A DNA stretch of 64,000 nt from assembly GCA_003211695.1 (NCBI GenBank), contig QCSA01000001.1:99116-163115 (forward strand), written 5' to 3'. Shown here piece after piece: positions 1 to 64,000 of the stretch. Position 1 is the stretch's first letter. Every line of letters begins with the position of its first letter. Below the pieces are notes generated by a model, which was given only the letters and a program-made list of their open reading frames with translations, did no database searches and had not been told where the DNA came from. The translations under genes were made by a program, and so were the position numbers. This DNA comes from Pelagibacteraceae bacterium AG-464-P07 (GTDB lineage: Bacteria; Pseudomonadota; Alphaproteobacteria; Pelagibacterales; Pelagibacteraceae).

Positions 1-494
1 CTTTTGAAATGGAAAAAAAGGGTTGGGTATTAGTTGACCCAGGTTCTGCAGCAGGACTTGATGGTTCAATCGCTAAAGCAGCAGAAGGAGACAAAAACTG
101 GTTTGGTTACTATTGGAGCCCAACTTCAATTATTGGTAAATATAATATGCAACCAGTAGATTTTGGTGTGGAATTTGCAGGAAGTGAAAATTGGGATGGT
201 TGCATAGTTAAACCTGAACAAGAGTGTGCAGATCCAAAACCATCTGCTTGGACAAAATCAGAGGTAAATACAGTGGTTACAGATAATTTCAAAAAAACTG
301 CTGGAAAAAAAGCTATGAAATATTTGAAGAAGCGTACATATCCTGGAGATGTGATGAATGCTATGCTTGTTTACATGGCTGATAACCAAGCTGACGGCGC
401 AGATACAGCTATTGAATTTTTGAAAACACAAGAGTCTGTTTGGACTAAATGGGTCCCTTCTAGTGTTGCAAAAAAAGTCAAAGCAGCTCTATAA
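1..494 (+). CDS. proX: Glycine betaine/proline-type ABC transporter substrate-binding protein (ProX/OpuAC family), 5' truncated by window edge
   Basis: ORF open to the window start; GYYWSPTSIIGKYNMQPVDFG-like OpuAC text; followed by ProW-like permease and ProV-like ATPase. Confidence 0.8.
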   Translation, partial: FEMEKKGWVLVDPGSAAGLDGSIAKAAEGDKNWFGYYWSPTSIIGKYNMQPVDFGVEFAGSENWDGCIVKPEQECADPKPSAWTKSEVNTVVTDNFKKTAGKKAMKYLKKRTYPGDVMNAMLVYMADNQADGADTAIEFLKTQESVWTKWVPSSVAKKVKAAL

Positions 495-506
495 TCTAAA
501 TTAATT

Positions 507-536
507 AAACGAGCCTACTTTTGAGTAGGCTCGTTT
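507..536 (+). terminator. Hairpin terminator/attenuator between binding-protein gene and permease
   Basis: aaacgagcctact-tttg-agtaggctcgttt, 13-bp stem with T-rich 3' side. Confidence 0.75.
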
Positions 537-562
537 TAGTTTAGGATTTTACCAGTTATAAA

Positions 563-1450
563 ATGGATTTTTTTGATCAGTTTCCCGTAATGGAGCAACA
601 AGAGTTGCGAGATTTTAAAAAAGGAATAGATCTAGCATTTAGAACTTTTGCTCGAACATACGGAGAAGCAATCGAAAATTTTTTTGAACCCCTATTATTC
701 TTTTTAGTATGGTTGGAAAAATTATTAACTAACTCACCTTGGCCGATGATAATTCTAGTACTAGCTGGTTTAGCTTGGATAGCTTCAAGAAGTATATTGC
801 TTGTTATTGGTACAATTATTTCTTTTTTGTTGATTGGCTACTTTGGAATGTGGAAAGACACAATGTCCACGGTTGCCATTATTACCGTAGCAACTCTAGT
901 ATGTTTAGCTGCTGGGATACCGATGGGAATATTGATGGCCCGTTCAAATAGAATACAGGCAGCACTTTTACCAATTTTAGATATGATGCAAACTATTCCA
1001 AGCTTTGTATATTTAATACCTATTTTAATGTTGCTTGGCATAGGTAAAGTGCCTGGTTTAATCGCTGTTTGCATTTATGCTATTCCACCAATTATACGTT
1101 TAACTAATCTAGGAATCCGTGAAGTAGACAAAGAAGCTTTAGAAGCCATAGATTCTTTTGGAGCTACAACTTGGCAAAGATTAACCAAAGTACAAATTCC
1201 ACTGGCACTTCCAACTATTTTTGCTGGAGTAAACCAAACTATTATGATGGCGCTAGCGATGGTTGTAATTGCTTCTATGATAGGCGTCAGAGGACTTGGT
1301 GTTCCTATTTTGCGAGCTATTTCAAATCAATATCTTGCACTCGGTTTAATGAATGGTTTAGCCATAGTAGCATTAGCTATTATTTTTGACAGAATTTCCC
1401 AACATTACGGCAAAAGAATTCAAAAACACCGTGAAGGAAAAAATTTATGA
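563..1450 (+). CDS. proW: Glycine betaine/proline-type ABC transporter permease
   Basis: Multi-TM protein with EAA-loop-like segment EALEAIDSFGATTWQRLTKVQIPLALPTI; between proX- and proV-like genes. Confidence 0.85.
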   Translation: MDFFDQFPVMEQQELRDFKKGIDLAFRTFARTYGEAIENFFEPLLFFLVWLEKLLTNSPWPMIILVLAGLAWIASRSILLVIGTIISFLLIGYFGMWKDTMSTVAIITVATLVCLAAGIPMGILMARSNRIQAALLPILDMMQTIPSFVYLIPILMLLGIGKVPGLIAVCIYAIPPIIRLTNLGIREVDKEALEAIDSFGATTWQRLTKVQIPLALPTIFAGVNQTIMMALAMVVIASMIGVRGLGVPILRAISNQYLALGLMNGLAIVALAIIFDRISQHYGKRIQKHREGKNL

Positions 1451-2469
1451 GTGTTGTCAAAATTAAAATTGAGTCCTTATATAAAATTTTTGGAACAAAT
1501 CCTAAAATGGGATTGGAACACGTCAAGAATGGCGTTGGTAAAGATGAATTACTATCGAAATATTCCCATGTTCTTGGACTACAAGATATAAATTTGAATG
1601 TTCAGGAAAAAAGTATTCAAGTAATTATGGGTTTATCTGGATCTGGAAAATCAACTTTGATTAGGCACATCAATAGACTTATAGAACCTACTGCTGGAAA
1701 AATCACAGTCGAAGATCAAGATGTAATGGCTTACGATAAAAATGCTTTAAGAAATTTTAGAAGACAAAAAACTGCAATGGTTTTTCAAAGATTTGCTTTA
1801 ATGCCACATATGACCGTTATTAAAAATGTTTCTCTGGGATTAGACATGCAGGGTTTTAAACCAGAAGAAGCAAAAGAAAAAGCATCTAAATGGATTGAAA
1901 AAGTAGGTTTAAATGGTTACGAAGAAAAGTATCCTCAGCATTTATCAGGAGGAATGCAGCAACGAGTGGGACTTGCTAGAGCTCTTACTAATGATGCTGA
2001 TATTTTGTTAATGGATGAGGCGTTCAGTGCTTTGGATCCATTAATAAGAAAAGATATGCAGGATATTCTGTTAGGACTACAATCAGAATTGCACAAAACT
2101 GTAGTGTTCATAACGCACGATTTAGACGAAGCTCTTAAAATTGGCGATAGAATAGCTATTCTTAAAGACGGCAAAATGGATCAAGATGATCTACCAGCTG
2201 ACATTTTGTTAAATCCAAAAACTGATTACGTAAAAAAATTTGTGGAAGACGTTAACCGATCACGTGTTTTAAAAGCAAAGCATATTATGCAAAAATTAAA
2301 TGGAAAAGATATATCTAAAGCAATTAAAGTTAACGAAAATGATTTTATTGAAAAGTTCATAGATAGAGTAGTTGAAGAAAAACCAGAAATGATTGTTGTT
2401 CAAGATAAACAAAATAAAAATGTTGGCTGTATTTCTTCAAAAAGACTTTCCGAAATTCTAAAAAAATAG
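1447..2469 (+). CDS. proV: Glycine betaine/proline-type ABC transporter ATP-binding protein
   Basis: Walker A GLSGSGKST, signature LSGGMQQRVGLARAL, Walker B ILLMDEAFSALDP; overlaps upstream gene by 4 bp. Confidence 0.88.
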   Translation: MSVVKIKIESLYKIFGTNPKMGLEHVKNGVGKDELLSKYSHVLGLQDINLNVQEKSIQVIMGLSGSGKSTLIRHINRLIEPTAGKITVEDQDVMAYDKNALRNFRRQKTAMVFQRFALMPHMTVIKNVSLGLDMQGFKPEEAKEKASKWIEKVGLNGYEEKYPQHLSGGMQQRVGLARALTNDADILLMDEAFSALDPLIRKDMQDILLGLQSELHKTVVFITHDLDEALKIGDRIAILKDGKMDQDDLPADILLNPKTDYVKKFVEDVNRSRVLKAKHIMQKLNGKDISKAIKVNENDFIEKFIDRVVEEKPEMIVVQDKQNKNVGCISSKRLSEILKK

Positions 2470-2485
2470 TTTATATTCATTTAAA

Positions 2486-3469
2486 ATGAAGCAAACGACT
2501 AATTATCGAATTGATAATCTGCAATATTGTAATTGGTCTAGAGAAATATTTCAGATTAATAGTGAAGCAAAATTAGATGCCGTTCATGTAACCATAGCTT
2601 ACCATGAAGACTTTAATGAAGTTAAGAAGAATGTAGAAACATGGAATAAACACTTTCAAGAGTATAAAAATTTAATTATTCATGGAAAAACATTTCAAGA
2701 TATTGAAAAAGCTCATCAAGAAAAGAAAACGGCAATCTTTTTTGGTTTCCAAAACTGTTCCCCAATAGAAGATGATATTGGCTTGGTTGAATCCGTTCAT
2801 AAAATGGGAGCAAGATTTATGCAACTTACTTATAATAATCAATCATTATTGGCGACAGGTTGTTACGAAAAAACTGATAGCGGAGTCACAAGAATGGGTA
2901 AAGAAGTTATCAAAGAGATGAATAGACTAGGAGTGGTTATTGACATGTCCCATTCCGCAGAAAAATCTACACTAGATGCAATTGAATTATCATCTAAACC
3001 TATTGCAATTACTCATGCAAATCCGTCATTTTGGTTTGCGGCTAAAAGAAATAAATCAAATGAAGTCTTAAAAGAGTTGGCAAAATCTGAGGGAATGCTT
3101 GGACTTTCTTTGTATCCTCATCATTTAAAAGATACTTCAAATTGTACTTTAGAAAGTTTTTGTGAAATGGCCGCACAAACTGCAGAACTCATGGGGATTA
3201 AACATATAGGGATTGGATCCGATCTTTGTTTAAAACAACCCAACAATGTTGTCGAGTGGATGAGAAATGGTACTTGGACAAAAACAAAAGATTATGGAGA
3301 AGGTAGCTCAAGCAATCCGCATTTTCCAAAACAGCCAAACTGGTTTGAAGATGCTCGTGGTTTTAATAATTTAGAAAAAGGTTTAAAGAAGGCTGGGTTT
3401 CAAGAAACCGAGGTAAATGACATACTGGGGAATAATTGGTATAATTTTTACCGAGGTATAAACAATTGA
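2486..3469 (+). CDS. Membrane (renal)-type dipeptidase, peptidase M19 family
   Basis: ARFMQLTYNNQSLLATGCYE, GVVIDMSHSAEKSTLDAIELSSKPIAITHAN and HIGIGSDL motifs. Confidence 0.8.
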   Translation: MKQTTNYRIDNLQYCNWSREIFQINSEAKLDAVHVTIAYHEDFNEVKKNVETWNKHFQEYKNLIIHGKTFQDIEKAHQEKKTAIFFGFQNCSPIEDDIGLVESVHKMGARFMQLTYNNQSLLATGCYEKTDSGVTRMGKEVIKEMNRLGVVIDMSHSAEKSTLDAIELSSKPIAITHANPSFWFAAKRNKSNEVLKELAKSEGMLGLSLYPHHLKDTSNCTLESFCEMAAQTAELMGIKHIGIGSDLCLKQPNNVVEWMRNGTWTKTKDYGEGSSSNPHFPKQPNWFEDARGFNNLEKGLKKAGFQETEVNDILGNNWYNFYRGINN

Positions 3470-5136
3470 ATAAACCTAATATAAAACTTCGTGATCCTTC
3501 AATCGTGATGAAGTTATCTAGACTTGGTTCATTCCATCAATCTAAATTATCATTTCTTAGAAGTTTTATAAGAGAATTTAAAAAGTGGAATTATAAAAGA
3601 AATTTATTTGATCTTGATAAAAATGGTTATGGTACTGCGGTATACTCATTTGAAAAAAATGGAAGAAATTATTCATTAATTTGTTTTGCACAACATATCG
3701 AGCCTTATGAAAGGTCAGACAGGGTGATTGCCACAAAATGGGATGCGGCATTTGTTTTACATGATGGACTTCCTACAGAGGAAGATATTGATCGTCTTCG
3801 AGACAACGTTCCTAAACAAGAAATAGGGAGAGTATCTTGTAAGGAACTTACTTTATCTAGGGCAAATAAATCAATAAGAGCATTTGAACACGTAGTTGAT
3901 TCATTAAGCCAAGGCAATCAGCCTAATAAAGATTTATTAAGTAAGGTTGGATACTTATATCGAACAACAGCAGTTTATGGATCAGGAAAATTTGGACTTG
4001 CTGACCGCTTTAGAATTAAAGATAGAAAAGAAATTTACGGACCTTTTAGATTGGAAATGATGTTGGTTTATTTGGTTCGCCAGTTTACTTTTGATCAAGT
4101 AAATCATATTGCAAAATCCAAGAATCCAGACAAAGCGATTACGCTTGATGAAGATATTGCAAGAAACCTAGGAATTGGAAATTCAACAGGCTTAGGGATG
4201 GCACCTTTTTTAGTTAATCATCCGACACTATTACATAATTGGATTTATTGTAGAGAAAAAGCATTGAAAGATATTAGATCTATTAAAGACGTTAAAATTG
4301 ATGATTTTAATCTTTTTAAAGAGTGTTTTAATAAATCAAAACTGAGCATAGATACATGGATAACAGACAGCCAGTACCAGATTAATAAAATTAAAGCCTT
4401 AAAATCTGATTTAAGTAAATTTACTCAATATCTAGAAAATGAATGTTCGATTAAAATTAATTATTTGTGGAATAAAATTTATGTTTGGAATGCCGATAAT
4501 CTTGGAGAAGAATGTATTGAATATATTGTATCCATGATGATGGAACCTTATGACAAAATTATTGATCCATTAATTAATGAAATGAGTTCGGAAGAAGAGA
4601 AGTACTTCAATATTCCTACAGATAGAAAAGTTTCAGATCTTAAAGTAATTCTAGAAAATAATTATAAATCAATTATCAAAATTGATTTCAAAGAAAAAAG
4701 TAATACTGCAAATTTTTGGTTTATATCCAAAAACAAAGAAGAACCTAGAGTGGCCAACAGATATGAGGAGCATGGTTCAGAATTGGAACAACCATTAGCA
4801 ATAGCAAGAGATACTAAATTACTTTATGAAAGATTAGTAAAAGCAAAACCAACAGATACTGTTGCTGAATTTTTATTTAGTAATGAGGATGTAAGGCACG
4901 TTGTTAGGAGAGCTTTTATTGTTGAAAAATTTCCATATTCCGAAATTCAAGACAATACGATTGGTACTTCATTAGTACCAATAGATATGCTTCGTCTGAA
5001 ACTTTCTTTTTTTGGAGCTGTCAAATTTGATCCTAGATCCGATAAGTGGCTTAGGATAAACATGTATCAAGGGGCACCACTGCCTCATGAAATGAAATTT
5101 TCAAGTGATACCTGGGTTTATAATTCACTTCATTAA
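3466..5136 (+). CDS. Conserved-looking protein of unknown function (556 aa)
   Basis: Long ORF with 4-bp overlap to upstream dipeptidase; no family recognised. Confidence 0.75.
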   Translation: MNKPNIKLRDPSIVMKLSRLGSFHQSKLSFLRSFIREFKKWNYKRNLFDLDKNGYGTAVYSFEKNGRNYSLICFAQHIEPYERSDRVIATKWDAAFVLHDGLPTEEDIDRLRDNVPKQEIGRVSCKELTLSRANKSIRAFEHVVDSLSQGNQPNKDLLSKVGYLYRTTAVYGSGKFGLADRFRIKDRKEIYGPFRLEMMLVYLVRQFTFDQVNHIAKSKNPDKAITLDEDIARNLGIGNSTGLGMAPFLVNHPTLLHNWIYCREKALKDIRSIKDVKIDDFNLFKECFNKSKLSIDTWITDSQYQINKIKALKSDLSKFTQYLENECSIKINYLWNKIYVWNADNLGEECIEYIVSMMMEPYDKIIDPLINEMSSEEEKYFNIPTDRKVSDLKVILENNYKSIIKIDFKEKSNTANFWFISKNKEEPRVANRYEEHGSELEQPLAIARDTKLLYERLVKAKPTDTVAEFLFSNEDVRHVVRRAFIVEKFPYSEIQDNTIGTSLVPIDMLRLKLSFFGAVKFDPRSDKWLRINMYQGAPLPHEMKFSSDTWVYNSLH

Positions 5137-5138
5137 TT

Positions 5139-5753
5139 ATGCAGTCGTTCAGCGAAATTGACACAACATCTAAACGGGCTTCTAAAGCAGCAGGATTTGC
5201 TTGGGGTATAGCCGAAGAAGTTGGAAAAAACATGAGAAATTTAGAGATGTTCGGATTACCAGGTGTGAAGAATTTAAATTTGTATTTTCAAAAAATTAAA
5301 GAAAATCCTACAGAAAAACCCAAAAAAATAGAAAAAGAAAACAAACCTCAAGAGAAAGAATTTTGCCCAATTCACTGTGGTACTATTTTTTTAGATAATT
5401 GCAAAGTATTGGAGAGTTTAAAAACGATTAAATTTAAAAATGTAAGCTATCCTTTGTTGTTTTTACCATTTATTAGTAGAGCTTCTGAGATAGTTGGAAA
5501 AAAAATATCAGTTCAATATGGGGAAAACAATTTTTTACTAAATTTTGATAAAACTATTTTTTTTAAAAATATTAAAAATAATGAAGTAGTTTCTTTAGCC
5601 AAAGAAGTTTCAATCGAGTTTTTAGAAAACAGTAATTCATTTTCAATTCAAGAATGGAAAGAGCTTTACAAGCTTTCAGAAAAAACATTTGTTGAAGAAA
5701 CAGAAAGCTCTAAAAAGGTTGGGGCAGGAGCAGGTTTAACGGATAACGATTGA
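5139..5753 (+). CDS. Uncharacterised protein, probable DUF3726 family
   Basis: N-terminal SEIDTTSKRASKAAGFAWGIAEEVG and C-terminal GAGAGLTDND text; 2 bp after the upstream gene. Confidence 0.6.
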   Translation: MQSFSEIDTTSKRASKAAGFAWGIAEEVGKNMRNLEMFGLPGVKNLNLYFQKIKENPTEKPKKIEKENKPQEKEFCPIHCGTIFLDNCKVLESLKTIKFKNVSYPLLFLPFISRASEIVGKKISVQYGENNFLLNFDKTIFFKNIKNNEVVSLAKEVSIEFLENSNSFSIQEWKELYKLSEKTFVEETESSKKVGAGAGLTDND

Positions 5754-5795
5754 ATCTTATTAATTTAAATTTTAAACTATGAAAAAGGATAGTAG

Positions 5796-7280
5796 ATGGA
5801 GTTTCTAAATTATTTTTCAAATGTATTCACTTTTGCAAATATTTTAATTCTTATATTAGGTACTGTTGGAGGTTTATTGATGGGAGCAGCCCCTGGTCTG
5901 AGCCCAACTATGGCAGTTGCATTATTAATTCCTTTTACTTTTCAAATGACTCCAGAGCAAGGTTTAATAATGTTAGGTGCTGTATATACATCAACTGTAG
6001 CCGGAGGAGCAATAAGTGCAATATTATTGAGAATTCCCGGAGCTCCAGCAAATATTGCAACTGTTATGGACGGGTATCCTATGGCAAAAAATGGAAGATC
6101 AACAGAAGCTCTCCATTATTGTTTTATAAGCTCCTTTATAGGAGGCGTTATTGGTATCTTAGTTTTAATTTTTTTTACACCAGTTTTAGCTGATTTTGCT
6201 TTGAAGTTTGGTCCTTCTCATATGTTCTGGATTGCAATTCTTGGAGTTACAGTTATTTCCTCACTGGACTCAAAATCGATAATCAAAGGACTTTTCTCTG
6301 GAGCAATAGGTTTGTGGTTAGCCACAATTGGCTATGACGCGGTTCTTGGTGTAGAAAGATTTGTTTTTAATCCAATTTTTTCTGGTGGCATAAATATAAT
6401 TGCAGCTTTGGTAGGATTGTTTGCAATACCTCAAGTTCTTTCAATGTTAGAGGGCAAACAAAGCCAAGCTGATCAATTTCAGATGGAAAAGAAAAGTCTA
6501 CTTGAGTCTTTTAAATATAATATTTCCAGAATCAAAGCCTTGATAGTAGGAAGTGTGACTGGAACAATTATTGGACTTATACCAGGAGCCGGAGGTCAAA
6601 TTGCTGGTCTAGTCTCTTATGCTCAAATAAAAAAAACAAGTACTAACAAGGAAAATTTTGGCAAAGGTGAACCCGATGGAATAATCGCAGCTGAATCTGC
6701 AAATAATGCGATGGTTGGTCCGTCTTTAGTGCCTTTACTTACTCTGGGTATACCAGGAAGCCCGACTGCTGCGGTATTATTAGGAGGGCTTTTAATTCAC
6801 GGTTTATTTCCAGGATCAAACTTATTTACTGTTTATGCTGAAACTACCTGGACATTTATAAACTCTCTTTTAGTTGCCCAGTTTATGATGTTAATTTTTG
6901 GATTATATATAAGTGGTTTAGCAAAATATGTAATGAAAACTCCAACTCACTATATGGCTGCTGCAATTACCATACTTGCAATTTTTGGCACATATAGTGT
7001 CCAACACAATTTTGCAGACGTAATAGTAATGCTTTTTTTGGGAACTACTATGTTTTTTTTATCTAAATTTGGTTTTACTGCGGCACCTGTAGTTTTGGGA
7101 ATTATACTTGGACCTATTGCTGAGACAAACTTTAATCAAGCCAAAATTATTGCTGACACACAAAATGGAATTTTTGATTATTTAACAGCGGGCCCATTAA
7201 ATTTAACCATAATAGCACTCTGTTTAATTTCTATATTGTATGGAGCTTATGGGGATAAAGCAAAAAAGGAAAAGAAATGA
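5796..7280 (+). CDS. tctA: Tripartite tricarboxylate transporter, large membrane subunit TctA
   Basis: GAAPGLSPTMAVALLIPFTF, LRIPGAPANIATVMDGYPMAKNG and GLIPGAGGQIAGLVSY; multi-TM. Confidence 0.9.
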   Translation: MEFLNYFSNVFTFANILILILGTVGGLLMGAAPGLSPTMAVALLIPFTFQMTPEQGLIMLGAVYTSTVAGGAISAILLRIPGAPANIATVMDGYPMAKNGRSTEALHYCFISSFIGGVIGILVLIFFTPVLADFALKFGPSHMFWIAILGVTVISSLDSKSIIKGLFSGAIGLWLATIGYDAVLGVERFVFNPIFSGGINIIAALVGLFAIPQVLSMLEGKQSQADQFQMEKKSLLESFKYNISRIKALIVGSVTGTIIGLIPGAGGQIAGLVSYAQIKKTSTNKENFGKGEPDGIIAAESANNAMVGPSLVPLLTLGIPGSPTAAVLLGGLLIHGLFPGSNLFTVYAETTWTFINSLLVAQFMMLIFGLYISGLAKYVMKTPTHYMAAAITILAIFGTYSVQHNFADVIVMLFLGTTMFFLSKFGFTAAPVVLGIILGPIAETNFNQAKIIADTQNGIFDYLTAGPLNLTIIALCLISILYGAYGDKAKKEKK

Positions 7281-7717
7281 TTGAAATAAAAAATTTAGCA
7301 ATTGTTATTTTTGTAATGATATTATCAATATTGTTAGCTATTGCATCCTTTGGTGCAGGAAGTCCAGAAGCTTATCTTTTTCCAAGAATAATAACCTCAA
7401 CAATGTTGCTGCTATCACTTTTATTATTAGTGTTTCACTTCTATGAAAAAAATTATCAAACAGAGACAATAAATATTTCAAAACTTTCGCCAATATTAAT
7501 ATTAATTATTTTCTTCATTTTTACTGGTGAATATTTAGGGTTTTATTTCTCTACATCGATAATTTTTTTAACTGCATGTTACTTCTATTTTCCTCAAAAA
7601 AAAGATGTTAAAAAACTTCTTTTCTTTCTGCTAATTGGAACATGTTTTATGACAACAATTTATTTTCTATTTTCATTTTTATTAAAAGTTCAGGTTCCAA
7701 GATTCTTTTTATTTTAG
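7277..7717 (+). CDS. tctB: Tripartite tricarboxylate transporter, small membrane subunit TctB
   Basis: Four-TM small protein overlapping tctA by 4 bp; FPRIITSTML. Confidence 0.75.
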   Translation: MIEIKNLAIVIFVMILSILLAIASFGAGSPEAYLFPRIITSTMLLLSLLLLVFHFYEKNYQTETINISKLSPILILIIFFIFTGEYLGFYFSTSIIFLTACYFYFPQKKDVKKLLFFLLIGTCFMTTIYFLFSFLLKVQVPRFFLF

Positions 7718-7844
7718 ATTAAATTACTTATTCTTAATTTTTAAGCCCAGTATGACTTTTATTACTATTCAAAGCATTGATTAAACTTGATTGCTACATA
7801 AATTAAAAGCTATACTTACCTTTTAATCTAATAAGGGGGGATTA

Positions 7845-8843
7845 ATGAATATGAAATCTAGTTTAATAAAAAAATTATTATTAAGCTTAACGTTTATTTT
7901 ATCATTCTTTCTAGGAAATATGGCTGTGCAAGCCGGAGATTATCCTGATAGACCGATAAGTGTAGTTGTTGCATATAATCCAGGTGGTGCGACTGACTTT
8001 CAAGCAAGACTAGTTACAATGATGGCTGCTCATCCAAAAAAAGATTATTTGGGCCAGCCTATTGTTATTATTAATAAGCCTGGAGCTGGAGGCAAAGTAG
8101 GTTGGAACTGGTTTGCTTCAAAAGCTAGAAATGATGGATACGATTTAGCAGCTTATAACGTTCCGCATTTTATTTCTCAATCTATAGTATTTGATGATAC
8201 CAAATATAACATTGATAACTTAGAACCAATTGCTAACTGGGGTGCTGATCCAGCTGTATTAATAGTTGGTCCAGATAGTCAATTTAATTCTGTTGCTGAC
8301 CTTTTAAAATTTGCAAAAGCAAATCCTGGAAAAGTTACATTTTCTGGTGCAGGAAAATTTGTCGGTCACCACATTGCTTTTTTACAATTTCAAAAAGCTA
8401 GCGGTGTAAAAATAACTTATGTACCGCACACAGGTGGTGTACCCGCTTTAGCAGCTGTAAAAGGTGGACAAGTTATGGCAGGATTTAATAATCTTTCAGA
8501 TGCTTATAGAAGTCAAAAAGACATTAAGATTTTAGCTATAGCTGATCTTCAAAGAGAAGAAACTTTTTTACCTGATGTTCCAACACTTAAAGAAGAAGGT
8601 GTTGATGTTGATAATTCTAGTGTTAACTTTAGAGGCATAATGGCTCCTAAAGGTACGGATCCTAAAATTATTGAACTCTTGGCAGCTAAAGTACCTTTGA
8701 TGTTTAATGACAAGAAAACATTAGGGCAGATGAAAAAAGGTGGCTCACCTATGAGAATAATGAACAGAGCCGAAGTTCAAGCTATGTGGAAAGAAAGAAA
8801 GAAAAGCTTAACCAAACTTCTTGCTGGACTAAAAGCAGAATAA
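7845..8843 (+). CDS. tctC: Tripartite tricarboxylate transporter substrate-binding protein TctC
   Basis: Signal peptide then YPDRPISVVVAYNPGGATDFQARLV; Bug/TctC family text. Confidence 0.9.
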   Translation: MNMKSSLIKKLLLSLTFILSFFLGNMAVQAGDYPDRPISVVVAYNPGGATDFQARLVTMMAAHPKKDYLGQPIVIINKPGAGGKVGWNWFASKARNDGYDLAAYNVPHFISQSIVFDDTKYNIDNLEPIANWGADPAVLIVGPDSQFNSVADLLKFAKANPGKVTFSGAGKFVGHHIAFLQFQKASGVKITYVPHTGGVPALAAVKGGQVMAGFNNLSDAYRSQKDIKILAIADLQREETFLPDVPTLKEEGVDVDNSSVNFRGIMAPKGTDPKIIELLAAKVPLMFNDKKTLGQMKKGGSPMRIMNRAEVQAMWKERKKSLTKLLAGLKAE

Positions 8844-8866
8844 TAATTAGATAATTAAAGTAATAA

Positions 8867-8903
8867 TTTCACCCCTTTTTTGTTATATAAAAAAGGGGTG
8901 AAA
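8867..8903. terminator. Long hairpin, possible bidirectional terminator, between tctC and the aldehyde dehydrogenase gene
   Basis: tttcacccctttttt-gttatat-aaaaaaggggtgaaa, 15-bp perfect stem. Confidence 0.75.
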
Positions 8904-8927
8904 GCTAATTATTAACATTAAAAATAA

Positions 8928-10361
8928 ATGAACAATAATACTTCTACAACAGAAATAATCGATAATATTGTTCAAAAAGCAAAAATAGCACAATTAGAAT
9001 TTGAAAAATATAATCAAGAACAAGTAGATGAAGTGGTAACGGCAGTAGCATGGTCCATCTGCAATCCTACTCACAACAAATTAATTTCTGATCTAGCGGT
9101 GAGTACAACTAACCTAGGGAAAGCAGATGATAAAATAGTTAAAAATAAAAGAAAAACATTAGGACTACTCAGGGATTTAAAAAATGCAAAAACTGTTGGT
9201 GTTATTAAAGAAGATAAAGAAAAAGGAATCGTTGAGATTGCAAAACCAGTGGGAGTGGTTGCTGCTGTTACGCCATCGACAAATCCTGCAGCAACGCCAA
9301 TCAATAATATTTTAAATGCCATCAAGGGAAGAAACTCAATTATCGTTTCACCATCACCATCAGGCTTAAAAGTATTTCAGGAACTATTACATTATATAAA
9401 TCAAGAACTAAACAAAATTAAAGCACCTAAAAATTTAATACAAACCTTACCTTCACCAGTGAGTAAAGACCTTACTAAAGAATTAATGAAACAGGTTGAT
9501 CTTGTAATTGTTACAGGTTCTCAAAGTAATGTTAGAGAAGCATATTCAAGTGGTACTCCGGCAATTGGTGTTGGTCAAGGCAATGTAACTGTAATTGTTG
9601 ATGAAACCTGTGATTTAAAAGATGCTGCAAAAAAAATTAAATTATCAAAAACTTTTGATCATGCCACAAGCTGTTCATCGGAAAATAATCTAGTTGTAAT
9701 CAAAAGCATTTATGATGAATTCACCAAGTTATTGGAATTAGAGGGTGGAATATTGCTTAACGAAGATCAAAAAAATTCCCTTCAAAAAATCTTATGGAGC
9801 AATGGAAAATTAAATAGAAACATTTTAGCTAAGTCTGCTTATAAAATTTGTAAGGAATTTAATTTAAATAGAGAATATTCTGAAAAATCTCAATTTTTAA
9901 TAGTCGAAGAGAGTGGAGTTGGAAGCAAATACCCATTTTCTGGAGAAAAACTTTCTCCAGTATTATCAATCTATAGAGCCGAAGATTTTAATCACGCAAA
10001 GGATATTTCAAATAAAATTTTGAATTATCAGGGCAAAGGGCATTCCATAGGAATTCATACTAAAAATTTAGCAAGAAGTAACGAACTTGGTATGGAACTA
10101 CCGGTTTGCAGAGTCATTGTTAATCAAGCTCACGCTTTTGCAACAGGAGGAAGTTTTACAAATGGTTTGCCATTTTCCTTATCTATGGGATGTGGTACGT
10201 GGGGAAAAAATAGTATTGATGACAATTTAAATTATAAACATTTTATTAATATAACTAAAATTTCAACAGTCATTCCAGGTATAGAACCAAAACTCAAAGA
10301 TTTCTTTGAAGAATATTGTAATAAATATCATCCCAAGGAATTAAAAATTATCGATCAATGA
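8928..10361 (+). CDS. CoA-acylating aldehyde dehydrogenase, sulfoacetaldehyde dehydrogenase (acylating)-like
   Basis: AdhE/EutE/SauS-type text: KPVGVVAAVTPSTNPAATPINNILNAIKGRN, GQGNVTVIVDETCDL, FDHATSCSSENNLVV with candidate catalytic Cys. Confidence 0.8.
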   Translation: MNNNTSTTEIIDNIVQKAKIAQLEFEKYNQEQVDEVVTAVAWSICNPTHNKLISDLAVSTTNLGKADDKIVKNKRKTLGLLRDLKNAKTVGVIKEDKEKGIVEIAKPVGVVAAVTPSTNPAATPINNILNAIKGRNSIIVSPSPSGLKVFQELLHYINQELNKIKAPKNLIQTLPSPVSKDLTKELMKQVDLVIVTGSQSNVREAYSSGTPAIGVGQGNVTVIVDETCDLKDAAKKIKLSKTFDHATSCSSENNLVVIKSIYDEFTKLLELEGGILLNEDQKNSLQKILWSNGKLNRNILAKSAYKICKEFNLNREYSEKSQFLIVEESGVGSKYPFSGEKLSPVLSIYRAEDFNHAKDISNKILNYQGKGHSIGIHTKNLARSNELGMELPVCRVIVNQAHAFATGGSFTNGLPFSLSMGCGTWGKNSIDDNLNYKHFINITKISTVIPGIEPKLKDFFEEYCNKYHPKELKIIDQ

Positions 10362-11887
10362 TAGTTAAATCATTAAAGACGGTAAAGGATTACATTAAAT
10401 TTAATGAGTCACAAAAACCCAAAGATCATTTTGTCATTTGTCCTTATACCAACATAAATATTTCAAATGAAAATTTTAGGAAAAATTTAGACAAAATTAA
10501 TTACTACTTAACTGTCAAAAAAAAACAAAAAAAAAGTTCTATTCTTTGTACTTTAATTGAAAATTCCTTAAGCAGTGTACAACTCATGTTAGGAATCATG
10601 TATTCCGGTATGATTCAAGTTCCATTAAACATTGTTGCAGGGGAAGAGCAGCTTTCTTATGTAGTTAATCACTCTGCTGCTAAAATTATTTTTGTGTCAT
10701 CGAAATATCTAAATTTAGCTCAGAAAATTACAGCAAATATTCCACATGATATTGAAATTATTGAAATCAATAAAGATTCTTTTGTAGATCAACTTGAAAT
10801 ATCTTATGAGGAAATTAAAATTGATATTGATCAACACGATCCAGCTTTTCTTATTTATACATCAGGTACTACAGGTAAACCTAAAGGGGTAATGCTCTCT
10901 CATAGCAATATACTTGCAGGCGGCAAGAATGTGATGCTTTCTCATAAGATCAACACCAATGATAGAGCTTTATGTGTATTGCCTCTTTTTCATATAAATG
11001 GGGCGATAGTTACAATTATGGGACCTTTGGTTAGTCAGAGTTCATTGGTTTTGTGCGAACGTTTTTCGGTAACGAACTTTTGGAAATTTATTAGTAAATT
11101 TAAATGTACCTGGTTTAGTGTAGTACCTACTATTATTAGCGCTTTATTGAACAAATTTTCAGAGGATGAAATAAATAGTTTAGATTTATCTAGTCTAAGA
11201 TTTGGAAGGACTGCATCTGCAGCTCTAGCACCTGAAACTCATAAAAAATTTGAAGAAAAATTTAAAACAACAATGATTGAAACCATGGGTTTAACCGAAA
11301 CTTGCGCACCTATACTATCAAATCCCTTACCACCAGATAAAATAAAATATGGTTCACCCGGAATTCCATATGGAAATGAAGTTAAAATCGTTGATGAAAA
11401 ATTAAGAGATGTACCTAGAAACACTATTGGTCAAATTTGCGTAAAAGGACCAAATGTTATGAAGGAATATTATAAAAATTCAGAAGAAACCAAAAAAAGT
11501 TTTATTGATGATTGGTTTTTAACCGGTGATCTAGGTTTTATGGATGAAGAAAATTATGTTTTTGTTCGAGGAAGAATAAAAGAATTAATTATTAAAGGAG
11601 GTGAAAATATTTCACCTCGCGAAATTGACGATGTTTTGTATCAACATCCAAACGTAGTTGAGGCAGCAGCATTTGCTATGCCGTGCAATCATTATGGTGA
11701 AAGAGTAGAAGCTGGAGTAGTTTTAAATAAAGAAAAATCATTAAAAGAGAATGAACTTATTTCACATTGTAAAAAATTTTTAGGCGATTTTAAATCGCCA
11801 AGCAAAATACATTTTTTTAATAAATTGCCCAAAGGTTCTTCAGGAAAAATACAAAGGCTTAAAATTAAAGACCTGATACACAAATAA
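10358..11887 (+). CDS. AMP-forming acyl-CoA synthetase/ligase (SauT-like candidate)
   Basis: AMP-binding motif IYTSGTTGKPKGVMLSH, WFLTGDLGFMDEENYVFVRGRIKELIIKGGENISP, C-terminal KLPKGSSGKIQR; 4-bp overlap with upstream gene. Confidence 0.88.
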   Translation: MIVKSLKTVKDYIKFNESQKPKDHFVICPYTNINISNENFRKNLDKINYYLTVKKKQKKSSILCTLIENSLSSVQLMLGIMYSGMIQVPLNIVAGEEQLSYVVNHSAAKIIFVSSKYLNLAQKITANIPHDIEIIEINKDSFVDQLEISYEEIKIDIDQHDPAFLIYTSGTTGKPKGVMLSHSNILAGGKNVMLSHKINTNDRALCVLPLFHINGAIVTIMGPLVSQSSLVLCERFSVTNFWKFISKFKCTWFSVVPTIISALLNKFSEDEINSLDLSSLRFGRTASAALAPETHKKFEEKFKTTMIETMGLTETCAPILSNPLPPDKIKYGSPGIPYGNEVKIVDEKLRDVPRNTIGQICVKGPNVMKEYYKNSEETKKSFIDDWFLTGDLGFMDEENYVFVRGRIKELIIKGGENISPREIDDVLYQHPNVVEAAAFAMPCNHYGERVEAGVVLNKEKSLKENELISHCKKFLGDFKSPSKIHFFNKLPKGSSGKIQRLKIKDLIHK

Positions 11888-11930
11888 AAATTATATGCAT
11901 AATGTTCTTCTATTTTTTGATAGCTAAATT

Positions 11931-13217
11931 TTAGAACTGTTCGGTTTCGGTTGAATCTTTCATTGCTGTTGTGGAACTTTCACCGGAGCTAATTGTATTT
12001 GATACAGCGTCAAAGTATGTGGTGCCGACTTCTTTTTGATGTTTAGTAGCGGTATAACCATCACTTTCACTTGCAAACTCTTGTTGCTGTAAAGCTGAGT
12101 AAGCAGTCATTCCACTTTTCTTATATTTTCTTGCTAAATCAAAAACCGCATAATTTTGAGCATGAAATCCCGCCAAGGTTATAAATTGAAACTTATAACC
12201 CATCTTACCCATTTCTACTTGGAAGTTTTTTATTTCATTGTCTGATAAATTTTTTTTCCAATTAAATGATGGCGAACAGTTATAAGCTAGTAGTTTACCT
12301 GGAAACTTACCATGAATTGCTTCCGCAAAAGTAAAAGCTTCTTTCAAGTCAGGTTTAGCTGTTTCGCACCAAATCAAATCACTGTAAGGAGCATAAGCTA
12401 GACCTCTAGAAATAGCTTGGTCTAAACCTTCCTTCACATAATGAAATCCTTCAGGTGATCGTTTTCCAGTTAAAAAAGGTTTATCATTCTTATCAAAATC
12501 ATTGGTAATTAATTTTGCAGCATTCGCATCAGTTCTGGCTAAAATTATTAGAGGAACACCCATCACATCTGCTGCAAGTCTTGCAGATTTTAAATTTCTG
12601 ATCATTGTTTGTGTTGGCACTAAAACTTTTCCACCCATATGACCACATTTTTTTTCCGAAGCAAGTTGATCTTCGAAGTGAACCCCAGCAGTTCCGGCTT
12701 TTATAAATTTTTTTGTTAATTCAAATACATTTAGTGGTCCACCAAATCCGGCCTCTCCATCAGCGATAATTGGCATATGAAAATCCATTTTATCTTTATT
12801 ATCAATTTTTCCTTCGACAATTTCCATATGTTGAATTTGATCCGCTCTTATCAAAGCATTGTTCATTGCTTCAACTAATTTAGGAGCACTATCATAAGGA
12901 TATAAACTTTGATCAGGATACATTTCACCTGCGCTATTTGCATCTGCGGCAACCTGCCATCCACTTAAATAAATTGCTTTCAATCCTGCTTTAGCATGTT
13001 GAACAGCTTGATTTCCCGACAGTGATCCTAGCGTATTTACGTAAGGTTCGGTATTTAATAACTTCCAGAGTTTTTGCGATTGATTCTTACAAAGAGTATA
13101 TTCAATATTAAAAGTACCTCTTAACTTTTCTACCTCTTGTTCTGTATAATCTCTTTTAATTCCAGCAAATCTTTTTAGGTCATACGAAACATTACCAGTG
13201 CTAGTTTTGGTTCCCAT
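11931..13217 (-). CDS. aceA: Isocitrate lyase
   Basis: [21 protein letters not shown] (catalytic KKCGH), [35 protein letters not shown]. Confidence 0.95.
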
Positions 13218-13271
13218 AATTATGAAACTATATTATATTATGAAACTCGTAAAATATTATCGATTAACTTA

Positions 13272-13421
13272 TTAGCTTTGATTTGACTCTTCTTCGATGT
13301 TATTCATGCCTGCGCTTCCCCAATCCTGGTCATCTTCGCGGACATATACGCCATGTTCTGAAAACTGACTATTTTGCTGCGTTTTTTCCTTACTGTTGTA
13401 TGGACTTGATTTATTGCTCAT
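13272..13421 (-). CDS. Small acidic/polar ORF (49 aa), not in the supplied ORF track
   Basis: Translates MSNKSSPYNSKEKTQQNSQFSEHGVYVREDDQDWGSAGMNNIEEESNQS*; upstream of aceA on the same strand. Confidence 0.5.
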   Translation of the reverse strand: MSNKSSPYNSKEKTQQNSQFSEHGVYVREDDQDWGSAGMNNIEEESNQS

Positions 13422-13531
13422 AAATTTACTATATTTACAAAAAAATATGTATTCAATATTTTTCTTGATTTTGGCAATAAATTAGTAAATATTTGTAAAT
13501 AAATTATTTACTATTTGTAAATACTGTAAAT
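13422..13531. promoter_or_regulatory. Repeated TTTAC/GTAAA operator-like motifs in intergenic region
   Basis: aaatttactatatttacaa, attagtaaatatttgtaaat and atttactatttgtaaatactgtaaat: several half-site repeats between the small ORF/aceA and the XRE regulator. Confidence 0.6.
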
Positions 13532-14956
13532 ATGTCTCAAATAGACTTACAAATTGGCTACAAAATTAAGACCAGGAGAAGAAAACTTGGTGTGTCACAA
13601 GCCGATTTAGCAAAAAAATTATCTATTTCTCCAAGTTATCTGAATTTAATTGAAAGTGGAAAGCGTAAAATTAACGTAGATCTCCTATTAAAACTAGCCA
13701 ACGAATTGAATATTGAAATATCAGATATTTCAAAAAAAACAGATACCAATCTTTATCAAAATTTAATGGACTTATTAGGAGATAATTTGTTTGAAGATTT
13801 AGACATTACAAATTTTGATATTAAGGAAATTGTTAATACGAGCCCTTTAATTGCTAAGGCGTTAGTAAAACTTGGCGATAATTATAAGAAAAAAAATCAA
13901 GACATAGTTAGTAAAGTAGAAAACATATCAGGCAAATTCATCGACAATCAAAAAAATTCATTTCCTGGAGAAGTTGTTTCAGATTTTATACAGGAAAATG
14001 AAAATTACTTTCCAAAATTAGAAGAATTTGCAAATAAAATATTCTCTGAAATTCAAAACAATAATCGAACTAGTTATTTATCCATATGCGAATACCTATT
14101 AAGAAGGCATAAGATTGAAGTTAAGGATGTAATCCCAGATGAAAAAAAACCTTTTACAAAAAAATTTGATCCAATTAAAAAAACTTTTCTTCTGTCAGAT
14201 TATTTGACATTTGCAACAAAAAAACTTCATGCAGCTGCACAAATTGCTCATTTGGAGGCAGATGATATTCTTGACAAATATTTAGATACTTTCAAATTTC
14301 CTTCTGAAGAATCTAGAAAATTGTCAAAGGTTGCGTTACTCAATTATACTGCGGCTGCAATATTAATGCCTTATAAACTTTTTTACAAAGAATGTAAGGA
14401 ACAACGATATGATTTTGAACTTTTACAAAATACTTTTGCTACTTCTTTTGAGCAAGTGGCTCATCGAGCAACATGTTTACAAGATCCTAACATGAAGGGA
14501 ATTCCTTTTCATATGTTAAGGGCAGATATAGCCGGAAACATATCAAAACGTTTTTCTTTATCAGGAATTGAAATTCCACGTTACGGAGGTGCTTGCCCTA
14601 GATGGAATATTTATTCAGCTTTTACTGCACCAGGAAAGATTCATGCGGCAGTATCAAAAATGCCCGATGGAGAAAAATATGTTTGTATTGCGAGAACGGT
14701 TGAAAAAGGAGTTGCAAAACATGGAATGTTTAAAAGCTTATTATCAATAGGATTAGGTTGTCAGATGAAATACGCAAAAGATTTTGTTTATACTGACTCT
14801 TTAAACTTAAATGACGAAAACACCGTAACTCCTATTGGTGTCAATTGTAGAACCTGCGATCGCATGGATTGCCAGCAAAGGGCATTTCCTCCTCTTCACA
14901 AAAAATTTGATATTGATCTTAATAAGAGAGGCATATCAGTTTATGTTGCGGATTAA
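13532..14956 (+). CDS. XRE-family regulator with short-chain fatty acyl regulator-type C-terminal domain (RamB/ScfR-like)
   Basis: N-terminal HTH IGYKIKTRRRKLGVSQADLAKKLSISPSYLNLIESGKRKINVDLL; C-terminal C-rich NCRTCDRMDCQQRAFPPLHK; divergent to aceA. Confidence 0.85.
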   Translation: MSQIDLQIGYKIKTRRRKLGVSQADLAKKLSISPSYLNLIESGKRKINVDLLLKLANELNIEISDISKKTDTNLYQNLMDLLGDNLFEDLDITNFDIKEIVNTSPLIAKALVKLGDNYKKKNQDIVSKVENISGKFIDNQKNSFPGEVVSDFIQENENYFPKLEEFANKIFSEIQNNNRTSYLSICEYLLRRHKIEVKDVIPDEKKPFTKKFDPIKKTFLLSDYLTFATKKLHAAAQIAHLEADDILDKYLDTFKFPSEESRKLSKVALLNYTAAAILMPYKLFYKECKEQRYDFELLQNTFATSFEQVAHRATCLQDPNMKGIPFHMLRADIAGNISKRFSLSGIEIPRYGGACPRWNIYSAFTAPGKIHAAVSKMPDGEKYVCIARTVEKGVAKHGMFKSLLSIGLGCQMKYAKDFVYTDSLNLNDENTVTPIGVNCRTCDRMDCQQRAFPPLHKKFDIDLNKRGISVYVAD

Positions 14957-14997
14957 TTTTTGTTTGCAAAAGTTAAAAGAAAGGATATTTTCATACT

Positions 14998-16437
14998 GTG
15001 TTAGATAAAAAAAAATTTTATATTAATGGACAATGGGTCGCTCCAAAAAACTCGGGAGAAATCCAAGTAATAGATCCTGCTACTGAGAAAAATTGCGCAG
15101 TTATATCATTAGGAAGTGCTGATGATGTTAATGCAGCAGTTATTGCTGCAAAAAAAGCTTTTGAAAGTTGGGGATTTTCGTCAAAAGAAGAAAGAGTTGA
15201 ATTGTTGGAAAAACTTTATGTGGTTTACAAAAAAAGATGGGCTGAAATAGCGGAAGCCATTACTTTAGAAATGGGAGCTCCAAAAGACTTTTCATCACAA
15301 CTCCAGACAGGAACTGGAGCAAGTCATATAAAATCTTTTACTGGATATTTAAAGGAATTTAAATTTGAGAAAATCCTTGGTGAACATGCAAAAAACCAAA
15401 ATATTTTATATGAACCAAAAGGAGTATGTGCGCTTATTACTCCTTGGAATTGGCCAATGAACCAGGTTTGCCTTAAAGTAATACCAGCGCTTGCAGCAGG
15501 TTGCACAATGGTATTAAAACCATCGGAATTAGCACCTTTGTCATCCATGATACTTGCTGAAATGATTGATGAAGTGAAATTTCCAGCAGGTGTATTTAAT
15601 TTAGTTAATGGAGATGGAGCAACAACAGGTGATGCACTAACTAGTCATCCAGACGTAAATATGATTTCATTTACAGGCTCTACTAGAGCGGGAGCTTTAA
15701 TTTCTCAAAATGCAGCAAAAGACTTTAAAAGAATAAGTCTAGAACTAGGGGGAAAAGGAGCAAATATTATTTTCAAAGATGCAGATCCAGAGGCAATTGA
15801 AAGAGGAGCTTTAAGATGTTTTAGAAATTCTGGGCAATCTTGTAACGCACCAACCCGAATGTTGGTTGAAAAATCAATTTATGATGAAGCGGTAGAAAGA
15901 GCAAAAAATTTTGCTAACAAAACGAAAGTTAATGTTCCTGCAAAAGAAGGTGATCATATTGGTCCAGTAGTATCAGAAACACAATTTAATAAAATTCAAA
16001 CATTAATTAAAAAAGGAATAGACGAAGGTGCAAAATTAGTCGCCGGAGGAGTTGGAAAACCAGATGGGTTAGAAAAAGGTTATTTTGTTAAACCTACAGT
16101 ATTTGCTGATGTAAATAACCAAATGGAAATTGCTAGAACAGAAATATTTGGACCAGTATTATCTATAATGCCTTTTGAAACAGAAGAAGAGGCAATCTCG
16201 ATTGCAAATGATACCCCTTATGGTCTTACAAATTATATTCAAACCCAAGATCAAACAAAAGCAAATAGAGTTGCAAGAAAATTAAGATCGGGCATGGTGG
16301 ATGTTAATGGAGCAGGCATAGCCGTAGATGCTCCATTTGGAGGATACAAACACTCTGGTATTGGTAGAGAAGCTGGAGCCCAAGGTTTGGAAGAATTTTT
16401 AGAAGTCAAAACTGTTGGTGGCTGGAAAGATAATTAA
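14998..16437 (+). CDS. NAD(P)-dependent aldehyde dehydrogenase
   Basis: LELGGKGANIIF, RNSGQSCNAPTRMLV and TPWNWPMNQ motifs; GTG start. Confidence 0.9.
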   Translation: MLDKKKFYINGQWVAPKNSGEIQVIDPATEKNCAVISLGSADDVNAAVIAAKKAFESWGFSSKEERVELLEKLYVVYKKRWAEIAEAITLEMGAPKDFSSQLQTGTGASHIKSFTGYLKEFKFEKILGEHAKNQNILYEPKGVCALITPWNWPMNQVCLKVIPALAAGCTMVLKPSELAPLSSMILAEMIDEVKFPAGVFNLVNGDGATTGDALTSHPDVNMISFTGSTRAGALISQNAAKDFKRISLELGGKGANIIFKDADPEAIERGALRCFRNSGQSCNAPTRMLVEKSIYDEAVERAKNFANKTKVNVPAKEGDHIGPVVSETQFNKIQTLIKKGIDEGAKLVAGGVGKPDGLEKGYFVKPTVFADVNNQMEIARTEIFGPVLSIMPFETEEEAISIANDTPYGLTNYIQTQDQTKANRVARKLRSGMVDVNGAGIAVDAPFGGYKHSGIGREAGAQGLEEFLEVKTVGGWKDN

Positions 16438-17021
16438 TTTTTTTTTATTCTTTTTAATTGTTCTTCTCTACCGCAAGCCTTTTTATACATTAAATAATTA
16501 ATAAAATTTTTCTGATAATAATCTTGGTGATAGTTTTCTGCTGGATAAAACTTTTCAAATTTTCTTACAAATGTCACAACTTTCTTTTCATCAAATTTTT
16601 TTTCAATTTTATTGATAGATTTTTCTATTAATTGTTTCTGTAAATTATTTTGATAGAATATAACTGTCCTATAACTAGGACCTTTATCGCAAAATTGACC
16701 TGCGGCATCAAAGGGATCTATGTTTGACCAATATAAATTTAGCAAGTGTTCAAAATTAATTTCACTTTGGTCATAGATTATTTTCACTGTTTCAAAATGA
16801 CCAGTATTTTTATAAGTAACTTCTTTATAGGTTGGGTTAGGTAGTTTTCCTCCGGAATAGCCTGAAATGACTTCTTGTATACCGCTTGCCTTTTCAAAAG
16901 ATTCTTCCATACACCAAAAACATCCTCCAGCAAAATATGCATGCCTTATATTTTCAGCATTAACAAATTTTATATTGAAAAAAAATAAAACTAAAATCAC
17001 GTATAGGAATAATTTTTTCAT
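16434..17021 (-). CDS. msrA: Peptide-methionine (S)-S-oxide reductase
   Basis: AYFAGGCFWCMEESFEK, GYSGG and YHQDYY motifs; N-terminal signal-like segment. Confidence 0.93.
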   Translation of the reverse strand: MKKLFLYVILVLFFFNIKFVNAENIRHAYFAGGCFWCMEESFEKASGIQEVISGYSGGKLPNPTYKEVTYKNTGHFETVKIIYDQSEINFEHLLNLYWSNIDPFDAAGQFCDKGPSYRTVIFYQNNLQKQLIEKSINKIEKKFDEKKVVTFVRKFEKFYPAENYHQDYYQKNFINYLMYKKACGREEQLKRIKKN

Positions 17022-17215
17022 TACTCATCAGACATAGGACTATTAATCGGTGATGATATAATAGGTTCTAATTCGTCTTGTGATTGTTCCAATACCGTTT
17101 TTCTTTGCTTTTCCAAATGCTTTGGAAATTTCACGTATTTTTTCTTTTTATTTTTCATTTTTCTTCGATGATGAGGATGACTCCCCCTAGTTTTCCCACT
17201 TGATACACTTTTCAT
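17021..17215 (-). CDS. Hypothetical small basic protein
   Basis: 64-aa ORF sandwiched between msrA and the FrhB-like gene with overlaps at both ends. Confidence 0.45.
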   Translation of the reverse strand: MKSVSSGKTRGSHPHHRRKMKNKKKKYVKFPKHLEKQRKTVLEQSQDELEPIISSPINSPMSDE

Positions 17216-18435
17216 TTTATTTTTTTAATTCTGCTTGTAACTCCGCTTTCCTCTTTTTGATTAAATTCATTGCTGTTTAATTTAAACAATTCTTCAATTC
17301 TAAGCCCATTAGTATTAATGGTTGGTGAATTGTTTTTTTTCATACCTTGATGCCTAGCATAAACTGCCTTTTTTTTGTTTACCTGATGGGGTTGAAAATC
17401 ACTTATATCTTCAATTTTTAATTTGTCTCCAATATGAATAAAACCAGCTTTAGCTGCGTTATTCATCAATTCCAATCCTTTTTTTGTTCTAACAATAGCA
17501 GCATTAAAACCTTCATCTTCTCCTTTAGGTGAACCACCTCTCCAAGTATCTAAAGCAGCCACGTCTGAACTTTCGCCAATGGCATCGGGACATATTTTAC
17601 ATCTGAAAGGAACTCTCCAAGTTGATTCTTCTCCCCAAAAAGAATTGTACTCTCTGTCATATTCACGGCCATCTTTTGTTTTAATATACATTCTTCCAGG
17701 ATTTCCATATCCCCTATATCTGAAGATAGATAATTCATCTTCGTTAACCTTAAAACTTTCAATAAAATCTTGCGCTTTTGTAAATTCAGCAAATCCTCCG
17801 CATACTAAAGTTAATAAATATTTGCACTGCTTGTTAACTCTCGAGTCGCTTTTTGATAATTGTCTAATTGCACTGATATCACAGGGTTTACCAACAAAAG
17901 CGAAAGGTTTATTTAAATCAAGAGCTTCATGAAATCTTTCTAATGTTGCTGCTGGACCATATCTCGATCTACTTTCACCACTTAAAAGTTCTTTTTTGTT
18001 ATAACTAAACTTTGGTAAACTCCTCATTGGTCTTTTTGGATCAGCGGCAGTATGCATAATAAAATTTACTTTTTTTGACTCGAGCAAATAAATAGATAGT
18101 CCATTTAACAAACCACCTGTTGAACTTTCAAACCTTATTTTTTTGTCAGTAGACCAGGTATAACAAAGAGATAAATAATAACCCCATATGAGATTATGCT
18201 TAGCATCAGATGTAACTTCTTCTTTAGGAAGCCCTTCTACAATCGTTCCGGGGCAAATATTTAATATTTTATTAAAAACTTCTGGACTAATTTTGCTGAT
18301 TTCTTTTGGTTCAAGCCTTCCTTTTGGAGACATTGAAATTTTAATCTTATCTTTTCCAGCTATACTTTGACAAAGTCCACAACCAATACATAAACCGTTG
18401 TCGACAATATCCGACAGTTTTTCTATGGAGCTCAT
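17212..18435 (-). CDS. FrhB/FdhB-family flavin/Fe-S oxidoreductase (coenzyme F420 hydrogenase beta-subunit-like)
   Basis: CIGCGLCQSI, FESSTGGLLNGLSIYLL, FVGKPCDISAIRQL and CKICPDAIGESSDVAALDTW. Confidence 0.75.
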   Translation of the reverse strand: MSSIEKLSDIVDNGLCIGCGLCQSIAGKDKIKISMSPKGRLEPKEISKISPEVFNKILNICPGTIVEGLPKEEVTSDAKHNLIWGYYLSLCYTWSTDKKIRFESSTGGLLNGLSIYLLESKKVNFIMHTAADPKRPMRSLPKFSYNKKELLSGESRSRYGPAATLERFHEALDLNKPFAFVGKPCDISAIRQLSKSDSRVNKQCKYLLTLVCGGFAEFTKAQDFIESFKVNEDELSIFRYRGYGNPGRMYIKTKDGREYDREYNSFWGEESTWRVPFRCKICPDAIGESSDVAALDTWRGGSPKGEDEGFNAAIVRTKKGLELMNNAAKAGFIHIGDKLKIEDISDFQPHQVNKKKAVYARHQGMKKNNSPTINTNGLRIEELFKLNSNEFNQKEESGVTSRIKKIK

Positions 18436-18439
18436 TTAT

Positions 18440-19171
18440 TTATTCTTTATAGGAAGGGTCTATTGCATCACATCTTCTGAGTAAGGCAGGCCATTCACTT
18501 ACGCCTGGAAAAAAAGCATCATATTGTTTTTGAGATTTTTCCCATAATTCTTTACTAGCAGACTTTAATTCCAAACCAAAACTTTGAGCTTGAACTGCAA
18601 CTTCGCACATTCTTACTGCGTAATACATATTCATAAACGACTCTCCTGCGGTCTCCCCAACAGTTAATAATCCGTGATTTCTCATTATTAAAACTTTATT
18701 TTCTCCAAGATTTTCAGCTATTCTAAATCTCTCATCTTTATCAACAGATAATCCTTCCCATTCATGATAACCAACCTTTCCATAAAGCATTGAGGAGTCT
18801 TGGACTAAATGAGGGATCCCATTTTTTAATGATGTAGCAGCCAAGGCTTTTGGAGGATGAGCATGAAAAACAAATTTATTTTTTGGATGATTTAAATGGA
18901 TTGCACTATGAATTACAAAACCTGCTGTATTAACATCGGGAGGTCCTTCTAGAACTTTACCATTTTCATCTACTTTAATTAAATTAGAGGCTTTTACTTC
19001 TTCGTAAACAAGCCCAAATGGATGCATAAAAAAAGTATGATCTGTTCCAGGTGTTCTTGCGGTTATATGATTCCAAATAGTATCATCCCAACCCATCATA
19101 TGAGTTAGTCTAAACATAGCTGCAAGATCTACTCTTACCTTCCACTCAGCTTCATTAATATTTTTTCTCAT
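18440..19171 (-). CDS. Class II aldolase/adducin family protein
   Basis: NHITARTPGTDHTFFMHPFGL, FHAHPPKALA, MRNHGLLTVG. Confidence 0.85.
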   Translation of the reverse strand: MRKNINEAEWKVRVDLAAMFRLTHMMGWDDTIWNHITARTPGTDHTFFMHPFGLVYEEVKASNLIKVDENGKVLEGPPDVNTAGFVIHSAIHLNHPKNKFVFHAHPPKALAATSLKNGIPHLVQDSSMLYGKVGYHEWEGLSVDKDERFRIAENLGENKVLIMRNHGLLTVGETAGESFMNMYYAVRMCEVAVQAQSFGLELKSASKELWEKSQKQYDAFFPGVSEWPALLRRCDAIDPSYKE

Positions 19172-20016
19172 CAGTCTATTAATCCATCTCCTTGAATATT
19201 CTCTCTTTCAAAATGAATAGGCAAGGCTTTTCCATAAACTTGTTTAGAATGTTCAGGTTTATTAATCTTTAAAGGGTCTTTTACATAACACGGTAATGCA
19301 ATATATCTGGATATTTTCCCTTCAATTTTTGTTACTCGGTGCATTGAAAATCTCCCTTTAAAAATTTGTAGATCACCAGATTTTAAATCTAAAGATTTAA
19401 CTTTTTTTCTGTCACCTTTTAAAACTTTACTAACTTCTTCAAAGCTTTCATTATCTTTACTTCTTATATCTGGAGCGTACTCAAAAAATCCTCCTTTTTC
19501 TGTTTTTTGCACTAAAATACTTAATGTGAATTCATTTCCATCAAAATGCCAAGGAAAATAGTGATTAGTATGCATAACGCTGTATGGATTTTTTCCCAAA
19601 GGATCTGCCCATGTGTAAAGAGGAAATACTTCAAGACTATCTGATACAAATTTTAGCATTTCTTCTAAATCATAAAACTTATTTAGATCTGAATCTTTTT
19701 CTAAGACATCTGAATTTAAGTAACCACTTTGTCTAACAGTAAATATTCTTTTTGGATGATCTTCAGGAAGAGTTTTATCGTCTTTTGTAAAGTAGGGATT
19801 ATGTTTATCACTTGTAAAATAAATTTTATTTAATTTTTTATCCACTTCATCTTTCATTCTTTTAATAGAATCTGGTTTAACAAAATTAGGAAGAACACAA
19901 CAACCATCCTCATTAAGTTGTTTTCTAGTATAATTGGTTAATTCCCTATACTCTAAAGATCCAATATCGTTTATTGGATATTTTTCTAAATTTATTATCT
20001 CGTTTATATTAAGCAT
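19171..20016 (-). CDS. 2-oxoglutarate/Fe(II)-dependent oxygenase-like protein, paralog 1
   Basis: HFDGNEFTLSILVQKTEKGGFFEYAPDIRS (HxD) and FKGRFSMHRVTKIEGKISRYIALP (distal His/Arg); closely similar to next ORF. Confidence 0.75.
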   Translation of the reverse strand: MLNINEIINLEKYPINDIGSLEYRELTNYTRKQLNEDGCCVLPNFVKPDSIKRMKDEVDKKLNKIYFTSDKHNPYFTKDDKTLPEDHPKRIFTVRQSGYLNSDVLEKDSDLNKFYDLEEMLKFVSDSLEVFPLYTWADPLGKNPYSVMHTNHYFPWHFDGNEFTLSILVQKTEKGGFFEYAPDIRSKDNESFEEVSKVLKGDRKKVKSLDLKSGDLQIFKGRFSMHRVTKIEGKISRYIALPCYVKDPLKINKPEHSKQVYGKALPIHFERENIQGDGLID

Positions 20017-20018
20017 AA

Positions 20019-20870
20019 TTAATCTGCCAAACCATCCGACCTAGGTTTGTTTCTTTCAATATGAATTGGCAACACTTTTCCATATATAGCTTTTGAATGT
20101 TCTGGAGTATTTACTCTCCAAGGGTCAAGAACGTAAGCTGGTATACACAGATATCTGGAACGATTTCCCTCTATTTTTGTAACACGATGAAGAGCAAAAC
20201 GTCCTTTAAATATTTGAAGGTCACCTGGTTCTAAATCTAATTGGCGAACTCTTTTACGGTCTCCATCAAGTACTTTTTTAACTTCTTCTAATTTTTCATT
20301 TCCTGGTTCGCGTATGTTTGGGCAATACTCAAATATTCCACCTTTCTCAGGTTTTTGTATCATGAAACTTAAAGTAAATTCGCAGCTATCGAAATGCCAA
20401 GGAAGAATACCGTCTGGCTTCATAACATTGTAAGCATGACAAGCTAAAGGATCGGCCCATCGATAAATTGGGGATATACCAAGACAAGCAGACACAAACT
20501 TTAAAATTTCATCTTGTTCATAAAGAAATTTCATTTCCGAATCTTTTGCAAAAACATCTGAGTTTAAATATCCATTGTAACGATCCATAAATATTCGTTT
20601 TGGATGATCTTTAGGTAAAGAAGGATCATCCTCAGAATACAAATATGCATTGATACTTTGTTTTGACATATAAACTTCATCGAGTTGTTTTTCTAACTCT
20701 GTATTCATTATTTTTAAAGATTTGGGTAAAATAAAATTGGGAATAGTAGCGCAACTAAACTGATCTAAATCACTTTTACATTTTTTTATTAATTCTTTTA
20801 TTAATGGAGAATTTAAATCTTGGATTGGATATTTTTTAAGATCGACAATAGTTTCTAATCTATTATTCAT
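20019..20870 (-). CDS. 2-oxoglutarate/Fe(II)-dependent oxygenase-like protein, paralog 2
   Basis: HFDSCEFTLSFMIQKPEKGGIFEYCPNIRE and FKGRFALHRVTKIEGNRSRYLCIP; tandem duplicate of previous ORF. Confidence 0.75.
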   Translation of the reverse strand: MNNRLETIVDLKKYPIQDLNSPLIKELIKKCKSDLDQFSCATIPNFILPKSLKIMNTELEKQLDEVYMSKQSINAYLYSEDDPSLPKDHPKRIFMDRYNGYLNSDVFAKDSEMKFLYEQDEILKFVSACLGISPIYRWADPLACHAYNVMKPDGILPWHFDSCEFTLSFMIQKPEKGGIFEYCPNIREPGNEKLEEVKKVLDGDRKRVRQLDLEPGDLQIFKGRFALHRVTKIEGNRSRYLCIPAYVLDPWRVNTPEHSKAIYGKVLPIHIERNKPRSDGLAD

Positions 20871-20876
20871 TTTTAA

Positions 20877-22136
20877 TTATAAATCCTCTAATGGATGGTG
20901 GGACATTAACTCAAGTCCATTTTCGTCGATTAAGTATTGTTGCTCTAATTTTATCCCTTCCTTACCACCAACTTCACCTATGTATGATTCAACTGTTACA
21001 GTCATATCTTTTTCAAATTGTCCACTTTGTTGGCCGCCGTCTGTAGGATATTTAATCATTGGCCATTCATCACACAAACCAATTCCATGCACCATACAGC
21101 TATAACGATTACCATAATAAGGTTCTGGAAGTTTCCAGGATTTTTTTACAAATTCTTTAAATGATAAACCAGGTTTAATTAATTCTGCATTATGATTTAT
21201 TTGATCGGTAGCCATTTGATATAATTTTTTTTGTTCAGAGCTGAATTTATGGCCTTCAACAAAAGCTCTTGAGATATCAGCGCAATATCCGTAAAGACCA
21301 ACCATGTCAGTATCGAAAGAAACTATATCTCCTTGTTGAATAACTTTATTGCTGCTTTCTTGCATCCATGGATTAGTTCTTTGTCCAGAAGTTAACATTC
21401 TACACTCAATCCATTCACCTCCATGCTCTATGTTTGTTTTATGAAATAGAGCCCAGAGTTCATCTTCTGTAATGCCAGCTTTCAACTCGTTTCTCATCAA
21501 CTGAACTCCTTTTTCACAAACTTCAAGAGAAGCTTGCATGCATTGAATTTCTTCTTTAGATTTAATAACTCTTGCTTGCTCAACTATTTCCTTTGCATCA
21601 ATAATTTTTAATCCAATTTTATTAAGAGCCAAAACACCAGGTCCATTACATACATCAATAGCTAGTCTTTTATTTTTTCCGCAACTTTGATTCATTAAAT
21701 GCTGGATTTCATTAGTCCATTTATTAATTTGCTTTTCGGCCTGATCTCCATGAGAGAAATAATCCCAGGATATACCAGGTCTTATTTCATTAATTAATTT
21801 CAGATGTTTTGATAAATGTTCACAATTGAAATATTCAAAGAGAATTACAGGGCCATCTACTGGAATGAAACAATATCGATCTAAATTATGCATATTAAAT
21901 ATGCTCATGTTTACCGAATCTAAAGCATATCGAATATTTACAGGATCAAATAAAATGCATGCACCGATATCTCTTTTGGCTAATTCTTTTTTTACTCTGT
22001 CTAGCCGATATGACCTTAATCGATCAAAATCAATTTCATCTTCGTGCAATCTTTTTTTTGTAATAAAGTTTGGAGTATAATTAGTGTCAGGTAAGATTTT
22101 CCGACTGAACTTCATACTAAATTTGTTGCCACCCAT
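20877..22136 (-). CDS. Peptidase-M24-fold protein, DddP-like (candidate DMSP lyase)
   Basis: RSYRLDRVKKELAKRDIGACILFDPVNIRYALDSVNM, GGEWIECRMLTSGQRTNPWMQE, FDTDMVGLYGYCADISRAF, YSCMVHGIGLCDEWPMIKYP, VESYIGEVGGKEGIKLEQQ. True start may be the internal Met at about 22115. Confidence 0.75.
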   Translation of the reverse strand: MGGNKFSMKFSRKILPDTNYTPNFITKKRLHEDEIDFDRLRSYRLDRVKKELAKRDIGACILFDPVNIRYALDSVNMSIFNMHNLDRYCFIPVDGPVILFEYFNCEHLSKHLKLINEIRPGISWDYFSHGDQAEKQINKWTNEIQHLMNQSCGKNKRLAIDVCNGPGVLALNKIGLKIIDAKEIVEQARVIKSKEEIQCMQASLEVCEKGVQLMRNELKAGITEDELWALFHKTNIEHGGEWIECRMLTSGQRTNPWMQESSNKVIQQGDIVSFDTDMVGLYGYCADISRAFVEGHKFSSEQKKLYQMATDQINHNAELIKPGLSFKEFVKKSWKLPEPYYGNRYSCMVHGIGLCDEWPMIKYPTDGGQQSGQFEKDMTVTVESYIGEVGGKEGIKLEQQYLIDENGLELMSHHPLEDL

Positions 22137-23308
22137 TTATGAAAATGGTGAGTTGGATTATCCATAATTGGAGAAAAATTACCGCCGTTATAAGCAGGCG
22201 AATTTCTTCCTTCTTGCATGCCTTCTATAATACCAACATCTTCGGATTGCACTCCATACCATAATTTCAAATTTTGTTTTCTAAGATTTTTAAATTTTTT
22301 TGAATTTGCAGCTTCATTTCCTACATAATAAATTTCCATATGTTCTATAGTAAGTTCATGATTTACAGGTTCTAACCAATAAGCGTAATAGTGATCCTTA
22401 TGTATCCCCAACATAACATTAGGAAAGAGAGCAACATATTCAGCAATACTTATTTTATTTTTTGGCCAATTAGGAAAACATGGAAATTTATTTTTGCCTT
22501 TTAGCCTCGGATTGTAAACAACAGTTCCCTGACCAGCAAATCTATTCGGTAAGCCTTGTATATGGTAATGATCACTGATTTTAGAGTAAGTGTTTAATCC
22601 TGGATGAACCCAAGGTAAGTGATAACTTTCACAATAATTTTCTATTGCAAATTTCCAATTACACTTTGCTTTTAATTTAAAATAACCCAAATCTTTTGAG
22701 TGTTTGATTAGTTTTTGATCTTTTTCCGACCAAAATTTAGACCAGCGATCATTCAGTGGCTTAATGTATTCTTGGAAAGATGTTTCATTATTAGAAATAT
22801 TTACGATGATCAAATCAAGCCAAACATAAGAACGAACTTCTTTAAGACCGCTAGAAGACTTATCAAAACCTTCTGCCTCATGTTTATCCATTCCTCCAAG
22901 ATTAGGTGTTGCAACAAGTGTACCATCTAAATCATATGACCAAGAATGGTAGGGGCAACGCAAAACATTTTTTATACTGCATTTCTTTTGTAAAATTTTA
23001 TACCCTCTGTGACTGCAAACATTATGATAAACTTTAATTTGCTTTTTTTTATTTCGTAAAATAATTAGGGGAATTCCTAGTAAGTCAAAAGGTTTTGCAT
23101 CTCCAGGATTAGGAACCGAACTTGCAACACCAATGACTACCCATTTATCTTCGAATAATTTTTTTCTTTCTATTTTTGTGTATTCTTTACTGTTGTAGCA
23201 CTCATTTGGCAAGCCATGAGCCTCAGCAATAGGATTGTTGACTACATCCAATTTTTCTTTATTTACAATATCGTAGATGTTTTTTTGTCCATTAAGTTTG
23301 TAATCCAT
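22112..23308 (-). CDS. Rieske [2Fe-2S] aromatic-ring-hydroxylating-type oxygenase alpha subunit
   Basis: Rieske CSHRGYKILQKKCSIKNVLRCPYHSW; mononuclear iron region ENYCESYHLPWVHPGL. Confidence 0.88.
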   Translation of the reverse strand: MDYKLNGQKNIYDIVNKEKLDVVNNPIAEAHGLPNECYNSKEYTKIERKKLFEDKWVVIGVASSVPNPGDAKPFDLLGIPLIILRNKKKQIKVYHNVCSHRGYKILQKKCSIKNVLRCPYHSWSYDLDGTLVATPNLGGMDKHEAEGFDKSSSGLKEVRSYVWLDLIIVNISNNETSFQEYIKPLNDRWSKFWSEKDQKLIKHSKDLGYFKLKAKCNWKFAIENYCESYHLPWVHPGLNTYSKISDHYHIQGLPNRFAGQGTVVYNPRLKGKNKFPCFPNWPKNKISIAEYVALFPNVMLGIHKDHYYAYWLEPVNHELTIEHMEIYYVGNEAANSKKFKNLRKQNLKLWYGVQSEDVGIIEGMQEGRNSPAYNGGNFSPIMDNPTHHFHKWVATNLV

Positions 23309-23326
23309 CTTAAAAATCCTAGCATT

Positions 23327-23358
23327 TTAATACAAATTGGCAATATAATTTGTATTAA
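23327..23358. promoter_or_regulatory. Perfect inverted repeat in divergent promoter region, operator candidate
   Basis: TTAATACAAATT-ggcaatat-AATTTGTATTAA, 12-bp arms, between the Rieske gene start and the MetF-like gene. Confidence 0.65.
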
Positions 23359-23437
23359 TAGAGTTAGTAAAACCTTCCTGCTAAGTTGATGAAATTCTCT
23401 AGACACATTGTAAGTCGACTGATATATCCCGAAAATT

Positions 23438-24166
23438 ATGAATTTCTCCCTAGAAATTGGTTTAAAGACCAATCTGAAAAACCTTCCAAAAGTTAAAGAT
23501 GTTTATATAACTTTGCTTCCTGGTGAAGATTTTAGACAAGTTGCTGAGAAAGCAAAGGAACTAGCAAATTTGAGTTTTAATCCAGTACCTCATTTTCCAG
23601 CCAGATCAATTAAAAACCTGGATATTTTAAAGGACTATGTAATGAGATGTAAAGATGGTGGAGTTAAACAAGCATTAGTTATAGGAGGGAGCGCCCAACC
23701 AGTCGGAGATTTTCATTGTTCTTTACAACTATTAGAGACAGGATTATTCGAGGGTTTTAGAATAGGAATTGCTGGACATCCCGACGGCTCTCCTGATATA
23801 TCCATCTCGGATTTAGAAAAAGCTATGAGGGAAAAAAAGCCTTATGCAGATTATATTGTAACCCAGTGGCTAATGGAATATGATCCAATAATAAAATTCG
23901 TTTCTAAACAAACAATACCAGTGCATGTTGGAATCACAGGGCCAATGAAAGTTAGCGGTTTGCTAAAATTTGCCAATACTGTTGGAGCAAAAAATTCAAT
24001 AAATTTTATAAAATCAAATCTAGGTAAAACATTTGATTTATTAAGACCTAAGGATCCCAATGATTTAATCGAGAAAGTTAAAAGTGTAACGAGTAACTTT
24101 CATATTTATACATTCGGTGGACTTAAGGAAACAAACACATGGTTGACGGAGAATAATTATGCCTAA
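23438..24166 (+). CDS. Methylenetetrahydrofolate reductase-like protein (short MetF family)
   Basis: VYITLLPGEDF, NPVPHFPARSI, RIGIAGHPDGSPDIS, ADYIVTQWLMEYDPIIKF. Confidence 0.8.
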   Translation: MNFSLEIGLKTNLKNLPKVKDVYITLLPGEDFRQVAEKAKELANLSFNPVPHFPARSIKNLDILKDYVMRCKDGGVKQALVIGGSAQPVGDFHCSLQLLETGLFEGFRIGIAGHPDGSPDISISDLEKAMREKKPYADYIVTQWLMEYDPIIKFVSKQTIPVHVGITGPMKVSGLLKFANTVGAKNSINFIKSNLGKTFDLLRPKDPNDLIEKVKSVTSNFHIYTFGGLKETNTWLTENNYA

Positions 24167-25568
24167 AAAGAAAAAAGCTAAAAAAATTAAATCAGTTTCA
24201 TTCAAACCTGAAAAAGTAAATTACGACAAGTTAAAACATACAACTTCAGTAGATCAATCAGACAGACATGTTCCTTATAATCTTAGACAAAGCGGATCTA
24301 CAAAAGTTGAAATGTTAATTTCAACACGGGTTAGAAAATCTCCTTATTGGCATCTATCAATGAAAGCTGGATGCTGGAGAGCTACAGTTTATAATCGTGT
24401 TTATCATCCAAGAGGTTATGTAAAACCTGAAAAAGGTGGGGCAATGGTTGAGTACGCAGCGATTAAAAATCACGTAACGATGTGGAATGTAGCTGTTGAA
24501 AGACAAATACGTGTTAAAGGATCTGATGCAGAAAAATTTACAGATTATGTAATTACGCGCGATGCAACTAAAATTTCAACAATGAGAGGTCGTTACGTTA
24601 TTCTTTGCAATAATAAAGGTGGCGTATTAAACGACCCAGTTTTATTAAGAGTAGCTGATGATGAATTTTGGTTTAGTTTATCAGATTCTGATATTGGAAT
24701 GTACTTACAAGGTGTTAATGCCGATAAAAGATTCAATGTAGAAATAGACGAAATAGATGCAAGTCCGGTTCAGATACAAGGTCCTAAATCAAAAGCATTA
24801 ATGAATGATTTAATAGGAGATCAAGTTGATCTAGATAACATGCCTTTTTATGGTTTAGCGGAAGCTAAAATAGGAGGCAGAAGCTGTGTGATTTCTCAAT
24901 CAGGATTTTCTGGGGAAGCAGGCTACGAAATTTATCTTCGTAATGCTACTTTATATGCAGAAGACATGTGGAATACTGTGCTTAAAGCAGGAAAAAAACA
25001 TAAGTTAATGGTTATAGCACCCGCACACCACAGAAGAATTCAAGCTGGAATTTTATCTTGGGGCCAGGATATGGATAATGAGCACAATCCTTTTCAGTGT
25101 AATTTAGGCTATCAAGTTTCTTTATCTGGAAAAGGTGAATGGAATAAAACAACTGATTATGTCGGTAAAGAAGCTTTAGAGAAAATGAAGGATCAAATTA
25201 GCAATGGTAGCAAACCTTACAAACTTCAACTTGTAGGCTTAGAATTAGGTGGAAAACCTATCGAGGAATATGCTCCCGACTTCTGGTTAATATCAGATGC
25301 CAAAGGTGGTAAACCAATTGGCTACATTACTTCACCTTGGTACCACCCAGAAAAGAAAAAAAATATTGCTATGGGTTACGTTCCTTATGAAGGACACAAA
25401 AACGCTAAAGGGTTTCCAACTGGAAATTTTGGCAAGAAATATAAAGTCTATTTACCAAAAAAATATTCTAAAAGTCCTGTGAAAGCCGTAGTTGTTCCTA
25501 TACCATTTACACAGTCCTTTAATGCAAATACACGGGAATCGGAAGTTTTAGCTGCTTTAAATAAATAA
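24159..25568 (+). CDS. GcvT-family THF-dependent methyltransferase/demethylase (DmdA/LigM-like)
   Basis: MWNVAVERQIRVKGSDAEKF, VQIQGPKSKALM, GFSGEAGYEIYL, ILSWGQDMDNEHNPFQCNLGYQVSL; overlaps MetF-like gene by 8 bp. Confidence 0.8.
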   Translation: MPKKKKAKKIKSVSFKPEKVNYDKLKHTTSVDQSDRHVPYNLRQSGSTKVEMLISTRVRKSPYWHLSMKAGCWRATVYNRVYHPRGYVKPEKGGAMVEYAAIKNHVTMWNVAVERQIRVKGSDAEKFTDYVITRDATKISTMRGRYVILCNNKGGVLNDPVLLRVADDEFWFSLSDSDIGMYLQGVNADKRFNVEIDEIDASPVQIQGPKSKALMNDLIGDQVDLDNMPFYGLAEAKIGGRSCVISQSGFSGEAGYEIYLRNATLYAEDMWNTVLKAGKKHKLMVIAPAHHRRIQAGILSWGQDMDNEHNPFQCNLGYQVSLSGKGEWNKTTDYVGKEALEKMKDQISNGSKPYKLQLVGLELGGKPIEEYAPDFWLISDAKGGKPIGYITSPWYHPEKKKNIAMGYVPYEGHKNAKGFPTGNFGKKYKVYLPKKYSKSPVKAVVVPIPFTQSFNANTRESEVLAALNK

Positions 25569-25584
25569 TTAGTTATAGGAGTTT

Positions 25585-26121
25585 ATGTTTGAAAATTTTA
25601 CAAAAATTATTTTTAGGTCAATTAAGCTAGACAAAAATCTTTACAAAGATCCAAATTCTTTTGGAGAATCATCTCTGTATTATGCTGGATTGATCATGGT
25701 ATTGGATGGAATGGCAGGAGCCATAGCCTTAAGTACATTCTATAAAACTAACATTATCTTTTCTGGAGTTACTGCACTTTTAAGCTGGATGGTATGGGGA
25801 GTATTGATTTATGTAATCGGAATAAAATTATTTCCTGATCCAAGCACAAATGCAAATTTTAAAAAAATCTTAATAACAGTGGGTTTTGCCCACGCCCCAG
25901 GCTTGTTCAGATTTTTTGTATTTATGCCTAGTTTATTGGTACCAATTGTATTTCTTACTCAGTTTTGGATTTTCGCATCTTTAATCATAGGAGTTAGAGA
26001 AACCTTGAATTTTAAGAGCAATTATAAGTCAGCAGGTGTAATTATAATTGCTTTTTTAATTATTTCCATAGTTTCACTCTCCTTTGTGATGGATAAGATA
26101 AATACAATGCCTATAAATTAA
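25585..26121 (+). CDS. Yip1-like multi-pass membrane protein
   Basis: Hydrophobic ORF with five or so predicted TM segments; short gap after the demethylase-like gene. Confidence 0.5.
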   Translation: MFENFTKIIFRSIKLDKNLYKDPNSFGESSLYYAGLIMVLDGMAGAIALSTFYKTNIIFSGVTALLSWMVWGVLIYVIGIKLFPDPSTNANFKKILITVGFAHAPGLFRFFVFMPSLLVPIVFLTQFWIFASLIIGVRETLNFKSNYKSAGVIIIAFLIISIVSLSFVMDKINTMPIN

Positions 26122-26186
26122 GTGAAAAAGATAGCAGGATATTTTTTTGTATTAATTTTTTTTTCTCTTTTGGAAGTTCAGTTTAA

Positions 26187-26447
26187 CTATTTATTTTCAG
26201 CAGGAACAACTTTCCCATCTTCTACCTTGGGAGGATAGTATTTCGTATCAGGTGAAATATGGCTAAAATATCTAAAAAATATTAGCGTCGATACAAGTAA
26301 AACTAAACTCAAAATAGACAGTTTTAAAACAGGAATCTTTTTCTTCTCAAATTTTAAAAGATAAATGGTGAAGTAATATCCTACAAAAGGAGAAATGATT
26401 GCAAGTAGAAGTATAATTTTTTTAATCATTATAATTAATCCAACCAC
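26187..26447 (-). CDS. Hypothetical small membrane protein
   Basis: Two to three TM stretches, C-terminal YYPPKVEDGKVVPAENK; likely start at internal MIKKIIL. Confidence 0.55.
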   Translation of the reverse strand: MVGLIIMIKKIILLLAIISPFVGYYFTIYLLKFEKKKIPVLKLSILSLVLLVSTLIFFRYFSHISPDTKYYPPKVEDGKVVPAENK

Positions 26448-27360
26448 TTCCTTCGTGTTTAAAATTAAAAATATCGGGGTGTATTATTTCCGCAAATATT
26501 TCTAGAGATTCAACTAATCGTGGTCCCGGTCTATTAAAAAATTGATTTCCATCGACTACAAAAAATTTATGATTTTTATAGGCTTTTAATGAGCGGATAT
26601 TATTGTTTTTTTTAATATAGTTATTTAGCTCTTCTTTTGTTTTTTTTATATTGAAACCACATGGTAGAAAAATAATTATTTCAGGATTTTGATCTACAAT
26701 TTCTTCAAATTTTATCCAGTGGGAATTATCACCAGATTTTCCTAATATGTTAGTTCCTCCAGCGATCTCTGCCATTTCTGGTATCCAGTTACCTGCAATC
26801 ATGAGAGGATCAATCCATTCTATGCAAGCTACTAATGGTCTTTGTTTTTTTGTAGCAGCTAAATTTTTTATTTTTTCTATTCTTATTTTTAAATTATTAA
26901 TAAGTTTATTGTTAGTTTCATTTTCTATATTAAGATCCTTTGCAACTCTTTTAATATCATTAAAAACATCATTTAAAGTATTAGGTTCTAGGGATATAAT
27001 TTTAGTTTCTCGTTTAAAATATTTACTTACTATATTTTTTACCTCTGAAAAACTTACGGCACATACATCACAATGTGCTTGAGTTATTATAAAATCTGGA
27101 TCTAATTCTTTAAGTTTTTCTATATTAACTTTGTAAACGGATAATGAATTTTCTAATATAGTATTAATTTGTTTATTGATTTCACCGCTTGTTCCTTCAA
27201 CATTTATTTTTGGTGATGTTAATTTTATTATATTATTTAAATCATTTGGGTAGTCACATTCATGGGAACATCCAACAATTGAATTTTTTTGTCCCAAAAA
27301 AGCAACGATCTCGGTTGCGCTAGGTATTAAAGTTACAATTTTATTTAGATTATTATTCAT
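26422..27360 (-). CDS. BtuF-like cobalamin/helical-backbone metal-receptor family binding protein without obvious signal peptide
   Basis: IVTLIPSATEIVAFLGQKNSIVGCSHECDYP, ITQAHCDVCAVS; N-terminus MNNNLNKIVT is not signal-like. Confidence 0.78.
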   Translation of the reverse strand: MNNNLNKIVTLIPSATEIVAFLGQKNSIVGCSHECDYPNDLNNIIKLTSPKINVEGTSGEINKQINTILENSLSVYKVNIEKLKELDPDFIITQAHCDVCAVSFSEVKNIVSKYFKRETKIISLEPNTLNDVFNDIKRVAKDLNIENETNNKLINNLKIRIEKIKNLAATKKQRPLVACIEWIDPLMIAGNWIPEMAEIAGGTNILGKSGDNSHWIKFEEIVDQNPEIIIFLPCGFNIKKTKEELNNYIKKNNNIRSLKAYKNHKFFVVDGNQFFNRPGPRLVESLEIFAEIIHPDIFNFKHEGSGWINYND

Positions 27361-27432
27361 CTTTTTTAGAACTAACTTGACCTATTATATTCTTCCATTT
27401 AGAAATTGGTAAAATTAAATCATATTTATTTT

Positions 27433-29865
27433 ATGAAATCAAAAGCCAAAGTTGTTGTCATCGGAGGAGGAGCTGTTGGAGTTAGCATGCTCTATCACTT
27501 AGCGAAAAAAGGATGGTCAGAGGTTGTTTTAGTTGAAAGGAAAGAATTAACATCAGGGTCAACTTGGCACGCAGCGGGATTATTGCCACTTTTCAATATG
27601 AGTTATTCTGTGGGTCAACTACACAAATATGCAGTTGATTTATATAAAACTTTAGAAAAAGAGACCGGAAAAAACGTTGGTTTTAGTGTCGTTTCAAATA
27701 TTCGTTTAGCGCAGACCCAGGAACGCATGGATGAATATCATCAGTACGCCGGTGTTGCAAAAACAATTGGAGTAAATGTAAAATTTTTAAAACCTGAGGA
27801 AGTAAAAAAGATTTGGCCGTTATGTAATATTGAAGGTTTAGTCGGAGCTATTCAGCATCCGGAAGACGGATATATTCAACCTGCCGATGTTACACAAGCG
27901 CTGGCAACAGGCGCGAGAAATCGTGGTGCAGAAATTTATCGTAACACTACCGTTACAGAAATCAAACAGACAAAAGATGGCTGGGTTGTTATTACAGATC
28001 AAGGTGAAATTTCTTGTGAGCATGTAGTTTCATGTAGCGGAAATTTTGCCCGCCAAACTGGCCATATGGTAGGATTAGAAATTCCAGTTATTCCTGTTCA
28101 ACATCAATATATTGTTACCGAACCTCACCCAGAAATTCAAAAAAGAAAAAAAGAAGGTAAACCAGAAATGGGTGTACTTCGAGATAGCGACTATTCTTGG
28201 TATATGAGAGAAGAGGCTGGAGGATTAATTTTGGGACCTTACGAACCTGGAGCACCTTGTTGTTATGTTGATGGTCCATCAAAAGAAAGTGAATACGAAT
28301 TATTTCAAGAAGACCTAGACCGAATAGCTCCTCATATTGAATCAGCAATTAAAAGAGTACCTGCTTTTGGAGAAGTGGGTGTTAAGAAAGTTTACAATGG
28401 AGCTATTTGTTATACTCCGGATGGAAATCCAATAGTTGGACCTGCATGGGGACTAAAAAATTTTTGGATCAATGAAGGACATAGTTTTGGAATAACAGCA
28501 GCTGGTGGTGCCGGCTGGCAACTTGCAGAATGGATTATTGAAGGGGAACCTACTGTTGATATGTTAGGTGTCGAACCTAGGAGATACGGTTCCTATGCAA
28601 CAAAATCCTATTTAATTGAGAAAAATGAAGAAGCTTATAGAAATGTTTTTATTATTCATTATCCAGATGAAGAACGAGAAGCAGGCAGACCTTTAAGACA
28701 AGCACCCTGTTATGATCGCTTGAAAAAATTAGGTGCAGTTTTTGGTCAAAAATTTGGCTGGGAACGAGCAAACTTTTTTGCAACCGATGGAGCTAAACAA
28801 GAAGATGACTGGTCTTTTAGAAGATCAAATTGGTTTAAGTCTGTTGAAAAAGAATGCAAAAATGTAAAAGAAAATGTTGGTCTATTAGATATGACAGCTT
28901 TTGCGAAATGCAGAATTAAAGGACCTAAGGCAGAAGAATTTTTGGATAAATTAGTAGCTAATAAGCTTCCAAAAAAAATAGGAAGAATTAATCTTTGTCA
29001 CGCCTTAAATACAAAAGGAGGAGTCCATTCTGAATTTACAATTATGAAAGAATCAGAAAATAGTTTTTATTTAGTATCTGCTGGAGCATTTCAAAGACTG
29101 GATCATGATTGGATTTACAAATGGATGCCAAAAGACGGATCAGTTCAGTTTGAAAATTTAACAAATAGTATCGGCGTGTTGGTTGTTTCTGGACCGAAAG
29201 CTAGACAGTTAATGCAAAAGGTTTCAAAGACTGACTTTTCTAGTGAAAAATTTAAGTGGCTAAGTGCTCAAAACATCAATATTGGCCTAGCTCCATGCAA
29301 TGCAATGAGAGTAAATTTTGTTGGAGAACTAGGTTGGGAATTACATCATCCAATTGAATATCAAAATCATATTTTTGATAAGTTAATAGAGTTTGGAAAA
29401 AGTTTAAATTTGAAACCATATGGCATTAGGGCAATGAACAGTTTAAGAGTTGAAAAATCTTATAAACTGGTTGGCACTGAACTCTCTATAGAATATTCAC
29501 CTTATGAGTCTGGACTTGATAGGTTTGTTCATCCAAATAAGGGAGATTTTATTGGTCTTGCGTCATTAAACCGTTGGAGAGAAAAAGGTTTTTCCAATAA
29601 ATTAGTTACCATGGAAGTTCATGGCGTAACTAATGCAGACGTTTTAGGCAACAATCCAATATATAGTAATGATTCTGTTGTGGGTAGAGCAACGGGAGGA
29701 GATTTTGGTTTTCGTTTAAACAAATCTATAGCTTTAGGAATGGTTAAACCTGATCTTGCAAATGTTGGGCAAAATTTAAAAATTGATATTTTAGGAAAAA
29801 TGCACAAAGTTTCAATTATTGAAGACAGTCCCTACGATCCAGAAAATAAATTGTTAAGAGCCTGA
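27433..29865 (+). CDS. Dimethylglycine/sarcosine dehydrogenase-like FAD oxidoreductase with C-terminal GcvT domains
   Basis: N-terminal KVVVIGGGAVGVSMLYHLAKKGW, STWHAAGLL; C-terminal GcvT-like FVGELGWELHHP. Internal Met preferred over ORF start at 27406. Confidence 0.87.
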   Translation: MKSKAKVVVIGGGAVGVSMLYHLAKKGWSEVVLVERKELTSGSTWHAAGLLPLFNMSYSVGQLHKYAVDLYKTLEKETGKNVGFSVVSNIRLAQTQERMDEYHQYAGVAKTIGVNVKFLKPEEVKKIWPLCNIEGLVGAIQHPEDGYIQPADVTQALATGARNRGAEIYRNTTVTEIKQTKDGWVVITDQGEISCEHVVSCSGNFARQTGHMVGLEIPVIPVQHQYIVTEPHPEIQKRKKEGKPEMGVLRDSDYSWYMREEAGGLILGPYEPGAPCCYVDGPSKESEYELFQEDLDRIAPHIESAIKRVPAFGEVGVKKVYNGAICYTPDGNPIVGPAWGLKNFWINEGHSFGITAAGGAGWQLAEWIIEGEPTVDMLGVEPRRYGSYATKSYLIEKNEEAYRNVFIIHYPDEEREAGRPLRQAPCYDRLKKLGAVFGQKFGWERANFFATDGAKQEDDWSFRRSNWFKSVEKECKNVKENVGLLDMTAFAKCRIKGPKAEEFLDKLVANKLPKKIGRINLCHALNTKGGVHSEFTIMKESENSFYLVSAGAFQRLDHDWIYKWMPKDGSVQFENLTNSIGVLVVSGPKARQLMQKVSKTDFSSEKFKWLSAQNINIGLAPCNAMRVNFVGELGWELHHPIEYQNHIFDKLIEFGKSLNLKPYGIRAMNSLRVEKSYKLVGTELSIEYSPYESGLDRFVHPNKGDFIGLASLNRWREKGFSNKLVTMEVHGVTNADVLGNNPIYSNDSVVGRATGGDFGFRLNKSIALGMVKPDLANVGQNLKIDILGKMHKVSIIEDSPYDPENKLLRA

Positions 29866-30615
29866 ATGAAAATATTGGTCGCTGTTAAAAGGGTTATTGA
29901 TTATAACGTTCAAGTTAGAGTGAAAGAGGATGGAACAGGCGTACATACTGAAAATGTCAAAATGGCAACAAATCCTCCTGACGATAATGCGGTTGAAGAA
30001 GCAGTAAAAATTAAAGAATCTGGAAAAGCAAAGGAAGTCATTGCTGTTACAATTGGAGAGGAAAAAACTCAAGAAACAGTAAGAAAAGCTTTAGCCGTGG
30101 GTGCTGACAGAGGCATTCATATCAAATCAGACAGTTATTTAGAACCCCTAGGTGTAGCTAAAATTTTAAAAAAAATTGTTGAAAAAGAAAAACCAGATCT
30201 AGTTTTTATGGGCAAACAAGCCATAGATGATGATTGTAACCAAACTGGTCAAATGTTGGCAGCCATGTTGGGTTGGGCACAAGGCACATTTATTTCAAAA
30301 ATTGAATTAAAAGATAAAGTTATAGAGGTAATCCGAGAAGTAGATGAAGGTTTAGAAACCGTAGAGATGAATTTGCCAGCCGTTGTTACCTGTGATTTAA
30401 GACTAAATGAACCACGCTATGCATCATTGCCAAATATTATGAAAGCAAAGAAAAAACCACTAGAACAATTAATAGCCAAAGATCTTGGAGTGGATATATC
30501 AAATAGAATTGAGCAGTTAAAAGTTGAAGAACCACCAAAGAGAAAAGGTGGTATTAAAGTTTCTAGCGTAGCAGAGTTGGTAAGCAAGCTTAAAAATGAG
30601 GCTAAAGTAATATAG
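29866..30615 (+). CDS. etfB: Electron transfer flavoprotein beta subunit
   Basis: [60 protein letters not shown]. Confidence 0.95.
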
Positions 30616-31568
30616 TGTCCGTTTTAGTAATTGCAGAGCACGATAATTCAAACTTAAAAGTGTTTACGTTAAATGCAATTAGTGCCGCATCACAAATAGA
30701 TGCGGATATTCATGTTTTGGTTGCTGGAAATAAATGTGAAAATGCAGCAAAAGAAGTAGCAGCAGTTCCTATTGTAAAAAAAGTTTTGCATTCAGATTCT
30801 TTAAACTATGAAAATTATTTGGCTGAAAATTTAACTCCACTGATTGTTAAATTGGCAGAAAGTTATACTCATATAATTAGCTCAGCCAATACATTTGGAA
30901 AAAATTTTATGCCACGAGTTGCAGCTTTGTTAGATACTTCTCAGATAAGTGATATTATTAAAATTAATAGCGCGGATACTTTTATTCGTCCAATTTATGC
31001 TGGAAATGCTTTTGCGACTGTAAAAAGTAATGATAAAAAAAAATGCGTGACAATAAGACCTACATCTTTTGATCCAGCACCGAACTCTGGAGGATCATCT
31101 TCAATCGAAAAAATTGAACCGATAGACATACCCAATGTTTCAAAATTTATTAAAAGGGAAGAGGCTAAAACAGAAAGGCCTGAACTTGGTACAGCTCGTG
31201 TAGTAATTTCAGGGGGAAGAGGTCTACAAAGTGGAGAAAACTTTAAATTAATAAATGCCATTGCTGATAAATTAAATGCTGCAGTAGGAGCATCACGTGC
31301 TGCAGTAGATGCTGGATACATCAGTAATGATCATCAAGTTGGACAGACAGGAAAAGTGGTTGTTCCAGAATTATATATTGCAGTGGGTATATCAGGAGCA
31401 ATTCAACATTTGGCCGGAATGAAAGAAAGTAAAGTGATTGTAGCAATTAATAAAGATGGTGAGGCTCCTATTTTTAGTATTGCAGACTATGGTCTCGAAG
31501 CTGATTTATTTGAAGCGCTGCCACAATTTTTAGAAGAGTTGAACAAACTCAATACTATTCAAAAATAA
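30615..31568 (+). CDS. etfA: Electron transfer flavoprotein alpha subunit
   Basis: VVISGGRGLQSGENF, VGASRAAVDAGYISNDHQVGQTGKVV, AVGISGAIQHLAGM. Confidence 0.95.
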   Translation: MSVLVIAEHDNSNLKVFTLNAISAASQIDADIHVLVAGNKCENAAKEVAAVPIVKKVLHSDSLNYENYLAENLTPLIVKLAESYTHIISSANTFGKNFMPRVAALLDTSQISDIIKINSADTFIRPIYAGNAFATVKSNDKKKCVTIRPTSFDPAPNSGGSSSIEKIEPIDIPNVSKFIKREEAKTERPELGTARVVISGGRGLQSGENFKLINAIADKLNAAVGASRAAVDAGYISNDHQVGQTGKVVVPELYIAVGISGAIQHLAGMKESKVIVAINKDGEAPIFSIADYGLEADLFEALPQFLEELNKLNTIQK

Positions 31569-31589
31569 GAGGTCTGATATAGTTCTTTC

Positions 31590-33215
31590 ATGGCCAGAGA
31601 AGCAATGGAATACGATGTTGTTATCGTTGGAGCTGGACCTTCAGGTTTGGCAACAGCAATTAAATTAAAACAATTAGACTCAAATTTAAATGTTTGCATT
31701 TTAGAAAAGGGAGCAGAGGTTGGAGCACATATTTTAAGTGGAAACGTTTTTGAAACAAAAGCGCTCGATGAACTATTACCTAAATGGAGAGAAGAAGGGG
31801 CACCAGTAAAAACAAAAGTTTCTAAAGAAAAATTTTTGTTTCTTAGCAAAAATAAATCATTAAGCTGGCCAACCTGGCTATTACCTTCAGTTCAAAAAAA
31901 TCATAACAATTATATTATTAGCCTCGCAAACCTATGTAGATGGCTGGCTGAACAAGCAGAAAAATTAGGTGTAGACATATTTCCGGGTTTTCCCGCAAGT
32001 GAAATTTTATACAAAGAAGATGGTTCTGTTAAAGGGGTTGTAACTTTAGATATGGGTTTAGATAAAGATGGAAATAAAAAAGACACTTACGAGCAAGGAA
32101 TGGAATTGCATGCAAAAGTTACGGTTTTTGCAGAAGGTTGTAGAGGTCATCTAGGAAAACTTTTAATTAACAAATACCAGCTTGACCAAGGAAAGGATCC
32201 TCAGCAATATGGAATTGGTTTTAAAGAAATTTGGGAGGTGAGCGAAAACCAACACCAAGAAGGCTTAGTAATGCATACAGCTGGATGGCCGCTTGATAAT
32301 AAAACTTATGGAGGAAGTTTTGTTTATCATGCTGAAAAAAAACAGATTTATATTGGCTATGTAATTGGTCTTGATTATCAAAATCCTCATCTATCACCTT
32401 TTGACGAATTTCAAAGATTTAAAACACATCCAGCAATCAGAAAAATGTTGGAAGGAGGAAAAAGAATTTCCTATGGTGCCAGAGCTTTAATTGAAGGAGG
32501 TATTCAAAGTTTACCCAAAATGTCCATGCCCGGCGCATTATTAATTGGTTGTAACGCGGGTACTTTAAACATGCCAAAGATAAAAGGTTCCCATACCGCT
32601 ATGAAAAGTGGAATAATAGCTGCCGAAAGCACAGCGGAGCATATAAAAAATAATTCTGATTTATCCATTTACGAAACAAAATTTAAAAAAAGTTGGGCTT
32701 TTAAAGAACTTCATGCTGCAAGAAATGTAAAACCAAGTTTTGGTTGGGGATTATTTTTAGCTATTCTGTTTACAGGACTGGATCAAATTTTGTTTAGAGG
32801 TAAGCTTCCCTTTACCTTAAGACATAAACATTCAGATCACGAAACCCTAAAACCTGCAAACCAAATGCCAAAAATTAATTATCCAAATCCTGATAGAAAA
32901 ATTACTTTTGATAAAACCAGCTCAGTTTATTTGACAGGTACCACCCATACTGAAAATCAGCCTGTTCACCTAAAACTAAAAGACCAAGAATTGCCAATTA
33001 AGTATACACTTGATAAATTTGATGAACCTGCCCAAAGATATTGTCCGGTTGGAGTCTATGAGGTTCAAAGAGATCAACAAAATTCAAATCCAAAGTTTGT
33101 AATTAATTCTCAAAATTGCATTCACTGCAAAACATGTGATATTAAAGAACCTTCACAAAATATTACCTGGGTTACTCCCGAAGGAAGCGGAGGCCCTCGC
33201 TACGGTAATATGTAA
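31590..33215 (+). CDS. Electron transfer flavoprotein-ubiquinone oxidoreductase
   Basis: FAD motif VVIVGAGPSGLATAIKL; C-terminal Fe-S NCIHCKTCDIKEPSQNITWVTPEGSGGPRY. Confidence 0.95.
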   Translation: MAREAMEYDVVIVGAGPSGLATAIKLKQLDSNLNVCILEKGAEVGAHILSGNVFETKALDELLPKWREEGAPVKTKVSKEKFLFLSKNKSLSWPTWLLPSVQKNHNNYIISLANLCRWLAEQAEKLGVDIFPGFPASEILYKEDGSVKGVVTLDMGLDKDGNKKDTYEQGMELHAKVTVFAEGCRGHLGKLLINKYQLDQGKDPQQYGIGFKEIWEVSENQHQEGLVMHTAGWPLDNKTYGGSFVYHAEKKQIYIGYVIGLDYQNPHLSPFDEFQRFKTHPAIRKMLEGGKRISYGARALIEGGIQSLPKMSMPGALLIGCNAGTLNMPKIKGSHTAMKSGIIAAESTAEHIKNNSDLSIYETKFKKSWAFKELHAARNVKPSFGWGLFLAILFTGLDQILFRGKLPFTLRHKHSDHETLKPANQMPKINYPNPDRKITFDKTSSVYLTGTTHTENQPVHLKLKDQELPIKYTLDKFDEPAQRYCPVGVYEVQRDQQNSNPKFVINSQNCIHCKTCDIKEPSQNITWVTPEGSGGPRYGNM

Positions 33216-33216
33216 T

Positions 33217-33597
33217 TTAAGATAAATCGATTGCGTGTTTTTTCAATTTTTCAATTGGAATTAACCGTAAAGTTTTTTCGTTAGTTTTTTTTAAAAAAAT
33301 GGGACACGCGGTATCCTCTTCAATTGACCTTGCATACCAAGAGGCACATACACACCAACTATCACCTTCTTTTAGACCCGGAAAACCAAATTCAGGGTGC
33401 GGTGTAATTAAATCATTACCAACCACTTTACCCCATTCTAAAAATTTTGTCGTTACTTTCACGCAAACAGTATGTAATCCACTATCAGTATTGTCGGTGT
33501 TACAACAACCATCTCTGAAATAACCTGTTAAAGGATTGTTTGAACATTCCTCAAGTTTTTCACCCAATACATTTTTTTGAAATTCTTCCTCCGGCAT
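33217..33597 (-). CDS. DUF2237-family protein
   Basis: NPLTGYFRDGCCNT, HTVCVKVTTKFLEW, GLKEGDSWCVCASWY. Confidence 0.8.
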   Translation of the reverse strand: MPEEEFQKNVLGEKLEECSNNPLTGYFRDGCCNTDNTDSGLHTVCVKVTTKFLEWGKVVGNDLITPHPEFGFPGLKEGDSWCVCASWYARSIEEDTACPIFLKKTNEKTLRLIPIEKLKKHAIDLS

Positions 33598-34064
33598 TAA
33601 ATTTTTGTAGGATTTGGTTCGTCTTTATATATTTTTTTTGGATCAAAAATTTTCTTTTTTTCTTTAAAATTCATTTCTATTTTTTGTGAATCATTTATTT
33701 TACCTAATGGGATGTTACGGTAAAAACAAGAGAGATATCCTACGTGGCAACTACTACCATCTCCAATATCAACGGTGACCCAAACAGCATCTTGATCATC
33801 ATCAATTCTCATTTCGATTACTTTCTGCCTAAATCCACTAATTTCTCCTTTATGCCAAATTTTATTTTTTGATCTACTCCAATAATGTACTTCTTTTGTT
33901 TCGATTGTTTTTTTTAAAGCTTCATCATTCATATATCCATGCATCAAAATTTCTTTAGTTTTTACATCCATGGTGATAACAGGAATTAGGCCTTTTTCAT
34001 TGAATTTGGGAGACAAATATTTACCTTCCTCCACCTCTGTTACATTTTCTCTTTTTTTAAACAT
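33597..34064 (-). CDS. hisI: Phosphoribosyl-AMP cyclohydrolase
   Basis: VHYWSRSKNKIWHKGEISG, DDQDAVWVTVDIGDGSSCHVGYLSCFYR. Confidence 0.93.
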   Translation of the reverse strand: MFKKRENVTEVEEGKYLSPKFNEKGLIPVITMDVKTKEILMHGYMNDEALKKTIETKEVHYWSRSKNKIWHKGEISGFRQKVIEMRIDDDQDAVWVTVDIGDGSSCHVGYLSCFYRNIPLGKINDSQKIEMNFKEKKKIFDPKKIYKDEPNPTKI

Positions 34065-34148
34065 AATTTTTTTAGATATTTATATAATAATGTATGGAAT
34101 TATCATTTTACAATACCTAAATAAAATATATAAATCTCAATACAAATT

Positions 34149-34760
34149 ATGAAATTAGTAAGAAATATTGAAGAAAGCAAAAACAAATTAAACAAGGTTT
34201 CTGATAAGGAAGCTGAACAAGCCTTTAGGACTATAATTGAATGGATAGGTGAAGATCCGAATAGGGAAGGTTTAAAAGGAACGCCTAAGAGGCTTATTAA
34301 AGCTTTCAAAGAATATTTTCAAGGTTACTCTCAAGACGCTAAAAGTTTTTTAAGTAAAACATTTAGTCAAGTAGAAGGATATGACGATATGGTAGTAGAA
34401 AAAAATATTACAGTTGAGAGTCATTGTGAACACCACATGGCGCCTATAATAGGAGTTGCTCATATAGCTTATATTCCAACAAAAAATATTGTAGGACTTA
34501 GTAAGTTAGCAAGAGTAGTTGAAGCTTTTTCTAAACGCCTACAAACGCAGGAAAAATTAACAATACAAATTGCTAAAACCCTAATGGATACACTGGAAGC
34601 CAGAGGAGTTGCTGTTACGATCGATGCTGCTCATCAATGTATGACTATGAGAGGAGTTAAAAAAGCTAAAGCTTCGACGGTTACCAACCATTATTTAGGT
34701 CTGTTAAAAGAAGACTTAAGTTATCAAAATCGTTACTTGAGATTCATAAGCAACAAATAA
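34149..34760 (+). CDS. folE: GTP cyclohydrolase I
   Basis: EDPNREGLKGTPKRLIKAF, VESHCEHHMAPIIGVAHIAYIP, GLSKLARVVEAFSKRLQTQEKLT. Confidence 0.95.
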   Translation: MKLVRNIEESKNKLNKVSDKEAEQAFRTIIEWIGEDPNREGLKGTPKRLIKAFKEYFQGYSQDAKSFLSKTFSQVEGYDDMVVEKNITVESHCEHHMAPIIGVAHIAYIPTKNIVGLSKLARVVEAFSKRLQTQEKLTIQIAKTLMDTLEARGVAVTIDAAHQCMTMRGVKKAKASTVTNHYLGLLKEDLSYQNRYLRFISNK

Positions 34761-34798
34761 TTTGATCTAATACTTCAAAATAGTTATTTTGAATTACA

Positions 34799-35800
34799 AT
34801 GGATGATCAATTCAAAGCTATAGTAATTAATCAGACTGAAAATAATTTTACTCGAGAATTAAAAATTTTAGATAAAAGTTTTCTTAAAGGCGGAGATGTA
34901 TTAGTTAATATTGAATATTCAAGTTTAAATTACAAAGATGCACTAATTTTAAAAAATGGAGGAAAACTTGTTAAAGAATATCCTCACATACCAGGGATCG
35001 ATTTTTCTGGAAAAATAATAGAAAGCAGCAACCCAAAATATATAGTTGGAGAGGATGTCATTATAACAGGATCGCGGGTAGGGGAGTTATATCATGGGGG
35101 TTACGCTCAACTTGCAAGAGTAAAGGGAGAATTTTTAGTAAAAAAGCCAAAAATACTTTCCAATAAAAATGCTATGGTATTAGGAACAGCTGGATTTACA
35201 GCAATGCTCTGTTCTTTTGCAATAAAGGCAAGAGAAGAGTTGTTGTTAGGAGAAAAAGTAAACGATGTACTGGTGACAGGTGCAACAGGAGGAGTAGGTT
35301 CTATTGCTGTAATGATCTTATCAAAGTTTGGATATAAGGTTACCGCACTTACCGGAAAAAAAGATAAAAAAGAATTTTTAAAAGAATTAGGAGCATCAAA
35401 TATATTAGAGAGAAAAGAGCTAGAAGGAGAACATCGGAATTTAGATAAAGGTTTATGGGATGGGGTAGTCGATACAGTTGGTGGAAAAATATTAGCAAAT
35501 GCCATTTCACAAACTAAACCTGCTGGAATTATTGCTGCATGCGGTTTAGCGGCTAGCCACAAGTTAGAAACAACTGTTATGCCCTTTATAATTAGGGGAG
35601 TTAAACTTTGGGGTATTGATTGTGTTATGTGTAGTAAAAAGAGGAGAGAATTTATATGGAATGAAGCAGCAAACTTGATTAATTTTAAAATTCTTGAAAA
35701 ATATATAAAAGTTGTCGGTTTGGCAGAACTGATAAATATTTTTCCTGGTATTCTTCAAGGGAAAATTGCTGGGAGAGTTTTAGTAGACGTAAATAAATAA
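34799..35800 (+). CDS. MDR-family quinone oxidoreductase, acrylyl-CoA reductase (AcuI/YhdH)-like
   Basis: SSLNYKDALILKNGGKLVKEYPHIPGIDFSGKI, VTGATGGVGSIAV, WGIDCVMCSKKRR. Confidence 0.85.
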   Translation: MDDQFKAIVINQTENNFTRELKILDKSFLKGGDVLVNIEYSSLNYKDALILKNGGKLVKEYPHIPGIDFSGKIIESSNPKYIVGEDVIITGSRVGELYHGGYAQLARVKGEFLVKKPKILSNKNAMVLGTAGFTAMLCSFAIKAREELLLGEKVNDVLVTGATGGVGSIAVMILSKFGYKVTALTGKKDKKEFLKELGASNILERKELEGEHRNLDKGLWDGVVDTVGGKILANAISQTKPAGIIAACGLAASHKLETTVMPFIIRGVKLWGIDCVMCSKKRREFIWNEAANLINFKILEKYIKVVGLAELINIFPGILQGKIAGRVLVDVNK

Positions 35801-35801
35801 T

Positions 35802-36692
35802 ATGGACTGGGACAAGCTTAAAATTTTTCATGCAGTGGCTGAGGCAGGCAGTTTTACCAAAGCAACAATAAATTTAAATTTAAGTCAGTCTGCAATTAGT
35901 AGACAGATTCAATCTTTGGAACGCAATTTAAAAGTACAACTTTTTGAAAGACATGCAAGAGGATTAGCATTAACTGAAAATGGAGGATATTTATTCAAAA
36001 CTGCGCACGAAGTAATTTCTAAACTTAAGGAGGTAGAAACTACTTTGGGAGACCAAAAAGATAAACCTAGAGGAAAATTAACAGTAACGACTGTTGTAAG
36101 TTTTGGTACAACTTGGCTAACACCAAGAATACAAGAGTTCATGCAATTAAATCCTGAAATGGAAATTGAACTTATTTTTGATGATAAAGAATTGGATTTA
36201 AGTATTAGGCAGGCCGATGTAGGAATTTGGATGCGGAGACCTAAACAATTAAATTATATTCAAAAAAAATTAATAGATATTAATTATCACATTTATGGAT
36301 CTACAAAATATCTAGAAAAAAATGGATATCCAAAATCAATCAACGATCTAAATAAACATAAATTTATTTCTTATGGGAAGGGCACACCTTCGCCAGTATT
36401 TAACCCCGATTGGGTATTAAGATTGGGATTGAAAGATCAAAAAAAAAGAAAACCAATTATGAAAGTGAATAGTGTTTATGGGTTACTACTAGCTGTTCAG
36501 AGCGGTGTTGGATTGGCTGCCCTTCCCGATTATATAACTGTATCTGTTCCAAATATTGTTAAAGTTTTACCTCAAATTGAAGGGCCAAGAACAGAAGCTC
36601 ATTTTGTTTATCCGCAGTCACTCAAAAATGTTGTTAGAGTGCAAGCATTTAGAAATTTTTTGTATAGTAAAATTAGTGAATGGAAGTTTTAA
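35802..36692 (+). CDS. LysR-family transcriptional regulator
   Basis: HTH FHAVAEAGSFTKATINLNLSQSAISRQIQSLERNLKVQLFERHARGLALTENG; 2 bp after the AcuI-like gene. Confidence 0.93.
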   Translation: MDWDKLKIFHAVAEAGSFTKATINLNLSQSAISRQIQSLERNLKVQLFERHARGLALTENGGYLFKTAHEVISKLKEVETTLGDQKDKPRGKLTVTTVVSFGTTWLTPRIQEFMQLNPEMEIELIFDDKELDLSIRQADVGIWMRRPKQLNYIQKKLIDINYHIYGSTKYLEKNGYPKSINDLNKHKFISYGKGTPSPVFNPDWVLRLGLKDQKKRKPIMKVNSVYGLLLAVQSGVGLAALPDYITVSVPNIVKVLPQIEGPRTEAHFVYPQSLKNVVRVQAFRNFLYSKISEWKF

Positions 36693-37010
36693 TTATTTTT
36701 TTATTTCGGTTTTAATTTTTAAAATTGAACCTTCCTCTATTGATAATGTTTTCTGCTTAATTGATCCTTCCACATCGGCTGTCTTTCTTATGTGAACTCT
36801 ATCCGAATTGATGTCACCTTTTAATTTACCACCAATAAATACGTTTTTTGATGTGATGTTCCCTTTAATATTTGAACTTTCAAAGGTTTCAACAAATTCT
36901 GCATTAATATTTCCGTCAATTTCTCCGTCAATGGTAATGCTTTCTTTTTCAGTAACATTGCCCTTTATTTTTGTATCTGAAACGAGCACTGATTTAGTTT
37001 TATTAACCAT
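36693..37010 (-). CDS. Bactofilin-family polymer-forming protein
   Basis: GNVTEKESITIDGEIDGNINAEFVETFESSNIKGNITSKNVFIGGKLKGDI right-handed beta-helix repeats. Confidence 0.85.
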   Translation of the reverse strand: MVNKTKSVLVSDTKIKGNVTEKESITIDGEIDGNINAEFVETFESSNIKGNITSKNVFIGGKLKGDINSDRVHIRKTADVEGSIKQKTLSIEEGSILKIKTEIKK

Positions 37011-37096
37011 AATTAACCGTTATTAATTGGCACAACTATAAAGTTGAATTCTAACAAATAATATACAAGATATAGTTGAAATTGCTACATTTTGTT

Positions 37097-37135
37097 AATG
37101 ATAATCATTCTCATTGATAATGATTATCATTTGCA
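37097..37135. promoter_or_regulatory. Tandem/overlapping Fur-box-like sites
   Basis: aatgataatcattctcattgataatgattatcatttgc; TGATAATGATTATCA is a near-ideal Fur core; about 40 bp upstream of an Fe(III)-binding-protein gene. Confidence 0.85.
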
Positions 37136-37174
37136 TTATAGATAAATTCAATTTTAAACACACATAGGAGTTTT

Positions 37175-38194
37175 ATGGGAAGAATAGTTATTTTTGTATT
37201 TTTTTTACTTACAATATCAGGCATCGTTTCCGCCAACGAGGTGAATATTTTTAGTGCCAGACACTACGATACTGATATTCAATTATATGAGAAATTTACT
37301 GCGAAAACAGGCATTAAGGTAAATGTAGTATCAGGAAAAGATAAAGCTCTTCAAAAAAGAATAATCGAAGAAGGTAAAGATTGTACAGGAGACCTGTACA
37401 TCACAGCTGATGCTGGAAGATTGGGTGCTTTTCAAGAGAAAGGCATGTTTCAAAAAGTAAATTCTAAAGTTTTGAAAAATCTAATTCCATCTAATTTCAG
37501 ATCTCCCTATTGGTTTGGCATAGCCAAAAGAGCAAGAGTTATTTACTACGCTACGGATAGATTAAGTAAATCAGACTTAAAAGGTTTGTCTTATGAAGAT
37601 CTTGCAGATTCTAAGTGGGAAGGCAAAGTATTAATTAGAAAGTCAAATAATGTTTATAATCAGTCTCTTGTTGCATCTTTAATTGCTAATAATGGAAAAA
37701 AGAAAACAACAGAATGGGCAAAGGGACTTGTTAGTAACATGGCAAGAAAACCAAAAGGTAATGATAGGGCTCAAATATTAGCAGTAGCAGCTGGTGAAGC
37801 AGAACTTGCAGTAGCAAATACATATTATATTGCTTTAATGTTGTCAGGAAAAAAAGGACCTGAGCAACAAGCCGCAGCTAAAAAAGTTAAACCATTTTTT
37901 CCTAATCAAGATAATAGAGGAACTCATATGAACATTAGTGGAGGAGGCGTATTAAAACACGCACCGAACAAGGCTAATGCAATTAAGTTGCTCGAGTTTT
38001 TATTAACTAAAGAAGCTCAAGAACATATCGTTAACAATACATTTGAATATCCGATAATCGAGGGTGTTCAACCAAACAAATTGATAGCTCAGTTTGGTCT
38101 TGATTTTAAACAAGATCTAAAAACTAAAGTATCAAAGTATGGAAAAAATCAAGCAGAAGCATTGAAGATAATGACCGAAGCTGATTGGGAATAA
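37175..38194 (+). CDS. fbpA: Fe(III) ABC transporter substrate-binding protein
   Basis: Signal peptide; NEVNIFSARHYDTDIQLYEKFTAKTGIKVNVVSG; downstream permease and ATPase. Confidence 0.9.
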   Translation: MGRIVIFVFFLLTISGIVSANEVNIFSARHYDTDIQLYEKFTAKTGIKVNVVSGKDKALQKRIIEEGKDCTGDLYITADAGRLGAFQEKGMFQKVNSKVLKNLIPSNFRSPYWFGIAKRARVIYYATDRLSKSDLKGLSYEDLADSKWEGKVLIRKSNNVYNQSLVASLIANNGKKKTTEWAKGLVSNMARKPKGNDRAQILAVAAGEAELAVANTYYIALMLSGKKGPEQQAAAKKVKPFFPNQDNRGTHMNISGGGVLKHAPNKANAIKLLEFLLTKEAQEHIVNNTFEYPIIEGVQPNKLIAQFGLDFKQDLKTKVSKYGKNQAEALKIMTEADWE

Positions 38195-39810
38195 ATATTA
38201 AAGTGAATGTAAAAAAAATAAATTTATGGTACATAAGTTCCCTTTTTGTGTCGTTATTAGTGATGCTACCAATAGCGACAGTTTTTTTTGGTTTTTTTGA
38301 AACAACATCAGATTATTTTTCACTATTAATAAATACATTTTTATTAAAATATATTTCTAATTCTATTCTACTTTTGGTCGGAGTATTATTTTTATCATTT
38401 TTGTTTGGAGTAGGAGCTGCATATTGTGTTTCGTTTTATGAATTTCCTGGAGTGAGTTTTTTTAAGTGGGCCCTAATATTATCATTTGCTGTACCAGCTT
38501 ATATTTATGCATATTCACTTACTGCTTTTTTTGAAAATTATGGTACCGCATTTTCAATTCTTACTTATTTATTTGGTCCTTATGAATATAATGTTTTCAT
38601 ACCCAAAGTTGATGGTTTATTTGGCTCAATAATATCTATCTCTTTTTCATTATTTGGGTACGTATACGTTTTATCAAGAGCTTCATTTTATTATCAGTCA
38701 CAGAATTTAATAGATGTAGGAAAAAATCTTGGATTATCCTCTAAAAAAACATTTTTTAAAATTATCCTGCCCTCTGCAAGACCAGCTATTGTTGTTGGTT
38801 TATCTTTAGTTGCAATGGAAACATTGTCAGATTTTGGAACAGTTTCGTTTTTTAGTATATCTACATTTACCACAGCAATTTATAATGCATGGATTTCTTT
38901 TGATGATTTAGCTTCAGCAAACCAACTTTCGTTCATACTATTACTATTTATTTTATTTTTATTTTTTGTTGAAAATTTTTCAAGAAAAAAAGCAAAATAC
39001 CATTCTCCATCGAAGGGTGGATTTGTAAATAGATCAAAAATTAAACTTATTGGTAAAAAATCATTTTATGCAACATGTTTTTGTAGCATATTATTTTTTT
39101 GCAGTTTCTTATTTCCTGTTTTACAGATGTTGTATTGGACTTTTAAATTTCCAAAATATTTACAAGACTTAAATTTTTTTAGCTTAGGAATTAATACGCT
39201 CCTACTAGTTTTTTTATCTTGTATTATGATGATTGTTTTTTCTTTTGTTTCAAACTATGGAAATAGAGTAACAAAAAGCAAATTTCTTGAAATTTTAACG
39301 ACTATTTCGATATCCGGTTATGCTATTCCAGGTGTTATATTAGCGGTAGCTTTCATTACTTTAGTTTCTTATTTAGATAGTTTGATATTTATTAATTTTA
39401 AAACAATGTTTATAGGTTCAATATTTGGTTTAGTTATTGTTTACTTTGTCAGATTTTTTGCTTTATCCTCTAATGGTATTAAATCTGGTTATGTGAAAAT
39501 TAATCAATCCATGGACGAAAGCGCTTATCTTTTAGGATATTCAAAGTTTAAAACTTTTACCAAAGTTCACATTCCATATCTCAAAAATAGCGTATTTTTG
39601 ATAAGTATTTTAATTGCAATTGAAATAATTAAAGAATTACCAATAACCTTAATTCTTCGACCATTTAATTTTGAAACTTTTGCCACGACTGCGTACATTT
39701 ACGCTTCACAAGATCTGTTAGAAGCTGCAGCTGCACCTTCTCTGTTTCTCATTTTAATTGCTAGTGTATTTATTTTATTTGTTTCGAAATATATATTATC
39801 TGAAAATTAA
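38185..39810 (+). CDS. fbpB: Fe(III) ABC transporter permease (fused two-domain)
   Basis: About 12 TM segments, two EAA-like loops; directly follows fbpA. Confidence 0.88.
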   Translation: MGINIKVNVKKINLWYISSLFVSLLVMLPIATVFFGFFETTSDYFSLLINTFLLKYISNSILLLVGVLFLSFLFGVGAAYCVSFYEFPGVSFFKWALILSFAVPAYIYAYSLTAFFENYGTAFSILTYLFGPYEYNVFIPKVDGLFGSIISISFSLFGYVYVLSRASFYYQSQNLIDVGKNLGLSSKKTFFKIILPSARPAIVVGLSLVAMETLSDFGTVSFFSISTFTTAIYNAWISFDDLASANQLSFILLLFILFLFFVENFSRKKAKYHSPSKGGFVNRSKIKLIGKKSFYATCFCSILFFCSFLFPVLQMLYWTFKFPKYLQDLNFFSLGINTLLLVFLSCIMMIVFSFVSNYGNRVTKSKFLEILTTISISGYAIPGVILAVAFITLVSYLDSLIFINFKTMFIGSIFGLVIVYFVRFFALSSNGIKSGYVKINQSMDESAYLLGYSKFKTFTKVHIPYLKNSVFLISILIAIEIIKELPITLILRPFNFETFATTAYIYASQDLLEAAAAPSLFLILIASVFILFVSKYILSEN

Positions 39811-39818
39811 TAAATTAT

Positions 39819-40877
39819 ATGAATAATAACTTTTTAGAAATTCAAGATGTAACTTTTGCTGCAAGCAAGAAAAATAAAGTTAATAATGTTACCTTTGGTG
39901 TAGAAAAAGAAGGTGAAATTATTTGTTTATTGGGGCCTTCAGGAATAGGTAAAACTACAATACTTAGATCTATTGCGGGTTTAGAAAAAATTCAATCTGG
40001 AAAAATTATTTTAAAGGATAAAATTGTTTCATCATCTACTTTTCATATGGAACCAGAAAAAAGAAATATAGCACTTTCTTTTCAAGAAAATTGTTTGTTT
40101 CCACATTACAATGTCATAGATAATATTAAATTTGGTGCAGATAGAAACAAAAACAAAAAATTTAACTTTTCAGTATATGATTTTATTAATTTATTACGTT
40201 TAGAAGAAATTCAACAAAAATATCCACACGAAATTAGTGCAGGGGAGGCCCAAAGGGTTTCTTTAGCACGTTCTCTAATGTCCAAACCAGATTTGCTTCT
40301 CTTAGATGAACCATTTTCTAATATAGATCAAAGTTTAAAGGAAGAATTGCAATTGAAAATTAAGAAAATTTTGAATGAAGTTAATATTACAACGATAATA
40401 GTTACTCATGATTCTTACGAAGCTTTTTATATGGGAAATAAATGTGGCATTATTCTTGACCAATCTTTAAAACAATTTGATATCCCTTATAACATCTATC
40501 ACTATCCAAATTCAGTAGAAGTAGTCAATTTTTTAAACAGAGGAATTTTAATAGAAGCTAAGATAACAGGAGAAGATAGTTTAGAAAATACAGAATTGGG
40601 AACAATAAAAGGTAATTTTATTAAAAAGCAATCTCTTGGTTCTTCAGTTCAACTTTTAATTCAACCAGAAGATTTAGAGCATGATGATAAAAGTAATTTA
40701 AAGTTAGAAGTAGTGGATAGAAAATTTAGAGGAACAAATTTTATATATACACTTAAAACAATGAACAACCAGCTTATTCCAGTATTTGTTCACTCTCATC
40801 ACGAACATCAACATAAAATAAAAGATAAATTTGGAATTAAAAAACCGATCTATATTGATCATTTAGTTTGCTTTTAG
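39819..40877 (+). CDS. fbpC: Fe(III) ABC transporter ATP-binding protein
   Basis: GPSGIGKTT, ISAGEAQRVSLARSLMSKPDLLLLDEPFSNID. Confidence 0.88.
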   Translation: MNNNFLEIQDVTFAASKKNKVNNVTFGVEKEGEIICLLGPSGIGKTTILRSIAGLEKIQSGKIILKDKIVSSSTFHMEPEKRNIALSFQENCLFPHYNVIDNIKFGADRNKNKKFNFSVYDFINLLRLEEIQQKYPHEISAGEAQRVSLARSLMSKPDLLLLDEPFSNIDQSLKEELQLKIKKILNEVNITTIIVTHDSYEAFYMGNKCGIILDQSLKQFDIPYNIYHYPNSVEVVNFLNRGILIEAKITGEDSLENTELGTIKGNFIKKQSLGSSVQLLIQPEDLEHDDKSNLKLEVVDRKFRGTNFIYTLKTMNNQLIPVFVHSHHEHQHKIKDKFGIKKPIYIDHLVCF

Positions 40878-40910
40878 AATAATGTCATTATATTTTTTAA
40901 TATAAAAAAT

Positions 40911-40974
40911 TGGGGGTGTCTTTATAGACTGAGATTAAACCCTTTGAACCTGACCGGTAATTCAGTAAGGAAAA
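40911..40974 (+). ncRNA. TPP (THI-box) riboswitch
   Basis: gggggtgtc...gactgagattaaaccctttgaacctgaccggtaattcagtaagga; canonical CTGAGA and ACCCTTTGAACCTGA blocks ending directly at the start codon. Confidence 0.93.
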
Positions 40975-40975
40975 A

Positions 40976-42433
40976 ATGATAAATCAAGTTTATTTCTTAG
41001 ATCAGAATGTAGCACTTGTAGTAACAATTTTAATAAGTGTTATTTTTGTAACAATAGGAATTTTATATTCTGCAAAACATCAAGGTTTACAAAACTATCT
41101 TACAGCAAATAGAAACATTGGCCTACTATCCTTAACTACAAGTTTGGTTGCTTCTGCCTTAGGTGCTTGGATTCTTTTTGGTCCATCTTCCGCAGCAACT
41201 TGGGGAGGAATAGGATCGGTAATAGGTTATTCATTGGGTACTGCTTTTCCAATGATTGCACTTATTTTTTTTGGACCAAAACTAAGAAAATTTTTTCCTA
41301 AAGGAAAAACTCTTACAGAATTTGTTCAGCACAAATTTGGAAAGAAATTATTTAAATTAATTTTAGTTTTAATGATTTTTTATATGTTTATATTTTTATG
41401 CGCTGAAGTAACAGCAATTTCTACATTGATAAATTATATTTCGGGAACATCATTGTGGATTACTTCATTATTAGTAATAGTCGCGACATTAACCTATACA
41501 CTTTATGGAGGGTTAAGAGCCTCAATTTTAACAGATAGTTTTCAGTTTTTTATTGTTCTCATTTTTTTATTCATCTGTTTAATTTACATTTTTTCTTTAA
41601 ATGACAATGAAATTTCTTTAGAACTTATTAAAAATAACTCCAGTCATTTAATTAGTAGTAAATATTTACCAAACTACACTGCAGGTTTAACTTTTTTTGT
41701 TGCAGTTGCTGCCACTAATCTTTTTCATCAAGGTAACTGGCAAAGAGTTTTTGCAGCTAAAAATGAAAAAATATTAAAACAAAGTCTTTGGCTATCTTTT
41801 TTTATTATTATACCAATCGTTTTTTTTATGGGTGTCTGTGGATTAATTGCTATATCACTAGATAGCAAGGTGAATCCAGATCTTGCTTTTTTTTCAATTC
41901 TTTTAAAACAAAACATTCCTTTGTTATCTGTATTAATTATTATTATGGCCTTATCATTGACCATCAGTACAGTAGATACATTAGTCAATGCTATATCAAG
42001 CTTAATTATAGTAGAGGGAAAATATTTTTTTGTTGATTACAAAAATAAGAATTTTTTAAAATTATCAAAAACTTTTATAATTATATTATCTTTTATTTCG
42101 TTCATTATAGCTTCAAAGGGTTTTGGTATTTTATACTTATTTTTATTAGCAGATCTTTTTTGCTGTGCAGCAGTTTTTACCGTTTTTTTTGGTTTTTATA
42201 AAAAGAAAATTAAAGAAACAAATGCACTTATATCAATTTTAGTAGGACTATCATTAGGTTTAGTCGTATTTCCTAATACTGATTTCTCTCAAAGTATTTT
42301 GGTAGGAATTTTATTGCCAAAGGATCTATTTCCTCAAATTATAACCAATTACTTATTATTCTGGTCATTTTTGCTAGCAACTCTTTCTCCAGTAATTGCT
42401 ATAATTAGTTATGATTCCTTTAAAAGACGATAA
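40976..42433 (+). CDS. thiV: Sodium:solute symporter-family transporter under TPP riboswitch (ThiV-like, candidate thiamine-precursor uptake)
   Basis: SSS-family multi-TM protein immediately downstream of TPP riboswitch. Confidence 0.8.
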   Translation: MINQVYFLDQNVALVVTILISVIFVTIGILYSAKHQGLQNYLTANRNIGLLSLTTSLVASALGAWILFGPSSAATWGGIGSVIGYSLGTAFPMIALIFFGPKLRKFFPKGKTLTEFVQHKFGKKLFKLILVLMIFYMFIFLCAEVTAISTLINYISGTSLWITSLLVIVATLTYTLYGGLRASILTDSFQFFIVLIFLFICLIYIFSLNDNEISLELIKNNSSHLISSKYLPNYTAGLTFFVAVAATNLFHQGNWQRVFAAKNEKILKQSLWLSFFIIIPIVFFMGVCGLIAISLDSKVNPDLAFFSILLKQNIPLLSVLIIIMALSLTISTVDTLVNAISSLIIVEGKYFFVDYKNKNFLKLSKTFIIILSFISFIIASKGFGILYLFLLADLFCCAAVFTVFFGFYKKKIKETNALISILVGLSLGLVVFPNTDFSQSILVGILLPKDLFPQIITNYLLFWSFLLATLSPVIAIISYDSFKRR

Positions 42434-43115
42434 CCCTACCGAAGGTAAACCTATCGTTACTTATTTTTTAATAGGTTTATGTGTTCTAGTTTTTCTAATG
42501 GAGCTTGGGTCACAATCCTACAGAACGGGTGAGCTATTTTATTCTTACGGACTAATCCCATCAGTTTTAATGGGACACAATCAATTGCCCCAAGATCTTT
42601 ATGTGTTACCAGCTTATTTAACAATTTTTTCATCTATGTTTATGCATGGCGGTTTTATGCATTTAATAGGGAATATGCTGTATATGTGGATCTTCGCAGA
42701 CAATATTGAAGATGCGCTTGGTCAAAAAAAATTTATAATTTTTTATTTATTATCAGGAGTTGGGGCAGCCATGGCTCAAGTATTAATGGATACAAGTTCC
42801 CAAGTTCCAATGGTTGGTGCTAGCGGTGCAATAGGAGGAGTATTGGGTGCATACTTGATTAATCATCCAAACGCCAAGGTGCTTGTTTTAATTCCTTTTG
42901 GTTTTTTTAGTCAGTTAATTAAGATAAAAGCCCTGTATGTTTTGGGTTTTTGGTTTGTTTTACAATTTATTAATTCAAGCATGATGTCCTCGCAAGGAGG
43001 TGGTGTAGCCTATGCTGCTCATATTGGAGGTTTTGCTTCTGGAATAATTTTGATATTATTTTTTAATAAAACAGCAAAAAGAAAAACGAAAATTATGAAA
43101 GGACCTTGGAGTTAA
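42411..43115 (+). CDS. Rhomboid-family intramembrane serine protease
   Basis: MFMHGGFMHLIGNMLYMWIFADNIED, GASGAIGGVLGAYL, AAHIGGFASG. Confidence 0.93.
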   Translation: MIPLKDDNPTEGKPIVTYFLIGLCVLVFLMELGSQSYRTGELFYSYGLIPSVLMGHNQLPQDLYVLPAYLTIFSSMFMHGGFMHLIGNMLYMWIFADNIEDALGQKKFIIFYLLSGVGAAMAQVLMDTSSQVPMVGASGAIGGVLGAYLINHPNAKVLVLIPFGFFSQLIKIKALYVLGFWFVLQFINSSMMSSQGGGVAYAAHIGGFASGIILILFFNKTAKRKTKIMKGPWS

Positions 43116-44221
43116 TGAACTATTTAATACCATTTATCATTTTAATTACTGTTGTCGTATTTATTCATGAATACGGTCACTATTATTTTGCAAAAAAATA
43201 TAATGTTGGAGTAACTGACTTTTCAATTGGTTTTGGAAAAGAAATTTTTGGCTGGAATGATAAATCTGGTACTAGGTGGAAAATTTGCTGGATACCGCTT
43301 GGTGGATATGTAAAATTTTTTGGTGATCGAAATGTATTTAGTCAATCAGAACAAAACGAGATTTTAAAAGAATATAATACAGCAGATCAAAAAAAACTTT
43401 TTATTTTAAAACCATTATACCAAAGATCTTTAATTGTTGCGGCAGGACCTATTGCCAACTTTATTTTAGCACTATTGATTTTCATTTTTATTTACATGTT
43501 TGTAGGCAAAGACATGACTCCTGCGATTGTAAATGAAGTTCAAAAAGATAGTCCAGCGTATATCTCTGGAATTAAAAAAAATGATCGAATTATTTCGATT
43601 GATAATAATAAAGTTAATAGTATTTTAGAGGTATCAACTTTTATTTCTACATCTACTTCGGAAATTATAGAGTTTTTCATTTTAAGAAATGACCAGGAAT
43701 TAATTTTCAATATTAAACCGGATTTAGTTGAAAGTGAAGACCAATTAGGAAATAAAATTAAAAAAAGAATGATTGGAATAAAACTTGGTCCATTTAATAA
43801 TGAATTTAACAATGTAAAGTTAGGACCAACAAAAGCTATATTTTATTCTGTAAAAGAGGTGTGGTTTGTAAGTATAACTTCTCTAAAATATATAGGAAGC
43901 ATGATAACTGGTTCAGGAGATTCTTCTCAATTAGGAGGGCCAATTAGAATAGCGAAAATCACCGGACAAGTTGCTGAATATGGTATAATTCCTTTTTTAA
44001 GTGTAATGGCTTATATATCAATAAGCCTAGGTTTGATTAATCTATTTCCTATTCCAATGTTAGACGGAGGTCATCTAATGTTTTACTTATTTGAGAAACT
44101 ATTAGGTCGTCCTTTACAGCAAAAAACACAAGAAGGATTCTTTCGAATCGGTTTATTTTTGCTATTTTCATTAATGTTTTTTGCAACTTTTAATGATTTG
44201 AAATATCTTGGGTTATTTTAA
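43106..44221 (+). CDS. rseP: RseP/M50-family site-2 metalloprotease
   Basis: HEYGHYYFAKKYNVGVTDFSIGFG (HExxH), PDZ-like segment, NLFPIPMLDGGHLMFYLFE. Confidence 0.92.
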   Translation: MELMNYLIPFIILITVVVFIHEYGHYYFAKKYNVGVTDFSIGFGKEIFGWNDKSGTRWKICWIPLGGYVKFFGDRNVFSQSEQNEILKEYNTADQKKLFILKPLYQRSLIVAAGPIANFILALLIFIFIYMFVGKDMTPAIVNEVQKDSPAYISGIKKNDRIISIDNNKVNSILEVSTFISTSTSEIIEFFILRNDQELIFNIKPDLVESEDQLGNKIKKRMIGIKLGPFNNEFNNVKLGPTKAIFYSVKEVWFVSITSLKYIGSMITGSGDSSQLGGPIRIAKITGQVAEYGIIPFLSVMAYISISLGLINLFPIPMLDGGHLMFYLFEKLLGRPLQQKTQEGFFRIGLFLLFSLMFFATFNDLKYLGLF

Positions 44222-44375
44222 ATAAAAGATTTAACTTTCAAAAAAAACAATAAAAATAAGGGTTTTTTTGATAAATCCAAATATTGTATGTATTATTATA
44301 AAATACACTAAAAAAACCATTGATTTCCTGAGTTTTTATGACAAGAGTAAATATACCAATAAAAATGAGGCTAAT

Positions 44376-44651
44376 ATGAATAAAAAACAGTTAATTAACA
44401 AAATAGCTACGACGCTAAACCAAAGCAAAGCGGATGCTGAAAGGACTTTTGATAGTATACTCAACTTGATCCTGGATAGTCTAAAAAATGATGAGCAAGT
44501 TAAAATAGCTGGTTTTGGTACTTACAAAGTTGCAAAAAGAAAGGCAAGGATTGGTAGAAATCCAAGAACTGGCGAACAAATTCAAATTGCAGCTTCACAA
44601 AAAGTCAAGTTTTTGCCTGCTAAAGCATTAAAAGAAATGTTCAATAAATAA
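44376..44651 (+). CDS. HU-family nucleoid protein
   Basis: MNKKQLINKIATTLNQSKADAERTFDSIL, VKIAGFGTYKVAKRKARIGRNPRTGEQIQIAASQKVKFLPAKALK; internal start preferred over ORF start 44268. Confidence 0.93.
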   Translation: MNKKQLINKIATTLNQSKADAERTFDSILNLILDSLKNDEQVKIAGFGTYKVAKRKARIGRNPRTGEQIQIAASQKVKFLPAKALKEMFNK

Positions 44652-44658
44652 GTTTATT

Positions 44659-44694
44659 AAAACAGCCTTTAATAAATAATTTAAAGGCTGTTTT
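44659..44694 (+). terminator. Rho-independent terminator after HU gene
   Basis: aaaacagcctttaa-taaataat-ttaaaggctgtttt, 14-bp stem. Confidence 0.85.
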
Positions 44695-44801
44695 ACATTT
44701 CTAAAAAAGTGGGTTATTTTTTAAAAGTAACTTCCATAAGCAGAGTTGTTTATAGTGACAAATAATCCTTAATATAAAATTTAGTTTATTGAAATTATTA
44801 A

Positions 44802-45851
44802 TCAGTTTTCATTTTCTTCCCATATCTTTTTCCATCTAAAGTTGGGGGGAAGACCATAAACTGAGTTAATATTGGTGCAATGCATTGTCAATGAAGGAAT
44901 AGGTGATAAACAATATTCATTTTCATAAATTTTATGCAAAGCTTTTTCCATAGGATGATGTCTTAAAGTGCACATTAATTTTAATTCATCCCAATATTTA
45001 AGAATCATTTGTCTACTTGTCATAAAGGTAATCAGAGACTCATTTACAGTTCTCCAGTGTCTTTTCGATCCAATAAATATTTTAGAATTTTCCACTTTAT
45101 TATATAAATAAGGATAATCAGCAGGACATAAAAAAAGCTCTTTATTTAACTGGGAAGAAATTCTTTCATAAGTAAAAAGCATTTCTTTAATAGCTTCCCT
45201 CTCATGAATATAATCGTCTTCAAGAAAATAAACCAAATCTTTTGCTTTTTCTTTAGTTAAAAGAAGAGATTTATAAATATTCATCATATTTGAAATCATA
45301 TTATCTGAAATAGGATTGTTATATTCATCTTTTTTATTAATATTATTTATAATTTCAGTTTCATCTAAATTAATTATTAATGTTTTAAATTTTGCTTTAT
45401 TTAAACAACTTTTAATTTTTTGCAGAGTCTCAATTTCAGAATTATGATCTGTAATAATCAAATTTATATCCAAATAATTAAATTCTTTTAAAGCTTCATT
45501 ACAAGAATGAATCACAGAATTTATCGTTCTTAATGTGTATTCACTTTTTGGAAATTCGAAAATTCTTTTTTTATTCTGATCTAGCAAATTCAGGCTTTTT
45601 TTGATTTTAGTACTGGTATATGATCTTACAATTATAGTTAATCCTGAAATTTTTCTAACAACATCAAGCTTTCCGAGAGGTATAGAAACTGAAGATGTCC
45701 CGGGTTGACTTAAATTTTGAAAAATAGTCTTATTTTGAGTCGGTATGGTTAAGCTGCTCTGATCAATAATTTCATAACCGACTAATCTTGCTAATTTAAT
45801 GAATAATCTCTTTACTAACTTTTTTTTTTTACTTTTATTATTTTGTTTCAT
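44802..45851 (-). CDS. Putative glycosyltransferase-like protein
   Basis: 349-aa ORF with GT-A-like text LINLIITDHNSEIETLQKIK-type segment and FLEDDYIHEREAIKEML. Confidence 0.5.
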   Translation of the reverse strand: MKQNNKSKKKKLVKRLFIKLARLVGYEIIDQSSLTIPTQNKTIFQNLSQPGTSSVSIPLGKLDVVRKISGLTIIVRSYTSTKIKKSLNLLDQNKKRIFEFPKSEYTLRTINSVIHSCNEALKEFNYLDINLIITDHNSEIETLQKIKSCLNKAKFKTLIINLDETEIINNINKKDEYNNPISDNMISNMMNIYKSLLLTKEKAKDLVYFLEDDYIHEREAIKEMLFTYERISSQLNKELFLCPADYPYLYNKVENSKIFIGSKRHWRTVNESLITFMTSRQMILKYWDELKLMCTLRHHPMEKALHKIYENEYCLSPIPSLTMHCTNINSVYGLPPNFRWKKIWEENEN

Positions 45852-45869
45852 TTATAAAAATAAACTAGT

Positions 45870-46460
45870 TCAATTTTTTTGAGCCTCTTTTAAAACAAAT
45901 TCTAGACGATCCTGTCCCCAAAAGATTTTGTTGTTTATTATAAAAGAGGGGGCTCCAAACACTCCTTTTAAAAAAGCATCCTTAGTTCTCATTTTTAATT
46001 CTTTTTTAATCCCTTGTTTAGATATTTCTAATTTAAAAGTTTCCGAATTATAATTTAAATCTTCTAAGATCTTATCAACTATCTTTTGATCATTTAAGTT
46101 TAATCCATCTTTCCAACAAACTTCAAAAAATTTATCTATATATGATTTTGCTTTATTTTTCTTTTCAGCCACTAACACTCCTCTCATTAAGTTTAAAGAT
46201 TGTATGGGAAAGTAAGAGTTAAACTTGAATTTGAAATTAAATTTTTCTGCAAATAATTTACAGTCCTTAATTATAAACTTAGCTTTTACTGGAATAAAAG
46301 CTGGAGCCTTAATTTCTGCAAGATTTAGTAATTCACTCAATAAGATAGGCATATAATTTATCTTAATTTTATATTGGTATTCAATATTTCTAATTTGTTT
46401 ATGAGCCAAATAGGAATAAGGACTTATGAAATCAAAAAAAAAATCAAACGACTTAATCAT
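45870..46460 (-). CDS. DsbA-fold 2-hydroxychromene-2-carboxylate isomerase-like protein
   Basis: FFFDFISPYSYLAHKQI, LNLMRGVLVAEK, GVFGAPSFIINNKIFWGQDRLEFV. Confidence 0.85.
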   Translation of the reverse strand: MIKSFDFFFDFISPYSYLAHKQIRNIEYQYKIKINYMPILLSELLNLAEIKAPAFIPVKAKFIIKDCKLFAEKFNFKFKFNSYFPIQSLNLMRGVLVAEKKNKAKSYIDKFFEVCWKDGLNLNDQKIVDKILEDLNYNSETFKLEISKQGIKKELKMRTKDAFLKGVFGAPSFIINNKIFWGQDRLEFVLKEAQKN

Positions 46461-46926
46461 GCAAAGAAATTTTTTTTGAATAAAAGATTCTGATAAACCA
46501 GTATAAAACTAAACCCAATGGACCAGTAAAATAAATTGAAATTAAAGAAATCCCAGACAAAAATTTTGGAACACTGTACCGCAATGCGTCCCTAGATGCC
46601 CAAGAACCTAAAAATAAGCCTATACCTAAAAAATGTATCCAAAAAATTAATAAAAGAATATCATTTGCAAATAATGAATGAAGATTTTCTATTCCCAAAT
46701 ATAAATCAAAACTTTCAAAAATATTTTCACCATTAATTATTAGTTGATAGATCATATAAACATATATTAATGAAAATATTATTGGTAAAAATATTGAACT
46801 AATAAAAATTAGACTTACCCTTGAGTTTGGAAAAAAAATTAATGTTAACCAAAAAGGCAATACTCCAAAACTAAGCCAAAGATAAATAATTTCAGGGCCA
46901 AAATAATTTTGTAAATTTATAAGCAT
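46453..46926 (-). CDS. ABA4-like/DUF4281 family membrane protein
   Basis: Multi-TM with WIHFLGIGLFLGSWASRDALRY and FTGPLGLVLYWFIR. Confidence 0.7.
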   Translation of the reverse strand: MLINLQNYFGPEIIYLWLSFGVLPFWLTLIFFPNSRVSLIFISSIFLPIIFSLIYVYMIYQLIINGENIFESFDLYLGIENLHSLFANDILLLIFWIHFLGIGLFLGSWASRDALRYSVPKFLSGISLISIYFTGPLGLVLYWFIRIFYSKKISLHD

Positions 46927-46965
46927 GAATAATTTGTTATATTTTGTATTATAGTATATTTAGTT

Positions 46966-47526
46966 ATGATTCCCAGAAAAAGCAAAAAAAATCTTGAAGC
47001 AACCATAGAAGAAATAAGAAAATTTTCATTTTCTTACTTAGAGAAGTATGCTCCGTCCAGACAACAACTTAGAACTTATTTGTTAAAGAAATTTTTTAAC
47101 TCTCCAAATTTTTATGTTGCAAAAAGTGAATTATTAACTTTGATAGATTTAGTTGTTTCTGATTTAGAAAAGCGTAAATTTATAAATGATAAATTTTATT
47201 CGCAATTAAAAACAAAAAAATTTCTAAAAAAAGGTTACTCATTAAATAAAATTCGAAACTATTTAATTAATAAAGGCATTAATGAAGAATATATAAAAGA
47301 TAGTATTACAAAAATAAACTTAGATGAAATTGATCAAGATTTTTTTTCAGCAATTAAAACTTGTAAAAAAAGAAGAATTGGACCAAATAGGGAAGAAGAT
47401 AATCGTATTATTTTTTATAAAAAAGACATGTCAATTTTAGCCAGGTCAGGTTTTAACTACGAAACGTCAAAAAAAGTATTAGATTTATCAAAAAAAGACT
47501 ATGAAAAATTACTTAAGTTGTTCTAA
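46966..47526 (+). CDS. recX: RecX-family regulatory protein
   Basis: YAPSRQQLRTYLLKKF, FINDKFYSQLKTKKFLKKGYSLNKIRNYLINKGI. Confidence 0.75.
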   Translation: MIPRKSKKNLEATIEEIRKFSFSYLEKYAPSRQQLRTYLLKKFFNSPNFYVAKSELLTLIDLVVSDLEKRKFINDKFYSQLKTKKFLKKGYSLNKIRNYLINKGINEEYIKDSITKINLDEIDQDFFSAIKTCKKRRIGPNREEDNRIIFYKKDMSILARSGFNYETSKKVLDLSKKDYEKLLKLF

Positions 47527-47654
47527 CGCTTTTTTTTTGTTTTTTCTTGTAAGTAAAAATTAATTCTTTTTTTAATTTGATTTCTAACATAAGCAAATAA
47601 TAATAAGCCAAAAATTGAAACTGAAACAATAATTATCAAAATTTTTTGAATCAT
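47523..47654 (-). CDS. Small single-TM protein (43 aa), not in supplied ORF track
   Basis: MIQKILIIIVSVSIFGLLLFAYVRNQIKKRINFYLQEKTKKKR*; stop overlaps convergent recX stop. Confidence 0.45.
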   Translation of the reverse strand: MIQKILIIIVSVSIFGLLLFAYVRNQIKKRINFYLQEKTKKKR

Positions 47655-47681
47655 TATTTTTTATTATATTTATAAATTAAA

Positions 47682-48461
47682 TTATATCTCCAGATTTTCT
47701 GCTCTTTTTACTAATAAAGTTAAATTTTTATAATCTGTTTTTCCATACTTAAATTCTTTTTCATCAAGTGTAGTAACTATCCCTCCTGCATGTTTTACAA
47801 TTGCGTGTCCTGCAGCAATATCCCATTCGTAAGCTCGAGCTTTAGCAGCATATAAGTCAAATTCACCTGTAGCAATAACACAAAACTTATAAGAGCTTCT
47901 CATGTTAATAAAATTTTTTACATTAAACTTTTTATGAGTTTCCAACACTTCTGGAGAAGGTTTGAATGAATTGGATACAGCATGTACTTCTCCCTTTTTT
48001 GTTTTTTTTTTACATTCTAATTGTGTTTTTTTTTGTTCAAATTTTTCAAATGAATATCCGTTTCCATAAGAATAGAATAATCTTTTTTTTGCTGGAGCAT
48101 AAATTACACCAATGGCTGGTTCCAAATCAATTACTAAAGAAGCATTTAATGTAAATTCATCTTTGTTATTTATGTATTCTTTAGTTCCATCTATTGGATC
48201 AACTAACCAAAAATTTTTATATTCATTGTTTTTATTTAAATTAACTGTTTCTTCTGAAATTAAAGGAATATTAGGTGTAGTTTGAATTATTCTTTCTCTA
48301 AGCAATTTATCTACTTCCAAATCTCCATTAGTTACAGGAGAATTATCTGACTTGAATGTTGTCTTTAGACCTTTGTTTCTCAATTCAATCGCTTTTTGAC
48401 CAGCATTAAGAAATGTTTCCAACAGACTTTCAGTTAAATTTTTTAATTCATTGATATTCAA
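47682..48461 (-). CDS. cysQ: CysQ/inositol monophosphatase-family 3'(2'),5'-bisphosphate nucleotidase-like protein
   Basis: LISEETVN, FWLVDPIDGTKEYINNKDEFTLNASLV, YEWDIAAGHAIVKHAGG; TTG start. Confidence 0.85.
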   Translation of the reverse strand: MNINELKNLTESLLETFLNAGQKAIELRNKGLKTTFKSDNSPVTNGDLEVDKLLRERIIQTTPNIPLISEETVNLNKNNEYKNFWLVDPIDGTKEYINNKDEFTLNASLVIDLEPAIGVIYAPAKKRLFYSYGNGYSFEKFEQKKTQLECKKKTKKGEVHAVSNSFKPSPEVLETHKKFNVKNFINMRSSYKFCVIATGEFDLYAAKARAYEWDIAAGHAIVKHAGGIVTTLDEKEFKYGKTDYKNLTLLVKRAENLEI

Positions 48462-48628
48462 ATTTTTACTTTCTCTAATATGATTTCTTCAATGTTTATA
48501 ACGAGCTTTCCTTTGTTTTCAAAGTTAACTGTAGCTTTATTTTTAATTATTGATTGTATTTGTCCTATCCCCCAACTTTTATTTAATGGATTAATCACAA
48601 AATCACCTGGCTCAAGATCTAAATTCAT
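48458..48628 (-). CDS. DUF3553-like small protein (56 aa), not in supplied ORF track
   Basis: MNLDLEPGDFVINPLNKSWGIGQIQSIIKNKATVNFENKGKLVINIEEIILEKVKI*; TGA overlaps TTG start of cysQ-like gene (TTGA). Confidence 0.75.
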   Translation of the reverse strand: MNLDLEPGDFVINPLNKSWGIGQIQSIIKNKATVNFENKGKLVINIEEIILEKVKI

Positions 48629-48683
48629 TTGTGGAAAATAGTTTATTTTTATATTAAAACATTTTTAGAAAATACTAAACTAC

Positions 48684-49814
48684 ATGAATTCAAAATTTAC
48701 AAATTCCTTAGGAATTGCTAAGTCAGAAAAGGATACAAAAATTGTTGTTGCAATGTCTGGAGGAGTTGATTCTTCAACGGTTGCAGGATTAATGAAAAAA
48801 GAAGGCTATAATGTAATTGGAGTTACTCTAAAGTTATATGATGATGCCAAAACTTCGGTAAAATCAAGACAGTGCTGTGCAGGTCAAGATATAATGGATG
48901 CAAAAAAAGTTGCAAATCAATTAAATATTGATCATAAAATCCTTTATTATCAAAAGAAATTTAAAAAAGATGTAATCGATAATTTCGTTGAAAGCTACAT
49001 GGCTGGTGAAACACCAATTCCCTGTGTGCAATGTAATCAAACTGTTAAATTTAGAGACCTTTATGAATATTCAAAAGAATTAGGGGCAGATGCATTAATC
49101 ACAGGACATTATGTAAATAGCACACATAACGATGGAATTTCAGAGATGTATCGAGCAAAAGATCATGAAAGAGATCAAAGTTATTTTTTATTCAACACTA
49201 GTAAGGATCAATTGAATTTTTTAAGATTTCCACTTGGAAAATTTACAAAAAAAGAAACAAGAGAGATTGCAAAAAAACTAAAGTTAAATGTAGCTGATAA
49301 ACCTGATAGCCAAGATATTTGTTTTGTGTCAAATGGAGACTATGCGTCGGTAATTAAAAAGTTTAAACCCGAGTCTTTTAAAAAAGGAAATATCAAAGAT
49401 CTAAATGATAATATTCTCGGAACTCACGAAGGTATAATCAATTTTACTATAGGTCAGAGAAAAGGAATTAGGATAGCTGATAAAAAACCATTGTATGTTG
49501 TAAAAATTAACTCAAACGATAATGAAATAGTGGTTGGACCAAAATCTGCTCTTGGAGTAGACAAAATCAAATTAAGAAATTTAAACCAGCTTTGTAACAA
49601 TATGGAAGACTGTAATTCTAATTTATTTGTAAAAGTTAGATCAACTGGTAAATTATTAAAGGCTAAAGTTAAAGTTAATGGTATTAATGCTGAAGTTAAA
49701 TTAGAAAATAAAGAGGTCGGCATATCTCCTGGACAAGCATGTGTTTTTTATTCTAAAAATAAAATTGGGGATAAAGTACTGGGAGGTGGTTGGATAGATA
49801 GTAATTGTCTTTGA
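48684..49814 (+). CDS. mnmA: tRNA-specific 2-thiouridylase MnmA
   Basis: [62 protein letters not shown]. Confidence 0.95.
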
Positions 49815-49894
49815 GATTAATTCACAGTATTCACACAACTATAAATATACAATAAAAAACAACCATTAAGTGATGGTAACTCATTAACAGTAGT

Positions 49895-50095
49895 GATCTA
49901 ATGACATTAATTAAGAGGCAACTCTTAACTGGCCAGTTGAGGAAAAACCGAGAGGTTCAAGCTTAGCGGGCAGAAAGTCCTACGGAGTAGTGCTAAAATG
50001 GTAGGACGGAAGGCTTGGCAGTAGCACGAAAATGACGAGCCAAACTTTCGTTCACATACCGAAAGGTATGTGAACAGAGGGTTTCACTGTTTTTT
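49895..50095 (+). ncRNA. Structured non-coding RNA candidate of unassigned class
   Basis: No plausible ORF; nested hairpins gtcctac/gtaggac, ttggc/gccaa, GNRA-capped gttcacatacc-GAAA-ggtatgtgaac, then acag...ctgt stem and T-run; locally G-rich relative to AT-rich surroundings. Confidence 0.6.
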
Positions 50096-50767
50096 CCAGA
50101 AAAAGAAAGTTAACAAGTAAAAGCTGATTACTCCCATAAAATAATTCCATTCGAGAGCGTGCTTAAATGAATTATATCCTTCAGCAGCTAAGAAGGGGAT
50201 ACTTACAAATGCCACGATAACTAAAATTGAAACTAAAATAATTTTTATAAATAAAATTCTACTATTTGTAATTTTTTTGATTTGTTTTTTGATTTTGTAA
50301 TAATTAATTACCAAAATTGCTTGAGCTATAATTTCAAAAATTATAAAAGCCAGCACAACCACTCTTCTAAACAATTTGTAGAAATCATTATCAAACTTAA
50401 CTCCTAAAAATATAGAATGTAAAACTAGAAATATGGCTGAACCAATGCCAAAAAAAAGAAAAATTTTTTTATAGTTTAAATGTGTGCTTATTTTTCCCAT
50501 CAGATCAAAGTTAAAACGCCAGTATTGAATTAAAAAAAAAGCAGTAATGAACATTGCCGGTTTAAATATTAGGTACGTTGGAAAAACTCTAGCAGTTCTG
50601 CTTATTGATACTCCGCCATCTATATAAGGAATTGTTGGAAGCACTACATGTTCTAAGTTAAAAAACTGGTGAAAATTAGTGATTAGTATAAGGCAAGCAT
50701 TAAGTGCAATAAACGGAAGAACGAAGATCCAGATGCTCAACTTCTTAATTTTATTAATATTTTCCAC
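50084..50767 (-). CDS. Hypothetical multi-pass membrane protein
   Basis: 227-aa hydrophobic ORF, about 6 TM segments. Confidence 0.65.
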   Translation of the reverse strand: MENINKIKKLSIWIFVLPFIALNACLILITNFHQFFNLEHVVLPTIPYIDGGVSISRTARVFPTYLIFKPAMFITAFFLIQYWRFNFDLMGKISTHLNYKKIFLFFGIGSAIFLVLHSIFLGVKFDNDFYKLFRRVVVLAFIIFEIIAQAILVINYYKIKKQIKKITNSRILFIKIILVSILVIVAFVSIPFLAAEGYNSFKHALEWNYFMGVISFYLLTFFFWKKQ

Positions 50768-50778
50768 TTAAAAAATTA

Positions 50779-50862
50779 TTATTTTTTCTTATTTCTTTTC
50801 TTAGCTCTTCTTTTTTTTGAGCCCATTTTGCGTCTACCTCTGTGTTTTTTGGGATATCCCAT
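50779..50862 (-). CDS. Very small, extremely basic protein (27 aa), not in supplied ORF track
   Basis: MGYPKKHRGRRKMGSKKRRAKKRNKKK*, preceded by strong Shine-Dalgarno gaaaggag. Confidence 0.7.
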   Translation of the reverse strand: MGYPKKHRGRRKMGSKKRRAKKRNKKK

Positions 50863-50947
50863 AAAATTTACTCCTTTCTAGTTTTATTATTTTATTGATG
50901 TTGAAATTTGGATATAACATTGTGTATGTTGGTAATCAAATTTTTTT

Positions 50948-52129
50948 ATGGCTAACTCACCCAAAACTTTTTTAAAACATGCTGCCAAAGGTATCCAATC
51001 TAGGTCAGTAAATCCTGCAATTATAAGGGCATCTACAATTCTTTTTAAGACAATACAAGAATTGCGAAAACATCAAAAAGATATAGCAAAAGGTAAAAGC
51101 GTTGCTTTCTGGGATTATGGTAGGCAGGGAAGTCAAACAACAATTTTACTTCAAAATTTACTTAAAAAATTGGAACTAGCTCATCATGTATTTTTAACTC
51201 AAACTGGATTTGCCTCAGTAGCATTGGCTATCATGAGCGTATGTAGACCAGGGGATGAAATTGTAATATCGGATTGTGTTTACCGTCCTACACGAAAACT
51301 TGTCAATCAATTACTTGCAGAATTTAATATTAAAGGTATTTGGTACGATCCAAATAGTTTTGAGGATCTAAAAAATAAAGTTACAAAAAAAACAAAACTT
51401 ATTTATGTAGAAAATCCAGGAAGTAATACTTTTGAATTTCAGGATTTAGGAAAGATAGTAGCCCTTGCTAAAAGAAAACAAATTTATACTGCTATCGATA
51501 ATACTTGGGGTACCGCATATTATTTGAAACCGATAAAATTAGGTTTCGATATGTCGATTGTTTCTGCTACCAAATATTATTCGGGTCATTCAGATGTTAT
51601 GGCAGGAACATTAGCGGTAAGTAAAAAAGTTTATAAAAAAGTTTGGTGGTATAACCATGTTTCAGGACACCGTCTATCCGCCGATGATGCTTATCTAGTT
51701 GTTCGAGGATTGCGAACTTTAGATTTAAGATTAGAAAAACATCAACAGAATACAAAAATAATATTAAAATGGTTAGCCCAACAAAAAAAAATAACAAAAA
51801 TTTTATATCCCTACAAAACATCATCTACTAGTTATAAGTTATGGAAAAAATACTATTCTGGAGCCTCAGGCTTGCTAGGGATCGTTATTAAAAGCAAAAG
51901 CAAAACTTCTGTGTACAAGTTTGTAAATTCATTAGAACTTTTTGGCATTGGTTATAGCTGGGGAGGCTTTGAAAGTTTAGCAGTTTATAATGATCACATC
52001 ATTGAAATGGGAAAAAGATTATTTTTTAAACTTGAAAAAGATCAACATCTTATTCGTTTGCATATTGGCCTTGAAGATCCGAAAGATTTAATAAATGATC
52101 TAAAAAAATCTTTAAAGTTCGTTAAGTGA
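50948..52129 (+). CDS. metC: Cystathionine beta-lyase / Cys-Met metabolism PLP-dependent enzyme
   Basis: TQTGFASVALAIMSVCRPGDEIVISDCVY, DNTWGTAYYLKPIKLGFDMSIVSATKYYSGHSDVMAG. Confidence 0.9.
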   Translation: MANSPKTFLKHAAKGIQSRSVNPAIIRASTILFKTIQELRKHQKDIAKGKSVAFWDYGRQGSQTTILLQNLLKKLELAHHVFLTQTGFASVALAIMSVCRPGDEIVISDCVYRPTRKLVNQLLAEFNIKGIWYDPNSFEDLKNKVTKKTKLIYVENPGSNTFEFQDLGKIVALAKRKQIYTAIDNTWGTAYYLKPIKLGFDMSIVSATKYYSGHSDVMAGTLAVSKKVYKKVWWYNHVSGHRLSADDAYLVVRGLRTLDLRLEKHQQNTKIILKWLAQQKKITKILYPYKTSSTSYKLWKKYYSGASGLLGIVIKSKSKTSVYKFVNSLELFGIGYSWGGFESLAVYNDHIIEMGKRLFFKLEKDQHLIRLHIGLEDPKDLINDLKKSLKFVK

Positions 52130-53346
52130 TAAAAGAAAAATTTATAAAAAATAGAGCAGCTTTAATAACTCTAATTGCGGCTTCTTTAGTAGTTTTACTT
52201 TCTTTAGGTGTAAGACAAACTTTTGGATTATTTTTTATGGATTTTAATAGCAGTCTCAGTATTTCAAATACAGAGTTTGGTTTAGCAATCGGTATTCAAA
52301 TGCTAATGTGGGGAATTTCTGGTCCAATATTTGGGGCTATCGCCGACAAATATGGAGGGCCTAAAGCTATAACTATTGCTTTTGTTTTTTTTATACTTGG
52401 TGTTTATCTTTTATATACGGGTCCAAACACTGGTATTTTTTTTCAAATTAATTTAGGACTTTTAGTAGGTATTGGTCTAGGTGGTACAGCGATTAGTATT
52501 CCAATGTCGATTGTGGGTAAGCATTTTCCACTATCTAATAGAACTATAGCAATGAGCATAGTTACTGCGGTTGGTTCATTTGGGTATTTTCTATCACCAC
52601 TATTCACTACATATTCATTGTCAAATGAAGGTTGGGAAAGCACTTTATTTGTATTTACAATATTTTTGTTAATTGGTTTTTTTATTGCCTTTTTTGTAAG
52701 GTCACCTTTATCAACTCAATCAATTGAAAAACCTAACGACCAAACCACATTTGCTGCTATTAAAGAAGCTTTTAAAAATAAAAGCTATGTTCTTTTAACG
52801 TCAGGTTTCTTTGTATGCGGTTTTCATATTACTTTAGTAGGAACACATGTGCCAAAATATGTGATTGATAGAGGCTTAGAAAGTTGGACAGCCGCTACAA
52901 TTTTATCTTTAATTGGTTTGTTTAATATATTTGGTTCACTTACAAGCGGTTACCTATCTTCAATTATGAGTAAAAAAATTATCTTAAGTTCAATTTATTT
53001 TCTTAGAGGAGTCTCAATAGTCTTTTTTATTTTTTTACCACCTAGCAATATTAGTGCATTTATTTTTGGTGCAAGTTTTGGTTTCTTATGGCTTTCAACT
53101 GTGCCTGCTACAAGCGGAATTGTTGCCCACATATTTGGAACTAAATATTTAGCTCTATTGTATGGAATTGTTTTTTTAAGCCATCAAATAGGCTCTTTTT
53201 TTGGAGCATATCTCGGAGGTTTATTTTATGATCTTTATGGTTCATATGATTATGCCTGGTATTTGGCTATTGCATTATCAGTTTTTGCTGGCATTATACA
53301 TTTACCAATTATTGAAAAGCCTGTTACTAGACTAGCCGCAATTTAA
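52126..53346 (+). CDS. MFS transporter (oxalate/formate-antiporter-like)
   Basis: 12 TM-like ORF, GPIFGAIADKYGGPKAI MFS loop motif. Confidence 0.85.
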   Translation: MIKEKFIKNRAALITLIAASLVVLLSLGVRQTFGLFFMDFNSSLSISNTEFGLAIGIQMLMWGISGPIFGAIADKYGGPKAITIAFVFFILGVYLLYTGPNTGIFFQINLGLLVGIGLGGTAISIPMSIVGKHFPLSNRTIAMSIVTAVGSFGYFLSPLFTTYSLSNEGWESTLFVFTIFLLIGFFIAFFVRSPLSTQSIEKPNDQTTFAAIKEAFKNKSYVLLTSGFFVCGFHITLVGTHVPKYVIDRGLESWTAATILSLIGLFNIFGSLTSGYLSSIMSKKIILSSIYFLRGVSIVFFIFLPPSNISAFIFGASFGFLWLSTVPATSGIVAHIFGTKYLALLYGIVFLSHQIGSFFGAYLGGLFYDLYGSYDYAWYLAIALSVFAGIIHLPIIEKPVTRLAAI

Positions 53347-53354
53347 AAAAGTTT

Positions 53355-54131
53355 ATGAAAAAGATATTAATAATGGGTTTGCCGGGTTCTGGTAAAACAA
53401 CTTTGGCTTCAAAATTGGTACCCTTGTTAAATGCAAAAAGGCTTAATAACGATGAAGTAAGGAAAGCAGCTAATGACTGGGATTTTTCTGAAGAAGCAAG
53501 AACAAGACAAGCAAAACGCATGGGTGATTTTGCTGAGAAATATAAACAAGAAGGTCATTATGTAGTTGCGGATTTTATTTGCCCAACACCAAAAACAAGA
53601 AAATTATTTAATGCAGATTATGTTGTTTGGATAGATACAATTGAGAAAGGTAGATTTGAAGATACAAATAAAATGTTTGTAAAACCTGAAAAATTTGATT
53701 TTCAAGTTACAACACAAAATGCAGAAGTTTGGGCATATCAAATAGCAGATCAATTAATTCCATATGCATGGGATAATAAAAAACCAACGGCACAAATGTT
53801 AGGAAGATGGCAACCTTTTCATGAGGGTCATTACGCATTATTTGAAGAAATAATAAAAAAAACTGGTCAAGTTTGCATTCAAATCAGAGATGTTCAAGGG
53901 GTCGATGATAATCCATTTGATTTTGAAACAGTTAAGAAAAATATCGAACAAAAACTTTTACCAAATTTTAAGAATAGATTTAAAATAGTTCTGGTTCCCA
54001 ATATTACTAATATTTCTTATGGAAGAGGTGTGGGTTATACGATAGAGGAAGTGGTTCTTCCTGAAAAAATTCAGAATATATCAGCTACAAAAATTAGAAA
54101 AGAAATGAGAAAGAAGGGAAAGATTAAATAA
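53355..54131 (+). CDS. Fusion: N-terminal adenylylsulfate-kinase-like P-loop domain + C-terminal cytidylyltransferase/NMNAT-like nucleotidyltransferase domain
   Basis: N-term GLPGSGKTTLASKL, LNNDEVRKAANDWDFSEEARTRQAKRMGDFAEKYKQEGHYVVADFICPT; C-term GRWQPFHEGHYALFEEI and ISATKIRKEMR. Confidence 0.8.
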   Translation: MKKILIMGLPGSGKTTLASKLVPLLNAKRLNNDEVRKAANDWDFSEEARTRQAKRMGDFAEKYKQEGHYVVADFICPTPKTRKLFNADYVVWIDTIEKGRFEDTNKMFVKPEKFDFQVTTQNAEVWAYQIADQLIPYAWDNKKPTAQMLGRWQPFHEGHYALFEEIIKKTGQVCIQIRDVQGVDDNPFDFETVKKNIEQKLLPNFKNRFKIVLVPNITNISYGRGVGYTIEEVVLPEKIQNISATKIRKEMRKKGKIK

Positions 54132-54238
54132 TTTTTCTACAACTTAGAGTTGATAATTATTTTATTTTGCTACATTAATCTGTCTTGATAAAATATTTGA
54201 AAAGGGTAATTATCTTCAAAGTTAACAACGGAGGAAAC

Positions 54239-54910
54239 ATGTTTTCAAAAGAACTAAATGAAAAACTTGATGAATATCATTTACTTAAACATCCTTTTTA
54301 TAAATCTTGGAATGAAGGTAAGTTGACAAGAGAGATTATTAAAGATTACGCAGAACAATATTACCAACATGTAAAAGCATTTCCTCGTTATATCAGTGCA
54401 ACACATTCTTTGTGTGAAGATATAGAAAAGAGAAAAATTTTACTGGAAAATCTTCAGGACGAAGAAAATAAAGAAAAAGATCATCCAAAATTATGGAGAA
54501 ACTTTGCTGCTGCTATGGGAGCTAAAAAAGAAAAAATTGATTCAGTAAAACAAGAAAAATTTACAAAAGAATTAATTGACAATTTTTTTAAAAATGGAAA
54601 AACAAGTTATGCAGAAGGTCTAGCTTCTCTCTACTCTTATGAAAGACAAATTCCTGAAATAGCTGAAACAAAGATCAGAGGTTTAAAAAATCATTACGGG
54701 GTAACTTCAAAAGAAGGTTTGGAATTTTTTGAAGTCCATAAAAAAGCAGATATATATCACAGAGCTGCATGTGAAAAATTACTTGATGGTTTATCTAAGG
54801 AAGAGCAAATAAAAGCAGAGAAATCAGCTCTATCTACAGCTAAATATTTGTGGAATTTCTTAACTGGTATGTCAATTAAACATAACATACCATCACAGAT
54901 CGCAGCCTAG
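54239..54910 (+). CDS. TenA/PqqC-fold CADD-family protein (putative folate/pABA metabolism)
   Basis: HPFYKSWNEGKLTREIIKDYAEQYYQHVKAFPRYISATHS, DEENKEKDHPKLWRNFAAAMG, FFEVHKKADIYHR; RBS ggagga before 54239. Confidence 0.78.
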   Translation: MFSKELNEKLDEYHLLKHPFYKSWNEGKLTREIIKDYAEQYYQHVKAFPRYISATHSLCEDIEKRKILLENLQDEENKEKDHPKLWRNFAAAMGAKKEKIDSVKQEKFTKELIDNFFKNGKTSYAEGLASLYSYERQIPEIAETKIRGLKNHYGVTSKEGLEFFEVHKKADIYHRAACEKLLDGLSKEEQIKAEKSALSTAKYLWNFLTGMSIKHNIPSQIAA

Positions 54911-54971
54911 TTTTAATATATAAAATTATAGACGGTTTTGAAAAAGATTGTCTATAGTTGGTATTATTAAA

Positions 54972-55334
54972 GTGAAAAAAATATTTTTAGTTTTAATCTT
55001 TTTAATTTTTTCTGTCTCATCTTGTACTGATCCTAAGGAAGTTGCTGAGTCCGGATCACAGGAAGCTGTAGCATCTGTAGCGTTTGCAGCACAAATGGAA
55101 TTGGGTTTAGAAGTTTATAATAACAAAGCACAATGTGGCATGTGTCATACTTTGCAAGCTGCAAGCTCAGAGGGACAAATAGGAACTAACCTTGATCAAT
55201 TAAAACCCTCGATGCTACAAGTTGTATCAACAGTAACAAATGGAATCGGTGTTATGCCTTCTTTTGAAGGAACGCTTAGTTCTGAAGAAATTGACGCAGT
55301 TGCTTATTATGTATTTGAAAGTACAAACAAGTAA
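54972..55334 (+). CDS. Small secreted mono-heme c-type cytochrome (possible lipoprotein)
   Basis: Signal peptide/lipobox-like LIFLIFSVSSC; CGMCH heme site; distal GIGVMPSFEGTLSSEEIDAVAYYV; GTG start. Confidence 0.8.
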   Translation: MKKIFLVLIFLIFSVSSCTDPKEVAESGSQEAVASVAFAAQMELGLEVYNNKAQCGMCHTLQAASSEGQIGTNLDQLKPSMLQVVSTVTNGIGVMPSFEGTLSSEEIDAVAYYVFESTNK

Positions 55335-55336
55335 GT

Positions 55337-55807
55337 ATGAAATTATACAAAACAAAAAAATCTAACATACATAGATACGGACTTTCTGCTGCCAAAGATA
55401 TAAAAGAGGGCACAAAAATTATTCAATATAAAGGAAAAAAAATAACCAACAAAGAATCAGAAGAAAATAAAAAATATGGATATGATATTACTTATTTATT
55501 TACGCTTAACAAAAAATATCTTTTAGATGGTGATTTTAAATATAATACAGCAAGACTTGTAAATCATTCTTGTAACCCAAATTGTGAGGTTATTGATAAC
55601 AATGGACCGGAAATATGGATTTCTGCGATTCGAAATATTAAAAAAAATGAAGAACTTACTTATGATTATGGTTTTAGTTTCGATAGTTACTACAAAGACC
55701 ATGTATGCAAATGTGGTTCAGATAATTGTGTTGGATATATTATCAGAGAAGGATCTAGATGGAGGATACAAAAGCCTATTAAGCTAACTAAAAATATATT
55801 AAAATAA
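55337..55807 (+). CDS. SET-domain protein (putative protein lysine methyltransferase)
   Basis: RLVNHSCNPNCEV, KNEELTYDYGF, post-SET-like CKCGSDNCVGYI. Confidence 0.88.
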   Translation: MKLYKTKKSNIHRYGLSAAKDIKEGTKIIQYKGKKITNKESEENKKYGYDITYLFTLNKKYLLDGDFKYNTARLVNHSCNPNCEVIDNNGPEIWISAIRNIKKNEELTYDYGFSFDSYYKDHVCKCGSDNCVGYIIREGSRWRIQKPIKLTKNILK

Positions 55808-55841
55808 TTTGAGATTCATTAAACCTAGATAGAAACGTACT

Positions 55842-56633
55842 ATGATTACTATTAATCCATTTTCCGAACTTTCGGAATTTATACCGTCCATTGCAATGCA
55901 GGCTTTTGTTGTTGCGATGATCATTTTGGTGGTAGCAGGAACGGTGGTTGATATGATTCATAAGAAAAATGTTAAGTACTTCTTTGAAAATGCAAAAAAG
56001 GCGAAGAAACAAGCAACTAGAACTGTTAGCACTGGAAACAAAGTATCAATTGTAATTAAAACCGTTGCAAGTGATGTTCTAACCACTTCGGAATTAGCTG
56101 GCAAACGTAGAATCGCCCATCTTCTCGGCATGTACGGTACTATAATATTCTGGGTCACTTCATCTATTATGATTTTTTGCTACTCAACAACTAAATCCGT
56201 AACGCCTCCTATCTTTCCACTACTATGGCATTTAGGAGCAATAATGACTTGTCTTGGTGGTTATTGGTTTTGGTTCTTTCTCAGAGTCGACGTTGCAGCA
56301 GAAGGTAATCCTTGGTATCGGGTTATTAAGGCAGATTTATTTGTCCTATCGCTTGTTGTGACCACTACCTTCGGTCTAGTCTGGTCTTATTTACAAGCTG
56401 CAAGCATATCTGGATGGGATACCTTGTTATTAGTTTTGTTTATTCTTTCTAACCTTGTGTTATTTGGAGGAGTGTATTGGTCTAAATTTGCTCACATGTT
56501 CTACAAGCCAGGGGCGGCTATACAGAAACACTTAGCCGAAGCAGATGGTTCAAACGAAAATTTGCCAGAACCAAGTGATAAGCCCAAACAATTTGGTCCT
56601 GGTATAAAGCGCGAAGCGCCACGACACTATTAA
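55842..56633 (+). CDS. Membrane protein upstream of adenylylsulfate reductase (AprM-like anchor)
   Basis: Multi-TM ORF immediately upstream of aprBA. Confidence 0.75.
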   Translation: MITINPFSELSEFIPSIAMQAFVVAMIILVVAGTVVDMIHKKNVKYFFENAKKAKKQATRTVSTGNKVSIVIKTVASDVLTTSELAGKRRIAHLLGMYGTIIFWVTSSIMIFCYSTTKSVTPPIFPLLWHLGAIMTCLGGYWFWFFLRVDVAAEGNPWYRVIKADLFVLSLVVTTTFGLVWSYLQAASISGWDTLLLVLFILSNLVLFGGVYWSKFAHMFYKPGAAIQKHLAEADGSNENLPEPSDKPKQFGPGIKREAPRHY

Positions 56634-56669
56634 TTATGATTAACAATTTAAAGAAAGAGAGAAAATAAT

Positions 56670-57140
56670 ATGTCAACTTTTGTATATATGACTCGTTGTG
56701 ATGGTTGCGGACACTGTGTTGATATCTGCCCATCTGACATTATGCACATTGATGAGACTATTCGACGTGCTGTTAATATTGAACCTAATTTTTGTTGGGA
56801 GTGTTACTCCTGTGTAAAGGCTTGTCCCCAAAATGCAATTGATGTACGTGGGTATGCAGACTTTGCTCCTATGGGTCATAGTGTTCGAGTACTTCGTGAA
56901 GAAGAAAAAGGAACAATTTCTTGGAAGATTAAATTCAGAAATGGTACAACAAAAGACTTTGTCTCACCAATTACAACTAAGCCATGGGGCAAACATATTC
57001 CAAAGCTTGCAGAAAAAGAAAAACCTAGTAAAGAAGCACTCGACTCACAACTCCTCTACTCTGAGCCAAAAGGACTTAATATTGATACCGGGTTGCCTGA
57101 AATGAAAAAAGAAAAATTTAAACAGGGCGTCTATTATTAA
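56670..57140 (+). CDS. aprB: Adenylylsulfate reductase beta subunit
   Basis: STFVYMTRCDGCGHCVDICPSDIMHID, CWECYSCVKACPQNAIDVRGYADFAPMG two 4Fe-4S motifs. Confidence 0.95.
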   Translation: MSTFVYMTRCDGCGHCVDICPSDIMHIDETIRRAVNIEPNFCWECYSCVKACPQNAIDVRGYADFAPMGHSVRVLREEEKGTISWKIKFRNGTTKDFVSPITTKPWGKHIPKLAEKEKPSKEALDSQLLYSEPKGLNIDTGLPEMKKEKFKQGVYY

Positions 57141-58996
57141 TGGGAAAAATTAAAACAGTTTACGAAGATTGCGACATACTCGTTGTTGGAGGTGGTATGG
57201 CAGGTACTGGTGCTACATTTGAAGCTAGATACTGGGGTCGAGATTTGAAAATTGTTTGTGTTGAAAAAGCTAATATTGATCGTAGTGGTGCAGTGGCTCA
57301 AGGGCTATACGCTATTAATTGTTACATGGGTATGCAGTGGAATGAGAACCAACCAGAGGACCATGTGCGTTACGCACGTAATGACCTAATGGGTTTGGTA
57401 CGTGAAGATCTTGGTTATGATATGGCTCGTCATGTTGATTCTACAGTACACATGTTCGACGAGTGGGGTTTACCTATGATGCGTGATGAAAAAACTGGAC
57501 GTTACCTACGTGAAGGTAAATGGCAGATAATGATTCATGGAGAGAGTTACAAACCAATTGTTGCTGAAGCTGCTAAAAAGTCTGCTGACAAAATATATAA
57601 TCGAATTATGATAACTCACCTACTTATGGACGAAAGCAATCAAAATCGAGTTGGTGGTGCGGTGGGCTTTAACATGCGTACAGGTGACTACCATGTCTTT
57701 CGTGCCAAATCTGTTATTGTAGCTGCAGGAGGCGCCTCGCATATTTTTAAACCTCGAGCTGTGGGTGAAGGTATGGGCAGAACTTGGTATGCGCCATGGA
57801 GTAACGGTTCAGCTTATGCATTACCAATTGCTGTTGGTGCGAAAATGACCCAAATGGAAAACCGTATCGTTCTAACAAGATTTAAGGATGGTTATGGTCC
57901 AGTTGGTGCTTACTTCCTTCATCTTAAGACTTATACTCGAAATGGCAAAGGAGAGAATTACGAAAAAAAATGGTATGAGCAAACCAAAAAACTGGTAGGA
58001 GAGTATATCGATCACCATCCAGTACCAACATGCTTGCGTAATCATGCTTTCATTGAGGAGGTTAAAGCTGGTGGAGGCCCAATTCATATGGTTACAACAG
58101 AGGCTTTCCAAGATCCTCATTTGGAGGTAATTGGATGGGAGAATTTCCTTGGTATGACTATTGGACAAGCGGTTGTTTGGGCATCTCAAAACATTGATCC
58201 AAAATATGAGGATCCTGAGTTAACTACATCTGAACCATATGTTATGGGTTCTCATGCCACTTGTTCGGGTGCTTGGGTAAGTGGTCCAGAAGATCTTTCA
58301 CCACCTGAATATTTTTGGGGGTATAACCGAATGCTGACAGTTAAGGGGCTTTTTGGAGCAGGAGATACCGTTGGTGGTAGTGCTCACAAATTCTCTTCGG
58401 GTTCTTTTACAGAAGGTCGTCTTGCTGCAAAAGCTGCAGTTAAATATATACAAGATCTGGGCAATGAAAAAATTGAGGTCAATAATAAACAGTGCGAAGA
58501 TTTTAAGAAGATCATATACCAACCTTTGGAGAACTACAAAATAGGGCGCAACGAGATTACTGCCGGAACAGTTTCACCAAGTTATATTTTACCTATTCAA
58601 GGTCTTCAACGCTTGCAGAAGATTATGGACGAATACTGTGGCGGTATCGGCGTAAACTATATGACGAACGAGAATTTACTTAAAAAAGGTATAGAATTAT
58701 TAGATATGCTTCAAGAAGATCTCGAACATATTGGTGCAGAAGATTATCACCAGCTTATGCGTGCATGGGAGTTAAAACATCGTGCACTTACCTCACAGTG
58801 TGTGGCAGAACATACACTGTTCCGAGAGGAGACTCGTTGGCCGGGCTACTATTATCGAGGTGATCATATGAAATTGGATGATGAAAATTGGCATTGCTTA
58901 ACTTTATCTCGTCGTGATCCTAAAACTGGTAAATTTACCATGGAAAAAGCTCCTCTTTATCACATCGTTGATGAGAAGAAGAATGAAGCTTCTTGA
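57140..58996 (+). CDS. aprA: Adenylylsulfate reductase alpha subunit
   Basis: DILVVGGGMAGTGATFEARYWG, RSGAVAQGLYAINCYMG, GLFGAGDTVGGSAHKFSSGSFTEGRLAAKAAVKY. Confidence 0.96.
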   Translation: MGKIKTVYEDCDILVVGGGMAGTGATFEARYWGRDLKIVCVEKANIDRSGAVAQGLYAINCYMGMQWNENQPEDHVRYARNDLMGLVREDLGYDMARHVDSTVHMFDEWGLPMMRDEKTGRYLREGKWQIMIHGESYKPIVAEAAKKSADKIYNRIMITHLLMDESNQNRVGGAVGFNMRTGDYHVFRAKSVIVAAGGASHIFKPRAVGEGMGRTWYAPWSNGSAYALPIAVGAKMTQMENRIVLTRFKDGYGPVGAYFLHLKTYTRNGKGENYEKKWYEQTKKLVGEYIDHHPVPTCLRNHAFIEEVKAGGGPIHMVTTEAFQDPHLEVIGWENFLGMTIGQAVVWASQNIDPKYEDPELTTSEPYVMGSHATCSGAWVSGPEDLSPPEYFWGYNRMLTVKGLFGAGDTVGGSAHKFSSGSFTEGRLAAKAAVKYIQDLGNEKIEVNNKQCEDFKKIIYQPLENYKIGRNEITAGTVSPSYILPIQGLQRLQKIMDEYCGGIGVNYMTNENLLKKGIELLDMLQEDLEHIGAEDYHQLMRAWELKHRALTSQCVAEHTLFREETRWPGYYYRGDHMKLDDENWHCLTLSRRDPKTGKFTMEKAPLYHIVDEKKNEAS

Positions 58997-59333
58997 GAAA
59001 ACAGACGAAGAAATATTAGAGATAGCAAATCCTATTTGGGATGATCTTGTTAAATATTCTAACAACAAGGATTACAGTGGTTTTACAAAGCATTTTTCAG
59101 CGCAAATGCTGTACGGCGCAAATGAGGTAGAAATAGGTAAACAGTGGGCAAATAACAAATTATTAACAAGCTTATCAAAACAAAGAAAGTTTTTTGGCTG
59201 CTTGAGACGAAACAACTTTGTAACAGTTATTTATAAACAGACGAGTGATACAGTTCCAGGAGAATTTTTAGGTCGTTTAGTACTGGGTGTTGAAGATGAT
59301 AAGGTTAAAGTCTTCGGTGCAACAATCTTCTAA
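58983..59333 (+). CDS. Uncharacterised small protein downstream of and overlapping aprA
   Basis: [55 protein letters not shown]...; start overlaps aprA stop by 14 bp. Confidence 0.7.
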
Positions 59334-60511
59334 GCACTTCTATAAAGTTTGGTTATTACAAACTCTTTATGTCCTAAAGCTTCTGCACAAGTAATTCTTC
59401 CGTTTGCAGTTTTAACAGTGGTATCAATTAATGCATCACCCGCTTGACTTAAATTCATTTCTCTTTTTAAAATTTTTGAAACATCAAGATCAATATGTTC
59501 ACTCATGGTAGAAGCAGTTTTTGGATTTGCTGTTAGTTTAATTACCGGTTCAATAGGATTACCAATAATATTTCCTTGTCCTGTAGGAAATAAATGAACT
59601 GTAAATCCTGCGGCTGCTTGCAACGTAACACATTCAGCAGCGGCAGAAGAAGTGTCCATGAAGTATAAACCTCCACCATTTTTTGGTTCTTCGGCGGGCT
59701 CCAAAACATCGATGTATTTAATTTTTTTTCCAATTTTTTGTAAATTTCCAAAAGCTTTTTCTTCAATAGTGGTAAGACCACCCTTAATATTTCCAGCGGT
59801 AGGCTGGCTTTCTGATAAATCATTTGTTTTATTTTCTAATATGAAATTGTTGTAACTATTCCAAGTATCCAAAAATTTTTTTTTTACTTTTTCATTTTTC
59901 GCTCTTTTTGCGCAAACCAGTTCTGCACCAGTGATTTCTGAGGTTTCACCAAAGCAAAGATGAACACCATTAGGTTCTAATTTATCCATTAAATCTCCAA
60001 CAGCTGGATTAGAAGCTAAACCTGATGTTGTATCGGACTCACCACATTTAACAGAAATCCATAAGTCGCTTAATGGACACTCTTCTCTTTGTTTCTCACT
60101 AGCCCATTGAACAAATTCTCGGGCTTTCTTTGATGCTTTCATGGTTGTTGTAATATCTCCTGAGCCTTCGATACTAAATCCCTCTACTGGTTTCCCAGTT
60201 TTTGCAACTTCATCTACAACTTTCTTTGTCCATTTAGGTTCAATCCCTATTACAATAACTGCAGCAACATTAGGGTTTTTTCCTGTGCCAATTATAGTTT
60301 TAAAAAATAATTCTAAGTCTTTACCAAATTGCAATCTTCCATAAGAGTGGGGAATTGCCATGGTACCTTTAATATTATTGCCTATGGCTTCAGCGCAGGC
60401 ATTGGAAATATCATCAACTGGCAAAATAATTACATGGTTTCTAACACCAACTCTTCCGTTCTCGCGTTTATAACCCATAAATGTTTTTGGAATAGTCATC
60501 TTAGTTACCAC
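59330..60511 (-). CDS. suyB: UxaA/altronate dehydratase-family large subunit, (R)-sulfolactate sulfo-lyase subunit B-like
   Basis: [102 protein letters not shown]; next to suyA-like and xsc. Confidence 0.78.
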
Positions 60512-60792
60512 TTCTTAGTTTTAACATTATGAACATGTACGTGATCTCCTTTTTTAATCGAGGCAACAACTTTTCCAATATCATGACCATATTTCAAAAT
60601 AGTATCTCCTTCTTTAAAATCTTTAAGAGCAATTTTATGACCCAGAGGTATATTGTTGATTGATTGAATTTTTACGGTTTTATTACTTTCCATAATCCAA
60701 CAACTGTATTCGTGATTTCTTTTTGTTGAATCAATTACAACGACTCCAACATTGTCTTTATCATCGTGTATAATAATGTCTGTATTACTCAT
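60505..60792 (-). CDS. suyA: SAF-domain small subunit, (R)-sulfolactate sulfo-lyase subunit A-like
   Basis: [48 protein letters not shown]. Confidence 0.78.
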
Positions 60793-60869
60793 TGTTTATT
60801 ATTTCTTGCTAGAAATTATGTTAGAATTTATATATTAATCTTTAAATTTTAAAGTAAATTATTATTAAC

Positions 60870-62654
60870 ATGACAAAAATGACCACAGAAGAGGCCTTCG
60901 TAAAGGTCTTACAAAAGCATGGAATAGAAAATGCATTTGGAATTATTGGTTCAGCATTTATGCCAATTTCTGATTTGTTTCCAAAAGCAGGAATTACATT
61001 TTGGGATGTTGCACACGAATCCAATGGTGGTTTGATTGCCGATGGTTATACAAGATCCACAGGAAAAATCGCAATGTGTATTGCACAAAATGGACCTGGC
61101 GTTACTGGTCTTGTGACACCAATTAAAACAGCTTACTGGAATCACACACCTATGCTTCTAGTTACTCCACAAGCCGCAAATAAAACAATGGGCCAAGGTG
61201 GTTTTCAAGAAGTTGAGCAAATGAATTTATTTAAAGACATGGTTTGTTACCAGGAAGAAGTCAGGGATCCATCACGAATAGCTGAAGTTTTAAATAGAGT
61301 AATTGAAAAATCTATTCGAGGTTCAGCTCCCGCACAAATAAATGTTCCAAGAGATTATTGGACGCAAATTATAGATATCGAACTTCCACCAATTGTAAGA
61401 TTGGAGCGTTCAACTGGTGGTGTATCTGCTGTAACAGAAGCAGCAAAATTACTATCCAATGCAAAATTTCCAGTTATTTTATCCGGAGCAGGTGTTGTAT
61501 TAGGAAATGCTATAGAAGATTGTAAAAAAATAGCTGAAAAATTAGATGCACCTGTTTGTAGCGGTTATCAACACAACGATAGTTTTCCAGGTAGACATCC
61601 ATTAGCTGTTGGACCGCTAGGATATAATGGATCAAAAGCAGCAATGGAATTAATTTCTAAAGCGGATGTAGTTCTAGCGTTAGGGACAAGATTAAATCCA
61701 TTTTCAACACTTCCAGGATATGGAATTGACTACTGGCCGAAGAAAGCAAGCATTATTCAAGTGGATATAAACTCTGATAGAATTGGTTTAACAAAAAAAG
61801 TAACTGTTGGAATTTGTGGAGATGCAAAATTAGTTACACAACAGATATTAGCTAAATTATCTTCTAAGGCAGGTGATACTGATAGAGAAAAAAGAAAATC
61901 ACTAATCCATCAAACAAAATCGGCATGGTTGCAAATGCTATCAAGTTTGGATCACGAAGAAGATGATCCAGGCACTGTTTGGAATAAAGAGGCAAGAGAA
62001 AGAGATAAAGATAGAATGTCACCAAGGATGGCATGGAGAGCAATACAAGCTGGTCTTCCTGATGATGTCATTATTTCAAGCGATATTGGAAACAATTGTG
62101 CAATTGGAAATGCTTATCCAACTTTTGAAAAGGGAAGAAAATATTTAGCACCAGGACTTTTTGGACCGTGTGGCTATGGCTTTCCAGCAATTTTAGGAGC
62201 AAAAATTGGATGCCCTAATACTCCTGTTGTAGGATTTGCAGGCGATGGTGCATTTGGCATTAGTATGAGTGAAATGTCATCTATCAATAGAAAAGAATGG
62301 CCAGGAATAACTATGGTTGTATTTAGAAATTATCAGTGGGGTGCAGAAAAAAGAAATTCTATTCTTTGGTTCAATGACAATTTTGTTGGAACGGAATTAG
62401 ATCCTGAATTAAGTTTTGCAAAAGTAGCGGAAGGTTGCGGTTTAAAAGGAGTTCAAGTTAAAACGCAGGAAGAATTAACTAAAGCATTAAAAGAATCATG
62501 CAAAGCTCAAAAGGATGGAGTCACCACTTTTATTGAAGTTATTTTAAACCAGGAACTTGGTGAACCTTTTAGACGTGATGCCATGAAAAAACCAGTTAAA
62601 GTGGCAGGAATAAGTTCTAATGATATGCGTCCCCAAAAAACAAATAGTAATTAA
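60870..62654 (+). CDS. xsc: Sulfoacetaldehyde acetyltransferase
   Basis: TPP-enzyme fold; MTTEEAFVKVLQKHGIENAFGIIGSAFMPISDLFPKAGI, HESNGGLIADGYTRSTGKI, GPGVTGLVTPIKTAYWNHTPMLLVTPQA; GFAGDGAFGISMSEM. Confidence 0.93.
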   Translation: MTKMTTEEAFVKVLQKHGIENAFGIIGSAFMPISDLFPKAGITFWDVAHESNGGLIADGYTRSTGKIAMCIAQNGPGVTGLVTPIKTAYWNHTPMLLVTPQAANKTMGQGGFQEVEQMNLFKDMVCYQEEVRDPSRIAEVLNRVIEKSIRGSAPAQINVPRDYWTQIIDIELPPIVRLERSTGGVSAVTEAAKLLSNAKFPVILSGAGVVLGNAIEDCKKIAEKLDAPVCSGYQHNDSFPGRHPLAVGPLGYNGSKAAMELISKADVVLALGTRLNPFSTLPGYGIDYWPKKASIIQVDINSDRIGLTKKVTVGICGDAKLVTQQILAKLSSKAGDTDREKRKSLIHQTKSAWLQMLSSLDHEEDDPGTVWNKEARERDKDRMSPRMAWRAIQAGLPDDVIISSDIGNNCAIGNAYPTFEKGRKYLAPGLFGPCGYGFPAILGAKIGCPNTPVVGFAGDGAFGISMSEMSSINRKEWPGITMVVFRNYQWGAEKRNSILWFNDNFVGTELDPELSFAKVAEGCGLKGVQVKTQEELTKALKESCKAQKDGVTTFIEVILNQELGEPFRRDAMKKPVKVAGISSNDMRPQKTNSN

Positions 62655-62775
62655 ATTTTTATTTAATAACCAAGTCCAATTTTTTTTTATCTATTCTTTG
62701 ATTTCCTGAATTGGTTACCAAATATGTTTCACCCAGATTCATTGCAAGTTGATTTTAACTAAAGACAAATCCCAA

Positions 62776-63516
62776 TCATTTTGTATCAATTTTTTTATTT
62801 TTAAAATTAATTTCAGATTTTTTTATTGCATCAATTATTAATTGTTCTTTACAATAATATTTATCTGTTCCATGTAAACCAACAGCCTTTTCTGGATTCC
62901 CAAATGATTCAATAGCAAAATCATTACATGCAGACATTTTTGGTAATAGTTTGGGATAATGTTGCCTTATAAGTTTTGTAAAAAAAATATCTTCTACTAT
63001 ATTTTGATCAAAATCTTTTTTATATTTACATAAATCTAACATTAAATTTCTATTTCTTAAACTGAATCCTCCATTCATAATGAATTCTTTTTCATTAAAG
63101 AATTGGCATACGGGACCTATCATTCCATGATTAAAATTATCAAAATCTATTGATCTAAAAATTAAGCAGTCACTTTGAAATATAAGAATTTTTTCTTCAT
63201 TCATTGATGACCAAAATTTAAAATCAGTAAGCAAATTATTATATTGAATGGCATTTAGTCTATAATTTTCAATTTTAATTTTAAAAAAGTCATTTCCAAT
63301 AAATTTTTTGATTAAATTAAAGACTCTTTCATTTCCACCCACTAATAAATTATGATCTCTAAAAAAATATAGAGCATTTTTAATTACCTGTATTAAAGCT
63401 AGAGATGGCCTATTATCTACAATAAGAATTGATTTATTTCTATTAGAGTCATATGTTAAATTTACTTTTAAATTGGTAAAATTGTTTAAATAATTTTGAC
63501 AATGAAATTCAATCAT
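62776..63516 (-). CDS. DUF5672-like putative glycosyltransferase
   Basis: ILIFQSDCLIFRSIDFDNFNHGMIGPV, IMNGGFSLRNRNLMLDLC, VEDIFFTKLI. Confidence 0.65.
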   Translation of the reverse strand: MIEFHCQNYLNNFTNLKVNLTYDSNRNKSILIVDNRPSLALIQVIKNALYFFRDHNLLVGGNERVFNLIKKFIGNDFFKIKIENYRLNAIQYNNLLTDFKFWSSMNEEKILIFQSDCLIFRSIDFDNFNHGMIGPVCQFFNEKEFIMNGGFSLRNRNLMLDLCKYKKDFDQNIVEDIFFTKLIRQHYPKLLPKMSACNDFAIESFGNPEKAVGLHGTDKYYCKEQLIIDAIKKSEINFKNKKIDTK

Positions 63517-63711
63517 TAAATATATTTTTTTTTAATTTGATAATGATGTTGTTCATAGCTAAAGAGACGTTCTGCTGCCCAGTGCCCAGACATTTCTTCT
63601 TTTAACCTGAATCAAACAGCGTTTCAATACAACCGAAAGTCTAATAGTGGTTGTTCACTGTGACTGTATTAATGTGCTAGTTGACCCAAAAAGATAAGAT
63701 AAAATTTATTT

Positions 63712-63783
63712 ATGAAAAAACTATCTTTATATGTGTTTCTATCTATTCAAACTCCAACTGACTCATCAAGTAATCTGGTGTAG
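63712..63783 (+). pseudogene. Truncated signal-peptide-like ORF remnant
   Basis: MKKLSLYVFLSIQTPTDSSSNLV*, signal-peptide-type start cut short. Confidence 0.3.
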
Positions 63784-63795
63784 GATTTATGTGAC

Positions 63796-63855
63796 ATGAA
63801 GAAAGTTATAGTAGCAGTATTTTCGAGTTTGATGTTTTACGATTCCAAAAATTGA
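63796..63855 (+). pseudogene. Second truncated signal-peptide-like ORF remnant
   Basis: MKKVIVAVFSSLMFYDSKN*. Confidence 0.25.
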
Positions 63856-63856
63856 A

Positions 63857-64000
63857 ATGAATAAAAAAAAAAATCTAACTACAGAAGAAAAGTTTGCTTT
63901 AGCTTTTCAAAATCACCAAAAAAATAATCTTAAAGTTGCTGAGAACCTTTACAAAGAAACATTAAAGGAAAATCCCAATTATTTTGAATCAATTTTTTAT
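63857..64000 (+). CDS. TPR-repeat protein, 3' truncated by window edge; not in supplied ORF track
   Basis: MNKKKNLTTEEKFALAFQNHQKNNLKVAENLYKETLKENPNYFESIFY, TPR consensus NLYKETLKENPNYFES. Confidence 0.75.
   Translation, partial: MNKKKNLTTEEKFALAFQNHQKNNLKVAENLYKETLKENPNYFESIFY

Follow-up and report, generated by a model that had tools for sequence, protein, structure and literature searches.

The five-gene block and its hairpin

The window, i.e. the whole stretch of 64,000 nucleotides which was analyzed here, originates from a SAR11 genome, Pelagibacteraceae bacterium AG-464-P07 (1.14 Mb, 83% complete). It carries a block of five genes which is listed in Table 1 together with the other features of interest. 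An earlier note, made from the sequence letters, had described this block at 5796-11887 as tctABC, a hairpin, an aldehyde dehydrogenase (ALDH) and a CoA ligase; open reading frames and Pfam matches agreed and the coordinates were exact. All five proteins matched Pfam families above the curated cut-offs. A complete tripartite tricarboxylate transporter (TTT), consisting of TctA, TctB and TctC, is present within one gene block. The 4-bp overlap of the ALDH and ligase genes, likewise reported before, was seen as ATGA at 10358-10361, and tctA and tctB also overlap by 4 bp.

Table 1. Position and assignment of features in the window.
Feature	Position	Strand	Description	Basis
tctA	5796-7280	+	494 aa, large membrane subunit of the importer	Pfam TctA, 448 bits
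tctB	7277-7717	+	146 aa, small membrane subunit	Pfam TctB, 54 bits
tctC	7845-8843	+	332 aa, periplasmic substrate-binding protein	Pfam TctC, 137 bits
hairpin	8867-8903	+	17-pair stem, 3-nt loop, between tctC and sauS	found by scan
sauS	8928-10361	+	477 aa, acylating ALDH	NF047625, 718 bits; Pfam Aldedh, 86 bits
sauT	10358-11887	+	509 aa, AMP-forming acyl-CoA ligase	Pfam AMP-binding, 251 bits, and AMP-binding_C
isocitrate lyase	11931-13217		predicted, adjoins the cassette	named by sequence
aprM-like	55842-56633	+	membrane protein 5' of aprB	named by position; without family match
aprB	56670-57140	+	APS reductase beta subunit	TIGR02060, 193 bits (cut-off 136)
aprA	57140-58996	+	APS reductase alpha subunit	TIGR02061, 999 bits (cut-off 642)
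xsc	60870-62654	+	sulfoacetaldehyde acetyltransferase	TIGR03457, 951 bits (cut-off 676)

A strong hairpin dividing the transporter from the enzymes had also been noted, and stem and location agreed. The intergenic RNA folded with -25.9 kcal/mol compared to -9.1 ± 2.9 kcal/mol in shuffled sequences (z = -5.8). Therefore, the hairpin is not a product of chance. In most relatives a hairpin was located in the equivalent position, with an unrelated sequence. Probably it is an element for mRNA processing or for stepping of expression. A normal intrinsic terminator is unlikely: the weak T-rich tail satisfied the scan, yet a clean U run was absent on the plus strand.

GC content was 0.30-0.34 throughout, and base composition gave no mark of a foreign origin of the cassette. 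A promoter scan returned 31 sites compared to 30 in shuffled sequences, i.e. no excess. An IclR-type regulator was not apparent among the genes adjoining the cassette in the window, and SauS had no match among viral contigs.

The dehydrogenase and the ligase

The dehydrogenase had been called SauS-like, and this was borne out. With the NCBIfam model NF047625 (acylating sulfoacetaldehyde dehydrogenase) it exceeded the equivalog cut-off of 600 bits by its 718 bits, and the next family followed with 393. Cys249 in the sequence TSCSSENN was invariant among the four SAR11 SauS proteins which were aligned; by membership in the ALDH family it is the putative catalytic residue. SauS is a predicted CoA-acylating sulfoacetaldehyde dehydrogenase, probably acting as a sulfoacetyl-CoA reductase. 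Its nearest solved structure is an acylating succinate-semialdehyde dehydrogenase. The best match was a 96% identical protein from the SAG alpha proteobacterium SCGC AAA288-N07, and the next matches were from Pelagibacteraceae. AAA288-N07 is a SAR11 genome from below the deep chlorophyll maximum (PMC5864233).

In a phylogenetic tree a SauS clade of 39 rows was obtained (support 100/97), several branches of which contained members linked to xsc. It comprised a sauCD-linked branch of 15 rows and a sauT-linked branch of 20 rows, each supported by 100/100. SauS of the window belonged to the sauT-linked branch, together with IclR-sauS-sauT-MFS clusters of Burkholderiaceae and with a Paracoccus cluster which also bears xsc and pta. 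It grouped with Xsc-linked SauS proteins and not with other acylating ALDHs. The tree thus marks the dehydrogenase-ligase pair as the stable core and the transporter as the part which is swapped.

The ligase, encoded directly 3' of sauS, is orthologous to the ligases of the IclR-sauS-sauT-MFS loci. SauT orthologs adjoining other sauS genes were 37-71% identical; the Caballeronia protein shared 37% and the Paracoccus protein 44% of the residues with that of the window, and the motifs YTSGTTG (at 167), GDLG (at 390) and GKIQR (at 496) were common. A curated SauT model was not among the best 25 of the 104 NCBIfam families which matched. The nearest solved structures are oxalate-CoA ligases. H214 and S289 of AtAAE3, which we take to be its oxalate contacts, align with H212 and S287 of SauT, and both residues were invariant across the aligned SauT set. 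This likeness would suit a small acid with two charges but does not tell which one. Because SauT is close to oxalate-CoA ligases and SauS to a succinate-semialdehyde dehydrogenase, other short dianions would be possible as judged by these two sequences alone.

Gene order in relatives

SauS above the cut-off was present in 4 of 197 genomes of the SAR11 family, three of them with TctABC, and in 24 of 385 alphaproteobacterial genomes. The earlier note had proposed a comparison of TctABC-SauST neighborhoods as a check. The order tctABC-sauS-sauT recurred in three SAR11 lineages, i.e. the genus of the window (L037), L036 and L041, and the flanks of the cassette in L036 and L041 were unlike those in the window. 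On roseobacter plasmids the five-gene order was identical and the 4-bp overlap of sauS and sauT was kept; one such plasmid locus (23778-29734) belongs to the culturable Ruegeria sp. THAF33. The recurrence of the order in three SAR11 lineages, two with other flanks, and in roseobacters demonstrated that the five genes are not together by chance proximity.

Variants of the arrangement were observed as well. In a fourth SAR11 lineage, AG-909-F14, the order was aprM-aprB-aprA, a small ORF, a TauE/SafE-family permease, sauS and sauT, with no adjoining tctABC. Two Thioglobus-type genomes carried, in this order, tctABC, a natural SauS::SauT fusion (986 and 967 aa) and pta; the one which was tested for Xsc had a match of 1012 bits. 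In three alphaproteobacteria (G550, G380 and G473) the order was tctA-tctB-tctC-sauS-sauC-sauD-xsc-...-pta, and their TctC proteins were 69-70% identical to that of the window. Among 20 alphaproteobacterial loci the ligase beside sauS was ADP-forming in 13 and AMP-forming in 6. The transporter at these loci was a TTT of the lineage present in the window (8 loci), a TTT of a different lineage (4 loci) or an MFS protein (1 locus).

A TctC clade is linked to SauS

With a threshold of E ≤ 1e-60, close TctC orthologs were identified in 9 of the 385 alphaproteobacterial genomes searched, and all nine genomes carry SauS, compared to 15 of the 376 others (Fisher p = 3e-12). Eight of the nine orthologs adjoin sauS and one is split across contig ends. 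In SAR11, TctC of this clade was located beside sauS in 3/3 cases. In the trees of TctA and TctC the lineage of the window formed clades with a support of 100/100 which contained sauT-linked and sauCD-linked members. The motifs AYN(V/I)PHF, NWGxDPAV, SGAGxFVGHH and NNLSD were common to TctC of the clade and absent from other TTT lineages.

The linkage extends beyond the alphaproteobacteria. At 4 of 10 loci examined in Desulfovibrionales, which include Bilophila, an orthologous TctC, 52-55% identical, occurred with sauSCD; at the same loci TctA was 50-55% and SauS 37-40% identical to the window proteins. TctC thus was better conserved than SauS between the window and these loci. Other TTT lineages used as references scored far lower there. 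By this orthology TctABC of the window would be of the SauXYZ type. As TctC was kept with SauS across ligase types and host phyla, a shared ligand is the best explanation, and we infer that the ligand common to the clusters of this TctC clade is sulfoacetate.

Xsc and sulfur metabolism in the window

The earlier note had considered the direction from acid to aldehyde odd unless Xsc takes up the aldehyde. An xsc gene was indeed present in the window, 49 kb downstream of the cassette and not adjoining it; it is located beside aprB and aprA and suyAB-like genes. The aprM-like gene holds the same place ahead of aprBA in L038. All four SauS-bearing SAR11 genomes have Xsc. However, Xsc was also found in 94 of 193 SAR11 genomes without SauS, so its presence within SAR11 is weak evidence if taken alone. 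Because Xsc is common in SAR11, the association between SauS and Xsc was marginal when the whole family was considered (p = 0.06). When two genera (g1 and g12), picked post hoc and with several incomplete genomes, were pooled, Xsc was present in 3/3 compared to 0/8 genomes (p = 0.006).

As for enzymes further downstream, the genome contains PTA_PTB-family matches in a 303-aa protein on contig C9 (119 bits) and in a longer frame on contig C34. An ATP sulfurylase was not found in the 83%-complete genome. Possibly AprBA oxidizes sulfite.

Which acid does the cassette handle?

The above data suggest that the five genes constitute a cassette for uptake and activation of sulfoacetate with sulfoacetaldehyde as the product, which would proceed through Xsc. 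We assign a probability of about 0.82 to this reading. The earlier note had proposed uptake, activation and reduction of sulfoacetate or of another short carboxylate; the SauS equivalog score, Xsc and the linkage to xsc and pta in relatives are in favor of the former. The other acids to be weighed are malonate, succinate, 3-sulfopropionate and sulfolactate, from which the corresponding semialdehyde would be formed. Such a substrate would be in line with the solved structure nearest to the dehydrogenase. Moreover, TTT importers accept many carboxylates; SlcHFG, for example, takes up sulfolactate (PMC5812351). The suyAB-like genes in the window could be viewed similarly, yet they are unlinked to the cassette. 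Against another acid stand the score with the SauS-specific family NF047625 and the relatives in which xsc and pta are linked to SauS and the orthologous transporter; this linkage fits sulfoacetaldehyde and no other aldehyde of this list. Such a substrate is unlikely.

In the case of oxalate, TctABC would import the acid, the ligase would generate oxalyl-CoA and the dehydrogenase glyoxylate, which would feed the neighboring isocitrate lyase and glyoxylate metabolism. The isocitrate lyase gene is a neighbor only within the same genus (L037), however; in three other SAR11 lineages it does not adjoin the cassette, whereas relatives repeatedly have xsc, pta or aprBA near the cassette. The structural neighbors of SauT and the agreement of H212 and S287 with the presumed oxalate contacts favor oxalate, whereas the dehydrogenase exceeds the SauS equivalog cut-off and the TctC clade is common to sauSCD clusters. 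We consider an oxalate cassette as very unlikely. Lastly, the pathway could run outward: as in organisms with SqwD/SqwKL or SafD, sulfoacetaldehyde derived from taurine would be oxidized to sulfoacetate, which would leave the cell. SauS-type enzymes are reversible, and the SqwD/SqwKL variant oxidizes sulfoacetaldehyde to sulfoacetate (PMC12890257). Yet the ligase of the window is AMP-forming and not of the ADP-forming SauCD/SqwKL type, the transporter is a binding-protein-dependent importer, and with Xsc an enzyme for consumption of the aldehyde is present. All this renders an outward direction extremely improbable.

Proposed pathway and implications

For sulfoacetate as the substrate, the following sequence of events may be envisaged. 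Periplasmic TctC would bind sulfoacetate, which would then enter the cell through the membrane complex TctAB at the expense of an ion gradient. SauT would convert sulfoacetate, ATP and CoA to sulfoacetyl-CoA, a step which would be effectively one-way because of the AMP-forming chemistry. NAD(P)H-dependent reduction of sulfoacetyl-CoA by SauS would yield sulfoacetaldehyde, and Xsc would use sulfoacetaldehyde and phosphate to generate acetyl phosphate and sulfite, a cleavage from which the cell would obtain carbon and energy. Acetyl phosphate would enter central metabolism through an enzyme of the phosphate acetyltransferase family and sulfite could be oxidized by AprBA. In this scheme it is predicted from family membership and gene linkage what TctC binds, which substrates SauT and SauS convert and that flux passes through Xsc.

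SAR11 bacteria rank with the most abundant heterotrophs of the sea. If the assignment is correct, sulfoacetate joins the organic sulfur compounds which are eaten by a few SAR11 lineages, and SauS together with the linked TctC would mark users of sulfoacetate specifically when ocean metagenomes are searched. TctC proteins of this clade are good candidates for binding of sulfoacetate and can be purified, and the SauS::SauT fusion would hold both coupled reactions in one polypeptide. A wider proposal is tentative, and we would give it slightly less than even odds: some SAR11, including a relative of AAA288-N07, may live partly on dissolved sulfoacetate, the cassette may have been gained horizontally and ready-made, with a transporter swappable between a TTT (three lineages) and a TauE/SafE-family permease (one lineage), and sulfoacetate may be an unrecognized currency of marine organic sulfur.

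Comparison with known systems

The earlier note regarded a TTT in this role as a solution different from the known one. This did not hold. For Bilophila wadsworthia the TTT SauXYZ has been named as the putative transporter of sulfoacetate, and a combination of sauST with a TTT was described in 2025 as a hybrid type in sponge symbionts (PMC12625764). A report of sulfoacetate genes in SAR11 was not found in the literature covered, which is incomplete with most subscription journals outside. The sporadic presence in SAR11 is apparently new; the SauS::SauT fusion and the SAR11 variant in which a TauE/SafE permease replaces TctABC did not come up in this literature and may be new as well.

SauSTU of Cupriavidus necator H16 (Weinitschke et al., 2010, J Biol Chem 285:35249, as presented in PMC12625764) similarly has sauS followed by an AMP-forming sauT, and the same route from sulfoacetate via sulfoacetyl-CoA to sulfoacetaldehyde would apply to the window. 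The likeness in the tree is based on the IclR-sauS-sauT-MFS loci of Burkholderiaceae in the same sauT-linked SauS clade. The importers differ, a TTT in the window and the MFS protein SauU in C. necator. With SauXYZ-SauSCD of B. wadsworthia (Liu et al., 2023, J Biol Chem 299:105010, as presented in PMC12625764 and PMC12890257) the window shares the TTT and an acylating sulfoacetaldehyde dehydrogenase; sequences were compared here at the level of the order Desulfovibrionales. According to these accounts Bilophila uses the ADP-forming SauCD and proceeds via isethionate, whereas an AMP-forming ligase and Xsc are predicted to operate in the window.

SlcHFG of Roseovarius and Chromohalobacter (PMC5812351) is also a TTT for a small sulfonate, and there, too, tctB follows tctA; this likeness is by description, and its ligand is sulfolactate, unlike the ligand proposed here. 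Similar in composition are the Arctic sponge symbionts OTU1 and OTU4, in which a TTT occurs with sauS and an AMP-forming sauT (PMC12625764). OTU4 belongs to Amylibacter/Halichondribacter and Pelagibacter is not mentioned in that report, whereas the host of the window cassette is a SAR11 bacterium.

Variation within and around the tct-sau cassette

The binding-protein gene tctC of another SAR11 lineage (L041, 6231-7223) was compared with that of the window (7845-8843), and 68% identity was observed at fourfold-degenerate sites, whereas the remaining four cassette genes of the same pair reached 36-55%. This difference in sequence suggests that tctC alone was exchanged between SAR11 lineages. In the gap between tctC and sauS most relatives carry a hairpin, the sequence of which differs in each (window copy, 8867-8903).

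The cassette also varies in composition. In SAR11 AG-909-F14 (L038, 5033-12814) a TauE/SafE-family permease precedes sauST instead of tctABC; the order is aprM-aprB-aprA, a small ORF, the permease and sauST. In Thioglobus-type genomes SauS and SauT are naturally joined as a single protein of 986 or 967 amino acids.

The 556-aa protein encoded upstream of tctA had no match in Pfam or NCBIfam, and a Pfam search with the small ORF that follows aprA in SAR11 gave no match. The suyB-like and suyA-like genes of the window point to a possible use of sulfolactate.

Genes at the cassette and the aprBA-xsc region (L037, same genus as the window; L193, a SAR11 locus; L045 and L046, Thioglobus-type)
Feature	Position	Strand	Context
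556-aa protein and DUF3726 protein	window 3466-5753		directly 5' of tctA; both kept in L037
APS-kinase-like domain fused to weak nucleotidyltransferase-like domain	window 53355-54131		near aprBA
Small conserved ORF, SAR11	window 58914-59333; L038 8206-8556; L193 9609-9974		directly 3' of aprA
suyB-like gene (altronate-dehydratase type) and 95-aa suyA-like ORF	window 59330-60792	-	divergent from xsc
SauS::SauT fusion gene	L045 3047-6007; L046 9980-12883		flanked by tctC and pta
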